Assembly: GCA_001072465.1 (NCBI GenBank)
Contig: JVKM01000047.1
Coordinates: forward strand, 1-44,965
Source of the DNA: Xylanimonas cellulosilytica
GTDB taxonomy: Bacteria > Actinomycetota > Actinomycetes > Actinomycetales > Actinomycetaceae
DNA: 44,965 nt
Direction: 5' to 3'
Positions 1 through 44,965 of this stretch are shown here, piece by piece. The notes below the pieces were generated by a model. It made no database searches and was not told where the DNA came from. It was given only the letters and a program-made list of their open reading frames with translations. The first letter of the stretch is position 1; each line of letters starts with the position of its first letter. A program made the position numbers and the translations under genes.

Positions 1-174
1 GGCGGGGCCTGGCCGGGCTTCGAGACGACGCGCCGAGCCTTTAGGCTCGCGGCGCGGACGGCGAGCGGGCGGGCCGCCGCCCACGGGCACACAAAGCAGC
101 CCGGCCCAACAGGGCACATAGAGCAGCCCGGAACACCCCGTGGGGCCACAAGCAACACCGCCAAAACGAAAGGC
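1..174. repeat. GC-rich intergenic repeat cluster (family R), no gene
   Basis: No credible coding sequence lies here. Bases 1-31 are identical to 15279-15309. Bases 70-111 match 9758-9799 over about 42 bp (19 identical bases, then a diverged tail). Bases 127-153 resemble 15443-15468 apart from an indel and a few changes. The stretch therefore consists of pieces of an interspersed repeat family found at three places in the window. The function is unknown. Confidence 0.7.
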
Positions 175-1107
175 CTACAGCCCCAGGAACGCTTTGATCG
201 CGGGCATTTCGCGCACGGCCTGCACCAGGCCGGCACGGTAGGTCGCTTCCAGGCGTTCGCGCCGCGACTCGGTGTTGTTGATCCACAGGTTGTCGGGGGC
301 GAACACGTAGGCCTGGCCTCGTTCCTCGAGGTCGAAGAGGAGGCGGCGGCCCGCGTTGTAGCGGTCGGGGCGACGGGCCACGCCCTCGAACACGGAGGGG
401 AACTGGCGGTAGGCGGTGCGCAGGAGGGCGCCGACGCTGGCGGGCATGGGGCCCTTGACGTAGTCGCGGGGGCGAGTGAGGACGACGAGGAGTTTGCGGT
501 AGCCCTCGCGCAGGGGCTGGTCGAAGGGCAGGCCGCCGTTGGGGCCGAGCGCACCATCGACATAGGTGTCACCGTCGATCTCGACGGGAGGCATGAGGAT
601 CGGCAGCGTGGAGGAGGCACGGATGATGGGTCCGAGCGTGTCCAGGCTGCTCATTTCTTCCTTGGAGAACCAGCGAACCTCACCGCGCGACGCGTTGAAG
701 GTGGCGACGCGGGCGGTCACCGGATTCGCCAGGAAGGTATCCATGTTGAAGGGAAGGGCGCCGTCGGGGTAGCAGATCTGCTGGTAGATGTACTCGGCAT
801 TGAAGTAGCCGTGGCCCTTGCGGAAGTGCTTGAGTCCGCCGAATTCGGGGTCTTCGACGATGTCGACGAACGTGTCGTGGGAACGCTGCGCATCGCGGGA
901 GGTGAAGTTGCACAGGTGGCTAGACCCCGCGGAAACCCCGGAAATATGGGGGAAGTTGATGCCTTCGGCGATGAGTCGGTTCACGAGCGCGGCCGTGTAG
1001 GCGTTGCGCATGCCGCCGCCTTCGAAGACGAGGGCGGTGTCGTCGATGGTGACCATCGTGGCGATGGATTCTTCGGGGGTCGGGTAGTGCTCTGCCGTTT
1101 CCTTCAC
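175..1107 (-). CDS. Patatin-like phospholipase family protein
   Basis: A 310-residue serine hydrolase of the patatin family, expected to hydrolyse acyl esters of (phospho)lipids in the cytoplasm or at the inner membrane face. The oxyanion-hole motif GGGMRNAY (about residues 30-37), the nucleophile elbow GVSAG (Ser59) and the Asp of the DGA motif (Asp184) form the Ser-Asp dyad. There is no signal peptide or membrane segment. The arrangement resembles the YjjU/RssA-type single-domain bacterial patatins, and the length fits that group. The GTG at 1107 is chosen because a TAGGGT -10 box ends 6 nt before it, so the message would be leaderless. The gene shares its strand with the GtrA gene upstream, but its own promoter makes an operon unlikely. 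The family is clear; the substrate is unknown. Confidence 0.88.
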   Translation of the reverse strand: MKETAEHYPTPEESIATMVTIDDTALVFEGGGMRNAYTAALVNRLIAEGINFPHISGVSAGSSHLCNFTSRDAQRSHDTFVDIVEDPEFGGLKHFRKGHGYFNAEYIYQQICYPDGALPFNMDTFLANPVTARVATFNASRGEVRWFSKEEMSSLDTLGPIIRASSTLPILMPPVEIDGDTYVDGALGPNGGLPFDQPLREGYRKLLVVLTRPRDYVKGPMPASVGALLRTAYRQFPSVFEGVARRPDRYNAGRRLLFDLEERGQAYVFAPDNLWINNTESRRERLEATYRAGLVQAVREMPAIKAFLGL

Positions 1108-1119
1108 GTTTCGACCCTA
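1108..1119 (-). promoter_or_regulatory. Leaderless promoter -10 box of the patatin gene
   Basis: On the minus strand, TAGGGT at 1119-1114 is followed by 6 nt and the GTG at 1107. No Shine-Dalgarno sequence is present. The spacing puts the transcription start at or next to the start codon. Confidence 0.55.
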
Positions 1120-1135
1120 CCGCCGCGCCTCGAAC

Positions 1136-1780
1136 CTACGCGCGCGTATGTCCTGTAAAGACCACGTAGTGGTAAAAGAAGAAGCGGAAAGCAGTGCCCA
1201 GGGCGAAGCCGACGACATAGGCGGCGATGTTGTCGGCCAGCGCCGAGGTGTATCCCAGGATGTGGTGGGTGAACAGCAGGCAGAACTGGGTGATGCCGAT
1301 GCCGCAGGCATTGGCGAAGAAGAAGAGGATGGCTTCGCGCGTGGCGTTTTCCTGGGTGCGGCCTCGGTAAGTCCACAGCCGGTTGGCGATCCACGAGTAG
1401 AGCGTGGCGGTCGCCGCGGCGACGAATTGCGCGGTGTTGGGGTGCCCGGCGAGGAAGCCGAGCGGCCCGTGCTGGAGCAGGTTGAACAGGCCGGCGTCGA
1501 CGATGTAGGCGGTGGCGCCGACCATGCCGAATTGGATGAATTCGCGCACCCAGGCGAGGAGTCGCTGCGTCAGGCTCAGGGACGAGGCCGGGGCCACTCC
1601 CCCGTCAACCTGCCCTCGGGTGCCGGGCTGAGCAAGGGGCGCAGGCCGGTCCGCGAGCGCCGCGGGGTCAAGCACAGGGGACTCAGGTTCGAGCGCGGCA
1701 GCGGATCCGCGCGAGGGAGCTTGTTCGTCGTTCACCCCCCTAGTCTCGCACGGTCGCGCCGCTGTTTCGTGGATCCTCAT
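1136..1780 (-). CDS. GtrA-like small multi-pass membrane protein
   Basis: A 214-residue protein with an acidic, proline/alanine-rich cytoplasmic N-terminus of about 80 residues. It is followed by a GtrA-type domain with four predicted hydrophobic helices; FIQFGMVGATAYIVDAGLF opens the domain and FRFFFYHYVVFTG closes it. GtrA proteins are thought to move polyprenyl-linked sugars across the membrane or to assist cell-surface polysaccharide synthesis. No glycosyltransferase partner is adjacent, so the sugar cannot be inferred. The frame extends upstream to 1858, but that would overlap the divergent peptidase gene. The ATG at 1780 has a good Shine-Dalgarno (GAGGTGG, 8 nt before it) and leaves room for both promoters. 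Family assignment is firm; the exact role is inferred. Confidence 0.82.
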   Translation of the reverse strand: MRIHETAARPCETRGVNDEQAPSRGSAAALEPESPVLDPAALADRPAPLAQPGTRGQVDGGVAPASSLSLTQRLLAWVREFIQFGMVGATAYIVDAGLFNLLQHGPLGFLAGHPNTAQFVAAATATLYSWIANRLWTYRGRTQENATREAILFFFANACGIGITQFCLLFTHHILGYTSALADNIAAYVVGFALGTAFRFFFYHYVVFTGHTRA

Positions 1781-1795
1781 CAGTTGGCCCACCTC

Positions 1796-1808
1796 TAAGA
1801 TGGTCCAC
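1796..1808 (+). promoter_or_regulatory. Leaderless promoter -10 box of the oligopeptidase gene
   Basis: TAAGAT at 1796-1801 is followed by 7 nt and an ATG at 1809. An in-frame ATG at 1800 lies inside the -10 box and cannot be the start if this promoter is used, so 1809 is taken as the start. Confidence 0.55.
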
Positions 1809-4229
1809 ATGACTGACACGACCACGCGTGAGGCGGCCAATGCCTCGTCGATGAACACTCCCCCGGTTGCCCCGAAGCGTTACGGGTACCGGGTGCGCGA
1901 CCAGTTCGGGCAGCATTTTGATGACCCGTGGGATTGGTTGCGTGACGGCGAGGACCCCGAGGTCAGGGCTCATTTGGAGGCGGAGAACGCGTGGGCGGAC
2001 ACGGTGACGGCGCCGACGCGCGAGGCGGCCGCGCGCCTCGTGGAGGAGGTCAAGGCCTCTACGGCGCTCACCGACGTGACGGTTCCGATCCGCGAGGGCG
2101 AGTTCTGGTATTTCCGGCGTTTCGCGGAGGGCCAGTCGTACGCGACGCATCACCGCGCGCCGGTGGAGCGCGACGAGGCCGGGGCGCCGGTCCCGCTCAT
2201 CCCCCAACCGGGCGTGCCGGCGCGGGGCGAGGAGCTCCTCGTCGATGAGAACGAGTGGGCGCGCGGGCAGGAGTTTTTCCGCCTGGCGGACATCTACCCG
2301 TCCCCGGATGGGCGCCTGATCGCGTGGGCGCGGGACACGAGCGGGGATGAGCGCTACACGTGGGTCATTCAGGAGGCATCGGGCCGCGTCATCGACGAGG
2401 CCGTGGTGGACGCAGGGTACGGCTTCGCGTGGGCGGATGATTCCGCGTCCTTTATCTACATGGGCGTGGACGACGCGTGGCGCGCGTGCGACGTGTGGCT
2501 GCACCGCGTGGGCACGCTGCGCGAGGCCGACGAGCTGCTGCTGGTCGAGCCGGACGAGGGCTTCGAGATGGGGTTCGCGCCCTCGGGTTTCCCGGGGCAC
2601 GTCGTCATTCACGCCTCGTCGTCGACGGCGGGCCGCGCGTGGCTGTGGCTGCCCGCCCACCCGGACGTGCGCCCGCTGCCGCTCATGCCGGTGCGCCCGC
2701 GCACGCTGGTGTCGGCGGATTCGGCGGGCGACCGCCTGTTCATCGTGCATACGGGGCTGACGCAGGAGGGCTCGCTCGCGCAGGCGATGCTGCCCGCAGG
2801 GGGTTCGCCCGAGGCCTTGGCGCGCCTCGGCGTCACGTCCTCCTCCGCGTTTTCGCGGGGTTCCCTGGCGGATCGCACGCCGGGTACTCCCCTGCCGGAG
2901 GACGAGCCCGCACCCCTCACGCCGTTTGAGTCCTGGGAGCCGCTGCGCAGCCCAGGCCCCGGCGAGCGCATCACCGACGTCGAGGCTCACGCACACTACG
3001 TGGCGCTCTCGCTTCGTTCGGGCTCTCTGACACAGGTCGACGTGTGGGATCGCCGCGAAGCCTCGACCGCGTGGCGGCGCGTGGAGGTCGACGCCCCGGT
3101 GCGCACGATCGCAACCGTGCCGACCCCGTGGACCGATCCGCTGCGCGTGGAGTTCCAGTCGCAGACCGTGCCGCCCACAGTCGCGGAGGTTTCTCTGCCG
3201 AACCCGGCCCCGACCTCGTCCCCCGAGGGCCCCGAAGGCGCGGCCCTGACCGTGCGCACCCTGCGCACCCGCGAGGCGCCCGGCTGGGACCCTGCCGAGT
3301 ACGTCGAGGAGCGCGTGTGGGTGCTCGCGCGCGACGGCGCGACCCGCATCCCCGTCACCCTCATTCACCACCGCGACGCGCGCCCGGACGGCACGCACGC
3401 GGGCTGGCAGATCGGCTACGGCTCATACGAGGTCAGCTACGACCCCGAGTTCGAGACCCTGCGCCTGCCGATCCTGCGCCGCGTCGTCTACGCGATCGCG
3501 CACGTGCGCGGCGGCGGCGAGATGGGCCGCGCCTGGTACGAGGACGGAAAGGAGCTGGTCAAGGAGCACACGTTCACGGACTTCATCGACGTGGCCGACT
3601 GGCTGGTCGACTCCGGGTGGGTGGCGCCCGGCCGCCTGGTCGCGGAGGGTCGCAGCGCCGGTGGCCTGCTCATGGGCGCGGTCACCAACGCCGCCCCGGA
3701 CCGTTTCCGCGCGATCCTGGCGGGCGTGCCCTTCGTGGACGCGCTCACCACGATCCTGGACCCGTCCCTGCCGCTCACCGTCGGCGAGTGGGAGGAGTGG
3801 GGCAACCCGCTCACCTCGCGCGCCGTGTTCGACGCGATGAGCCGCTACACGCCGTATGAGAACGTGCCCGACGGCGCGCTCCTGCCCGCAATCATGGCGA
3901 CGACGTCGGTCAACGACACGCGCGTCGAGTTCGTCGAGCCCACCAAGTGGGTACAGCGCCTGCGCGAGGCCACCGGCCAGGTTCCCTCCACGGACGAGGC
4001 CGGGGCTGGGCAGCGCTGCAATTGCTGCGATTCGGAGGCCGGCGAGGCAAGCGCGAGCGGGGAGGCCGGCCACAGCCTCGTCACCCCGCGTGACCCACTC
4101 AAGCGTCCGATCATCCTGCGCACCGAGATGGTCGCCGGGCACGCCGGCCCCTCCGGGCGCGAGGGCCGGTGGGCGGCGCGCTGCGAGGAGTTTGCCTTCG
4201 CGCTGGGTCAGGTGGGCGTCACGGTGTAG
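1809..4229 (+). CDS. ptrB: Oligopeptidase B (S9A prolyl oligopeptidase family)
   Basis: An 806-residue cytoplasmic serine peptidase that trims short peptides, typically after basic residues. The N-terminal part is a degenerate beta-propeller that restricts access to the active site. The C-terminal alpha/beta-hydrolase domain carries the nucleophile in GRSAGG (Ser616), the Asp in TTSVNDTRVEF, and the His in VAGHAGPSGR close to the C-terminus. HVRGGGEMGRAWYEDGK is the usual PtrB block before the nucleophile. The protein is about 100 residues longer than typical PtrB. The extra length includes a proline-rich stretch in the propeller (around 2880-2970) and an Ala/Glu/Gly-rich insert with the cluster CNCC between the Asp and His motifs (about 3990-4080). 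It is monocistronic, ending at a strong bidirectional terminator. Confidence 0.9.
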   Translation: MTDTTTREAANASSMNTPPVAPKRYGYRVRDQFGQHFDDPWDWLRDGEDPEVRAHLEAENAWADTVTAPTREAAARLVEEVKASTALTDVTVPIREGEFWYFRRFAEGQSYATHHRAPVERDEAGAPVPLIPQPGVPARGEELLVDENEWARGQEFFRLADIYPSPDGRLIAWARDTSGDERYTWVIQEASGRVIDEAVVDAGYGFAWADDSASFIYMGVDDAWRACDVWLHRVGTLREADELLLVEPDEGFEMGFAPSGFPGHVVIHASSSTAGRAWLWLPAHPDVRPLPLMPVRPRTLVSADSAGDRLFIVHTGLTQEGSLAQAMLPAGGSPEALARLGVTSSSAFSRGSLADRTPGTPLPEDEPAPLTPFESWEPLRSPGPGERITDVEAHAHYVALSLRSGSLTQVDVWDRREASTAWRRVEVDAPVRTIATVPTPWTDPLRVEFQSQTVPPTVAEVSLPNPAPTSSPEGPEGAALTVRTLRTREAPGWDPAEYVEERVWVLARDGATRIPVTLIHHRDARPDGTHAGWQIGYGSYEVSYDPEFETLRLPILRRVVYAIAHVRGGGEMGRAWYEDGKELVKEHTFTDFIDVADWLVDSGWVAPGRLVAEGRSAGGLLMGAVTNAAPDRFRAILAGVPFVDALTTILDPSLPLTVGEWEEWGNPLTSRAVFDAMSRYTPYENVPDGALLPAIMATTSVNDTRVEFVEPTKWVQRLREATGQVPSTDEAGAGQRCNCCDSEAGEASASGEAGHSLVTPRDPLKRPIILRTEMVAGHAGPSGREGRWAARCEEFAFALGQVGVTV

Positions 4230-4277
4230 GGGTTGATGCTGCTCGCGAGCGCTCGAGGCCGGCGAGCGACAGACGCC

Positions 4278-4311
4278 AGTGGGGGCGGTCTTTGGAAAGA
4301 CCGCCCCCACT
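4278..4311. terminator. Bidirectional terminator hairpin
   Basis: A perfect inverted repeat with a 16-nt arm on each side of a GG centre (arm AGTGGGGGCGGTCTTT). It separates the converging oligopeptidase gene and the three-paralogue cluster and would serve both strands. Confidence 0.85.
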
Positions 4312-4322
4312 ATCGCGCCACG

Positions 4323-5657
4323 TTACTGCGCGCCGCCGTTCCACCCCGGACGCACCGCGAAGGACTGAACCTTCAATTCACGCGAAAACCACCCCTCCTT
4401 GAGATACCCCGCGAGCTTGTCCGTGGTGAAGATTTCACGCCACTCTTTGCCGTCCCACGGCCTGAAAAACAGTGAGACGACATGGTCTTCATGGCTTTCT
4501 CCGAGCGCGTAGACACCATCCTTGTCTACCTGATACGTCATCCAATAGCCGCCAGACACAGGCATCCGCGGCTCCGTGTAGAACAGGCGCCGCGCCTTGC
4601 CACTCATCAGGTCAACACCGAAAGCATCACCATCCCACGTGACCTTCCTGTATTCGCTACCCACTTGAATGCTGTGAGAACGATAGAAGGACTGCTTGGT
4701 ACCGAATTCGAAGGGCTCGCCGTCGTCATCGGTCAACGGGATATACGTACGTTCTCCCGTGGATAGGTCCCACCGCAGAGGCACCCATCGGTAGAATTCA
4801 TGCACCGTCATGTTGTCTGGGGTGCCAGGCTTTACTGCCTCGAGGCTCTGCAGCGTGATGACATCCCCCTCGCAAGCGAGCATTCTGTGAACCTCCAACA
4901 CGTTGTCGATAACCGGCGTGACGGCAAGAATTCGAGGCGCGTCGCCATCAGGGACATTGAGCTGCACGACAGCCGTCAGGGCCTCCGGAACTGCTCCCTC
5001 ATCGCTCGCCTGGGCGGCATAGGCCTCGAACGCCGCATCCGCGATACTCGGAGATTCCTTCGTGTCCGTAATCGCTAGGATCCGTGACCCACACTGCCCA
5101 AAATCACCGGTAATACCTGCGGTTTCAACAGTCGTAATACTGGGGTCGCTCTGTACGTCGCCGTCGTTGTACTCCCAATGTTTCGGTACCAGAGTGACGA
5201 GCTGACCACCGGGCAGCTCGTATCGCTGGATTTCTTCTCGAGTGCCGTTGTCACTCTTGCTCACCTGCGTTCCGCTGTCCGTCGTCACGTAATTGCGGCT
5301 CCCCGAACCATAAAAAATGCCACGGTCACTCCACAACACATCCGCGCCAGCAACCAAATCGACGGACGCCACCGTGCCCTTGCCCTGGGCATCGAGGAGC
5401 ACGATCCAGCTGTCCGTGTTCGTGGACGTCTTGAGGGAAGGGCGATAATGGAGCCCCAATCGCAGAGCGATCACCGCGTCATTCGACCGCAAAGAACTGA
5501 CCGGTCTGCGGACCACGTCCTGATGAAAACTAGTGCTGACCGCAAGCGCGATAAACGAGAAAACAGCGATGACGAGAGCCCACTTCCACTTGTGCTTCAA
5601 CATCGCTACGAACTCGTCGTCCCCCGGCGCCATCCAGTCGTCGGTCTGCGTCGTCAC
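4323..5657 (-). CDS. Exported protein of unknown function, paralogue C of a three-gene array
   Basis: About 444 residues. I do not recognise the family. A short charged N-terminus and one membrane helix (WALVIAVFSFIALAVSTSF) precede a long, mostly beta-like extracytoplasmic domain. It shares with its two neighbours DAVIALRLG after the helix, WIVLLDAQGKG, YVTTDSG, QCGSRI, LRWDLSTGERT, FTTDKLAGYL and the C-terminal QSFAVRPGWNGGAQ. Two conserved cysteines (QCGSRI and ACEGDVIT) could form a disulphide. Repeating strand-turn blocks of this kind suggest a beta-propeller, which is inference. The start is uncertain: GTG 5657 has AAAGGA 9 nt upstream, and in-frame alternatives run back to 5702. It is the last gene of the array and has its own copy of the promoter box. 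Confidence 0.72.
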   Translation of the reverse strand: MTTQTDDWMAPGDDEFVAMLKHKWKWALVIAVFSFIALAVSTSFHQDVVRRPVSSLRSNDAVIALRLGLHYRPSLKTSTNTDSWIVLLDAQGKGTVASVDLVAGADVLWSDRGIFYGSGSRNYVTTDSGTQVSKSDNGTREEIQRYELPGGQLVTLVPKHWEYNDGDVQSDPSITTVETAGITGDFGQCGSRILAITDTKESPSIADAAFEAYAAQASDEGAVPEALTAVVQLNVPDGDAPRILAVTPVIDNVLEVHRMLACEGDVITLQSLEAVKPGTPDNMTVHEFYRWVPLRWDLSTGERTYIPLTDDDGEPFEFGTKQSFYRSHSIQVGSEYRKVTWDGDAFGVDLMSGKARRLFYTEPRMPVSGGYWMTYQVDKDGVYALGESHEDHVVSLFFRPWDGKEWREIFTTDKLAGYLKEGWFSRELKVQSFAVRPGWNGGAQ

Positions 5658-5699
5658 TCTTGGCATTCCTTTCATCACGGCAGGGCGCGCGACCACGCC

Positions 5700-5720
5700 C
5701 ACCCCCGAGTCTAGGGCACG
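5700..5720 (-). promoter_or_regulatory. Duplicated promoter-like box upstream of paralogue C
   Basis: On the minus strand CCCTAGACTCGGGG followed by GTGGGCG is almost identical to the box upstream of paralogue A (8552-8575). TAGACT (5713-5708) is the likely -10 element. This shows that the gene duplication carried its regulatory region along. Confidence 0.5.
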
Positions 5721-5744
5721 AGGCCGGAGCGGCCCCGGCCTCGT
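5718..5744. terminator. Hairpin from an inverted pair of the ACGAGGCCG motif
   Basis: ACGAGGCCGG and its exact reverse complement flank a 7-nt loop (10-bp stem). It lies between paralogue B and the promoter of paralogue C and probably ends or attenuates the B transcript. It is a member of the window-wide motif family. Confidence 0.65.
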
Positions 5745-5795
5745 CCCATCGAGTGACGTCCCAACCGGGCGCGAACCCCGGACAGACAGACAGCG

Positions 5796-7136
5796 TTACT
5801 GCGCGCCACCGTCCCAGCCGGGCCGCAGCGCGAAGGACTGAATGTCCAAGGCACCCGAGATATAGCCTTCGTTGAGGTAATAGGCCAGGTCCCGGGTCGT
5901 GAAGATGTCACGCCACTCGTCACCTTCCCAGGGCCTGTACGAGAGGGTCACGACGCGGTCAGAGCGACGATCCTTCAGCGCATAGACGCCGGTCTCGGTC
6001 ACCTGGAACGTCGCCAGGTAGCCGTCTGGCCCATACGTTGGCGTATCAAGCGAAAACAAGTAACGTCCCTGGCCACTCGCCGGGTCGACAGCGAAAGCAT
6101 CCCCACCCCACGACACGAACCTGTACTCGTTGCCCACGCGGATTGCCTCATAGTCAGAGACACCCTGACCTTCATCCAGATCGATAGGGTTTCCAGCCTC
6201 GTCAACCACGGGAACAATCGTGCGCTGCCCCGCAGACAGGTCCCACCGCTGAAGAACCAGGCCTCTCCGCTCGCTCTCCACGCCACTGGACGAGGCGTCG
6301 TCCTCGTCCTCCCGCACGCTCGGCATCGTGATGACATCCCCCTCACAGTCGAACATGCGCTGTCGCGACGACAAACCGTCGATCATCGGCGCGACCGCGA
6401 GGACCGGGGGAACATCACCGTCAAAGTCGTTGAGCTGAACAACCACCTCCAGAGCCTCCGGAACACTGCCACCCGACTGGGCAGCGTAGGCCTCGAAAGC
6501 CGCCGACTTAATACTCTCAGACTTCTCAGTAGTCGTGATCGCAACAATCCGGCCGCCACACTGTCCGATGCCACGGCCGACACCGTCAGTTTCGACACTC
6601 GCGTGAGTTCCGTCAGGGAAGAGGGTGCCGATGCGGTAGTCGTTGTATTCCCGCTGCACGGCAACAAGTGCTCCATCGGAAAGCTCGTAGCGCTGAACGT
6701 CGTATCTGCCCCAGAATTTGTCTTTAATGACGCTCGTTCCCGCATCCGTCGTCACGTAGTCCCAGCTCGGCGAACCGTAGAAGACGCCACGCTCACTCCA
6801 CAGCACGTCTCCGCCGTCTATCTCGTCAACGGATGCCACCTGGCCTCGCCCCTGCGCGTCGAGGAGCACAATCCAGCCGTCGTAGTACGGTTTATCCTCA
6901 AGCACCGTCGTCCAGCCGCGCCCGAGCCTCAGCGCGATCACCGCATCGTTCGTCGCGAGGAAACCGACCGGCTTTCGGGTTAATTTCCCGTGAAAAACGC
7001 AGCTCCACGCCAGCGCGGCAACCGAGAGCACGACGACGAGAAGCACCCATCGGCGGGAACGTTTCGGCTTCTTCGGGTGACCATGCTCCTGCTCGTCGGC
7101 ACCAGTCTCGTGCTGCTCATCGTTGCGTACACTCAT
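5796..7136 (-). CDS. Exported protein of unknown function, paralogue B of a three-gene array
   Basis: A 446-residue protein of the same unrecognised family as its two neighbours. The basic N-terminus (KKPKRSRR) and one membrane helix (WVLLVVVLSVAALAWSCVF) anchor an extracytoplasmic domain. That domain carries DAVIALRLG, GWIVLLDAQGRG, the two conserved cysteines (QCGGRI, DCEGDVIT), QRWDLSAGQRT and the tail QSFALRPGWDGGAQ. A cysteine remains at the end of the helix (AWSC), but the lipobox seen in paralogue A is not intact, so lipidation is doubtful. ATG 7136 has GGAG 6 nt upstream; an in-frame GTG at 7160 is less likely. The start lies 27 nt after the stop of paralogue A, so A and B are cotranscribed. 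Confidence 0.74.
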   Translation of the reverse strand: MSVRNDEQHETGADEQEHGHPKKPKRSRRWVLLVVVLSVAALAWSCVFHGKLTRKPVGFLATNDAVIALRLGRGWTTVLEDKPYYDGWIVLLDAQGRGQVASVDEIDGGDVLWSERGVFYGSPSWDYVTTDAGTSVIKDKFWGRYDVQRYELSDGALVAVQREYNDYRIGTLFPDGTHASVETDGVGRGIGQCGGRIVAITTTEKSESIKSAAFEAYAAQSGGSVPEALEVVVQLNDFDGDVPPVLAVAPMIDGLSSRQRMFDCEGDVITMPSVREDEDDASSSGVESERRGLVLQRWDLSAGQRTIVPVVDEAGNPIDLDEGQGVSDYEAIRVGNEYRFVSWGGDAFAVDPASGQGRYLFSLDTPTYGPDGYLATFQVTETGVYALKDRRSDRVVTLSYRPWEGDEWRDIFTTRDLAYYLNEGYISGALDIQSFALRPGWDGGAQ

Positions 7137-7163
7137 GGTCGTCTCCGTCCTCGGCTGCACGCG

Positions 7164-8510
7164 TTACTGCGCGCCACCGTCCCAGCCGGGGCGTACGGCG
7201 AAGGACTGTACACCTCGCCGGTGGCCCGAAAAAATATTGTTCGTCTTGATGTACTCCGCCAGCTTGTCCGTTGTGAACACCTCGCGTTTGTCTCCTCCGT
7301 CCCAGGGGTAGTAAGTGAGCGTGACATGATAGTCCCGCTCATTAACCTCAAGGAGGTAAATTCCGGTCTCGTTCAACTGGACTGGAGCATTGCCATTGGA
7401 CGCGTTCCACGGGATGGAAAAGAGGTGCTTGGCCCGGCCACTGACCAGATCGACGGACCATACGCGACCGTCGTCACCAAGGAATCTGCGATCCTGTTCC
7501 CCCGGGAGCCCCTGAGAAGCGTGCATGCCGTGATCGCGATCCAGTTCAATGGCATTCCCATCCTCATCGACTACGGGAATAATCGTGCGCTGCCCCGTCG
7601 ACAGGTCCCACCGTTGAAGTACAAAAGCGCCGCGCGTGGCATCCAGACTGCCGTCATATACGGGGTCAGGATCGTACAGCTGTTTACTCGGCACGGTCAT
7701 CACATCACGCTCGCATGCCATGCCTCCCTCCCCCGGCCACAAGCCATCAACCAATGGCACGACCGCCAGCACTCGGGGAAGAGAGCCCTCAGGATCGTCC
7801 AGTTGCACAAGAACATCCAGGGCCTCCGGGTAGTTGCCGCCGCCCGACTGGGCGGCATACGCCTCATAGGCCACCGATGCGATGTCTTCGGACCGCTTAG
7901 TGTTGGTCAGCTCCAGAATCCGCGAGCCGCACTGCCCGAGATATCCTTCGGTCCCCAAGGTCTCTCTACGATCAACACGGCCATCAGGCTGGATAATGTC
8001 GACGGCATATCCTGTGCTCATCGGAGACGTGACAACTGCAATTCCCCCATCCGGGAGAGCAAAACGCCCTTCCTCCGCGAAAGGACTTCCCTGATGCGCG
8101 AACTCCTGCGCTCCCTCATCAGTCGTCAGATAATCGATATCTTCCGTGCCATAAGAAATCCCGCGGTCAGTCCACAGGACGCGGCCCCTGTTCCACTCAC
8201 CGATGCGAGCTGCTTCTACCTGTCCTTGCGCATCGACCAGCGCGATCACGTTGTCACTGAGGGGCTTTTGGAGCCCCGACACGGAAGTTCCGGTACTCAA
8301 CCGCACTGCGATAACGGCATCTCCCGTGCTGAGATTCTTCACCGGCGTCGCCTTCGGAGCGTCCTGAGACATGCAGCTCGACAGCAGCATGACGATCGAC
8401 AGTGCTGCCGCACCGACGCCGCACCGACGCGCGCCCTTGCGGCTGAGCAATCCCTTGCGGTTCCTCGCACGGGTGCCATCACTGAGTGGCTCGTCAGTAT
8501 GCGTCTTCAT
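7164..8510 (-). CDS. Lipoprotein of unknown function, paralogue A of a three-gene array
   Basis: A 448-residue predicted lipoprotein and first gene of the array. A basic stretch, a hydrophobic helix and the lipobox MLLSSC give a signal peptidase II site. The mature part opens with the family motif GDAVIAVRLSTG and continues with NVIALVDAQG, DYLTTDEGAQ, QCGSRILEL, ACERDVMTV, QRWDLSTGQRTIIPVVDEDG and the C-terminal QSFAVRPGWDGGAQ. It therefore shares architecture with paralogues B and C but is the only one with a clear lipobox. No enzymatic motif is visible; a structural, ligand-binding or propeller-like surface role is possible. The start at 8510 has a weak AGGA just upstream. The nearest relative of this group may be a lineage-restricted actinomycete family. 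Confidence 0.76.
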   Translation of the reverse strand: MKTHTDEPLSDGTRARNRKGLLSRKGARRCGVGAAALSIVMLLSSCMSQDAPKATPVKNLSTGDAVIAVRLSTGTSVSGLQKPLSDNVIALVDAQGQVEAARIGEWNRGRVLWTDRGISYGTEDIDYLTTDEGAQEFAHQGSPFAEEGRFALPDGGIAVVTSPMSTGYAVDIIQPDGRVDRRETLGTEGYLGQCGSRILELTNTKRSEDIASVAYEAYAAQSGGGNYPEALDVLVQLDDPEGSLPRVLAVVPLVDGLWPGEGGMACERDVMTVPSKQLYDPDPVYDGSLDATRGAFVLQRWDLSTGQRTIIPVVDEDGNAIELDRDHGMHASQGLPGEQDRRFLGDDGRVWSVDLVSGRAKHLFSIPWNASNGNAPVQLNETGIYLLEVNERDYHVTLTYYPWDGGDKREVFTTDKLAEYIKTNNIFSGHRRGVQSFAVRPGWDGGAQ

Positions 8511-8551
8511 CGTCCTGATCCGTTCTTATCGCTGCGCTAAATGGCGCATCA

Positions 8552-8575
8552 CGCGCCCACCCCGAGTCTAGGGTA
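8552..8575 (-). promoter_or_regulatory. Promoter-like box upstream of paralogue A
   Basis: On the minus strand, TACCCTAGACTCGGGG followed by TGGGCGCG. TAGACT (8570-8565) is the likely -10 box. It is nearly identical to the box upstream of paralogue C. Confidence 0.5.
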
Positions 8576-8677
8576 CGACACCAGAGCCGCCCCATCCCAG
8601 GCCCCAGCTACCGCGCAATGCAGCGGCACCGCGCCCTTGCCTCGTCGCCCTTTCCGATCAGGCAAGCGCGATGCCGA

Positions 8678-8689
8678 TAGGATGAGGGC
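8678..8689 (+). promoter_or_regulatory. Leaderless promoter -10 box of rnhA
   Basis: TAGGAT at 8678-8683 lies 6 nt before the ATG at 8690, which fixes the start and implies a leaderless transcript. Confidence 0.55.
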
Positions 8690-9721
8690 ATGACGATTAC
8701 GGCGGCGGCAGACGGTTCTTCCCTCGGCAATCCCGGGCCCGCGGGGTGGGCCTGGTACGTGGACGAGGACACGTGGGACGCGGGCGGCTGGCCGCAGGGC
8801 ACCAACAACCTGGGCGAGCTGACCGCGATTCTGCGCCTGCTCGAGGCCACGGCCGAGACCGGCGAAGAGCTGCACATCCTCGCCGACTCGCAGTACGCGA
8901 TCAACGTCGTGTCGAAGTGGCGGCTCGGCTGGAAGAAACGCGGCTGGACGAAGGCCGACAAGAAGCCCATCAAGAACCTCGAACTCATCCAGGAGATCGA
9001 CCGCGCCATGGAAGGGCGCCGCGTCACCTTTGAATGGGTCAAGGGCCACGCGGGTCACCATATGAACGAGCGGGCCGACGACCTCGCGCGCGCATGCGCC
9101 GAGGCCTACCAGGCGGGGCGCACGCCCGAACCGGGCCCCGGGTTCGGGGGCGGCGCGTCGCGTGGCACTGCGTCGGCGGATCAGGCATCCGGGGGTGGTA
9201 CTGCCTCTGTGCCCGCGGTCGAGCCACACGACGCGCCCCCTACTACTGATGCCCTGGAGAGCGCTCCCGCTTCACGCGACGCCGCTACAAATGAGGCCAC
9301 CCCATCGACTTTCCGTTCTCATCCCAGCGTTTTCTCTGCTTCTGCTGAGCCGATTGAACCCGCGGAGGCGGCCCCGGCCTCGTCCGTGAGCGCTCCGACC
9401 ACCGAGGATGCGGTCGCCCGCGAGCGCGAGTTCATCCTGGCGTGGACCGGCGGCGACGAGGAGGCACTGGCAGCCATGACCGACGAGCGCACGACGCGCA
9501 TCTGGCCGGGTGGCGGCGCGACGACGACGCTGGCGGGCCCCTCGCCCGCTTCCCCGGCGATCGGCCGCATCGACGCGCACGACCTGGGCGGGGCATTCCT
9601 GACCCGCTACCGGGTGCGCTGGGAGGGCGGCGCTTCGCTGGAATCCAGCGTGTGGGCGCCGGCGACTTCTGGCGAGTCGCGCCTGATCATGGTGCACCAC
9701 CAGTCGACGCTGATCTCCTGA
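8690..9721 (+). CDS. rnhA: Ribonuclease HI with a C-terminal extra domain
   Basis: A 343-residue two-domain protein. Residues 1-140 are a complete RNase HI, cutting RNA in RNA-DNA hybrids, with Asp8 (ADGSSLGNPG), Glu43 (NNLGELTA), Asp66 (LADSQYA) and Asp130 (NERADDLA) as the metal-binding carboxylates. WKKRGWTKADKKPIKN is the basic handle region. A Ser/Thr/Ala/Pro-rich linker of about 90 residues follows and contains a copy of the interspersed GGCCCCGGCCTCGTC motif. Residues about 240-343 form a second domain starting EREFILAWTGGDEEALAAM and ending RLIMVHHQSTLIS, which looks like the DUF4440/NTF2-like fold; this is a pattern judgement. Standard RNase HI has about 155 residues. The gene is monocistronic and leaderless, and converges on the amino-acid transporter operon. 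Confidence 0.88.
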   Translation: MTITAAADGSSLGNPGPAGWAWYVDEDTWDAGGWPQGTNNLGELTAILRLLEATAETGEELHILADSQYAINVVSKWRLGWKKRGWTKADKKPIKNLELIQEIDRAMEGRRVTFEWVKGHAGHHMNERADDLARACAEAYQAGRTPEPGPGFGGGASRGTASADQASGGGTASVPAVEPHDAPPTTDALESAPASRDAATNEATPSTFRSHPSVFSASAEPIEPAEAAPASSVSAPTTEDAVAREREFILAWTGGDEEALAAMTDERTTRIWPGGGATTTLAGPSPASPAIGRIDAHDLGGAFLTRYRVRWEGGASLESSVWAPATSGESRLIMVHHQSTLIS

Positions 9722-9757
9722 GCCGGGGCATTCTGTCGTAGGCGAGCTCAGCTCACG

Positions 9758-9799
9758 CGGGCCGCCGCCCACGGGCGCGCCAAGCAGCCAGGTCCGACA
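9758..9799. repeat. Family R intergenic repeat copy
   Basis: Bases 9758-9776 are identical to 70-88, and the following 23 bases match 89-111 with a few substitutions. Reverse-orientation relatives occur at about 15130-15165 and 15257-15290. The 198-bp gap between rnhA and the transporter operon holds this repeat and the terminator, and no gene. Confidence 0.65.
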
Positions 9800-9858
9800 A
9801 TGCCGCCCCCTCCGGCGCCCGGAACACGGCCGGGGCGCACAGTAACAAGCACGACAAC

Positions 9859-9887
9859 GGGGGCGCAAGCCCCCGGCCTGCGCCCCC
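9859..9887. terminator. Bidirectional terminator between rnhA and the ABC operon
   Basis: GGGGGCGCA and TGCGCCCCC form a 9-bp stem. An alternative inner stem GGGGGC-GCAA-GCCCCC is also possible. It lies between convergent genes. Confidence 0.7.
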
Positions 9888-9919
9888 GCTCAGCCCCTCC
9901 GCGAGGAGCTCCTACACCC

Positions 9920-10687
9920 TTACAGCTTGGCGCCTTCGAAGCTGAAGATGTCGAGGAACTTGCGCGCACGATCCGAGGACGGATCCGCGAAGAACTTGCG
10001 CGGCGGGTCGACCTCGACGATGCGGCCCTCGTCCATGAAGACGATGCGGTCCGCGATCGCGCGGGCGAAGCCCATCTCGTGCGTGACGATGAGCATCGTC
10101 ATGCCGGTGCGAGCCAGTTCGAGGACGACGTCAAGGACCTCGCGCACCATCTCCGGGTCGAGGGAGGCCGTGACCTCGTCGAGGAGGAGGATCTCGGGGT
10201 CCATCATGAGCGCACGCACGATGGCGACGCGCTGGCGCTGGCCGCCGGAGAGCTGGCGCGGGTAGTCGTCGGCGCGGTCCGCCAGGCCGACGCGCTCGAG
10301 CAGTTTCAGCGCCCGCGCGCTCGCGTCGGCGCGCGATTCTCCCGCGACGAGGCCGGGGGCGAGCGTCAGGTTCCCCATGACGGTCAGGTGGGGGAAGAGC
10401 TCGTAGGACTGGAAGACCATGCCGATGCGGCGGCGAACATCGGGCCAGGAGACGCCGGGGGCCGCCAGGTCGTTCCCGTCGAAGAGGATCTGCCCGGAGT
10501 TGATGGGCTCGAGGCCATTAATCGTGCGCAGGAGCGTGGACTTGCCGCAGCCGGAGGGTCCGATGATGACGACGACTTCGCCGTCGGCGACGTCGAGGGA
10601 GACGCCGCGCAGGGCGTGGTGGCCGCCGGGGTAGGTCTTGTCGAGGTCGACGAGGCGCAGCTGCGGGTCGGAGGTCAGTTCTGCCAT
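9920..10687 (-). CDS. Polar amino-acid ABC transporter, ATP-binding protein
   Basis: A 255-residue cytoplasmic ATPase that powers the importer encoded by the next three genes upstream. Walker A is GPSGCGKST, the Q-loop is MVFQSYELFPH, the signature is LSGGQRQRVAI, Walker B is ILLLDEVTASLDPE and the H-switch is IVTHEMGFA. It belongs to the GlnQ/GluA group that imports glutamate, glutamine or related polar amino acids. The frame extends back to 10768. ATG 10687 (MAELTSDPQ) is preferred because it starts just inside the permease gene, a 13-nt overlap typical of translational coupling. It is the last gene of the operon, ending at the terminator at 9859-9887. The substrate cannot be read from the sequence. 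Confidence 0.93.
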   Translation of the reverse strand: MAELTSDPQLRLVDLDKTYPGGHHALRGVSLDVADGEVVVIIGPSGCGKSTLLRTINGLEPINSGQILFDGNDLAAPGVSWPDVRRRIGMVFQSYELFPHLTVMGNLTLAPGLVAGESRADASARALKLLERVGLADRADDYPRQLSGGQRQRVAIVRALMMDPEILLLDEVTASLDPEMVREVLDVVLELARTGMTMLIVTHEMGFARAIADRIVFMDEGRIVEVDPPRKFFADPSSDRARKFLDIFSFEGAKL

Positions 10688-11352
10688 GTTTTCTCCATGT
10701 GGCGTGAGAGGAGCGAGATCGGCCAGCAGATGAGGAAGTACAGCACGAAGATCAGGCCGTAGATCCACAGCGAGGCGGTCGGGTAGTTGAAGCGGTTGGC
10801 GTCGATGATCTGCTGTCCAACCTTGAGGACTTCGACGACGCCGATGAGCACGACGAGGGACGTCGTCTTCACCATACGGGTGATGAGGTTGACGGCCGGG
10901 GGCGCAAGCCTGCGCAGGGTTTGCGGCAGGATGACGCGGCGCATGGTCTGCCTCGGGGTGAGTCCCAGAGCGTAGGCGGACTCGTACTGGTGGCGGGGGA
11001 TCGCGATGAGCGCGCCTCGCACCAGGTCACCCATTTCGGCACCGCCCCACAGGGTGAAGACGAGGACGGACGCCGTGATGCCGTCCAGGTTGATCCCCGC
11101 GACGCGCGTGAGCCCGAAGTAGGCCACGAACAGGAGGACGAGCTGGGGCATGATGCGCACGAACTCGAGGTAGAGCTGCATGAGCCAGCGCAGGACTCGC
11201 CAGCGCGAGCGCATGCCGAGGCCGACGAACACGCCGAGCACCAGCGACAGCACGACGGACAGCGCGGAGATGCCGACGGTGACGCCCAGGCCCTCGAGGA
11301 TGCGTACGAGGTTGCGGCCCTCGAAGATGACGTTAATTCCCAAATCCGCCAC
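10675..11352 (-). CDS. Amino-acid ABC transporter permease (HisM/GlnP family)
   Basis: A 225-residue integral membrane subunit. Hydrophobic helices include LGVTVGISALSVVLSLVLGVFVGLG and SLWIYGLIFVLYFLICWPISL. The EAA loop that contacts the ATPase is ESAYALGLTPRQTMRRVILPQTLR. Its length fits the His/Glu/Gln/Arg permease family. It overlaps the preceding permease by 20 nt and the ATPase by 13 nt, so all three are translationally coupled. It likely pairs with the other permease as a heterodimer. The substrate is a polar amino acid by family, not further resolved. Confidence 0.92.
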   Translation of the reverse strand: MADLGINVIFEGRNLVRILEGLGVTVGISALSVVLSLVLGVFVGLGMRSRWRVLRWLMQLYLEFVRIMPQLVLLFVAYFGLTRVAGINLDGITASVLVFTLWGGAEMGDLVRGALIAIPRHQYESAYALGLTPRQTMRRVILPQTLRRLAPPAVNLITRMVKTTSLVVLIGVVEVLKVGQQIIDANRFNYPTASLWIYGLIFVLYFLICWPISLLSRHMEKTWQN

Positions 11353-11992
11353 GGCGCACCTTCTTTTCGATGAGTCGGGCCGCGATGGACACGGGCAGGA
11401 GGATCACCAGGTAGGCGATGACCAGGAGGATCAGCGCTTCGGAGGTGTTGTAGGACATGCCGATGAGGTCTTTCGCGACGTACACGAGGTCGGGCAGCGC
11501 GACGACGGAGACGACGGATGTTTCCTTGATGAGGAAGATGACGTTGGCGGCGAGCGGCGGCACGGAGGTCGCGATGGCCTGCGGGAGGGCGACGTGGCGC
11601 AGCGTCTGGGTGCGCGTGAGGCCGAGCGCCGCCGCGGACTCCCACTGGATGGTGGCGATCGAGTCGAGGCCGGAGCGCAGGGCCTCGGCCATGTAGGCGC
11701 CACCCAAGAAGATGAGGCCGACGATCGCGCAGGTCTCGCCGCTCCACTTGATGCCCACGCGCGGCAGACCGAAGTAGATGAAGAAGAGCTGCACGAGCAG
11801 GGGCGTGTTGCGCGACAGTTCGACGTAGGCGGCGGCGATCTGGGTGGCGACGGGGATCCGGTATTGCCGGATCGCGGCCACGAGCAGGCCGACCGCGAGG
11901 GAGCCGACGATGCCGATAGCTGCGATCCTCAATGTGAGGATGGCGGCGTCGACGTACAGGGGCGCGTATCGCGCCAGAATGTCAAGATTCAT
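11333..11992 (-). CDS. Amino-acid ABC transporter permease (HisM/GlnP family)
   Basis: A 219-residue membrane permease. It starts MNLDILARYAPLYVDAAILTL and carries the conserved ELSRNTPLLVQLFFIYFGLP region and the EAA loop WESAAALGLTRTQTLRHVALPQ. It is the first permease after the binding-protein gene and partner of the 225-residue permease. No clear Shine-Dalgarno precedes the ATG at 11992: the 5' side reads ATTTTTCCT directly after a 14-bp hairpin. Translation and mRNA level are therefore probably lower than for the binding protein. Family assignment is secure. Confidence 0.91.
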   Translation of the reverse strand: MNLDILARYAPLYVDAAILTLRIAAIGIVGSLAVGLLVAAIRQYRIPVATQIAAAYVELSRNTPLLVQLFFIYFGLPRVGIKWSGETCAIVGLIFLGGAYMAEALRSGLDSIATIQWESAAALGLTRTQTLRHVALPQAIATSVPPLAANVIFLIKETSVVSVVALPDLVYVAKDLIGMSYNTSEALILLVIAYLVILLPVSIAARLIEKKVRRGGFGN

Positions 11993-12006
11993 AGGAAAAA
12001 TCTGGG

Positions 12007-12075
12007 ACGAGGCCGTGGCCGGCCGGGGCGTTCACCCGCGGTGGGCACTGTCCCCGGTGGGGGCCACGGCCTCGT
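12007..12075 (-). terminator. Intercistronic hairpin between binding protein and permease genes
   Basis: ACGAGGCCGTGGCC (12007-12020) is an exact inverted repeat of 12062-12075, giving a 14-bp stem with a 41-nt loop. On the minus strand it is followed by CCCAGATTTTT. This is a plausible partial terminator or mRNA stabiliser that keeps the binding protein in excess over the permeases. It is a member of the window-wide motif. Confidence 0.65.
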
Positions 12076-12082
12076 ACCTGCG

Positions 12083-12985
12083 TCAGTTGGTGGAGGTGGT
12101 GTCCACGCCGCCTTCGACGACGAGGTCGTCGGGGGTCGCGGCGTCACCGTAGACGGGGGCGAGGGTCTGCTCGTAGTCCTTGTGGAAGAAGTTTTCCTTG
12201 CCGAGCTCGACAAGTTCGTTGTTCAGCCAGTCGAGGAGGGCAGTGTTGCCCTTCTTGACGGCGGCCGCGATGTAGCTGGTCTCGCCCAGGCTCTTGATGC
12301 CGACGCTGAAGCCGGGGTGCTGGATCGCCCATGCGATGACTTCGGTGTTGTCGGTGGAGAAGGCGTCGCCACGGCCGTCCTCGAGGGCCTGGTAGGCGTC
12401 GGAGTACTGGTCGTACTTCTGGAGCTTGACCTCGGGGTGGTTGGCCTCGAAGTAGGCTTCGGCGGTCGTGCCCTTGGTGACGATGAGGGTCTTGCCGGCC
12501 AGCTGGCTCACGTCGGTGATTTCGGCCGAGGAGGGCGAGACGACGCCGAGGGACACCTTGAAGTAGGGGTTCGCGAAGTCGACCTTTTCGGCGCGCTCGG
12601 GCGTGACGGTGAAGTTCGCGAGGGTGATGTCAACCTTGTTGGAGGCGAGGACCTCGGTGCGGGCAGCGGCGTCGACGGGGACGTACTTGGCGGTGACGCC
12701 CAGGTCGGCGGCGATGCGGTCGCCGTAGACGACGTCGTATCCGGCGGGCTTGCCGTCGGCGTCGATGTAGCCGAAGGGGGCCTTATCGGAGAAGATGCCG
12801 ATGACGATCTCGCCGGCTTCCTTGATCTGCTCGGGGCTGCGGTCGCCGACCTGCGCGCTCGACGAGGAGGACGAGGAGGTGGACGCGCCACCGGAGCATG
12901 CGGCCATGCCGAGGGCTGCGACCATGGCGACGGCGGCCGTGGCGAGTCGAAGGAATGGCTTCTTGCGTGCGTGAGTGGCGCTCAT
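12083..12985 (-). CDS. Amino-acid ABC transporter substrate-binding lipoprotein
   Basis: A 300-residue family 3 solute-binding protein that captures a polar amino acid outside the membrane. A basic N-terminus, hydrophobic segment and lipobox LGMAAC (Cys30) give a lipid anchor. A serine-rich spacer follows, then the binding fold starting IKEAGEIVIGIFSDKAPFGYID. DITLANFTVTPERAEKVDFANPYF is the classic ligand-binding stretch with the conserved Arg, and GKTLIVTKGTTAE is the second-lobe hinge region. It is related to GluB/GlnH-type proteins. The start has AGGAG 6 nt upstream. It is the first gene of a four-gene operon, followed by an intercistronic hairpin. Confidence 0.93.
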   Translation of the reverse strand: MSATHARKKPFLRLATAAVAMVAALGMAACSGGASTSSSSSSSAQVGDRSPEQIKEAGEIVIGIFSDKAPFGYIDADGKPAGYDVVYGDRIAADLGVTAKYVPVDAAARTEVLASNKVDITLANFTVTPERAEKVDFANPYFKVSLGVVSPSSAEITDVSQLAGKTLIVTKGTTAEAYFEANHPEVKLQKYDQYSDAYQALEDGRGDAFSTDNTEVIAWAIQHPGFSVGIKSLGETSYIAAAVKKGNTALLDWLNNELVELGKENFFHKDYEQTLAPVYGDAATPDDLVVEGGVDTTSTN

Positions 12986-13213
12986 GAGGGCTCCTGATCT
13001 GCGTTTTTAGTGGAAGCGCCGAGGGATGCTCCTCGGCGACAGGAACGATATTTCCACCGGACGGTTTATTGCGCGAGGGCTGTTTCCCGTTTTGAAACTA
13101 TGTGACAGGTCCGCGACGAGGCTCCTTCCCACTTCGTGGAACACCCTCCCGGCGAGAGCGTGCAAGTCGTCACGCACGGCCCCGCCAGCGCGCACTCATA
13201 CCGCCTCACGCGT

Positions 13214-13226
13214 CACAATTGCACCC
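13214..13226 (+). promoter_or_regulatory. Leaderless promoter -10 box of azlC
   Basis: CACAAT at 13214-13219 is followed by 7 nt and the ATG at 13227. No Shine-Dalgarno is present. The divergent interval 12986-13226 also carries the unrecognised promoter of the ABC operon. Confidence 0.5.
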
Positions 13227-13985
13227 ATGCCCAAGCTACCGCGCACCGTGAACCTCCCCGTGCCGGCTAGCCCTACCCGCCGCGAGATCCTCGAAGGCCT
13301 GCGCATCACGGCGCCCGTGGCCGCGGGCTACATCCCGCTGGGCCTGGCGTACGGCGTTCTCGTCATCCAGCTGGGCCTGCCGTGGTGGTTGGCTCCGTCG
13401 CTCTCCCTGGCCGCCTACTCGGGGTCGGCCGAGCTGCTCGTCGTGACCCTGGCCGCGCAGAATACGCCGCTGGCGGTCATCGCGGTGACGATGCTGCTAG
13501 TGAATTTCCGCCTCCTGTTTTTCGCGTTCTCGTTCCCGTTGCACGTCATCGAGGGACGTTTTGCGCGCCTCTTCTCGATGTACGCCCTCGTGGACGAGGC
13601 CTACGCACTAACCGCCGCCCGACCGAACGGGTGGACGAAGCCTCGACTATTGGCGATGCAGGCTCTCTTTAACCTGACGTGGCTGATCTCGAGCCTCGTG
13701 GGCGTGTCCGCGGGGTCCTTGATTCCTACGCAGATCGAGGGCCTCGACTTCGCGCTGACGGCCCTGTTCATCACGCTAACCCTGGACGCGGCGCGCACGA
13801 GGCGCGAGCTGCCCTCGATCCTCCTGGCTGGCATGTCCTTCGCGGTGGCCATGGTGGTGGCGCCGGGCCAGCGCCTGCTGGTGGCGCTGCTGCTGTTCGT
13901 CGCGTGCCTGGTGGTGCGCCACGTCCTTCATCGCCGAGGCATTCTGCACTCCGCGGATGAGGTGGCCGAGGGGGGTGCGCAGTGA
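13227..13985 (+). CDS. azlC: AzlC family branched-chain amino-acid exporter, large subunit
   Basis: A 252-residue membrane protein that with AzlD exports branched-chain amino acids (BrnFE/AzlCD/YgaZH family). REILEGLRITAPVAAGYIPLGLAYGVL is the family N-terminal signature, spanning the first helix. SGSAELLVVTLAA and LLVNFRLLFFAFSFP match the following helices, and QIEGLDFALTALFITL marks the later half. An upstream in-frame start at 13026 is rejected in favour of 13227 because of the leaderless promoter and the normal AzlC length. It overlaps azlD by 4 nt (GTGA). Confidence 0.92.
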   Translation: MPKLPRTVNLPVPASPTRREILEGLRITAPVAAGYIPLGLAYGVLVIQLGLPWWLAPSLSLAAYSGSAELLVVTLAAQNTPLAVIAVTMLLVNFRLLFFAFSFPLHVIEGRFARLFSMYALVDEAYALTAARPNGWTKPRLLAMQALFNLTWLISSLVGVSAGSLIPTQIEGLDFALTALFITLTLDAARTRRELPSILLAGMSFAVAMVVAPGQRLLVALLLFVACLVVRHVLHRRGILHSADEVAEGGAQ

Positions 13986-14311
13986 CTCCGACGCTGGGCT
14001 ACCTGCTGGCGCTTCTGGCGATCACCTTCGTCATCGACTTTACGTTGCGCGCTCTGCCCTTCAAGATCCTCGAGCCGCTGCGCGATTCGCGTTTCGTCTC
14101 CGACATGGCGGTGTGGATGCCGCCGGGCATCATGCTGATTCTGGTGCTCTCGACGCTGACGCAGGGCGCGCAGGAGTCGGGTGACCGCTGGTGGGCGGCG
14201 CTGGTGGCGGCGGGAGTGACGGTCGCGGTGCACCTGCTGAGCGGCCGCAAGCTCCTGTGGAGCGTCGGCATCGGAACGGTCTGCTACGTCGCGTTGCTCA
14301 ACTGGCTCTGA
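13982..14311 (+). CDS. azlD: AzlD family branched-chain amino-acid exporter, small subunit
   Basis: A 109-residue protein with about four hydrophobic helices (LGYLLALLAITFVIDFTLRALPF, MPPGIMLILVLSTL, ALVAAGVTVAVHLLSG, LLWSVGIGTVCYVALLNWL). The RALPF motif in helix 1 is characteristic of AzlD/BrnE. The start is a GTG overlapping the azlC stop codon, so the two are translated together and should form the export complex. Confidence 0.9.
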   Translation: MTPTLGYLLALLAITFVIDFTLRALPFKILEPLRDSRFVSDMAVWMPPGIMLILVLSTLTQGAQESGDRWWAALVAAGVTVAVHLLSGRKLLWSVGIGTVCYVALLNWL

Positions 14312-14356
14312 CGAAATAGCTGTCACCAGCTGGCTGGGCTCCAGCTGCTGGGTTCC

Positions 14357-14395
14357 AGCTGCGGTGCCCAGCTGCGGTGCCCAGATGCGGTGCCC
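14357..14395. repeat. 13-bp tandem repeat, three units
   Basis: AGCTGCGGTGCCC occurs twice head to tail and a third unit differs by one base (AGATGCGGTGCCC). Related CCAGCTG-rich sequence precedes it from 14326. Confidence 0.8.
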
Positions 14396-14429
14396 GACTA
14401 CGGGGCCATGGGTGAAGGCGCAGACACCT

Positions 14430-14551
14430 ACCAGAAATTTCGCACGTAATTCAGTTGCGTAAACTTTCAATAACAGCCAGAATCGTTGCAATTCCAACGA
14501 TGCCAATTCAAATTCTGAAATAGCCACAGGGGAATTACGTGCGAAATTGGT
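14430..14551. mobile_element. Miniature palindromic-ended element, copy 1
   Basis: About 122 bp with imperfect terminal inverted repeats: TTTCGCACGTAATTC at the left and GAATTACGTGCGAAA at the right, both extended by ACCA/TGGT. The inside shares GCAATTCCAACG, TTCAAA, TCTGAAATA and CAGGGGAATTACGTGCGA with a second copy at 24799-24920. It has no coding capacity. It could be a MITE-like element or a structured intergenic RNA/DNA element. Confidence 0.65.
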
Positions 14552-14590
14552 CGGTTCACACCCAACAGCGCGGCCTCACCGCCACCAATC

Positions 14591-14664
14591 GGGGGGGGAA
14601 TGACACCATCCAAGCCTCCGACACGCCGTTAGAGGGCTTCGCATGGCGCAAAACCTCCACCGCA
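14591..14664. repeat. Degenerate copy of the inverted-repeat element at 38565-38640
   Basis: A G-run, then 16 nt later GCCTCCGACACGCCG (identical to 38585-38599), then GCAAAACCTCCAC against GCAAAACCCCCAC. The order and partial spacing are preserved; the copy is 11 bp shorter between the last two blocks. Confidence 0.45.
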
Positions 14665-14719
14665 GCCAGCCTGAAGTGCACCGCATCCTATACAAGACCT
14701 GGGCACAGTACCGGTTGGC

Positions 14720-14918
14720 GCGAAAAAACTCGCCCAGCACAGCCCCTCCAGTGACTCTTCCGCGAAAAAACTCGCCCAGCACACCATAAAACGCCAATTT
14801 CGGGCCAATTTGAGCCCGCTGGGCGAACTTTTTCGCGCTTTCGCGATGACACAGAGCCGCCGGGCGAACTTTTTCGCACTTTCGCGATGACACAGCGCCG
14901 CCGGGCGAACTTTTTCGC
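14720..14918. repeat. Inverted and tandem GCGAAAAA/GGGCGAAC repeats
   Basis: A 21-bp sequence beginning GCGAAAAAACTCGCCCAG occurs at 14720-14740 and 14762-14782. The near reverse complement (GGGCGAACTTTTTCGC) occurs three times, ending at 14836, 14877 and 14918. The last two are part of an exact 41-bp tandem unit (14837-14877 and 14878-14918) with three substitutions between them. Confidence 0.8.
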
Positions 14919-15118
14919 GCACCAGGCACGAAACCATGGCGACATTGAAACCAACAACACCACTGCACACCCCCGACGACGGGCCGCTGAAACCGACATC
15001 GCCACTGCACCCGAAAACTGCACCAAAAACACCCATTTCTCACACGCAAAGGCGACAGGGGTTTCAGTTGAGGCTCGGCCCGCGCCCGCAAAGGCGATGG
15101 CGGTTTCAGAACCGGGCC

Positions 15119-15375
15119 GCCTGGTCGGCACGGCCTGGCTGCGGCGCCCGTGGGCGGCGGTAGGGCTGGGCCGGACAACAAGCCGACGCGCCGAGCCACC
15201 CATCAGCGTCACAAGCCCCACAGGTGTGGAGGACGCCGGAGGGTACGGGCGGGCCTGGCTGCGGTGCCCGTGGGCGGCGGCGGGGCCTGGCCGGGCTTCG
15301 AGACGACGCACCGGGCACCATCAGCCGACAAGGCCCAACTGGTGTGAAGGGCGCCGGAGGGACCGGAGGGCACGG
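15119..15375. repeat. Diverged tandem units of family R
   Basis: Two units of about 120 bp each contain GGCCTGGCTGCGG, GCCCGTGGGCGGCGG, CGACGC, ATCAGC, GGTGTG and CGCCGGAGGG in the same order. Bases 15279-15309 are identical to 1-31. Confidence 0.6.
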
Positions 15376-15527
15376 GCGGGCTTCGAGGCGCGGCGCCGAA
15401 CGAAGTGAGGCCCTAGCCTCGCGGGCGGCCGGGCCCTCCGACGCCCGGAACACCCGTAGGACCACAAGCGGCGCCCGGAAAACAGACGGGACAACAAACG
15501 ACCACAACGGCACCGCCTCAAAACCGC

Positions 15528-15540
15528 TACCATTGTGTCC
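15528..15540 (+). promoter_or_regulatory. Leaderless promoter -10 box of the PIP-like gene
   Basis: TACCAT at 15528-15533 is followed by 7 nt and the ATG at 15541. An in-frame GTG at 15535 lies too close to the -10 box to be on the transcript. Confidence 0.55.
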
Positions 15541-16851
15541 ATGCACACAGAGTCGTACCTGCACCACGGTCACACCGTTTACGAACACCGCCTGGACGTT
15601 CCCCTTGATCACCTGCGCCCCGCAGGCGCGGACAACCCGACGATTCAGGTTTTCGCGCGCGAGGTCGTGCGCAAGGGCCGCGAGGACGCTCCCTACGCGG
15701 TGTTCCTCCAGGGCGGCCCGGGCTACCCGAGCCCGCGTTTCGGTACGTTTACCGGCGGGTGGATGAATCGTCTCCTGCAGGATTACCGCGTGGTGCTCCT
15801 CGATCAGCGAGGCACGGGCCAGTCGACCCGCATGGACGCCCAGGCGCTCTCCCACTTGGAAACGGACGAGGAGAAGGCCGCGTACCTGCGCCACTTCCGC
15901 CAGGATCAGATCGTGTACGACGCGGAGGCGTTGCGCCGCGAGCTGTGCGGGGATGACCCGTGGACGACGCTCGGCCAGTCTTTCGGCGGCTTTATCACGA
16001 CCTCGTACCTGTCGCTGGCTCCCCAGGGCCTGAAGGCCAGCTTGATCACGGGAGGTCTGCCCGGCCTCGTCCATGTGGACGAGATCTACCGTCTGACGTA
16101 TGAGCGCACGGCGGCGCGCAACCGCACGTACTTCCAGCGCCACCCGGGCGATGAGCGCACTGTGCGCGAGCTGTGCGCGCACCTGGCGGACACGGAGGAG
16201 ACGCTGCCGACGGGCGAGCGCCTCTCCCCCGCGCGCCTGCGCATGATCGGCATGATGCTGGGCGGCCAGGGCAACACGGATCAGCTGCACTACCTGCTCG
16301 AGGGCCCGTGGACGTCGGTGCGAGGCGAGCGCCGTCTCTCGTCGCAGTTCCTGGCGGCGATCGGCTCGCAGGTGGACGTCGCACCGATTTACGCCGTGTT
16401 CCAGGAGTACATCTACGCGTGCGCGACGCCGGACCTGGTGGGCACGGCGACCGGCTGGGCGGCGGATCGCCTGGCCGAGGAGATCCCGGGCTTCGCCAAG
16501 GACGCGAACCCGCTGGATGAGAGCGAGCCGTTCTACCTGACGGGCGAGCACTTCATGCGCCGCGTCTACGACGAGGATCCGGGCTTGGCGCCGCTGAAGG
16601 GCGTCGCGGAGATCCTCGCGTCGACGACGGAGGCGGCGCCCGTGTACCTGCCGGATGTGCTGGCTGAGAACACGGTGCCGGTGGCTGCGGCCGTGTATTA
16701 CGACGACATGTTCGTGCCGCGCGAGCTGTCCGTGGAGACGGGTGAGCTGATCGGCGCTCGCCACTACATCACGAATGAGTACCAGCACGACGGTTCCGCC
16801 TATTCGGGCGGAAAGGTCGTCTCGCACCTGCTTGACCTGCTCGCGGATTGA
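15541..16851 (+). CDS. Proline iminopeptidase-like alpha/beta hydrolase (S33 family)
   Basis: A 436-residue cytoplasmic serine peptidase expected to release N-terminal proline or similar residues from peptides. The oxyanion-hole motif is FLQGGPGYPSPR (about residues 55-66), followed by VVLLDQRGTGQS. The nucleophile elbow is GQSFGG (Ser147), the acid is likely the Asp in AAVYYDDMFVP, and the His lies in NEYQHDGSAYSGG near the C-terminus. VYDAEALRREL is typical of the S33 PIP group with a large cap domain. It is leaderless and followed 30 nt later by a small membrane-protein gene, possibly cotranscribed. Confidence 0.9.
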   Translation: MHTESYLHHGHTVYEHRLDVPLDHLRPAGADNPTIQVFAREVVRKGREDAPYAVFLQGGPGYPSPRFGTFTGGWMNRLLQDYRVVLLDQRGTGQSTRMDAQALSHLETDEEKAAYLRHFRQDQIVYDAEALRRELCGDDPWTTLGQSFGGFITTSYLSLAPQGLKASLITGGLPGLVHVDEIYRLTYERTAARNRTYFQRHPGDERTVRELCAHLADTEETLPTGERLSPARLRMIGMMLGGQGNTDQLHYLLEGPWTSVRGERRLSSQFLAAIGSQVDVAPIYAVFQEYIYACATPDLVGTATGWAADRLAEEIPGFAKDANPLDESEPFYLTGEHFMRRVYDEDPGLAPLKGVAEILASTTEAAPVYLPDVLAENTVPVAAAVYYDDMFVPRELSVETGELIGARHYITNEYQHDGSAYSGGKVVSHLLDLLAD

Positions 16852-16881
16852 TCCGCGCGCTCCCGATTGAAAGGACTGGCC

Positions 16882-17400
16882 ATGGCTGCCTCATCTAGCT
16901 GTTCTTGTCCGTGCGCTGGCTCGGTGGACCCGACTCGGGTCGCGGGGTTCGCGGCGGGCGTGGGCGCGACCGTCGCGTGGTACGCCCTGCCTGATTACGT
17001 GCGCTCGCGTCCGTTGCGTGGTCTCGTGAAGGCGGGTCTGCTGGGGGTGCTCGGCTGGTCGATGGTGGCGCAGCTGCCGGAGCCCTCGGAGCTTCCGCCC
17101 TACGATGACGAGGACGTGGATTGCTCGAAGTCGTCCCCCGTCGCGGGTGAGGATCCGCTCGAGGGCGTCACCGAGGCGGATCCGGCGGAGCTGGCGGTTC
17201 TCGCGGGCGCGGCGCTGGGGTCGGCGATGATCACGGTCGGCGTGGAGCGCTGGCTGTTCCGCCGCGGTGAGGGTCGCCGTGCGCAGGGCGTTCGTTTTGC
17301 CCACACGAGGCAGGGGCTGGCCCTGGGCGCTCTGGAAGCGGGCCTGACCGCGCTGACGTTCGGCGCGGGAGCCGTGCGAGAAAAGCTTTCGAAGGGCTGA
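16882..17400 (+). CDS. Small membrane protein of unknown function
   Basis: A 172-residue protein I cannot assign to a family. The N-terminus is cysteine-rich (SSSCSCPCAGS), followed by hydrophobic stretches at VAGFAAGVGATVAWYALP, LVKAGLLGVLGWSMVAQLP and ELAVLAGAALGSAMITVGVERWLF. An acidic loop (PYDDEDVDCSKS) lies between helices 2 and 3. ATG 16882 is chosen because AAAGG lies 8 nt upstream; a start at 16867 would include the ribosome site. It follows the hydrolase gene by 30 nt, so joint transcription is likely. It may be a lineage-specific membrane protein. Confidence 0.7.
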   Translation: MAASSSCSCPCAGSVDPTRVAGFAAGVGATVAWYALPDYVRSRPLRGLVKAGLLGVLGWSMVAQLPEPSELPPYDDEDVDCSKSSPVAGEDPLEGVTEADPAELAVLAGAALGSAMITVGVERWLFRRGEGRRAQGVRFAHTRQGLALGALEAGLTALTFGAGAVREKLSKG

Positions 17401-17415
17401 CCTTCCATCCCGCGC

Positions 17416-17430
17416 CGACGAGGCCGGGGC
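17416..17430. repeat. Single intergenic copy of the ACGAGGCCGGGGC motif
   Basis: CGACGAGGCCGGGGC stands between two convergent membrane-protein genes with no inverted partner nearby, unlike most intergenic copies in the window. Confidence 0.7.
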
Positions 17431-17475
17431 ACAGCGATCGGGTCCGTGCGCGTGGGCGTGCGGGCCCGACGTGCG

Positions 17476-18051
17476 TCAGAGAGTGCGTCCGGTGATGCGG
17501 CGCAGGGCTTGGCAGGAGCGCCAGGAGTTGAGGAGCCCCATGGCGAGGGGCAGGGAGACGAGGGCGGCGAGGAGCGCGGATTCGGTGGCGACGGCGATGC
17601 CACCAACGGCGAGGAAGCCGATGAACCAGGCCAGCTGCATGCGCGCGCAGGCGGTCATGACGGCGCCGTCTTGCCGGGCGGCGTGCAGGGCTGCGTGGGA
17701 CTCGGAGAAGATGACGAGGTCTTCGTTGCCGTCCCATTCGCGGTGCCAGCGGCGGGCGGCGATGAGGAGTGCGGCGAGGAGCGCGAGGAGGATGAGTCCT
17801 CCTCCGAGGATGAGGCTCAGGGCGAGGCCTGCGAGCTTTTCGAGGATCGTGTCGGGCATAGAGGAGAGTTCGACGATGGCGACGATGGCGCTGACGGAGA
17901 CGATCAGGAGGATGGTGACGACGTCGATGGCGATGTTGACGCGGCCCTGCGTTCGCTGGCCGGCGCGCACGCGGTTGTAACGGCGCAGCTGGTCATTCCC
18001 CAGGCGGTAGGGCCGGGGCACGGCATCGAATTGCAAGGGCTGATAGGTCAC
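17476..18051 (-). CDS. Membrane protein of unknown function
   Basis: A 191-residue protein. Helices are predicted at VNIAIDVVTILLIVSVSAIVAIV, LAGLALSLILGGGLILLALLAALLIAA, LAWFIGFLAVGGIAVAT and ALLAALVSLPLAMGLL. A basic N-terminal region (RLGNDQLRRYNRVRAGQRTQ) and a soluble loop (RRWHREWDGNEDLVIFSESHAALHAARQDG) are visible. I do not recognise the family. GTG 18051 is preferred over the longer frame starting 18099 because TATTGT lies 6 nt upstream, giving a leaderless message. A TGTCCA-type palindrome lies about 55 nt further upstream. Confidence 0.7.
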   Translation of the reverse strand: MTYQPLQFDAVPRPYRLGNDQLRRYNRVRAGQRTQGRVNIAIDVVTILLIVSVSAIVAIVELSSMPDTILEKLAGLALSLILGGGLILLALLAALLIAARRWHREWDGNEDLVIFSESHAALHAARQDGAVMTACARMQLAWFIGFLAVGGIAVATESALLAALVSLPLAMGLLNSWRSCQALRRITGRTL

Positions 18052-18063
18052 GCCCTCACAATA
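18052..18063 (-). promoter_or_regulatory. Leaderless promoter -10 box
   Basis: TATTGT (18063-18058 on the minus strand) followed by 6 nt and the GTG at 18051. Confidence 0.5.
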
Positions 18064-18106
18064 GCGCTGTCCGTTAATTTTTCGCGCCTTACAAAGCAAC
18101 TATGCT

Positions 18107-18122
18107 GTGTCCAGTTGGACAC
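18107..18122. promoter_or_regulatory. Candidate operator palindrome
   Basis: GTGTCCA-GT-TGGACAC is a perfect 7-bp inverted repeat followed by TTTTT on the plus strand. It lies upstream of the promoter of the 17476-18051 gene and downstream of the TPR gene. It resembles a TetR-type operator; a small terminator is the alternative. Confidence 0.45.
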
Positions 18123-18185
18123 TTTTTCACTGGTCAGGATATGAGCATTTTCGCCGTCATTACTGAAACTGCGCGGCGACAGGGA

Positions 18186-19145
18186 TCAGCGAGTGAGCGC
18201 CATGAGCCCGAAGAGGATGAGCCCCGCCAGCACGATCATGCGAATGAAGTCCATGACGGAGCTCCCCAGGTCCGGGAAGCGCTTGCGCAGGATCCTGAAG
18301 GTCAGGCGCACGCCTCGCGGGAGGACGCGATTGAAGAGCGCGATCTGCGCGAACGCCATAAGGTAGCCGCTGAGTGACATGACGGCGTACAGGAGGAAGA
18401 AGAAGAGCGCGAGCTCATCCGTCATGACTCGCAGGGTTACGACGTAGCCGATTCCGCAGCCGAAGCCCGCAAAAATGGCGAAAATCCAGGCTTTGTCGAG
18501 GGCGAAGGTCACGTGCTTGAGCATCCGCCCGTAGGCCTCGGCGACGGTCGGCTCCATCTCAATGTCGTACGAGGAGCGCCCCGCCCCCTTGAGCGGGTGG
18601 GCCAGGGAGTCGTATGCGAACTTCGCTTCGGCCAGGTCCGGGGCGTTCGCGGTGGCGCGCCCGAAGGCCCACTGGGCGCCGTTGGGTTCTAAGGGTGCCC
18701 AGAGGCGCCCGTAGGCCATGAGGAGCTCGACGTCGTTGGGAAGGCCGTCGGTGGCGATCTCGGAGACCGGGCGCGCCTCGTCGTAGCGTCCGAGGTCGAC
18801 GAGGCAGAGGGTCAGCTCGCGGGCAATCTCGGCGGATTGGGGGTGCAGGCGTATGCCGGCCGAGGCCGTGGCCTCCGCGTCCGTGACGAGGCCTTGGCGG
18901 CGCTGGGCGCGGGCGATGAGCGCGAAGGGGTCGGCCATGTCGTCGCCGTAGGCGCGTGCGCGCGTCGCGTACTCCTCGCACAGGGGGTACAGGCCGAGGC
19001 GGTCGGCGCAGGCCGCGGCCTGGACGTCGCGACGGTAACAGGCGTCTTCGCCGACGACCTCGAGGGATTCGAGGATGGACAGGGCCGCGCGGTAGTCGTG
19101 GCGGGCGAGGGCCTCGTCAACGTCGGCGAAGGTGGGCGTCGTCAT
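18186..19145 (-). CDS. TPR-like protein with C-terminal membrane helices
   Basis: A 319-residue protein. The first 190 residues are alanine-rich helical repeats of TPR type (DVDEALARHDYRAALSILESL; LGRYDEARPVSEIATDGLP; PNGAQWAFGRATANAP). They are followed by hydrophobic segments (WIFAIFAGFGCGIGYVVTL, LALFFFLLYAVMSLSGYLMAFAQIAL, MIVLAGLILFGLMAL). It therefore presents a protein-interaction domain, presumably in the cytoplasm, tethered to the membrane. No catalytic motif is seen. The frame extends to 19259, but ATG 19145 has a TATCGT -10 box 7 nt upstream and marks the first TPR-like residues. The left copy of the island direct repeat sits just upstream of this promoter. Confidence 0.75.
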   Translation of the reverse strand: MTTPTFADVDEALARHDYRAALSILESLEVVGEDACYRRDVQAAACADRLGLYPLCEEYATRARAYGDDMADPFALIARAQRRQGLVTDAEATASAGIRLHPQSAEIARELTLCLVDLGRYDEARPVSEIATDGLPNDVELLMAYGRLWAPLEPNGAQWAFGRATANAPDLAEAKFAYDSLAHPLKGAGRSSYDIEMEPTVAEAYGRMLKHVTFALDKAWIFAIFAGFGCGIGYVVTLRVMTDELALFFFLLYAVMSLSGYLMAFAQIALFNRVLPRGVRLTFRILRKRFPDLGSSVMDFIRMIVLAGLILFGLMALTR

Positions 19146-19158
19146 GGCGAACACGATA
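19146..19158 (-). promoter_or_regulatory. Leaderless promoter -10 box of the TPR gene
   Basis: TATCGT (19158-19153 on the minus strand), then 7 nt, then the ATG at 19145. Confidence 0.5.
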
Positions 19159-19170
19159 CAGCCCCCACCC

Positions 19171-19199
19171 CCACCGAGGTGACCTCGTCCACGAAACAC
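19171..19199. repeat. Island-flanking direct repeat, left copy
   Basis: The 29 bp match 23636-23664 at 27 positions; the identical core is AGGTGACCTCGTCCACGAAAC. It includes the small palindrome CGAGGT-G-ACCTCG. With its partner it brackets the effector/immunity genes. Confidence 0.7.
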
Positions 19200-19360
19200 G
19201 AAGAACCTCAGAACGCGTCCTGAGTACATCAGCTTCGACCTGGTACAACGAGAGGACATTGCACCACTAGGCCGAATCGCGCTGCAGATTGTTAAACAAC
19301 CGGAGTACGCTGACTAATAAGTGATGCGCAGCACGCGCGCCGCTCGATTGTTCCAACGGA

Positions 19361-20554
19361 GTGAAGCAATGCCCCCCCCTTCCAGCCACCTCAACGGTTC
19401 CCACATCGGCAGGAACCGTAGAATTCGCCGAGTCCTTTTCGTGGGACTTTCCGGTTAAAGTGGACGCGATCCTGTCGCTGAAGGACCAGTGCGACAAACC
19501 AATCGCGGCACTCGACGAGGCCATTGGGGACGCGACGGCCGCCCGAGGGATGGTCGAACATCAGAGAGCCAGGCTGGTGGAGACCGTCGTCGAGCACCTG
19601 ACGAATGTCATCTCCGCGAGCGAGCACGCGCTGTCATGCTTCCGCTCGCTACAATCCGCCCTGGAGGACTACGGGGGCACCCTGAAACCCATCAGGACAG
19701 AGTTTCGAGCCATTGTCACCGACGCCAGCGGTGCAGGATTGACGGTTTCACAAGACGGTACACAGGTGACCATCAGCCACCCGGCGAACATCCCGGGCGG
19801 CCTCGGCGCCTTCTTTGCGTCGCTGCGCTCGCGCTGCGAGATCAACCAGAGGAAGTTCGCCTACGCGGAAAAACTGTTCGGCGATGCCCTCGCAGGCATC
19901 GACCCCACCGTCTGGGAGTCGACGCTCCTCCCCGTGTTCAACAAATTCGTCGAAACATACGGATTCCCCACGGGGTTGAATGCGAGAGCTCGCCTGCCCG
20001 GCTGGGCGGACACGATGCGCAATACCGTGGCAGACGGGATCGAGTCGGTCTACTTACAGGCGAAGGGCGCCAAGTACCAGGCGCCGGCCGGACTCAAAGA
20101 CGCATCCCCCTGGAAGCAGATCACCGAGCGAGGGAACCTTAAGAACTGGAAGGTTCCGGGGGTGGACGCCGTCAAGGGCGGCAGCCGAGCGATCAAGACC
20201 GCCGACGCATTGCGCATTGGCGGCAAAGTCGCAGGCCGCGCCTGCGCGGTCCTCGACGGAGTCGTCAGCGCCTACGACAGCTACCAGTCGGACTCCTACC
20301 ACCACCCGGAAATGGGACAGGGCGAAAAGATCGCAAGAGCCGGCGTGACGGGCGCAGCCAGCGCTACAGGCGCGTACTTCGGAGCAACCTACGGGGCACA
20401 ACTCGGCGCAGCCATCGGGGCAGTCGGCGGCCCCGTCGGCATTCTCGCCGGAGGCGTGATCGGCGGAGTCATAGGCGGGCTCGCGGGCAGTCAGACCGGC
20501 AAGTTGATCGGCAGCTGGATCAACAACGGCATAAGCGCCGCATTACATTCCTAG
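19361..20554 (+). CDS. Candidate secreted effector/toxin with glycine-zipper C-terminus
   Basis: A 397-residue protein. The first 110 residues form long amphipathic helices (CDKPIAALDEAIGDATAA to CFRSLQSALEDYGG), like the helical secretion domains of LXG/WXG-type proteins. A middle region of about 170 residues is unassigned. Residues about 330-390 are a dense glycine zipper (GAYFGATYGAQLGAAIGAV, GGVIGGVIGGLAGSQTG) typical of membrane-inserting or pore-forming toxins. The next gene encodes a small membrane protein of an immunity-like family present three times nearby. The annotated start is GTG 19361. The ATG at 19369, with GGAG 7 nt upstream, looks better but is out of frame because of a C8 tract; with C7 it would be in frame. 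Secretion and toxicity are inference; no secretion machinery lies in the window. Confidence 0.6.
   Translation: MKQCPPLPATSTVPTSAGTVEFAESFSWDFPVKVDAILSLKDQCDKPIAALDEAIGDATAARGMVEHQRARLVETVVEHLTNVISASEHALSCFRSLQSALEDYGGTLKPIRTEFRAIVTDASGAGLTVSQDGTQVTISHPANIPGGLGAFFASLRSRCEINQRKFAYAEKLFGDALAGIDPTVWESTLLPVFNKFVETYGFPTGLNARARLPGWADTMRNTVADGIESVYLQAKGAKYQAPAGLKDASPWKQITERGNLKNWKVPGVDAVKGGSRAIKTADALRIGGKVAGRACAVLDGVVSAYDSYQSDSYHHPEMGQGEKIARAGVTGAASATGAYFGATYGAQLGAAIGAVGGPVGILAGGVIGGVIGGLAGSQTGKLIGSWINNGISAALHS
19369..19380 (+). other. Start codon followed by a C8 homopolymer (possible phase switch)
   Basis: ATG at 19369-19371 is followed by eight C residues and T. The Shine-Dalgarno GGAG at 19358-19361 is well spaced for this ATG. 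One C fewer would place the ATG in frame with the effector, giving MPPLPATSTVPTS at the N-terminus. With eight Cs the frame closes after about 30 codons. Confidence 0.6.
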
Positions 20555-20569
20555 GTGGGAGAACACAAC

Positions 20570-21013
20570 ATGATTGCAATTGCAATAGCAGGACTGATTC
20601 TCATCGGCCCTTTTGGCCTGTACTCATGGTACGCACAGACCTACACGGACTCATCAAGCGCCTCGCTATGGAGACGCATGTCCACCTCTCCGCAGGCGTT
20701 GGGTAAGAGCAGCACCCTCTTCAGACCACTCATTAGTCTGTTCTTCACCCTCATGGGAGCGGGAATGCTGTTAGACAAAATTGGCTTCCCTCCGCGCATA
20801 TTCTTAATTCCAGCCGTTCTTGGTTTCCTTTGCCTACCACTCGCACTTATCTGCTTATTCCCATTTCGCGCCCCACGTTTCGTCAATATGGAATATCAGT
20901 ACATGAAGCGCCACGGCATGCTGGACGAGAATGGTGATCCCCTCCCACAGTTTGAGCTTTCGGAGGACGACGAGGAGTCTGCTGAAGGCGATCAGGGCTG
21001 GGGCACGCCATGA
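20570..21013 (+). CDS. Small membrane protein, candidate immunity protein 1
   Basis: A 147-residue protein with three predicted helices: IAIAIAGLILIGPFGLYSWYA, LISLFFTLMGAGMLL and IFLIPAVLGFLCLPLALICLF. Its cytoplasmic-type C-terminal tail reads [20 protein letters not shown] and ends in an acidic run. The same N-terminal GLYSWY and C-terminal tail occur in the proteins at 22738 and 23240, while the middle differs. It starts 15 nt after the effector stop (ATG 20570, GGAG 8 nt upstream) and overlaps the next gene by 4 nt (ATGA). Position and topology fit an immunity protein against a membrane-acting toxin; this is inference. Confidence 0.6.
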   Translation: MIAIAIAGLILIGPFGLYSWYAQTYTDSSSASLWRRMSTSPQALGKSSTLFRPLISLFFTLMGAGMLLDKIGFPPRIFLIPAVLGFLCLPLALICLFPFRAPRFVNMEYQYMKRHGMLDENGDPLPQFELSEDDEESAEGDQGWGTP

Positions 21014-21543
21014 GTCTGTCAACCTATTGGCTGATGCCTCCGCGCTGGTCGTCGTGCCCACAGGAGGAGATCTCCTCGATCCTCGACCAGGCATTCGGGA
21101 GCGCCGACGACACACAGGATCGAACTCCAGACAGCGATCAGCATCCGGCCGAAGGGGGCATCATCGCCCTGGCCGTCGGTCCCATCGATACCGACTACGA
21201 TTTCACACCCACCCTCCTCGTGCTCGCATCCCCGATCCCCGCGGGCACGACGCCCGCGCAGGCGCTCGCTGACTCGGCACGGTCCATGTCCGATCAGGTT
21301 CCCGGCTTCCGCATGCTGGAGGATTGCGAGTGGCCGGCGCAACCCGAATCATCGAAGCTGCGCACGGGGATCTACATTCAGGGCAAGGTTCCCATCACCG
21401 CCTGCCAGTGGGCATGGATTCATTCCGACGGCGCGAATGACTTTCTCCTCACGGCGACCGCGACGATGACGACCCCGACGTTCGGCGACCTGAACGAAGA
21501 CGTTCTCGCGATCATCATGAGCCTGGAGGTGCGCAATGCCTGA
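21010..21543 (+). CDS. Mog1/DUF1795-like accessory protein (putative effector chaperone)
   Basis: A 177-residue soluble protein with no signal peptide. The order of blocks (TDYDFTPTLLVLASPIPAG; VPGFRMLEDCEWPA; KLRTGIYIQGKVPITACQWAWIHSDG; FLLTATATMTTPTFGDLNEDVLAIIMSLEV) resembles the alpha/beta Mog1/PsbP/DUF1795 fold. In other bacteria that fold includes chaperones of transmembrane effectors (the Eag group of type VI systems), and it also occurs in actinobacterial secretion-associated proteins. The assignment is a pattern judgement, not a domain hit. It overlaps the preceding and following genes (4 and 8 nt), so it is translated with the candidate effector and immunity protein. Confidence 0.5.
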   Translation: MSLSTYWLMPPRWSSCPQEEISSILDQAFGSADDTQDRTPDSDQHPAEGGIIALAVGPIDTDYDFTPTLLVLASPIPAGTTPAQALADSARSMSDQVPGFRMLEDCEWPAQPESSKLRTGIYIQGKVPITACQWAWIHSDGANDFLLTATATMTTPTFGDLNEDVLAIIMSLEVRNA

Positions 21544-22225
21544 CCGTCCTCACATCGTCGTTCCGGGCGACGTCACCTCGAGCTTCGCCACCTCCGAGGG
21601 GCTCACCGGCGACGCGGCACGTCTCGCGGCTCTCATGCGCACGGCTCGCTCGCGATTGGTCATCGCCACCACGTCTCCGGATGCTTCCCAGTGCCGCCAG
21701 GCTCTCATCTGGATGCAGCCGGGCCCCTGCGGCGTCGCCCGCACCGCCACCACCCCCAACGGCGACACTGAGACCCACATTTATCAGATCGATAACGAGG
21801 AAATCCCCCATGTCGCGGCGGCGGTATCTCCACTCACGCCTAACCCCGCTGTCTTCGATGGACCTCCCATCCTGCCGACGGCCATCGTGTACGCCGCACA
21901 GCAGGGCACGACCGAACAGACGGCCCGGCTTCTCGAGAACTATTCCTCCTACGGACCCTCAGATTCCGCCTTCGCGCAGGCTCTCGTGGCGCAACGCTGG
22001 GCATACACGACCTGGATCCGGGAAGAGCGCACGAAGAAGGGCTCCTTTGTTCCGACCTCCACCCTCTCCACCTTCATGACGCCAGCCGCCGCCTACAGGG
22101 TCGAGGCTCCTCTTTTCGCGCCCAGCACCGGACCTCACATCCCCATCCACCCCATCTACAACACGCAACTGTGGGCGCTCATCACGTATTTCTTCACCCT
22201 GTCACCCGAGAGGAGCCTGGCATGA
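21536..22225 (+). CDS. Island protein of unknown function
   Basis: A 229-residue protein without signal peptide or clear membrane segment. I do not recognise its family. Visible features are an N-terminal helical start (GLTGDAARLAALMRTARSRLVI), a central stretch with many prolines (AAAVSPLTPNPAVFDGPPILP), and a C-terminal part ending NTQLWALITYFFTLSPE. Given its place between the Mog1-like protein and a small helical protein, it may be another secretion or adaptor factor for the effector, comparable in role to EspG-type chaperones; no motif proves this. ATG 21536 has GGAGG 6 nt upstream, and it overlaps both neighbours. Confidence 0.5.
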   Translation: MPDRPHIVVPGDVTSSFATSEGLTGDAARLAALMRTARSRLVIATTSPDASQCRQALIWMQPGPCGVARTATTPNGDTETHIYQIDNEEIPHVAAAVSPLTPNPAVFDGPPILPTAIVYAAQQGTTEQTARLLENYSSYGPSDSAFAQALVAQRWAYTTWIREERTKKGSFVPTSTLSTFMTPAAAYRVEAPLFAPSTGPHIPIHPIYNTQLWALITYFFTLSPERSLA

Positions 22226-22590
22226 CTTACCGCGTTCTCGAATGGAATTACGAGGAAGTTAATTCGATCATTGCAAAGCTCAGCAACGCCTGCCTGGAAC
22301 TCACGAATACGCCAGCCCTCAGCACATCCGACACGGGCAGTGAACACGATGCAACTCTGGGCAAACACGTCACGGCGCTGAACTCAACACGCAGACACAT
22401 GGCGTGGATCCTGAACGGCATCTACTTGGGCCTTGCCGCCGCGACGGAGGACTTCATGTGCACGGACGACGCGGTTGCGGATGTCATGCGCGAGATCCAA
22501 CGCTACAACGACGAATACAACCACAAGTACAAGCCCCCGATTCCAACGGGGAACACACAGATCACAGCTGTGACCCCCTCATCAAGCTGA
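22222..22590 (+). CDS. Small helical protein, possible WXG100-like partner
   Basis: A 122-residue, mostly helical protein of about the size of WXG100/Lap-type partners of type VII effectors. Two helices (NYEEVNSIIAKLSNACLELTN; HVTALNSTRRHMAWILNGIYLGLAAATEDF) are joined by a polar loop, with a WILNG turn where WXG proteins have W-X-G; the match is only approximate. A third helix (AVADVMREIQRYNDEYNHK) and a polar tail follow. ATG 22222 has AGGAG 6 nt upstream and overlaps the preceding stop codon. It is the last gene of the tightly coupled block. A diverged third copy of the island repeat (TGACCTCGTC) starts at its stop codon. Confidence 0.5.
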   Translation: MTYRVLEWNYEEVNSIIAKLSNACLELTNTPALSTSDTGSEHDATLGKHVTALNSTRRHMAWILNGIYLGLAAATEDFMCTDDAVADVMREIQRYNDEYNHKYKPPIPTGNTQITAVTPSSS

Positions 22591-22737
22591 CCTCGTCACC
22601 GGCACGCAGAAAGCCACAGTTCATTTCTGAGCACACACCATTACGACGACTGCTCTTCGACAGCGCGATTGGATCAATCGATAGTAAGCAGATTCAACGA
22701 GACATTCCTCGGCTCAATCGGAAGATAGGGGGAGATG

Positions 22738-23160
22738 ATGAGCTATCTATGGTCCTTTGCAGGCCTAGCCATCGGTCTATTCGGCCTGTATTCATGGTAC
22801 GTGGAAACTTACACAGACTCCCCTATTGCCGCACTATGGCGAGAGATGGGCGATCGAAACGATAGGACAACAAGCGGCGATTCCCTGTCTCCACTATTTA
22901 TCTCAACAGGATTCTCACTGTTTGCACTGGCAGCAATTCTAACCGATCTCCTTCCCAACATACGCATCATCCTTATCCCTTCCCTCAGTATCGCCATCAT
23001 TGGGCTAGCACTTATTGTCATAGGTTTCATTTGCTTCTTCCCGTTCCCTGTTCCCCGCTGGGCCGACGCTCGGTACCAGTACATGAAGCGCCACGGAATG
23101 CTGGACGAGAACGGTGATCCCCTCCCACAGTTCGAGCTTTCGGAGGAAGAAGATTCATGA
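22738..23160 (+). CDS. Small membrane protein, candidate immunity protein 2
   Basis: A 140-residue paralogue of the protein at 20570. It has an N-terminal helix with GLFGLYSWYVETYTDS, two further helices (FSLFALAAILTDLL; IILIPSLSIAIIGLALIVIGFICFF), then VPRWADARYQYMKRHGMLD and an acidic end. A start at 22735 is equally possible (ATGATG); GGGGGAG lies directly upstream. Base composition is clearly lower in GC than the chromosome around the island, suggesting transfer. It is separated from the coupled block by 147 bp that contain no gene. It probably protects against a variant of the neighbouring effector, by analogy with extra immunity genes at toxin loci. Confidence 0.58.
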   Translation: MSYLWSFAGLAIGLFGLYSWYVETYTDSPIAALWREMGDRNDRTTSGDSLSPLFISTGFSLFALAAILTDLLPNIRIILIPSLSIAIIGLALIVIGFICFFPFPVPRWADARYQYMKRHGMLDENGDPLPQFELSEEEDS

Positions 23161-23239
23161 GCAGTGGACTCGACCGAGAAGTCACAACAGGTATCAACAG
23201 TGCTACTTATTCCGCTATACACGGAGGTGGACAAGCCTC

Positions 23240-24732
<1,493 letters not shown>

Positions 24733-24742
24733 TCCTGCAACT

Positions 24743-24776
24743 CGCGGCCGGGCGCACAGCCCGGCCGCGTTGTTTG
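24743..24776 (+). terminator. Rho-independent terminator of nrdF
   Basis: CGCGGCCGGGC and GCCCGGCCGCG form a perfect 11-bp stem with loop GCACA, followed by TTGTTTGT. Confidence 0.9.
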
Positions 24777-24798
24777 TACGCGGCTCCTGTCCCGGGTA

Positions 24799-24920
24799 CC
24801 CCCAAAAGTCGCACGTAATTTAACGCGGTCATTTTTGGACATGGCCTACAAACACTGCAATTCCAACGCTTAGATTTCAAAATCTGAAATAAGCGCAGGG
24901 GAATTACGTGCGACATTGGT
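24799..24920. mobile_element. Miniature palindromic-ended element, copy 2
   Basis: GTCGCACGTAATT at the left and AATTACGTGCGAC at the right are exact inverted repeats. The interior shares GCAATTCCAACG, TCTGAAATA and CAGGGGAATTACGTGCGA with copy 1 (14430-14551). One stem position is T-A in copy 1 and G-C in copy 2, a compensatory change. It lies between the nrdF terminator and the adhesin gene. Confidence 0.65.
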
Positions 24921-24995
24921 GAGGAACCACGGGGCTGCGACTGAGGGAATCCGGCGGTCTAGCCGCGCCCACGTCGTAACATCTCGCGGCGTGCG

Positions 24996-27686
24996 TTACG
25001 CGGCCTGCTCCTGCCGGCGTCGCCACGCGCAGGCACCAGCGAGACCAAGCAGGGCAGTCCCTCCCGCCAGCTGGGGGTAGACACCGATGGATCCGGCCTT
25101 CGGGAGCACGCCGACCTGCGTGTCGACGACGCGAATGCCGGGCGTGCGATCCGCGCCGGGCAGGCTGCCCGAAGCGGGCAGGACACGCACGGAGCTGAAG
25201 CCCTCATCCGCGCCGAAGTCGGTCTTAATGACGGTCGTCGCATCAGCATCCGTTCCGGCTTCGATGTGGAAGGCGACGGGACGGGGCAGCAGCGCGTGCC
25301 CGACGGGCGCGCGGGTCTCGACGAGCCAGTAGGTCTTCCCCGTCTCCAGGGGCGCGGTCACGAAGCGCGACCCGCCATCGAGGACGGAGACCGGGTCCCC
25401 AGCCAGGGCCTCGTTGTCGTAGATCGCGAAGGCCGCGCCGTCGAGCGGGTACGTGCCGTCGTCGTTGGGGGTTCCGACCGGCTGCGTGCCGGCCTTTTCG
25501 ATGCGGATCGGGCGGGGGCGCGCGGGTGCGCAGGCCTCGTTGTTGGCCTCGCCGTCGTGATCGTAGGCGCCCGTCACCGCGTTGTAGAGGCCGCGTCCCG
25601 GGGTGAGGCGGTCGTTCGACGAGGCGCACTCGAGCAGTGACTCGGAATACCCGGCGGCCGCACTGTCGCGCGCGACCTTCATGCGGATGTACCACGTGGA
25701 GGACGCACCCGGCTCGACGGTCGCCCCCTCGGTGAGGACGTAGGACGCGGCAGCCCCCTGCTCGGTCGCGGCATCAAGCCCGTCGAGGCTAGTTGCGACA
25801 GCCGCGGAGCGCACGGTCAGGCCCGGCGCGAAGTTCGGCGTGTCCGTCAGGCGCCCGGTCGTACCCGCGAGGGTCCCGTCGTTCGTGGCCATAATGCGAT
25901 AGGTGACGGTGATGTCATCCGTCGTGGCGCCCTCGACGGATTCGAGGTCCTTCTGGATGCGCAGCTTGGGCACCTGCTCACGGTTGGTGAAGGTGCAGGT
26001 GATCGGCAGGGCCGCCGGGGACGAGGCCGGGGCGACCTGGGAGAAGTCCACGCCGCCCGTCTCAGCGTCGCGGGTGACGTTCACACGCTCGCCCACGCCG
26101 TTCAGGCAGGTCACGTCGACGAGGCTCCACTGCGCGGAGTTCGGATCATCACTGGTCTTCCAGGGGCCGAAGTATCCGGGTTGTCCGAACGTGAGAGGCT
26201 TGCGACCAGGGATACGCGGACCGGTCTCGGCGATGACGAACTGCGAGAAGCCAGGCATGAAGGCCTTGTATCCGGAGGTGACCACCCCGGCCTCGCCGTA
26301 GGCGGTTGGGGTCAGGTTCGCATCCTCGAAGGAGTTCCACGCGACGAAGCCTTCTGCCGTCACGCTCGTGGTCAGCGGCTTACCTGTGGTGCCGGTCCAG
26401 TCGCCGACACCCAGGGTCGTGAAGCCAAACTCGGGGATCACGTCACCCACCTGCTCGGAGTCATCGGTAACCGCCTTCGCGACACGCACGTAGCGCTCCT
26501 GACTAAAGGAGCCGTAGAGACATCCGAAGGAGGTCTGATTTTCCTTGGTCGTGAAGGTGGAGACCGGGGTCGAGCCCGCGGGAGGGGTGGCGGGGCAGTT
26601 GCCATCCGCATTGGGTACAAATCCGTAGAGGACGAGGCGGTACGGGATCCCGTTGACGGTGATCGTCTGGTCCGAGGTGGTCTTCGTGATCGTCAGGACG
26701 TCGTCCGAGTCAGGCGTATGACCCGGAACGCCCGCAGATCCTGGATAGTACTGAGGCTGGTCCGTATAGATGTCGTAATTCCCATTCCCTTCACCAACTT
26801 TCTGGAAGCAGTACCAGTTTCGATCAGATCGGGCAAGCGCATAGTAGGGAGCAGTCGACGGGCAGGTGCGCGGCGCAGAGGCGCGGGAGACCCGCTTGTA
26901 GGGGCCTCCCTTGCGGCGCACGGCCGTCGTGTCCGTATCGTTGTCAGTTTCCTGCTGGTCGAAGGGGAAGGATTCCTCGAGATCTCCGATGCGAATATCG
27001 AAAGAGGAGTGCACCCAGTGGATCTGGGAGTAGATCGGGAAGTTGTTATGGCGCACGGCCCCGATGAGGAAGGTGCTGTTGAGCGGGACCGTCCCGGGGT
27101 TGTTCGGCTTGTAGCCGAGGGCGCTGGTCGTCGATGTCGAGATCGCGTTCGGCGTGTATTCGCCGTAGTAGGGGTACTGGTAGTAGGCGGCCAAGTGGTA
27201 GTCCCAGGCGACGCCTCGGGTGACGTAGGACCAGTAGTCACCACTCTTCGCCGTATCCGCGTCGAGCCAGTCCTGGGAGTATCCCGCTCGATACGCAACC
27301 GAGCGCTGGTTGGGGTCCGCGGAATTGTAGACCGTCATACCGGGCACGATGCCGAAGTACGAGTTGTCGGCGACGACGGTGGTGCGGTCCGTACCGGAGT
27401 CGTTGAGGACGGCCGCGCCGATGCGCCCTTCGGATCGATTGAAGGTGATGCTGTCGGCGCCGGAGGTCTCGAGGGGAGCATCCGCCCGTGCTGCGCCAGG
27501 AACCAGAACGAGGCCGGACAGCGCGAGTCCAGCCAGAGCGGCGGCGATGATTCCGCGCACGGCAATGCGGCGCGGGCGCGACGCCTGCACCGCACGGTTG
27601 TCCAGGTGGCCGCCCGCTAATGGATGGTCGTCTCGGTGGGCAGTGCCTCCATTCTGGACGCCGCCCTGCATGTCAGTGAGTCTCAT
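24996..27686 (-). CDS. Large cell-wall-anchored surface protein (SpaA/Cna-B-type adhesin)
   Basis: An 896-residue exported protein. The long N-terminal signal region has the hydrophobic core IAAALAGLALSGLVLVPGAARA before ADAPLET. The large head (about residues 70-560) is rich in Tyr, Asn and Thr with several cysteines. It is followed by a DUF11-like stretch (VTYRIMATNDGTLAGTTGRLTDTPNF). A prealbumin-like SpaA/Cna-B domain comes next (FAIYDNEALAG, TYWLVETRAPVGHALL). The C-terminus has LPKAGS, a hydrophobic helix and RRRQEQAA, a sortase signal in which Ala replaces Thr of LPXTG. It is probably a fimbrial tip protein or adhesin. No sortase or pilin gene is adjacent; a class E sortase lies 15 kb away. 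It is monocistronic with its own promoter. Confidence 0.82.
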   Translation of the reverse strand: MRLTDMQGGVQNGGTAHRDDHPLAGGHLDNRAVQASRPRRIAVRGIIAAALAGLALSGLVLVPGAARADAPLETSGADSITFNRSEGRIGAAVLNDSGTDRTTVVADNSYFGIVPGMTVYNSADPNQRSVAYRAGYSQDWLDADTAKSGDYWSYVTRGVAWDYHLAAYYQYPYYGEYTPNAISTSTTSALGYKPNNPGTVPLNSTFLIGAVRHNNFPIYSQIHWVHSSFDIRIGDLEESFPFDQQETDNDTDTTAVRRKGGPYKRVSRASAPRTCPSTAPYYALARSDRNWYCFQKVGEGNGNYDIYTDQPQYYPGSAGVPGHTPDSDDVLTITKTTSDQTITVNGIPYRLVLYGFVPNADGNCPATPPAGSTPVSTFTTKENQTSFGCLYGSFSQERYVRVAKAVTDDSEQVGDVIPEFGFTTLGVGDWTGTTGKPLTTSVTAEGFVAWNSFEDANLTPTAYGEAGVVTSGYKAFMPGFSQFVIAETGPRIPGRKPLTFGQPGYFGPWKTSDDPNSAQWSLVDVTCLNGVGERVNVTRDAETGGVDFSQVAPASSPAALPITCTFTNREQVPKLRIQKDLESVEGATTDDITVTYRIMATNDGTLAGTTGRLTDTPNFAPGLTVRSAAVATSLDGLDAATEQGAAASYVLTEGATVEPGASSTWYIRMKVARDSAAAGYSESLLECASSNDRLTPGRGLYNAVTGAYDHDGEANNEACAPARPRPIRIEKAGTQPVGTPNDDGTYPLDGAAFAIYDNEALAGDPVSVLDGGSRFVTAPLETGKTYWLVETRAPVGHALLPRPVAFHIEAGTDADATTVIKTDFGADEGFSSVRVLPASGSLPGADRTPGIRVVDTQVGVLPKAGSIGVYPQLAGGTALLGLAGACAWRRRQEQAA

Positions 27687-27698
27687 ACCGCCCCCACG

Positions 27699-27727
27699 TT
27701 GATATGGTTACCGACTCACCATAACAA
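27699..27727 (-). promoter_or_regulatory. Sigma70-type promoter of the adhesin gene
   Basis: On the minus strand TTGTTA (27727-27722), a 17-bp spacer and TATCAA (27704-27699). The ATG lies 12 nt downstream, so the leader would be only a few bases. Confidence 0.55.
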
Positions 27728-28332
27728 TGGGACTTAGTTCCCGCACAACCCTCTAGGTCAATATTTATCTGCACTCGCACATATGGAACAGGGCGCCCAT
27801 ATTCGGTGGACCGCGCAGACAATTGCTGCCAAGCCGAGCTCATCCATTACCAAATGGCGACCCGCCTCACTTTTTCACAACCTCACCCCACACTCGGCCA
27901 CTCAATACGAAAGAGTCAGCAGCGCCAACCACCTGGTCAGTCATTTCGATTGTGCACTGCATAACAGGCACAATGTGCGCGCCGCCAGGACACACCTCGA
28001 CACAACCTCCCCCAAACGGAAGCCCAGGAGCGAAATTGCGGCCAAGCGAGACCAATACATGCGACACGACCTGTCCACACTCTGTTTGCTCCAACACACT
28101 TATCGTCACACGTGTAACATGTGCACCAAATGTCACAGGCGCATCATGGCTAGGTATTCCCTGCCATGACGGGCCTTCGATGCGAGTGCGCAGGCCTTTT
28201 CTCATCGGGAACATCCCAGCAGTTGGGGCCACACCAGTTCGCGCGACGGCTAAACTGTGACTGGGAGCGGCCTCGCTTCCACCCACACCGTACGTCGCGC
28301 GCACAGCGCGGGGGAATGAGGAGAGCACGACT
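27728..28332. other. Gene-free, lower-GC interval upstream of the fhaA operon
   Basis: About 600 bp with clearly lower GC than the surroundings and no credible gene. A 128-codon frame at 27783-28169 has no ribosome site and no recognisable protein character. Short palindromes (ACACGTGT, ACATGT) lie near 28110. TAAACT at 28251-28256 is a possible -10 box for fhaA, without a convincing -35. It probably contains the regulatory region of the kinase operon. Confidence 0.5.
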
Positions 28333-29034
28333 ATGAGTATCTTCGACCGCTTCGAGAGCGCCGTCGAGAGAGGCGTCAACGGCGCCTTCTCGCGCGTGTT
28401 CCGGTCGGGGATCAAGCCCGTGGACATCACCACGGCGATCCGCCGCGCCATGGACGAATCCGTCCAGGAAGTCTCCGCCTCGCGCATCATTGCCGCGAAC
28501 CACTTCTCGGTCTATGCCTCGCGCACCGACCTCACCTCCCTCGAGGCGTCCCTCGACGTCCTCGCCGACGAGTTCGCCCAGCAGGCCACCGAACACGCCG
28601 CGGCGAACGGCTACTCTCTCCTCGGCCCCGTCACGATCGAGTTCATCGCCGATGCCTCCGAGCCCAGCGGTACCCTGAAGGTCGACGCTGAAAACCGCCG
28701 GGGACCCGCGGCCCCCGCCACGGCCTCGTCCGCGTCCCCTGAGCACCCGATCATCGACGTCGACGGCGAAAAGTGGCTCCTCACCGAGCCCGTCACCGTC
28801 ATCGGACGCGGCTCCGAAGCCGACATCGTCGTCAACGACTCGGGCGTCTCGCGCCGCCACCTCGAACTGCGCATCACCCCCACCGGCGTGATCGCAACCG
28901 ATCTGGGCTCCACCAACGGCTCCTTCGTTGAGGGCCACCGCATCGACGCAGCGACCCTGCTCGACGGCAACCAGATCGTCATCGGACGCACGAAGATCCT
29001 CTTCTGGACGCACCCAGACCAGAGCGGAGTTTAA
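28333..29034 (+). CDS. fhaA: FHA-domain protein with DUF3662 N-terminus (FhaA)
   Basis: A 233-residue phosphothreonine-binding protein. Residues 1-118 are the FhaA_N/DUF3662 domain (SIFDRFESAVERGVNGAFSRVF, GIKPVDITTAIRRAMD). A short Ala/Ser linker encoded by a copy of CCACGGCCTCGTC follows. The C-terminal FHA domain contains VIGRGSEADIVV, SGVSRRHLEL and TDLGSTNGSFVEG, the residues that grip phosphothreonine. In mycobacteria FhaA is a substrate and partner of PknB and binds the lipid II flippase MviN. GAGGAG upstream supports ATG 28333. It is the first gene of the seven-gene kinase/wall operon. Confidence 0.93.
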   Translation: MSIFDRFESAVERGVNGAFSRVFRSGIKPVDITTAIRRAMDESVQEVSASRIIAANHFSVYASRTDLTSLEASLDVLADEFAQQATEHAAANGYSLLGPVTIEFIADASEPSGTLKVDAENRRGPAAPATASSASPEHPIIDVDGEKWLLTEPVTVIGRGSEADIVVNDSGVSRRHLELRITPTGVIATDLGSTNGSFVEGHRIDAATLLDGNQIVIGRTKILFWTHPDQSGV

Positions 29035-29038
29035 TGAA

Positions 29039-29542
29039 GTGACCACTGACCTCGCATTTACCGTTTTCCGCATCGGGTTCCTGGTGCTGCTGTGGCTCCT
29101 CGTGCTCGCGGCCGTCAACACGCTGCGACGCGACATCTTCGGCACCGTCGTGACCCCGCGCGGCAAGGGACGCGACAAGGCCACCTCACGCCGCAAAGCC
29201 TCCCGTGAGAAGCGCAAGGACAACAAGAAGCGCACCTCCACGAACCCCCTGGCTCCCAAGGATCTCCTGGTGACCGGCGGTCCCCTCGTCGGCACCATGC
29301 TGCCCCTCGGTGAGGCCCCCATCGTCATCGGCCGCTCCCCCGCGTGCACCCTCGTGCTCGAAGACGAGTACGCGTCCAGCCGCCACGCGGCACTCACCCC
29401 CCAGTCCGACGGCTGGTGGATCGAAGACCTTTCCAGCCGTAACGGCACCTTCATCGACGACGAGCGCCTGAGCGCCCCGCGCCAGCTCAAGATCGGTGAC
29501 GTCATCCGCATCGGCCAGACGACTCTCGAATTGGTGGGTTGA
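29039..29542 (+). CDS. fhaB: Membrane-anchored FHA-domain protein (FhaB/FipA-like)
   Basis: A 167-residue protein with an N-terminal membrane helix (FTVFRIGFLVLLWLLVLAAVNTL), then a strongly basic linker (RKASREKRKDNKKRTS). The FHA domain follows with IVIGRSPACTLVLEDEYASSRHAAL and DLSSRNGTFID. This architecture matches FipA/FhaB, which is phosphorylated by PknA/PknB and connects them to division proteins. The GTG at 29039 is in frame and has GGAG 9 nt upstream; the ATG overlapping the fhaA stop codon (29034) is out of frame. It is translated directly after fhaA and before pstP. Confidence 0.92.
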   Translation: MTTDLAFTVFRIGFLVLLWLLVLAAVNTLRRDIFGTVVTPRGKGRDKATSRRKASREKRKDNKKRTSTNPLAPKDLLVTGGPLVGTMLPLGEAPIVIGRSPACTLVLEDEYASSRHAALTPQSDGWWIEDLSSRNGTFIDDERLSAPRQLKIGDVIRIGQTTLELVG

Positions 29543-29543
29543 T

Positions 29544-30842
29544 ATGTCAGGAAACGCGGTTCAATTCCACTACGCTGCCCGCTCCGACGTGGGCCTCGTA
29601 CGTTCCAACAACCAGGACTCCGGATACGCCGGCGCGAACCTGCTGGTCCTCGCCGACGGCATGGGCGGTCCCGCAGGCGGCGACATCGCCTCCTCGGTGG
29701 CCCTCGCGCACCTCGTCCCCCTCGACACGGACTCGCACCCGGCAGACTCGATGCTCCCCCTCCTGCGCGAGGCCCTCCTCGACGCACACGAGGAGCTCAC
29801 CGAGCGCTCGAGCCGCGACCGCGACCTCGAGGGCCTGGGCACCACCTGCATCGCGCTCATGCGCTCCGGCAACCGCCTCGCGATGGTCCACATCGGCGAC
29901 TCGCGCGCCTACGTGCTGCGTGGCGACACACTCACCCAGGTCACGACCGACCACTCCTTCGTGCAGTACCTGGTCGACACCGGCCAGATCACGCCCGAGG
30001 AAGCCGAGCACCACCCCAACCGCAACGTCGTCCTGAAGATCCTCGGCGACGCGCAGGCCGACGTGGCCCCCGACGAGACGATCCGCGAGGCCGTCGTCGG
30101 CGACCGCTGGATGCTGTGCTCCGACGGCCTCTCCGGCGTCGTCTCCCCCGAGACGATCGGCCAGGTCATGGCCGATTTCAAGGATCCGGGCGAGTGCGCC
30201 GAAGAACTCATCCGCCTGGCCCTCCTGGGCGGCGGCCCCGACAACATCACGTGCGTGATCGCGGACATCGTCCCCGCCGGCACGTTCCCGCCCGCTCCCC
30301 CGCAGATCGTGGGCGCCGCAGCCATCGACCGCAACGCCAAGTCACGCGGCGGAGACGGAGCGGCCGCACGCGCTGCTGCCCTGGGTTCCTCGGCCTCGGG
30401 CACCCCCAGCGACGAGGACGAGGCCCCCGTCGAGCTCAAGCCCCGCTCCTCGTGGTGGACCCCCGTGTTCATCTCACTCGTGACGGTCCTCGTGGTCGCC
30501 GCGTCGTGGATGTCGTGGAAGTGGACGCAAACCCAGTACTACGCGATCGGCCAGGACGGCTACGTCGTCATCTACCAGGGCATCCCCCAGTCGATCGGCC
30601 CGTGGCAGCTCTCCCACGCGGTGGAGGTCTCCAACGTCGCGCTGTCCGACCTCGCGCCCGTGGACCGTCAGCGCCTCGACACCCCGGTACTGCGCTCGTC
30701 GCGCGCCGACATCGACTCCTACATCGAGGGCCTGCGCCGCTCGGTCGTCCAGCCCGCCACCCCCTCGTCGCCGACGCCCCAGTCGGGCGCGCCGCAGTCC
30801 GGTGAGGCCCAGTCCGGGGCGCAGAGCGGGGGCGCCTCCTAA
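29544..30842 (+). CDS. pstP: PP2C-family Ser/Thr phosphatase PstP
   Basis: A 432-residue membrane phosphatase that dephosphorylates PknA, PknB and their substrates. The catalytic domain (residues 1-240) carries the PP2C metal motifs SNNQDSGYAG, LADGMGGPAGGD, HIGDSRAYVL, LCSDGLSG and GGGPDNITCVI. A flexible Ala/Ser-rich juxtamembrane part is followed by one helix (WWTPVFISLVTVLVVAASWM) and an external domain of about 110 residues (YYAIGQDGYVVIYQGIPQSIGP) ending in a Gln/Ser/Gly-rich tail. The start ATG lies 1 nt after the fhaB stop codon, and the stop overlaps the rodA start (TAATG). Confidence 0.95.
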   Translation: MSGNAVQFHYAARSDVGLVRSNNQDSGYAGANLLVLADGMGGPAGGDIASSVALAHLVPLDTDSHPADSMLPLLREALLDAHEELTERSSRDRDLEGLGTTCIALMRSGNRLAMVHIGDSRAYVLRGDTLTQVTTDHSFVQYLVDTGQITPEEAEHHPNRNVVLKILGDAQADVAPDETIREAVVGDRWMLCSDGLSGVVSPETIGQVMADFKDPGECAEELIRLALLGGGPDNITCVIADIVPAGTFPPAPPQIVGAAAIDRNAKSRGGDGAAARAAALGSSASGTPSDEDEAPVELKPRSSWWTPVFISLVTVLVVAASWMSWKWTQTQYYAIGQDGYVVIYQGIPQSIGPWQLSHAVEVSNVALSDLAPVDRQRLDTPVLRSSRADIDSYIEGLRRSVVQPATPSSPTPQSGAPQSGEAQSGAQSGGAS

Positions 30843-32221
30843 TGGCTACCGTATCGATCGCGCCCGCCCGGCCTCGCCGATTCCTGGAGCTGACCCTCAT
30901 GGGCCTGGCTCTGGCCGTCGGCATCGCCGGCTACGTGCTGACCTCGCTGAACTACACGGGGGAGATCCCCGCGAACCTTCTCACGCAGGTCGGCGTGCTC
31001 GTCGCGATCGCGATCATCGCCGAGGTCGGCGTGCACTTCCTGGCCCCCTACGCGGACCCGGTGATCCTGCCGGTCGCCGTCGCGCTGACGGGCCTGGGGC
31101 TGGCGATGATCTACCGCCTCGACCTGTCGTACGCACGCAGGGACGAGGCCGTGGTGGGCTTCCGCCAGGCGCTCTTCGTGGGCATCGCGATCGTTATCGC
31201 GGCCATCATCTTGATCATGCTGCGCGACCACCGCATGCTGCGCCGCTACACCTACACCTTCGGCGCGCTGTCGCTGTTCCTCCTGCTCCTGCCGATGATT
31301 CCCGGCCTGGGCCAGGAGACCTTCGGCGCGCGCGTCTGGATCCACCTGGGTCCCATTTCCGTCCAGCCCGGTGAGCTCGTGAAGATCACGCTGGCGATCT
31401 TCTTCGCCGGATACCTCGTGACGAACCGCGACAACCTGGCGATCGGCGGCCGCAAGTTCCTGGGCATGCGCCTGCCGCGTGCCCGCGACCTCGGCCCGAT
31501 CATGGTCGTGTGGCTGATCGGCATCGCGATCCTCGTCCTGCAGCGCGACCTGGGTACCTCGCTGCTCTTCTTCGGCCTGTTCGTCGCGATGCTGTACGTG
31601 GCGACGAACCGCGTGTCGTGGCTGGTCATCGGTTTCACGCTCTTCGTGCCGGCCGTCGCGATCGCGGTGAAGTCTTTCAGCCACGTGCAGACGCGCTTCA
31701 ACATCTGGCTCAACGCCCTGGATCCCGAGGTGTACGACCGAGGTTCGTACCAGCTCGTTCAGGGTCTGTTCGGCCAGGCATCGGGCGGCCTCATGGGCAC
31801 CGGTTGGGGCCGCGGCTACCCGCAGCTCGTGCCGCTGGCGAACTCGGACTTCATCCTGTCCTCCTTCGCGGAGGAACTGGGTCTGACCGGCATGGCCGCC
31901 ATCCTGGTCCTGTACCTGATCCTCATCCAGCGAGGCCTGCGCGCGGCGCTGACGGTGCGCGACGGCTTCGGCAAGCTCCTGGCGACCGGCCTGAGCTTCT
32001 CGCTGGCCATTCAGCTGTTCGTGGTGCTCGGCGGCATCACGCGCATCATTCCGCTGACCGGCCTGACGGCCCCGTTCCTCGCTGCGGGCGGCTCGTCGAT
32101 GGTGTCCTCATGGATCACTGTCGCGCTGCTGATCCGCGTGTCGGACGCTGCTCGCCGCCCGGCCTCGGCCCCCGCGCCGTGGAACTCCGGTATCCAGCCT
32201 GCCGTGGGAGTGGGTGAGTGA
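30842..32221 (+). CDS. rodA: SEDS-family peptidoglycan glycosyltransferase (RodA/FtsW)
   Basis: A 459-residue multipass membrane protein that polymerises lipid II into glycan strands and works with the adjacent class B PBP. About ten helices are predicted. Conserved SEDS blocks include ARVWIHLGPISVQPGELVKI, LQRDLGTSLLFF, YQLVQGLFGQASGGLMGTGWG, ANSDFILSSFAEELGLTG and RIIPLTGLTAPFLAAGGSSM; the SEDS active-site aspartate corresponds to the DLG region. Its position between pstP and pbpA is that of actinobacterial rodA. It contains one copy of the ACGAGGCCGTGG motif at 31141-31155. Confidence 0.95.
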   Translation: MATVSIAPARPRRFLELTLMGLALAVGIAGYVLTSLNYTGEIPANLLTQVGVLVAIAIIAEVGVHFLAPYADPVILPVAVALTGLGLAMIYRLDLSYARRDEAVVGFRQALFVGIAIVIAAIILIMLRDHRMLRRYTYTFGALSLFLLLLPMIPGLGQETFGARVWIHLGPISVQPGELVKITLAIFFAGYLVTNRDNLAIGGRKFLGMRLPRARDLGPIMVVWLIGIAILVLQRDLGTSLLFFGLFVAMLYVATNRVSWLVIGFTLFVPAVAIAVKSFSHVQTRFNIWLNALDPEVYDRGSYQLVQGLFGQASGGLMGTGWGRGYPQLVPLANSDFILSSFAEELGLTGMAAILVLYLILIQRGLRAALTVRDGFGKLLATGLSFSLAIQLFVVLGGITRIIPLTGLTAPFLAAGGSSMVSSWITVALLIRVSDAARRPASAPAPWNSGIQPAVGVGE

Positions 32222-32224
32222 GCC

Positions 32225-33676
32225 GTGAATAACCAGATCCGTAAGATCTTCATCATCGTTCTCCTGATGTTCGCCCTGCTGGGCGTCGGCATCACGAACA
32301 CGCAGTTCATTTCCGCGTCCTCGCTCAACGCGGACGCTCGCAACCAGCGCACGATCCTGCACGCGGCCGAAACCGACCGCGGCCCAATCATCGTCGACAA
32401 GACGGCGATCGCCTCCTCGGAGCGCGAGGAAGACTCGAAGCGCTATGTGCGCACCTACGCCGAGGGGCCGCTGTACGCGCCGGTCACGGGCTACTTCTCG
32501 TCGGTGGGCAACGCCTCGACGGGCATCGAGGCCGCCGAGGAGGACGTCCTGGACGGCCAGTCCCAGACCCTCCTCGGACAGCGCCTGCGCAACCTCCTGA
32601 CGGGCCAGAACCGTCAGGGCGGCGGCGTCTCCCTCACCCTGAACTCGCAGATGCAGAAGGCCGCGGCCGAGGCCCTCGGTAACCGCAAGGGTGCCGTCGT
32701 GGCCCTCGATGCGCGCACCGGCGCGGTCCTGGCGATGTACTCGTCGCCGACCTTCGACCCGAACCAGCTGGCCTCCCCCGACGCCAGCGCGGTGTCCGAC
32801 GCGTTCTCCGCACTCTCCTCGGATCCGAACAACCCGCTGCTCAACCGCGCGATTTCCGAGCGCTACGCCCCCGGCTCGACGTTCAAGATCCTGACGACGA
32901 TCGCCCTCATCGAAAACGACCTCGCCGACCCGGATATGCACATGCCCTCGCCCGTGTCAACGACCCTGCCGGGCACGGCCACCGAGGTCTCTAACATCGA
33001 GTCCTCCACCTGCGGCGACGGCAACCCAACGCTGACCGAGGCCTTCGCGCGCTCGTGCAACACGACCTTCGTGCTGGCTTCCGAGCAGCTGACGAACCAG
33101 CAGCTCCTCGACGTGACGAACCGCTTCGGCTTTGGCCGCGAGTCGCAGATTCCGCTGACGGTGACGCCCTCCGTGTTCCCCGCCGACGCGGACGCCGCGC
33201 AGCTCGCGATGAGCTCGATCGGCCAGTACACGGTCCAGACGACGCCTCTGCAGATGGCGCAGGTCGCCCAGGCCATCGCGAACGACGGCCAGATGATGAC
33301 CCCCTATCTCATCGACTCGATCGTGGACGCCGACAACCAGGTCGTGCGCACGAATAGCCCGACCGACGCCGGCCGGCCGATCTCGTCGGAGACGGCTTCG
33401 AAGCTGCGCGCCATGATGGAGTCCGTGGTCTCCCAGCCCTACGGCACCGGCACGACGATGGCCCTGCCGAACATTGCGGTGGCCGCCAAGACCGGCACCG
33501 CCGAGACCGGCAACGGCGACCGCGCGAACGCCTGGGCCGTCGGTTTTGCCCCGGCGGACAGCCCGCGCATCGCTTTCGCCGTCCTCGTCGAGGGCGATGA
33601 CAACGATCCCACGCCCCACGGCGGAGACGTGGCCGGCCCGATCGCCCGCGCCCTCCTGGAAGCGGGGCTGCAGTGA
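32225..33676 (+). CDS. pbpA: Class B penicillin-binding protein PbpA
   Basis: A 483-residue transpeptidase that cross-links peptidoglycan made by RodA. A single N-terminal helix (IFIIVLLMFALLGVGITNTQFI) anchors it, followed by the dimerisation domain (RGPIIVDKTAIASS). The transpeptidase domain has the SXXK motif at Ser218 (GSTFK), SXN at Ser277 (SCN) and KTG at Lys422 (AKTGTAE). It starts with GTG 3 nt after rodA and overlaps the kinase gene downstream by 4 nt. It belongs to the PbpA/PBP2 group regulated by PknB in mycobacteria. Confidence 0.95.
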   Translation: MNNQIRKIFIIVLLMFALLGVGITNTQFISASSLNADARNQRTILHAAETDRGPIIVDKTAIASSEREEDSKRYVRTYAEGPLYAPVTGYFSSVGNASTGIEAAEEDVLDGQSQTLLGQRLRNLLTGQNRQGGGVSLTLNSQMQKAAAEALGNRKGAVVALDARTGAVLAMYSSPTFDPNQLASPDASAVSDAFSALSSDPNNPLLNRAISERYAPGSTFKILTTIALIENDLADPDMHMPSPVSTTLPGTATEVSNIESSTCGDGNPTLTEAFARSCNTTFVLASEQLTNQQLLDVTNRFGFGRESQIPLTVTPSVFPADADAAQLAMSSIGQYTVQTTPLQMAQVAQAIANDGQMMTPYLIDSIVDADNQVVRTNSPTDAGRPISSETASKLRAMMESVVSQPYGTGTTMALPNIAVAAKTGTAETGNGDRANAWAVGFAPADSPRIAFAVLVEGDDNDPTPHGGDVAGPIARALLEAGLQ

Positions 33677-35931
33677 GCACGCCACGCATGACTTCCGGTG
33701 CCGGGCGAGTGCTCGGGGGGCGCTACACGCTGCTCACCCCGATCGCCCAGGGCGGCATGGGCGAGGTGTGGAAGGCCCGCGACCGCGTCAGCGGCCACAT
33801 CGTCGCCGCGAAGGTCCTGCGCCCCGAGCTGACGGGTGAGGAGCTCTCGCTCTCGCGCCTGCGCCTCGAGGCGCGTAACTCGATGTCGATCTCGCACCCG
33901 AATATCGCCAACACTCAGGATTCGGGCGAGGAAGACGGCATCGGCTGGATCATCATGGAGCTCGTCGACGGCCATCCGCTGACGGATTACCTGCGCGGCG
34001 GCTCCCGCATTGAGCCCGAGTACCTCATGCCAATCCTCGTGCAGGTCGCGATGGCGCTGGGCGCTGCCGCGCGCGCGGGCGTCGTGCACCGCGACATCAA
34101 GCCCGCGAACATTATTGTTCGCCCTGATGGCATGGTGAAACTGACGGACTTCGGCATCTCTCGTGCGAAGGGCCAGGTCAACCTGACCGCCGCGGGCATG
34201 GTCATGGGCACCGCCCAGTACCTGCCGCCCGAGCAGGCCATGGGCGAGGTCGCCACCCCCATCGGTGACCTCTACGCCCTGGGCGTCATCGCCTACGAGG
34301 CCGCGGCCGGTCGACGCCCGTTCACCGGCGAGACCCAGGTGGACATCGCCTTCGCGCACGTCAACGATCCCGTTCCGCCGCTGCCGGACTTCGTGCCCGA
34401 GCCCCTGGCCGACGTCATCTTGCACCTGCTGGAGAAGGACCCCGCGAAGCGCCCCGAGTCCGGGTCCGCAGCCGTGCGCGAAATCGCGAGCGCAGCCAAG
34501 GCGATGGGCGTCTCCGTGACCCCTCGCCCGCTGCCCCTGCCAAAGGCCGCGCAGCGCCCCGAAGAGGTGCGCACACCCGTCCAGCCGTCGGTGCCGATCG
34601 TCGCACCGGTGCGTCACCTGACGCGCCGCACGCTGCCCGACGAGATGCTGCAGCCCCCCTCGGGACTCACTCCGAAGGTTCGCGCGACGACGGGCCGGCA
34701 CGCCAAGCTGCCCGTCCTCGACGAAGCGACGACGATCGCCCCCTCCTCGACCCAGATCCCGATCACGGGTCGCCACGCCGCCGTCCCGCGTATCCTCGAC
34801 GAGGCCGAGGTTCCCCCGGTCTCTCGCCCTGTGTCCACTCCCACGCGGGTTCGTCGCCTGCACCCCGAGACGACCGGCGAGCAGCCGCCCGCGGTGTCGG
34901 GTGCCGTCCGATCGCTGACCTCGACCGGTCGCCACGCAGCCGTCCCGGCCCCCACGGCGAACCCGCCGGCACCGGTGTCAGCCCCGATCCCGACGCGATC
35001 CACACCCAAGACAGCTCCCGCGCAGACGGCTCCTGCACCCGCTGCTCCTGCACCCGCGCAGGCCGCGACCGCCCGCACGACCACGGGTTCCATCCCGAGG
35101 CACGCGACTCCCGCTCGCTCCGAACAGGTCCCGCAGCCCAGCAGCGAGACCGCCCAGCGCCCCCAGGCCTCGGCGCCCGCGCAGCGTTCCGCGCCTATCC
35201 CGGCCCCTCCGGCCGACGCAGCGCCCGCGCACACCGACGCGCCGAAGACCCCGCTGCCGTCCGAGCCGCAGGATCGACGCGCCGCCCTCGCCGAGCGACT
35301 GCGCCAGCGCGAGGCGGCCCGCCAGGCAGAAGACGCCGCCGAGGAGCAGCGCCGCGCAGCCGTCGCCCGCGAAGAAGAACAGCGCCAGCGCGAGCTTCAA
35401 GAAGCCCGCGAGCGCCGCGAAGCTCGCGAACGCCGCGAAGCTCGCGAACGCCGCGAGGCCGAAGAAGCCAAGCGTCAGGCGGCCCGTCAGGCGGCCCCAC
35501 GTATTCCTCAGCCCACCCGCTCCGAGTCGCCTCGCCGCGACAAGCCGGCCACGGCCTCGTCGCCGCGCGTGTACGGGACCGTTCCCCAGCCTCGCGCAGC
35601 CACGCCCTCGAAGCGCCAGCGACGCTCGGTCTACGAGCCGCGGCCCGAGAAGGCGAAGCGCGGGCCGCGCTGGCACGAGCTCGACGCTCGCAGCGCGCAA
35701 CGTACCCGTCCGGCGGCCAAGACCGCGTACTCGCGCAGCGTCGTCGCACCACCCGTCCCAGCATCCAGGCAGATTATTCGCGCGGTCATCGTCGCAATCG
35801 TCGTGATTGCGCTCATCGCGCTTGCAGCTATTACGATCAAACACATGCTTGGCTCCCTGATACAACCAAGTGTGGGAGCACACATTATCGAGGAGGTTAG
35901 GACATGGCAGAGCCCATGGCCCACCGTCTAG
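33673..35931 (+). CDS. pknA: Ser/Thr protein kinase PknA-like, with long disordered and coiled-coil region
   Basis: A 752-residue kinase. The catalytic domain (residues 17-285) has the glycine loop AQGGMGEVW, Lys47 (AAKVLR), the HRD motif with Asp141 (HRDIKPANI), DFG at 159-161 and an activation loop LTAAGMVMGTAQYLPPEQ. About 300 residues of Pro/Ala/Thr-rich linker follow, with a recurring TGRHA motif. A charged helix follows (repeats of ERREAR, then EEAKRQAARQAA), and one membrane helix (IIRAVIVAIVVIALIALAAI) lies 25-45 residues from the C-terminus. There is essentially no external sensor domain. It overlaps pknB by 28 nt. PknA of mycobacteria is much shorter (about 430 residues). Confidence 0.9.
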   Translation: MSTPRMTSGAGRVLGGRYTLLTPIAQGGMGEVWKARDRVSGHIVAAKVLRPELTGEELSLSRLRLEARNSMSISHPNIANTQDSGEEDGIGWIIMELVDGHPLTDYLRGGSRIEPEYLMPILVQVAMALGAAARAGVVHRDIKPANIIVRPDGMVKLTDFGISRAKGQVNLTAAGMVMGTAQYLPPEQAMGEVATPIGDLYALGVIAYEAAAGRRPFTGETQVDIAFAHVNDPVPPLPDFVPEPLADVILHLLEKDPAKRPESGSAAVREIASAAKAMGVSVTPRPLPLPKAAQRPEEVRTPVQPSVPIVAPVRHLTRRTLPDEMLQPPSGLTPKVRATTGRHAKLPVLDEATTIAPSSTQIPITGRHAAVPRILDEAEVPPVSRPVSTPTRVRRLHPETTGEQPPAVSGAVRSLTSTGRHAAVPAPTANPPAPVSAPIPTRSTPKTAPAQTAPAPAAPAPAQAATARTTTGSIPRHATPARSEQVPQPSSETAQRPQASAPAQRSAPIPAPPADAAPAHTDAPKTPLPSEPQDRRAALAERLRQREAARQAEDAAEEQRRAAVAREEEQRQRELQEARERREARERREARERREAEEAKRQAARQAAPRIPQPTRSESPRRDKPATASSPRVYGTVPQPRAATPSKRQRRSVYEPRPEKAKRGPRWHELDARSAQRTRPAAKTAYSRSVVAPPVPASRQIIRAVIVAIVVIALIALAAITIKHMLGSLIQPSVGAHIIEEVRTWQSPWPTV

Positions 35932-37922
35932 CTGGCCGATACGAGGTCCGCTCGCTCATCGGGCGAGGAGGAATGGCCGAAGTCCACCTGGGCTTCGACA
36001 CTCGCCTGTCGCGCGTCGTAGCAATCAAGATGCTGCGCCGCGATCTGGCGCAGGACTCGATCTTCCAGGCGCGCTTCCGTCGCGAAGCGCAGTCGGCGGC
36101 GTCACTGAATCACCCGAACATCGTCGCCGTGTACGACACGGGCGAGGAGATCATCGAGGATGCGACCGGCCGTTCGATCGCGGTGCCCTACATCGTCATG
36201 GAGTACGTCGAGGGGCACACGGTCAAGGACCTGATCTCCGACGGCACGGCCGTTCCGATCAACGAGGCCATCGAGATCGTGTCGGGCGTCCTGTCTGCCC
36301 TCCAGTACTCGCACGCGAACCACCTGGTGCACCGCGACATCAAGCCCGGCAACATCATGCTGACGTCGGACGGCAAGGTCAAGGTCATGGACTTTGGCAT
36401 CGCGCGAGCCCTGACGGACTCGCAGGCCACGATGACGCAGACGAACGCCGTCGTGGGCACCGCCCAGTACCTCTCCCCCGAGCAGGCTCGCGGCGAGACC
36501 GTTGATGCTCGCTCCGACCTGTACTCGACCGGTGTCGTCCTCTTCGAGCTGCTGACGGGCCGCCCGCCCTTCAAGGGTGACTCGGCCGTCGCCGTCGCCT
36601 ACCAGCACGTCGAGCAGATCCCGCCGACGCCCTCGTCGATCCTGTCCGACATCCCGGACTCGCTCGACCGCGTGGTGCTGAAGTCCCTGGCGAAGAACCG
36701 CGAGGACCGCTACCCGAGCGCAGCAGCAATGCTCGCGGACCTGCAGCGCGTGGCCCGAGGCCTCGACGTGGGCGCGCCGCCCGCCGACTCGTGGGCGACC
36801 GAGGTCCTGCCCGCCGCCGGCATGGCGTCCGCACGCACCGCCGCGACCACGCCGATGGCCGCGGTCCCCAGCCACGCGCCCGCCGCGGCGATGGCCGCGA
36901 CCTCCACGTCGCTGCCCGCGGTTACCACCGATGACACTGCGAACGAGGCCGCCAAGGCCCGCAAGCGCCGCACGGCGATCATCGCGACCGTGTTGCTCAT
37001 CGCCCTGCTGCTGATCGGCGGCTCGGTGTGGGCCCTGACGCGCGGTGCCGCCGAGCCCGAGTCGATCGCGGTTCCCAACGTCGTCGGCCTGACCCAGGCC
37101 GAGGCGAAGACTCAGATCGAGCAGGCGGGCTTCACGTGGGAGCTCAACCCCGACAAGGTCGCCTCCGATACCGTCGCTGAGGGCTCCGTGGCCTCCACCG
37201 ACCCCGCCGCGGGCACGCAGGCCGAGAAGGGCGCGACCGTTCGCGTCACCATCTCCTCCGGCCCCGACTCCGTGACCCTGCCGGACAACCTGGTCGGCAT
37301 GAGCCCCGACGACGCCCGTAAGGCGATCGAGGCCCTGGGCCTGAAGTGGGAGCTCGACTCCAGCAAGGTCGCCTCCGACACCGTTCCCGAGGGCAAGGTC
37401 GCGCAGACCAACCCCTCCCCCGGTTCCAAGGTGAAGGCCGGCCAGACGATCCGCGCCTACCTGTCCTCCGGCTCGGATCAGGTGGACGTGCCGGACCTGT
37501 CGGGCATGACCCAGGACCAGGCTCGCAGCACCCTCAAGGGCGTCGGCCTGGAGTTGGGCAACGTGACGAGCGTTGACTCCGAGAAGGAGAAGGACCGCAT
37601 CGTCGAGCAGGATCCCGCGACCGGCACGAAGGTCAAGAAGGGAACCGCCATTGGCGTGTCCATCTCGAGCGGCAAGGCCGCGCAGGTGGAGATTCCCACC
37701 GTCGTCGGCATGGGCCGTGAAGACGCCGAGGCGCAGCTCAAGGCCCTGGGCCTGACCGTCACCGTCGAAGAGGTCGCAGGCAACCAGCCCGCAGGCCAGG
37801 TCCTCTCCGTCGAGCCCGGCGAGGGTTCGAAGGTGGAGAAGAATTCGACCGTGAAGCTGAAGGTGTCGAAGGGCGGCCAGAACGGAAACAACGGCGGCAA
37901 TAACGGGAACGCCCACCACTGA
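35904..37922 (+). CDS. pknB: Ser/Thr protein kinase PknB with four PASTA domains
   Basis: A 672-residue transmembrane receptor kinase controlling wall growth and division. The catalytic domain has IGRGGMAEVHLG, Lys42 (VAIKML), Asp145 (HRDIKPGN), DFG 163-165 and the activation-loop TMTQTNAVVGTAQYLSPEQ with two candidate autophosphorylated threonines. An Ala/Thr-rich juxtamembrane region precedes the helix TAIIATVLLIALLLIGGSVWAL (about 356-377). Four PASTA repeats follow, starting near IAVPNVVGLT, VTLPDNLVGM, VDVPDLSGMT and VEIPTVVGMG. They bind muropeptides or lipid II. The tail is Asn/Gly-rich. ATG 35904 has AGGAGG 7 nt upstream, inside the end of pknA. It is the last gene of the operon. Confidence 0.97.
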   Translation: MAEPMAHRLAGRYEVRSLIGRGGMAEVHLGFDTRLSRVVAIKMLRRDLAQDSIFQARFRREAQSAASLNHPNIVAVYDTGEEIIEDATGRSIAVPYIVMEYVEGHTVKDLISDGTAVPINEAIEIVSGVLSALQYSHANHLVHRDIKPGNIMLTSDGKVKVMDFGIARALTDSQATMTQTNAVVGTAQYLSPEQARGETVDARSDLYSTGVVLFELLTGRPPFKGDSAVAVAYQHVEQIPPTPSSILSDIPDSLDRVVLKSLAKNREDRYPSAAAMLADLQRVARGLDVGAPPADSWATEVLPAAGMASARTAATTPMAAVPSHAPAAAMAATSTSLPAVTTDDTANEAAKARKRRTAIIATVLLIALLLIGGSVWALTRGAAEPESIAVPNVVGLTQAEAKTQIEQAGFTWELNPDKVASDTVAEGSVASTDPAAGTQAEKGATVRVTISSGPDSVTLPDNLVGMSPDDARKAIEALGLKWELDSSKVASDTVPEGKVAQTNPSPGSKVKAGQTIRAYLSSGSDQVDVPDLSGMTQDQARSTLKGVGLELGNVTSVDSEKEKDRIVEQDPATGTKVKKGTAIGVSISSGKAAQVEIPTVVGMGREDAEAQLKALGLTVTVEEVAGNQPAGQVLSVEPGEGSKVEKNSTVKLKVSKGGQNGNNGGNNGNAHH

Positions 37923-37978
37923 GTGAGCCCCGGGCCGCGTCGCGGTAGTACCGCTTCGTAGTTGTCCCCGTTGATCAC

Positions 37979-38022
37979 TGAGGCCCGCGCCTGCGAGGAG
38001 AAATCCTGCGGCGCGGGCCTCA
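37979..38022 (+). terminator. Terminator of the kinase operon
   Basis: TGAGGCCCGCGCC and GGCGCGGGCCTCA form a perfect 13-bp stem with an 18-nt loop, 56 nt after the pknB stop codon. Confidence 0.8.
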
Positions 38023-38033
38023 CTGTATGCGCG

Positions 38034-38093
38034 GGGGCGCGGGTGTGCGCGGGGGCGCGCGGGGGCGCGGGCACGCAGGGGCGCACGGGGGCG
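38034..38093. repeat. G-rich low-complexity repeat
   Basis: GCGGGGGCGCG-type units are repeated several times, with runs of four to five G on the plus strand. This is potential G-quadruplex sequence immediately after the kinase-operon terminator. Confidence 0.65.
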
Positions 38094-38263
38094 CGCCGGC
38101 TGCCTCGACAACGCACAGCAAGCAGGGACCGGTGCGCCCGCCTCTTCACGTTGGAAGCGCGTCCTCCACAACGCACGGCCGCCAGATAACCAGCTCTGTT
38201 GGCAGGTGCTGTGCTGCGATGCGGGCTCACAATCAGACGCGCCAGAAAGCCGGTCCTCTACGC

Positions 38264-38360
38264 GGATAGGTTATGACGATGTGGATAGGTTATCGGCATC
38301 CGGATAGGTTAATAAGCTATCCGGATGTGCGTAACCTATCCGGATGCTCGCAACCTATCC
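38264..38360. repeat. Symmetric six-site array 1 (19-bp period)
   Basis: GGATAGGTTA occurs at 38264, 38283 and 38302. Its reverse complement or a one-base variant occurs at 38313 (TAAGCTATCC), 38332 (TAACCTATCC) and 38351 (CAACCTATCC). The offsets are 0, 19, 38, 49, 68 and 87. Between sites, ATCC/GATG is partly kept and 4-5 bases vary. The array is a dyad centred on 38312. Confidence 0.9.
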
Positions 38361-38436
38361 GCATGCATGCACCCACAAGCAGATCTGCGGTACCGTAGCT
38401 GACACGCCCACCTGCAATCACAACGCGCTACACCTG

Positions 38437-38516
38437 TGAGGGAACGTTGCACCATTTAGGGAGCATTGCACCAGCTCGGAAGGGGCGTCATGTTCCCTCA
38501 GTGGTGTAACACCACT
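38437..38516. repeat. Nested inverted repeats between the two arrays
   Basis: TGAGGGAAC (38437-38445) is inverted at 38492-38500. TTGCACCA occurs twice in between. AGTGGTGT-A-ACACCACT is a 17-bp palindrome at 38500-38516. Confidence 0.7.
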
Positions 38517-38564
38517 ACGTAACAAGTACTTTCGCGGCGCCGCCATAAGAAGCTCGCATCAAAC

Positions 38565-38640
38565 GGGGGTTTTGCACGACACGAGCCTCCGACACGCCGG
38601 TGACGCATGCTCCCAGGACCCCATGTAGTGCAAAACCCCC
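38565..38640. repeat. 13-bp inverted repeat with 50-bp spacer
   Basis: GGGGGTTTTGCAC (38565-38577) and GTGCAAAACCCCC (38628-38640) are exact inverted repeats. A degenerate relative lies at 14591-14664. Confidence 0.8.
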
Positions 38641-38698
38641 ACTGCCCCCAGTTGAAGAAGCAAATGTCAGGAGACTGGGCTACGGCGCCCAGCGATCT

Positions 38699-38795
38699 GG
38701 ATAGGAAACGACGATCTAGATAGGTTACGGCGTTCCGGATAGGAAAATAACCTATCCAGAAGAGCAGTTCCTATCCAGAACAGAACGTCCTATCC
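38699..38795. repeat. Symmetric six-site array 2 (19-bp period)
   Basis: Sites are GGATAGGAAA (38699), AGATAGGTTA (38718), GGATAGGAAA (38737), then inverted TAACCTATCC (38748), GTTCCTATCC (38767) and CGTCCTATCC (38786). Offsets 0, 19, 38, 49, 68 and 87 and the total length of 97 bp are identical to array 1, though site sequences have diverged. The common core is GATAGG, preceded by YTCYG/ATCC-type bases. Confidence 0.9.
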
Positions 38796-38829
38796 AGAAC
38801 ACGCATCCATACGCGATAGGCCGCGCAAC

Positions 38830-39468
38830 CTACAGCCTGAAACGCTCCGCGACAACGGGCTTCAGGGACACGGCCCGCTCACGTGCGTCGGCGTCGCCGC
38901 AGGCTGCCAGCCAGTTGGCGAACATGAGGTGCCCGGACTGGGTCATGACGGACTCGGGGTGGAACTGGACGCCCTCGAGGGGCAGGGAGCGGTGGCGCAC
39001 GCCCATGATGATGCCGGACTCGGTGGTCGCGGAGACCTCGAGCTCGTCGGGCATGGTTGCGGGGTCGATCGTCAGCGAGTGGTAGCGGGTGACGGTCAGT
39101 GGTGAGGGCACGCCCTCGAAGACGCCGCGCCCGTCGTGCGTGATGACGGAGGTCTTGCCGTGCATGAGCTCGGGTGCGTGCCCGACGGTCGCGCCGAAAA
39201 GCTCACCGAGGGACTGGTGCCCCAGGCACACGCCCAGCATCGGGATGCCATGCTCGGCGCAGTCGGCGATGGTCTGTAGGGAGGCGCCGGCGCTCTTGGG
39301 GTCGCCGGGTCCGGGGGAGATGAGGACGCCGTCGTAGCCGGCCTCGAACCAGGCGGGATCCACGACGTCGTTACGCACGACGTCCACGGTCGCACCCAGG
39401 TGGCGCAGGTAGCCCACGATCGTGAAGACGAACGAGTCGTAGTTGTCGACGCAGAGGATTCGTGCCAT
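38830..39468 (-). CDS. pabA: Class I glutamine amidotransferase, PabA/TrpG type
   Basis: A 212-residue cytoplasmic glutaminase subunit that supplies ammonia for aminodeoxychorismate (folate) or anthranilate (tryptophan) synthesis. The N-terminus ARILCVDNYDSFVFTIVGYL is typical. The oxyanion loop is ISPGPGDP, the nucleophile is Cys81 (LGVCLGHQ), and His170 and Glu172 (GVQFHPESV) complete the triad. In Actinobacteria this gene commonly sits next to pknB, where it is annotated trpG or pabA; the sequence does not decide which synthase it serves. ATG 39468 has AAAGGA upstream; the frame extends further but without support. An ACGAGGCCGGG hairpin separates it from the sortase operon. Confidence 0.9.
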   Translation of the reverse strand: MARILCVDNYDSFVFTIVGYLRHLGATVDVVRNDVVDPAWFEAGYDGVLISPGPGDPKSAGASLQTIADCAEHGIPMLGVCLGHQSLGELFGATVGHAPELMHGKTSVITHDGRGVFEGVPSPLTVTRYHSLTIDPATMPDELEVSATTESGIIMGVRHRSLPLEGVQFHPESVMTQSGHLMFANWLAACGDADARERAVSLKPVVAERFRL

Positions 39469-39611
39469 CGCGGGTCCTTTCATGTACGAGGCCATGGCCT
39501 CTTCTCCGGCATCCATCGTAGGGCGCTCCCCTAGTGGGCGCGCGGGCGCTGTCCGCTCTCCGGGCGCGCGGTTGCGTACGGCGACACCCAGCCGACGTCC
39601 GTGGATACGAC

Positions 39612-39637
39612 ACGAGGCCGGGTCTCCCCGGCCTCGT
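39612..39637. terminator. Perfect hairpin from an inverted ACGAGGCCGGG pair
   Basis: An 11-bp perfect stem with loop TCTC. It lies between the small membrane-protein gene and pabA on the minus strand, consistent with a terminator or attenuator. Confidence 0.75.
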
Positions 39638-39663
39638 CCCATCCTCAAGCGAGCGGCTCAGGC

Positions 39664-39819
39664 TCAGCCGACGGAGGACTGTCCCAGTTCCAGGTAGGAC
39701 TGGACCCAGGGGTAGACCCAGGTGAACAGGGCGGCGACGGCCGCGCCGATGAGGGCCAGGGATTCAATGACTTTGAACCAGGTGGGGCCGGGCAGGTGGC
39801 GGAAGATCCATGCGTACAT
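39664..39819 (-). CDS. 51-residue membrane protein in the sortase operon
   Basis: A small protein, MYAWIFRHLPGPTWFKVIES followed by a hydrophobic helix (LALIGAAVAALFTWVYPWV) and the tail QSYLELGQSSVG. AAGGA lies 6 nt before the ATG, and the start follows the sortase stop by 10 nt, so it is cotranslated. A W-F/W-R-x-LPGP small membrane protein next to sortase/pabA genes is, to my recollection, conserved in several actinobacteria; its function is unknown. It was found by reading the minus strand, since it is shorter than usual gene-calling limits. Confidence 0.72.
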   Translation of the reverse strand: MYAWIFRHLPGPTWFKVIESLALIGAAVAALFTWVYPWVQSYLELGQSSVG

Positions 39820-39829
39820 GTGGGGTCCT

Positions 39830-40591
39830 TCAGTTCGTGGGTTCGTCGACGAGTTCGGCGGGGACGCCCGTGTCCTTGGGGGTCCAGGATTCGAACTTGA
39901 GGTGGACGATGTAGCGCTGCCAGTTGCCGTATTCGGGGTGGCAGGTGGTCATGGTCATCCAGCGTTCGGTGGGGGTTTCGGACCAGGAGACATCGTCGAT
40001 GACGGGGGCGACGACGCGCATCTGCGTGGGGTCGGTGGCGTCGATGATCTCGGAGGAGACCATGGAGTAGACGAGGTAGTGGTCGTCGACTTCCACGACG
40101 ACCTTGTCGCCCTGGGTGAGGCGGTCGATCCAGCGGAAGTTGTTGCCGTAGGTGCGGCGGTGGCCGGCGATGGAGAAGTTGCCGACGCCGCCGGGCTGGG
40201 TGGTCATGTCGTAGTGGCCGGCCCATCCCTGGTCGAGGACGTAGGAGGTGGTGCCTTCCGCGAGGGGGATCTTCATCCAGTCCCAGGTGGGCACGTGCAC
40301 GAGGCCGTAGACCTCACCGTCGCCGACTTCGCGCGTGAACTCGGGCGGGTCGTCGGTGCGCACTTCGCCGAGGGTGCGCTTAGCGGGCTGATGCTCTTCT
40401 TCGTACGAGGCGATGGTCTGGGAGACCTGTCCGGCGACCTCGTAGGTCGTCCAGTAGAGCTGCCAGACGGAGAAGAGGCCGACAATGATGGCGAAGGTGA
40501 TGAGCAGTTCGCCGACGACACCGACGATGTTCCAGAAGATGTTGGAGCGCTTTTTCTTAGCCGGCGTGGTCGGGGCGACGTGTTCACCCAT
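39830..40591 (-). CDS. Class E sortase
   Basis: A 253-residue membrane-anchored transpeptidase that attaches surface proteins to peptidoglycan. A basic N-terminus and one helix (IVGVVGELLITFAIIVGLFSVWQLYW) precede the sortase barrel. Active-site residues are His144 (IAGHRRTYG), Cys217 (MTMTTCHPEYGN) and Arg226 (WQRYIVH). Class E is the housekeeping sortase of many high-GC actinobacteria and usually prefers LAXTG signals. The start overlaps the DUF881 gene by 8 nt. It is a candidate, though not a certain, anchor enzyme for the adhesin at 24996-27686. Confidence 0.92.
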   Translation of the reverse strand: MGEHVAPTTPAKKKRSNIFWNIVGVVGELLITFAIIVGLFSVWQLYWTTYEVAGQVSQTIASYEEEHQPAKRTLGEVRTDDPPEFTREVGDGEVYGLVHVPTWDWMKIPLAEGTTSYVLDQGWAGHYDMTTQPGGVGNFSIAGHRRTYGNNFRWIDRLTQGDKVVVEVDDHYLVYSMVSSEIIDATDPTQMRVVAPVIDDVSWSETPTERWMTMTTCHPEYGNWQRYIVHLKFESWTPKDTGVPAELVDEPTN

Positions 40592-41315
40592 TCGGTTCCT
40601 CCACGGTTGCGTAGTTGACGGTCAGCGGGGTAGTTGCGGGCGCGAAGCTCAGGGAGTCTTTGGTCTGCATGTCCCACCCGAGGCCGTACTTTGTCACGTA
40701 GGCCTGATAATTCACCATACGTGGGTTTGCGGTAACCGTCGCGCGCAGGGTGGCAGGATCACCGATTGCTTGGATCACATAGGGCGGGGAGAAGCTGGTT
40801 CCGTCCACGAGGATGACGTTGCCGATGCAGCGGATGACGGTGCGCGAGGTGATGCGCACGCCCTGGACGGTCATGGCTTCGGCGCCTCCGCTCCACAGCG
40901 CGTTCATCGTGTCTTCGATGTCTTGCTGGTGGATGACGAGGTCGTTGGGGGTTGCGCCTTCGGGAATCTCTCCAGGGGGCGCGTCGCTGAGAGTGATTTG
41001 GACGCCGGGGCCGGTGACGGTTTGGGTAGAGCGAGCGGTAAAGACGTCCTCGTCGCCGGATTGGGGGGCGACGGAGGTGTAGCTCTGGATCTGCGTATCG
41101 AGCGAGGAGACCTCGTTTTCGAGGGCTTTGACCTGTCCCTGGCGATTGCGTACGAGGGTGGACAGGTCGGAGGTTGCCGCGGGGTTTTTGCGTTCGTTGA
41201 GCGCAGAGACGGAGAAGAGGAGGCCGGAGGCGATGGTCACGGCGAGCACGCCGGCGATGTGGCGGACGCTGCGTGCGTGCATCTTTCCCCCTTGTGTGGC
41301 GCTGCGCTTTGGCAC
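40584..41315 (-). CDS. DUF881 family membrane-anchored protein
   Basis: A 243-residue protein with an N-terminal helix (IAGVLAVTIASGLLFSVSAL), a coiled-coil (LSTLVRNRQGQVKALENEVSSLDTQI), and a C-terminal external domain. The domain contains VTGPGVQITLSDAPPGE, LVIHQQDIEDTMNALWSGGAEAMTVQGVRI, CIGNVILVDGTSFSPPYVIQAIGD and YQAYVTKYGLGWDMQ. These are the DUF881 hallmarks. Members are found next to crgA and sortase genes in Actinobacteria and may act in division or wall assembly; the molecular role is unknown. It is the first gene of the operon DUF881-sortase-small protein, divergent from crgA. Confidence 0.9.
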   Translation of the reverse strand: MPKRSATQGGKMHARSVRHIAGVLAVTIASGLLFSVSALNERKNPAATSDLSTLVRNRQGQVKALENEVSSLDTQIQSYTSVAPQSGDEDVFTARSTQTVTGPGVQITLSDAPPGEIPEGATPNDLVIHQQDIEDTMNALWSGGAEAMTVQGVRITSRTVIRCIGNVILVDGTSFSPPYVIQAIGDPATLRATVTANPRMVNYQAYVTKYGLGWDMQTKDSLSFAPATTPLTVNYATVEEPNG

Positions 41316-41337
41316 TTTCCACGTCCGAGACTACGCT
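41309..41337 (+). promoter_or_regulatory. Sigma70-type promoter of crgA
   Basis: TTGGCA (41309-41314), a 17-bp spacer and TACGCT (41332-41337). The start codon lies 68 nt downstream, so this transcript has a leader with a ribosome site. Confidence 0.6.
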
Positions 41338-41405
41338 AGTGTTGCGACTAATTCATCACCGCCGGGCGGTTTTCTTCCCGCGCGGGCCAGCAGAGAGGAC
41401 CCGAC

Positions 41406-41669
41406 GTGGCCGAATCCAAGAAGCGTAAGAAGAATGGGCACGAGGTTGAGGACGATACCGAGATCCAGAACTGGACTGACGGCATTCCGCTTAGCCCCGC
41501 CTGGTGGGCGCCCACGTTTGTGGCCCTGATGATCCTGGGCCTGCTGTGGGTTGTTGTCTACTACATTTCGTCGGGCACGTACCCAGTTCCGAAGCTGGGC
41601 GCGTGGAACATCGCGGTGGGCCTGGGCACGATGATGGTCGGCTTCCTGATGACGCTGCGTTGGCGTTGA
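41406..41669 (+). CDS. crgA: Cell division protein CrgA
   Basis: An 87-residue septum-associated membrane protein that interacts with FtsZ, FtsI and other divisome parts. A basic N-terminus (ESKKRKKNG) is followed by two helices: WWAPTFVALMILGLLWVVVYYIS and WNIAVGLGTMMVGFLMTLRWR. The PLSPAWW and TYPVP/GAWN blocks around the helices match the family, and so does the length. The start is GTG 41406 with GAGAGGA upstream. It is monocistronic with a strong terminator. Confidence 0.95.
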   Translation: MAESKKRKKNGHEVEDDTEIQNWTDGIPLSPAWWAPTFVALMILGLLWVVVYYISSGTYPVPKLGAWNIAVGLGTMMVGFLMTLRWR

Positions 41670-41715
41670 CGGGGGCGCGGCGGGCGTGAGCCTGCCGTCT
41701 CCAGTGAGTGTGAGT

Positions 41716-41756
41716 GTGGGGCGTTCCGGCTGCGGCCGGGACGCCCCACTATTTCT
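41716..41756 (+). terminator. Rho-independent terminator of crgA
   Basis: GTGGGGCGTTCCGG pairs with CCGGGACGCCCCAC (14 bp with one G-T pair), loop CTGCGG, then TATTTCT. Confidence 0.85.
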
Positions 41757-41759
41757 ATC

Positions 41760-41797
41760 GACGAGGCCGTGGCTGACTTCCGGGTCACGGCCTCGTC
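41760..41797. terminator. Hairpin from an inverted GACGAGGCCGTG pair
   Basis: A 12-bp perfect stem with a 14-nt loop, directly after the crgA terminator and 7 nt before the end of the convergent DUF364 gene. Confidence 0.75.
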
Positions 41798-41803
41798 CTC
41801 GGG

Positions 41804-42565
41804 TCAGGGCCTGCTGAGCTCAACCCTCATGCCGGCGTCGTACATGCCAAGGAGGGAGCGTCCGGCGAGGCCGTCTTCGAGGCGCGCGGGGTGGGCGCTG
41901 GCGAAGGACATGACGGTGGTGGCGCCGGCATGCAGGATCGCGGACGAGGCAGGGGCGGAGGGGCCGAGGACGACGGTGTGGGCATCGGAGGCGAGCGCGA
42001 GGAGGCGCGGCATGGTCTTGTTGACGAATGCGGATCCGGAGATGAAGACGTAGTCCATTTCGGGGAGCAGGTATTCGCAGGCGGAGTCGGGGTAGTCGCC
42101 TTCGAGGACGTTGCGTTCGAGGATGTTGAGCTCGGCGGCGTCGGGCATGGCGGCGGCCGCGAAGGGGAAGTGACCGATGACGGCGACGCGTTTGCCGGCG
42201 ACGAGGGGCGCGTAGGGGTGGAAGGTGCGCGCCCAGTTGTTTTCCTTGCAGGGGCGGAATCCGTGGGCGAGGGCGCGTACGGGGTGGGAGTGGTAGGCGT
42301 TGACGGCGGCCATGCCGATGCCGGCGTCCTCGAAGTTCCAGGACTTGGCGAGGGCGGCGACGTCGCGCAGAGGGCGGCCGACGAGGTCGGAGGGGTCCTC
42401 GGTGGCGCGCGGGCGCGACTGGACATTCATGCCGAAGGCCATGCCGACGCCGTCTTCGCTGGAAGCAACGCGGCGCCATTTGCCGTCGGTGAGGATCTGG
42501 GTGACGGTGATGTCGGCGGGGATCTCGTCGATGAGCTGGTCGTACAGGTCCCAGGGGCTGGTCAT
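41804..42565 (-). CDS. DUF364 family protein (putative metal-chelation domain)
   Basis: A 253-residue soluble protein. The N-terminal part (WDLYDQLIDEIPADITVTQI, WRRVASSEDGVGMAFG) is DUF4213-like. The C-terminal Rossmann-like part has VAVIGHFPFAAA, LNILERN, YLLPEMDYVFISGSAFVNKTM and VVLGPSAPASSAIL. Proteins of this family are annotated as putative heavy-metal chelating or related to siroheme/nickel handling; the actual reaction is not known. It has AGGAGAG before ATG 42565. It is an unusual occupant of the crgA-rhomboid interval and shows no obvious functional link to its neighbours. Confidence 0.8.
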   Translation of the reverse strand: MTSPWDLYDQLIDEIPADITVTQILTDGKWRRVASSEDGVGMAFGMNVQSRPRATEDPSDLVGRPLRDVAALAKSWNFEDAGIGMAAVNAYHSHPVRALAHGFRPCKENNWARTFHPYAPLVAGKRVAVIGHFPFAAAAMPDAAELNILERNVLEGDYPDSACEYLLPEMDYVFISGSAFVNKTMPRLLALASDAHTVVLGPSAPASSAILHAGATTVMSFASAHPARLEDGLAGRSLLGMYDAGMRVELSRP

Positions 42566-42587
42566 GGTCTCTCCTGTGGGCGCATGA

Positions 42588-42620
42588 GGAAGGGTCCGAC
42601 ACTATTTGCCGGACCCTTCC
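42588..42620. terminator. Hairpin between rhomboid and DUF364 genes
   Basis: GGAAGGGTCCG and CGGACCCTTCC form a perfect 11-bp stem with an 11-nt loop. It lies after the rhomboid gene, in the leader of the DUF364 gene. Confidence 0.75.
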
Positions 42621-42668
42621 TATATTAGGTCATCCTTAGATGCCATGTGCCTGTCGGTCGTTGACTGC

Positions 42669-43547
42669 TCACGCGCCATAGACCTCGTACAGGACGCGGA
42701 ACGCGAGGGCGTTGAGCACGAGCATGCCGGCGATCATGCCGAGCGCGACGACCGCTTCACGCCGGTTCTGATACACCTGCGTGACGCCCGGACGCGGGCG
42801 GGCCATGCGCACCAGGACCCACGTGGCACCCACGCCGGCGATCGCGCCGCCGATGTGTCCCTGCCAGGAGATGCCACTGACCATGAAGCCGTAGACGAGG
42901 TTGATGCCGAGCAGCGTCAGGATCGCGGTCGTGTCTGAGCCGCCCAGGCGCTGGAGGACGAACACGGCGCCGAACAGGCCGAAGACGGCACCCGACGCGC
43001 CGACCGTGCTCACGAAGATCTCGGAGGGCTGGATGAGGCACCACGCGATAATGAAGGCGGAGCCTCCCAGCGCGCTCACCAGGTAGAGCGTGAGGAAGCG
43101 CCAGCGGCCCAGGACCGGTTCGATCGCGCGCCCCACCCAGTACAGGGAGAGCATGTTGAACAGGATGTGCATGATGCCCCCGTGCAGGAACGCGCCGGTG
43201 ATGACCGTCCACGGGTGCGACATCAGCTCAGCGGGCACGAGCGCCAGATCGAGCTTCGTGGTGGGTACCAGCAGGGTCACGACGTACATGAAGATGCAGA
43301 TCGCCATCATCGCGTAGGTGACGACCGGCGTGCCGGCCGCGGCGGCGCGCGAGGCGGAGCCCATCCACCGCTTCTTCGAGGACGTGCAGTCCACGCAGAT
43401 CGAGCGGACCTCGGTGGGGATCGCGCAGTCCACGCACATGGGCCGGTTGCAGCGCTTGCAGTAGTCGACGCTGCGCACACCCGGGTGGCGCGGGCAGTCG
43501 GGGGCGGCGCGCGGGTCAGAGCGCTGGCCGTAGCTCGGCATGCTCAT
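42669..43547 (-). CDS. Rhomboid family intramembrane serine protease
   Basis: A 292-residue membrane protease. The N-terminal cytoplasmic region has a zinc-binding cysteine/histidine cluster (CPRHPGVRSVDYCKRCNRP, CVDCAIP, CVDC) of B-box type. About six or seven helices follow. The catalytic Ser lies in VGASGAVFG and the His in WQGHIGGAIAG; the conserved loop HGGIMHILFNM also matches. The start MSMPSYGQ at 43547 has AAAGGG upstream; the frame extends to 43604 without support. Rhomboid next to ppiA and crgA is the standard actinobacterial arrangement. Substrates are unknown. Confidence 0.92.
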   Translation of the reverse strand: MSMPSYGQRSDPRAAPDCPRHPGVRSVDYCKRCNRPMCVDCAIPTEVRSICVDCTSSKKRWMGSASRAAAAGTPVVTYAMMAICIFMYVVTLLVPTTKLDLALVPAELMSHPWTVITGAFLHGGIMHILFNMLSLYWVGRAIEPVLGRWRFLTLYLVSALGGSAFIIAWCLIQPSEIFVSTVGASGAVFGLFGAVFVLQRLGGSDTTAILTLLGINLVYGFMVSGISWQGHIGGAIAGVGATWVLVRMARPRPGVTQVYQNRREAVVALGMIAGMLVLNALAFRVLYEVYGA

Positions 43548-43574
43548 AGCTTCCCTTTCAGCAGGCGGGTAAGG

Positions 43575-43638
43575 GACGAGGCCGGGGCGTACCATCCCGA
43601 TCACTGCGCGCAGCAGCGGGGGCGGCCCCGGCCTCGTC
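43575..43638. terminator. Long hairpin from an inverted GACGAGGCCGGGGC pair
   Basis: A 14-bp perfect stem (43575-43588 with 43625-43638) and 36-nt loop between ppiA and the rhomboid gene on the minus strand. Confidence 0.7.
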
Positions 43639-43656
43639 GATGATGAGGGGAGAGGG

Positions 43657-44178
43657 TCAGTCGACGATCTCGATGGAGTTGATGACCTGCTCCGTCACGG
43701 GGCGATCCTGGGCGCCCGTGGGGGTGGTGGCGATGGCGTCGACGACGCGCTTGGACTCCTCGTCGGCGACCTTACCGAAGATGGTGTGGTTGCCGAGCAG
43801 CCACGGGGTGGGGGCCACGGTGATGAAGAACTGGGAGCCGTTGGTGCCCTTGCCCATGCGCTTGCCGGCGTTGGCCATGGCGAGCAGGTAGGGGTCGTTG
43901 AAGTTCAGCTCGGGGTGGATCTCGTCGTTGAACTGGTAGCCGGGGCCGCCGGTGCCAGTGCCGAGGGGGTCGCCGCCCTGGATCATGAAGCCGGGGATGA
44001 CACGGTGGAAGATGGTGCCGTCGTAGAGGGGACGGGAGGTCTTCTGGCCGGTCGTGGGGTCGACCCATTCGCGCTCGCCCTTGGCCAGGGTCACGAAGTT
44101 GTTGACCGTGTTGGGGGCGTGGTTGGGGAACAGTTCGACGGTAATGTCGCCGGCGGAGGTGTGAAGAATAGCTTTCAT
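43657..44178 (-). CDS. ppiA: Cyclophilin-type peptidyl-prolyl cis-trans isomerase
   Basis: A 173-residue cytoplasmic cyclophilin. The N-terminus MKAILHTSAGDITVELFPNHAP opens the fold. Catalytic and binding residues lie in FHRVIPGFMIQGGDP, GTGGPGYQFNDE, MANAGKRMGKGTNGSQFFIT and PWLLGNHTIFGKV. There is no signal peptide in this version. The frame extends to 44331, but the cyclophilin domain begins at ATG 44178 and the extension overlaps the divergent gene's promoter. It is the usual neighbour of rhomboid/crgA in Actinobacteria. Confidence 0.95.
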   Translation of the reverse strand: MKAILHTSAGDITVELFPNHAPNTVNNFVTLAKGEREWVDPTTGQKTSRPLYDGTIFHRVIPGFMIQGGDPLGTGTGGPGYQFNDEIHPELNFNDPYLLAMANAGKRMGKGTNGSQFFITVAPTPWLLGNHTIFGKVADEESKRVVDAIATTPTGAQDRPVTEQVINSIEIVD

Positions 44179-44329
44179 GACTGTAATGGTCGCATCTTTT
44201 CCTGGGTGTTTCCTGTCCGTCACACACCTCACGCGAGCCGGTGGGCTGCAGATCACAGCCCGTTGTTGCACAATAGGAGTGAGTGGCGCGTCCGCGCCCC
44301 CATTTATTGTGGACAGAATCGGAGACATC

Positions 44330-44932
44330 ATGGTTACTTCGCCGACTTTCGATGCAGAGAAGCTGCGCGCATCGTCTCAGCAGCTTCGCGACGCCGCTGC
44401 CATTTACGCCGGCAAGGTTGCCGTGCGGGCTGCCGATCTGGCTGGCCAGGGCGTCGACTGGGCCGCGCCTCGCGCTCAGGCCGCGCTGAATTCCGCGATC
44501 GAGCACGCGACCCCCGCGATCGAGCACGCCGCCGCTCGTGCGCAGGCTGCCGCCGCGCAGGCCGGCCCCGCGATCGAGAACGCTCGTGAGCACCTCGTGG
44601 ACGACTACCTGCCGCGCGCTTCCCTCGCCGTCAACCAGGCGGGCGCCGCACTGTCGGCTCGCGGTTCGCTGTCGGAGCGCGCTCGTCGCGCGTCCGAGGC
44701 TTCGGCTGTCGCCCTCACCACCCCCACGCGTAAGCGCCGCAAGTGCCGCGCGCTGCGCGCCTTCGGCCTGACGGCCCTGGTGGGTGCCGTCGCCGGCGCG
44801 GGCTACATCCTGTGGAAGCGTTCGCAGCCGATCGAGGATCCGTGGGCCGAGGAGTACTGGGCGGATCTGGACACGGATTCTTTCGTGCCGGACACCGAGG
44901 CTGAGAAGGCCACCTTCGAGGCGGGCGAGTGA
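44330..44932 (+). CDS. Alanine-rich protein with one membrane helix (possibly DUF5324-like)
   Basis: A 200-residue protein. The first 120 residues form alanine-rich amphipathic helices (LRASSQQLRDAAAIYAGKVA; IEHATPAIEHAAARAQAAAAQ, an apparent internal repeat). A basic stretch (RKRRKCRALRAF), one membrane helix (GLTALVGAVAGAGYILWK) and an acidic C-terminus (DPWAEEYWADLDTDSF) follow. This layout resembles DUF5324-type proteins of actinobacteria, recalled from the same neighbourhood, but I cannot confirm the family. ATG 44330 with GGAG 5 nt upstream is chosen over the longer frame starting 44177, which overlaps ppiA. Confidence 0.7.
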   Translation: MVTSPTFDAEKLRASSQQLRDAAAIYAGKVAVRAADLAGQGVDWAAPRAQAALNSAIEHATPAIEHAAARAQAAAAQAGPAIENAREHLVDDYLPRASLAVNQAGAALSARGSLSERARRASEASAVALTTPTRKRRKCRALRAFGLTALVGAVAGAGYILWKRSQPIEDPWAEEYWADLDTDSFVPDTEAEKATFEAGE

Positions 44933-44965
44933 ATTTAACCCTCTGAGAGGTTTTTGCTTCGGGGG

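Follow-up and report, generated by a model that had tools for sequence, protein, structure and literature searches.

What are the two arrays of short sites, identical in geometry, that occupy a single gap between two genes in an actinomycete chromosome, and what might recognize them? The arrays lie in a 44,965-nucleotide stretch of DNA, here called the window (contig JVKM01000047.1 of assembly GCA_001072465.1, deposited as Xylanimonas cellulosilytica), between genes that we take to be pknB, encoding a PASTA-type serine/threonine kinase, and a PabA-type glutamine amidotransferase gene, names carried over from the preliminary description (Table 1; G, C, and L numbers denote genomes, contigs, and loci, and the genome of the window is G000). 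Both arrays are exactly 97 bp long and carry GGATAGG cores at offsets 0, 19, and 38 on the plus strand and 52, 71, and 90 on the minus strand; these are the same positions as the offsets 0/19/38/49/68/87 previously given for 10-bp sites, and both arrays are thus real. The earlier wording of three direct and three inverted GGATAGG-type sites also stands, although it was too uniform in detail: read on its own strand, the fourth site of array 1 is GGATAGC, the second site of array 2 is AGATAGG, and in array 2 the bases following GGATAGG vary beyond (T/A)(T/A)A. The centre of array 1 is short (GGATAGGTTAATAAGCTATCC). With up to two mismatches, the two-unit pattern GGATAGG-N12-GGATAGG occurs eight times in the window, every time within these arrays, compared with a mean of 0.13 in 100 shuffles, which bears out the view that they did not arise by chance; the GGATAGG spacing, whose absence from other genomes had been named as evidence against a functional site, is present elsewhere.

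Table 1. Coordinates of the features discussed, as positions in the window unless a contig or locus is given.
Feature	Position	Strand	Remarks
Left neighbour, PASTA-type serine/threonine kinase (pknB)	35904..37922	+	
Array 1, family A	38264..38360	.	3 direct + 3 inverted GGATAGG units, 19-bp period
Family B element	38440..38515	.	GCATTGCACC-like units at 19-bp spacing, about 2+2, asymmetric CGGAAG centre; nhmmer E 1.4e-4
Family C element	38565..38643	.	GGGGGTTTTGCAC / GTGCAAAACCCCC arms around CGACACGCC centre; nhmmer E 0.0015
Array 2, family A	38699..38795	.	3+3 units, mostly TCTGGATAGG/GGATAGGAA variant
Right neighbour, PabA-type glutamine amidotransferase	38833..39468	-	convergent with pknB
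Second, shortened family C element	14593..14659	+	nhmmer E 5.1e-8
Type A nuclease gene of G000	G000:C63:5514-6611 (L050:5514-6611)		outside the window

An inverted arrangement between convergent genes might simply act at the RNA level, as a hairpin that, once transcribed, terminates or protects the transcripts of both neighbours, and array 1 does fold well relative to controls (z = -11.1 on the plus strand and -10.9 on the minus strand), as does array 2 (z = -7.5). Such folding is, however, expected of any inverted array, and the hairpin leaves both the tandem units and the linked gene described below unexplained, making this reading highly improbable. No intrinsic terminator (a GC-rich stem followed by a T run) was detected in 37850-38900, and an Rfam search of 37900-38900 returned six weak matches, all far below gathering scores; we rejected a terminator or known RNA on these scans. 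A selected hairpin was rejected as well: in 39 arrays of 3+3 units, pairing between the spacers of opposite arms is no better than after shuffling, so the folded strand seems not to be what is kept. The middle five spacer bases of these arrays pair less than shuffled, a figure to which we attach no weight, since ancestry determines the arm types and the arrays were not oriented alike.

The arrays are dispersed and abundant in one clade. G000, a member of the Schaalia odontolytica clade, carries 14 GGATAGG arrays on nine contigs, the two in the window included, and in G034, a near-closed genome for which positions were listed in full, they are spread along the chromosome/contig. GGATAGG unit pairs, which like those of the other words below were counted completely over whole genomes (array places, for some genomes, are those among the matches listed), number 68–207 in 10 of 35 same-genus genomes and 0–2 in the other same-genus genomes; across all 58 genomes searched, our own included, the 48 outside the array-rich ten have 0 to 2. 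These ten are also the genomes with the most similar PabA (at least 91%, versus at most 83% for the rest), and the named records at the pknB–pabA place belong to Schaalia odontolytica and relatives; a transposon library is available for the S. odontolytica laboratory strain XH001 (PMC12369343). One record named Sanguibacter keddieii 250_SKED (NZ_JVOJ01000031.1) has arrays as in G012 and a PabA 97% identical to that of S. odontolytica; its name is probably wrong. The clade yielded 84 distinct arrays or fragments, of which 40 were scored as 3+3 and the others range from 2+2 to 3+9; the 76 with both arms share one centre spacing in 66 cases and one polarity in 74. Their units follow a consensus close to ATCCGGATAGGTTA, in which conservation of the core is favoured by the use of that core to locate the arrays. 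At orthologous arrays (four genomes at each of two arrays, picked by hand), variable columns make up 1 of 84 in the cores and 16 of 110 in the spacers.

A word-blind scan of the loci showed that the same geometry is written elsewhere with other words. At the pknB–pabA place of G015 stands an array of TCAAGGC units with a 19-bp period, and TCAAGGC pairs number 109 in that genome, compared to 0–4 in 57 others; the G015 arrays mostly have 3-5 + 3-5 units and a single centre spacing. Comparing the array flanks of the G000 clade with those of G015 led to a reading frame shared beside the arrays, whose product in G034, G010, and G015 is 62%, 89%, and 34% identical, respectively, to that of G000. The C-terminal part of this protein resembles Vsr-type PD-(D/E)XK nuclease domains (MTES_1575/DUF559), weakly so in G000, where it falls below the Pfam cut-offs for both families; the G015 protein exceeds the DUF559 cut-off (22.4 vs 20.6 bits), and 27 and 30 of 36 homologs match the two models at E 0.1 or better. 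Five residues—E221, D252, E263, D265, and K269—are invariant across all 36, the acidic ones suggesting a working nuclease. For the N-terminus, weak Pfam matches in 2 of the 36 give no more than a hint of an AbiEi-like DNA-binding domain.

Homologs of the nuclease occur in 33 of 35 same-genus genomes, a single genome having as many as six, and in at least 22 of 297 genomes of the order (four of them from our own genus) at E 1e-25 or better, the latter count being a lower bound since at most six candidates were scored per genome. Repeat abundance follows the cognate enzyme: nine of the ten array-rich genomes encode a homolog of the top group (type A, at least 483 bits), found once per genome, and the G015 and G016 words are abundant only in their own genomes. 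The exception, G023, is missing the type A gene, and its place holds one 2+3 array; here the gene has been lost and the array kept, and arrays can thus outlive their gene. In the loci compared (G000 and G034), type A genes occupy the same chromosomal place, which suggests vertical descent with no recent movement of the gene unit. At four loci examined closely, an array lies ~110–260 bp upstream of the likely start codon, a position suggesting that the nuclease may control its own expression.

A nuclease of this kind could also belong to a defence or addiction system, being restriction-like or toxic, with genomic arrays that mark self or restrain the enzyme. Consistent with this, the proteins bear a weak resemblance to AbiEi (one of six with PADLOC models, alongside the Pfam matches above), and the work that defined MTES_1575 as a Vsr-type REase dealt with proteins of conflict and defence (PMC3710099). 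PADLOC nevertheless yielded no credible defence model, with weak matches only in two of six proteins; no partner gene was noticed beside the nuclease in the loci examined; and G023 lives without the type A nuclease while retaining its arrays. We therefore consider a defence role very unlikely.

Beyond the clade and G015, the most telling case was an unplanned one. Among 800 kb from eight other genomes, the word-blind scan found seven clusters, of which only one, in G016, was array-like, and this cluster lies at the 5' end of a nuclease homolog with a second array downstream of it. The word written there, CGTCGGTAGG, forms 17 pairs in G016, a single pair in each of two further genomes, and none in another 32; a word read beside the gene predicted a dispersed family. 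In G015, one TCAAGGC array stands just upstream of the 34% identical homolog, on one side only. A distant homolog in G007 has a palindromic array on either side, spaced at 33 and 43 bp, and outside the genus, G265 has CGAAGTAGA arrays with 19-bp spacing on both sides of its homolog and G196 a weaker GCCGASTTC word beside its own. In S. georgiae, an array of a third word, with a 20-bp period, lies roughly 2.4 kb away from pabA. At two ribosomal protein genes (L043/L252 and L047/L257), presumably rplL and rplI, arrays of differing words appear to stand at matching ends in the clade and in G015. Palindromic matches in two Bifidobacterium loci (L134:1500-1700 and L146:3040-3240) consist of mirrored TTATCCAC sites; we take these look-alikes to be DnaA boxes of replication origins, which they resemble, and rejected them as an array family.

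The spacings of the different families (19-20, 31-33, 41-43, and 52 bp) cluster near whole helical turns. In a test of helical phase based on 21 family periods entered by hand, some from weak detections, the eight distinct values alone gave p of about 0.005 at 10.5 bp per turn, with a pitch of 11 fitting slightly better. Because cores are conserved while spacers drift, the phase is fixed, and spacings approach whole turns, these features point to a protein that would bind the units cooperatively along double-stranded DNA, and a protein-binding array, as first proposed, is the most likely nature of the units on this sequence pattern. Binding to one DNA face is in keeping with the near-whole-turn spacings of several families, although 19 bp falls slightly short of two turns.

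How tightly are arrays and nuclease genes paired? With the same detector and setting throughout and Fisher tests for comparison, GGATAGG arrays flank the type A gene on both sides in nine of nine genomes, which are close relatives and not independent cases. Other same-genus homologs have an array on at least one side in 10 of 39 cases at the strict setting (four on both sides) and 15 of 39 at the relaxed one, a count that omits L290 and L291, which are parts of the same interrupted gene, and the order-search loci L328–L331. For homologs of other genera, the corresponding figures are 3 of 22 (none on both sides) and 8 of 22, versus 0 and 3 of 247 intergenic control windows, with two windows taken per gene and one per control. 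Homologs with no detected array thus number 29 of 39 and 19 of 22 at the strict setting and 24 and 14 at the relaxed one. As most distant homologs are among them, either the detector misses many arrays or the pairing is not universal; requiring at least two similar units per arm, it is blind to family C and misses diverged family B elements. We regard the pairing as well supported and are highly confident that nuclease and array are cognate partners. The idea that the arrays might be the end structure of a non-coding mobile element accordingly comes close, since the same arrays flank a nuclease-type gene.

The pairing also accounts for what lies between the two arrays of the window. Models of families B and C were built from elements beside two further nuclease paralogs and searched with nhmmer. 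The family B element of the gap matches elements beside one paralog (G034 L295, G000 L290/L291), and the family C element those flanking a third (G000:C60, G034, G023). Counterparts in G020 score better (B, 4.6e-9; C, 7.4e-5); the counterpart at the same place in G034 matches C (6.3e-8) with no B match, and that of G031 matches C at 2.2e-13. In 800 kb of control DNA, the family C model had no matches and the family B model only two (E 0.12 and 0.52). With B and C matches lying between arrays 1 and 2, the pknB–pabA gap thus contains four elements of three nuclease-linked families, which explains an intergenic region that otherwise looks like a jumble of repeats. Several families coexist in one genome. 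The family B nuclease gene of G000 is found in two halves, L290 (C20) and L291 (C27), both over 1.2 kb away from the contig ends, as though an insertion had split the gene. Following pknB, window positions 38029-38099 form a GC-rich, low-complexity stretch of GCGCGGGGGCG units, and the G034 gap also holds a 512-residue reading frame (L058:3053-4591) that is missing at that place in G000.

Within the clade, the arrays also change in step with the nuclease. The nucleases of G000, G012, G010, and G011 form one group and those of G034, G028, and G020 another, with 59–62% identity between groups; the G031 and G025 proteins are 69–72% identical to the first. In the units flanking the gene, T precedes GGATAGG in 92–100% of cases in G034, G028, and G020 and in 0–41% in six others. 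The dispersed arrays shift in part with the nuclease subtype, the fraction with T being 0.52 in G034, 0.48 in G020, and 1.00 in G028 (10 units) versus 0.09–0.34 in five others. The G000 nuclease is 95% identical to that of G012, although at mscL the DNA of G000 shares 95% identity with G028, G034, and G020 and 88% with G012; this discordance suggests that the nuclease gene was replaced in the G000 lineage. (The tal gene, 96–97% identical to G012, G028, G034, and G020 alike, does not separate them.) Array 2 is perhaps a legacy of the other nuclease subtype.

These correspondences bear on the simplest alternative, that the arrays are miniature elements of the ordinary kind, mobilized by some unrelated transposase, and that the nuclease gene travels along as a passenger. 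Short dispersed units without genes, and other insertions in the same gaps, would suit such elements, but a passenger explains neither the differing words beside homologs in several lineages nor the subtype match nor the G016 prediction, and the RAYT-type (Y1) transposase is absent: a search for Y1 (IS200/IS605-type, RAYT) transposase (PF01797) was negative in all 35 same-genus genomes, with the control search positive in 5 of 14 named genomes. We find this alternative extremely improbable. A phage or plasmid origin was likewise rejected. No protein match was found in plasmid or phage collections; in viral contigs, five stretches matched the peptide pattern, none encoding a relative, and two GGATAGG triples were simple repeats.

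Where the arrays sit is open to two interpretations. They could be the sites of a domesticated DNA-binding system, in which a chromosome-organising or transcription-blocking factor uses arrays kept at gene ends as insulators or stops, with no self-copying. Three places, the pknB–pabA gap and the two ribosomal gene ends, are apparently common to the clade and G015 though the word differs, and cores are kept after speciation. Moreover, gaps with arrays in G000 and G034 (n = 25) comprise 12 convergent, 12 codirectional, and one divergent, compared with 60, 143, and 55 among 258 sampled gaps of eight other genomes (convergent excess, p 0.014; divergent deficit, p 0.036), orientations having been assigned by a crude ORF caller. 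The bias fits an insulator and a tolerated, promoter-avoiding parasite alike, and in G015, where simple gene calling performed poorly and left eight gaps unclassified, just 2 of 12 classified gaps are convergent. Occupancy is also patchy: arrays are present in 9 of 10 clade genomes at pknB–pabA (one or two arrays), 9 of 10 at tal, and 4 of 10 at mscL (one of the four shortened), and occupied places differ from species to species. We hold the domesticated reading to be unlikely. Since arrays stand at many other places and not in every clade genome at this one, a regulatory switch specific to pknB/pabA, another early suggestion, is not supported either. Nor did anything point to a partition site, also proposed early on. 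A search for a clean empty site at two places found none, and the mscL junction is sharp on the left and followed on the right by further diverged DNA. In G012, the third unit of the mscL array (L343, end ~2252) gives way to unrelated DNA, which looks like the insertion of another element into the array. A dispersed element of ~120 bp with CTCGCACGTAATT... / ...AATTATGTGCGAG ends and a GTTGCAATTCCAACG centre adjoins arrays, at L338 ~2420-2540 (G000, mscL gap), L342 (G023), and L290 (~2100-2230), and is possibly a further family.

We think it probable that the arrays make up a nuclease-cognate repeat family, being at once its recognition or target sites and its scattered, non-autonomous copies. 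Nuclease subunits would occupy every 19-bp unit, arranged head to tail on both arms, and come together at the near-palindromic centre, where the complex might nick or cut; repair from another array could then copy arrays to new places, add or remove units, and keep the word uniform within a genome, while an array upstream of the nuclease gene would let the protein regulate its own expression. That the nuclease spreads or homogenises arrays seems to us slightly favoured on balance, by patchy occupancy and by analogy with RAYT-REP (PMC2817692). More broadly, we give even weight, for and against, to the existence of a class of Vsr-type nucleases in the Actinomycetales, each with its own word, that copy and homogenise helically phased palindromic arrays, with several families per genome and rapid joint change of protein specificity and word—an independent counterpart of REPIN-RAYT built on an unrelated enzyme.

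Among known systems, DUF559 (PF04480) and MTES_1575 REase (PF18741) proteins share the C-terminal domain matches and conserved acidic residues, whereas here the protein is linked to a repeat element, and no such element was found described with these families in the literature searched. AbiEi transcriptional regulators bind inverted repeats cooperatively, and they share with our proteins the weak N-terminal match noted above; unlike in AbiEi systems, an AbiEii partner was not noticed and the arrays occur throughout the genome. Iteron arrays and Tn7-type end sites are ordered sites at about 19–22 bp spacing, found at single replication origins or element ends; the spacing and order are alike, but the arrays here are many, dispersed, and palindromic. 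A full-text literature search, with most subscription papers and preprints outside its scope, found no published description of the array–nuclease pairing, and the evidence points to an undescribed repeat-plus-enzyme system in bacteria. With such a system, one group of DUF559/MTES_1575-like proteins, so far of unknown function, would gain a role, and the question of how short repeats maintain themselves and spread through the compact genomes of bacteria would have a second answer. With many homologs whose word is written alongside them, it also supplies natural protein–DNA specificity pairs from which a recognition code is directly testable, and which might yield new site-specific DNA-binding or nicking proteins.

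The closest parallel is the REP/BIME/REPIN family of repeats and its RAYT enzyme. In the account of Nunvar (2010, PMC2817692), the RAYT gene has a copy of its own palindromic repeat on either side, many copies lacking any gene lie between genes, words co-diverge with the protein, more than one family can inhabit a genome, and different families are mixed in one gap. All of these have counterparts here, from arrays on both sides of the type A gene to gene-free copies, co-divergence, and several families per genome and per gap. There are also differences: the enzyme is Vsr/MTES_1575/DUF559-like, a mirrored multi-unit array at fixed spacing replaces a single hairpin of 20–40 bp, arrays number tens per genome and not hundreds, and the GTAG-type head is absent from the array unit consensus. 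Membership in REP/RAYT was rejected, as the defining Y1 enzyme is absent; the array–nuclease system works like REPIN-RAYT without belonging to it.
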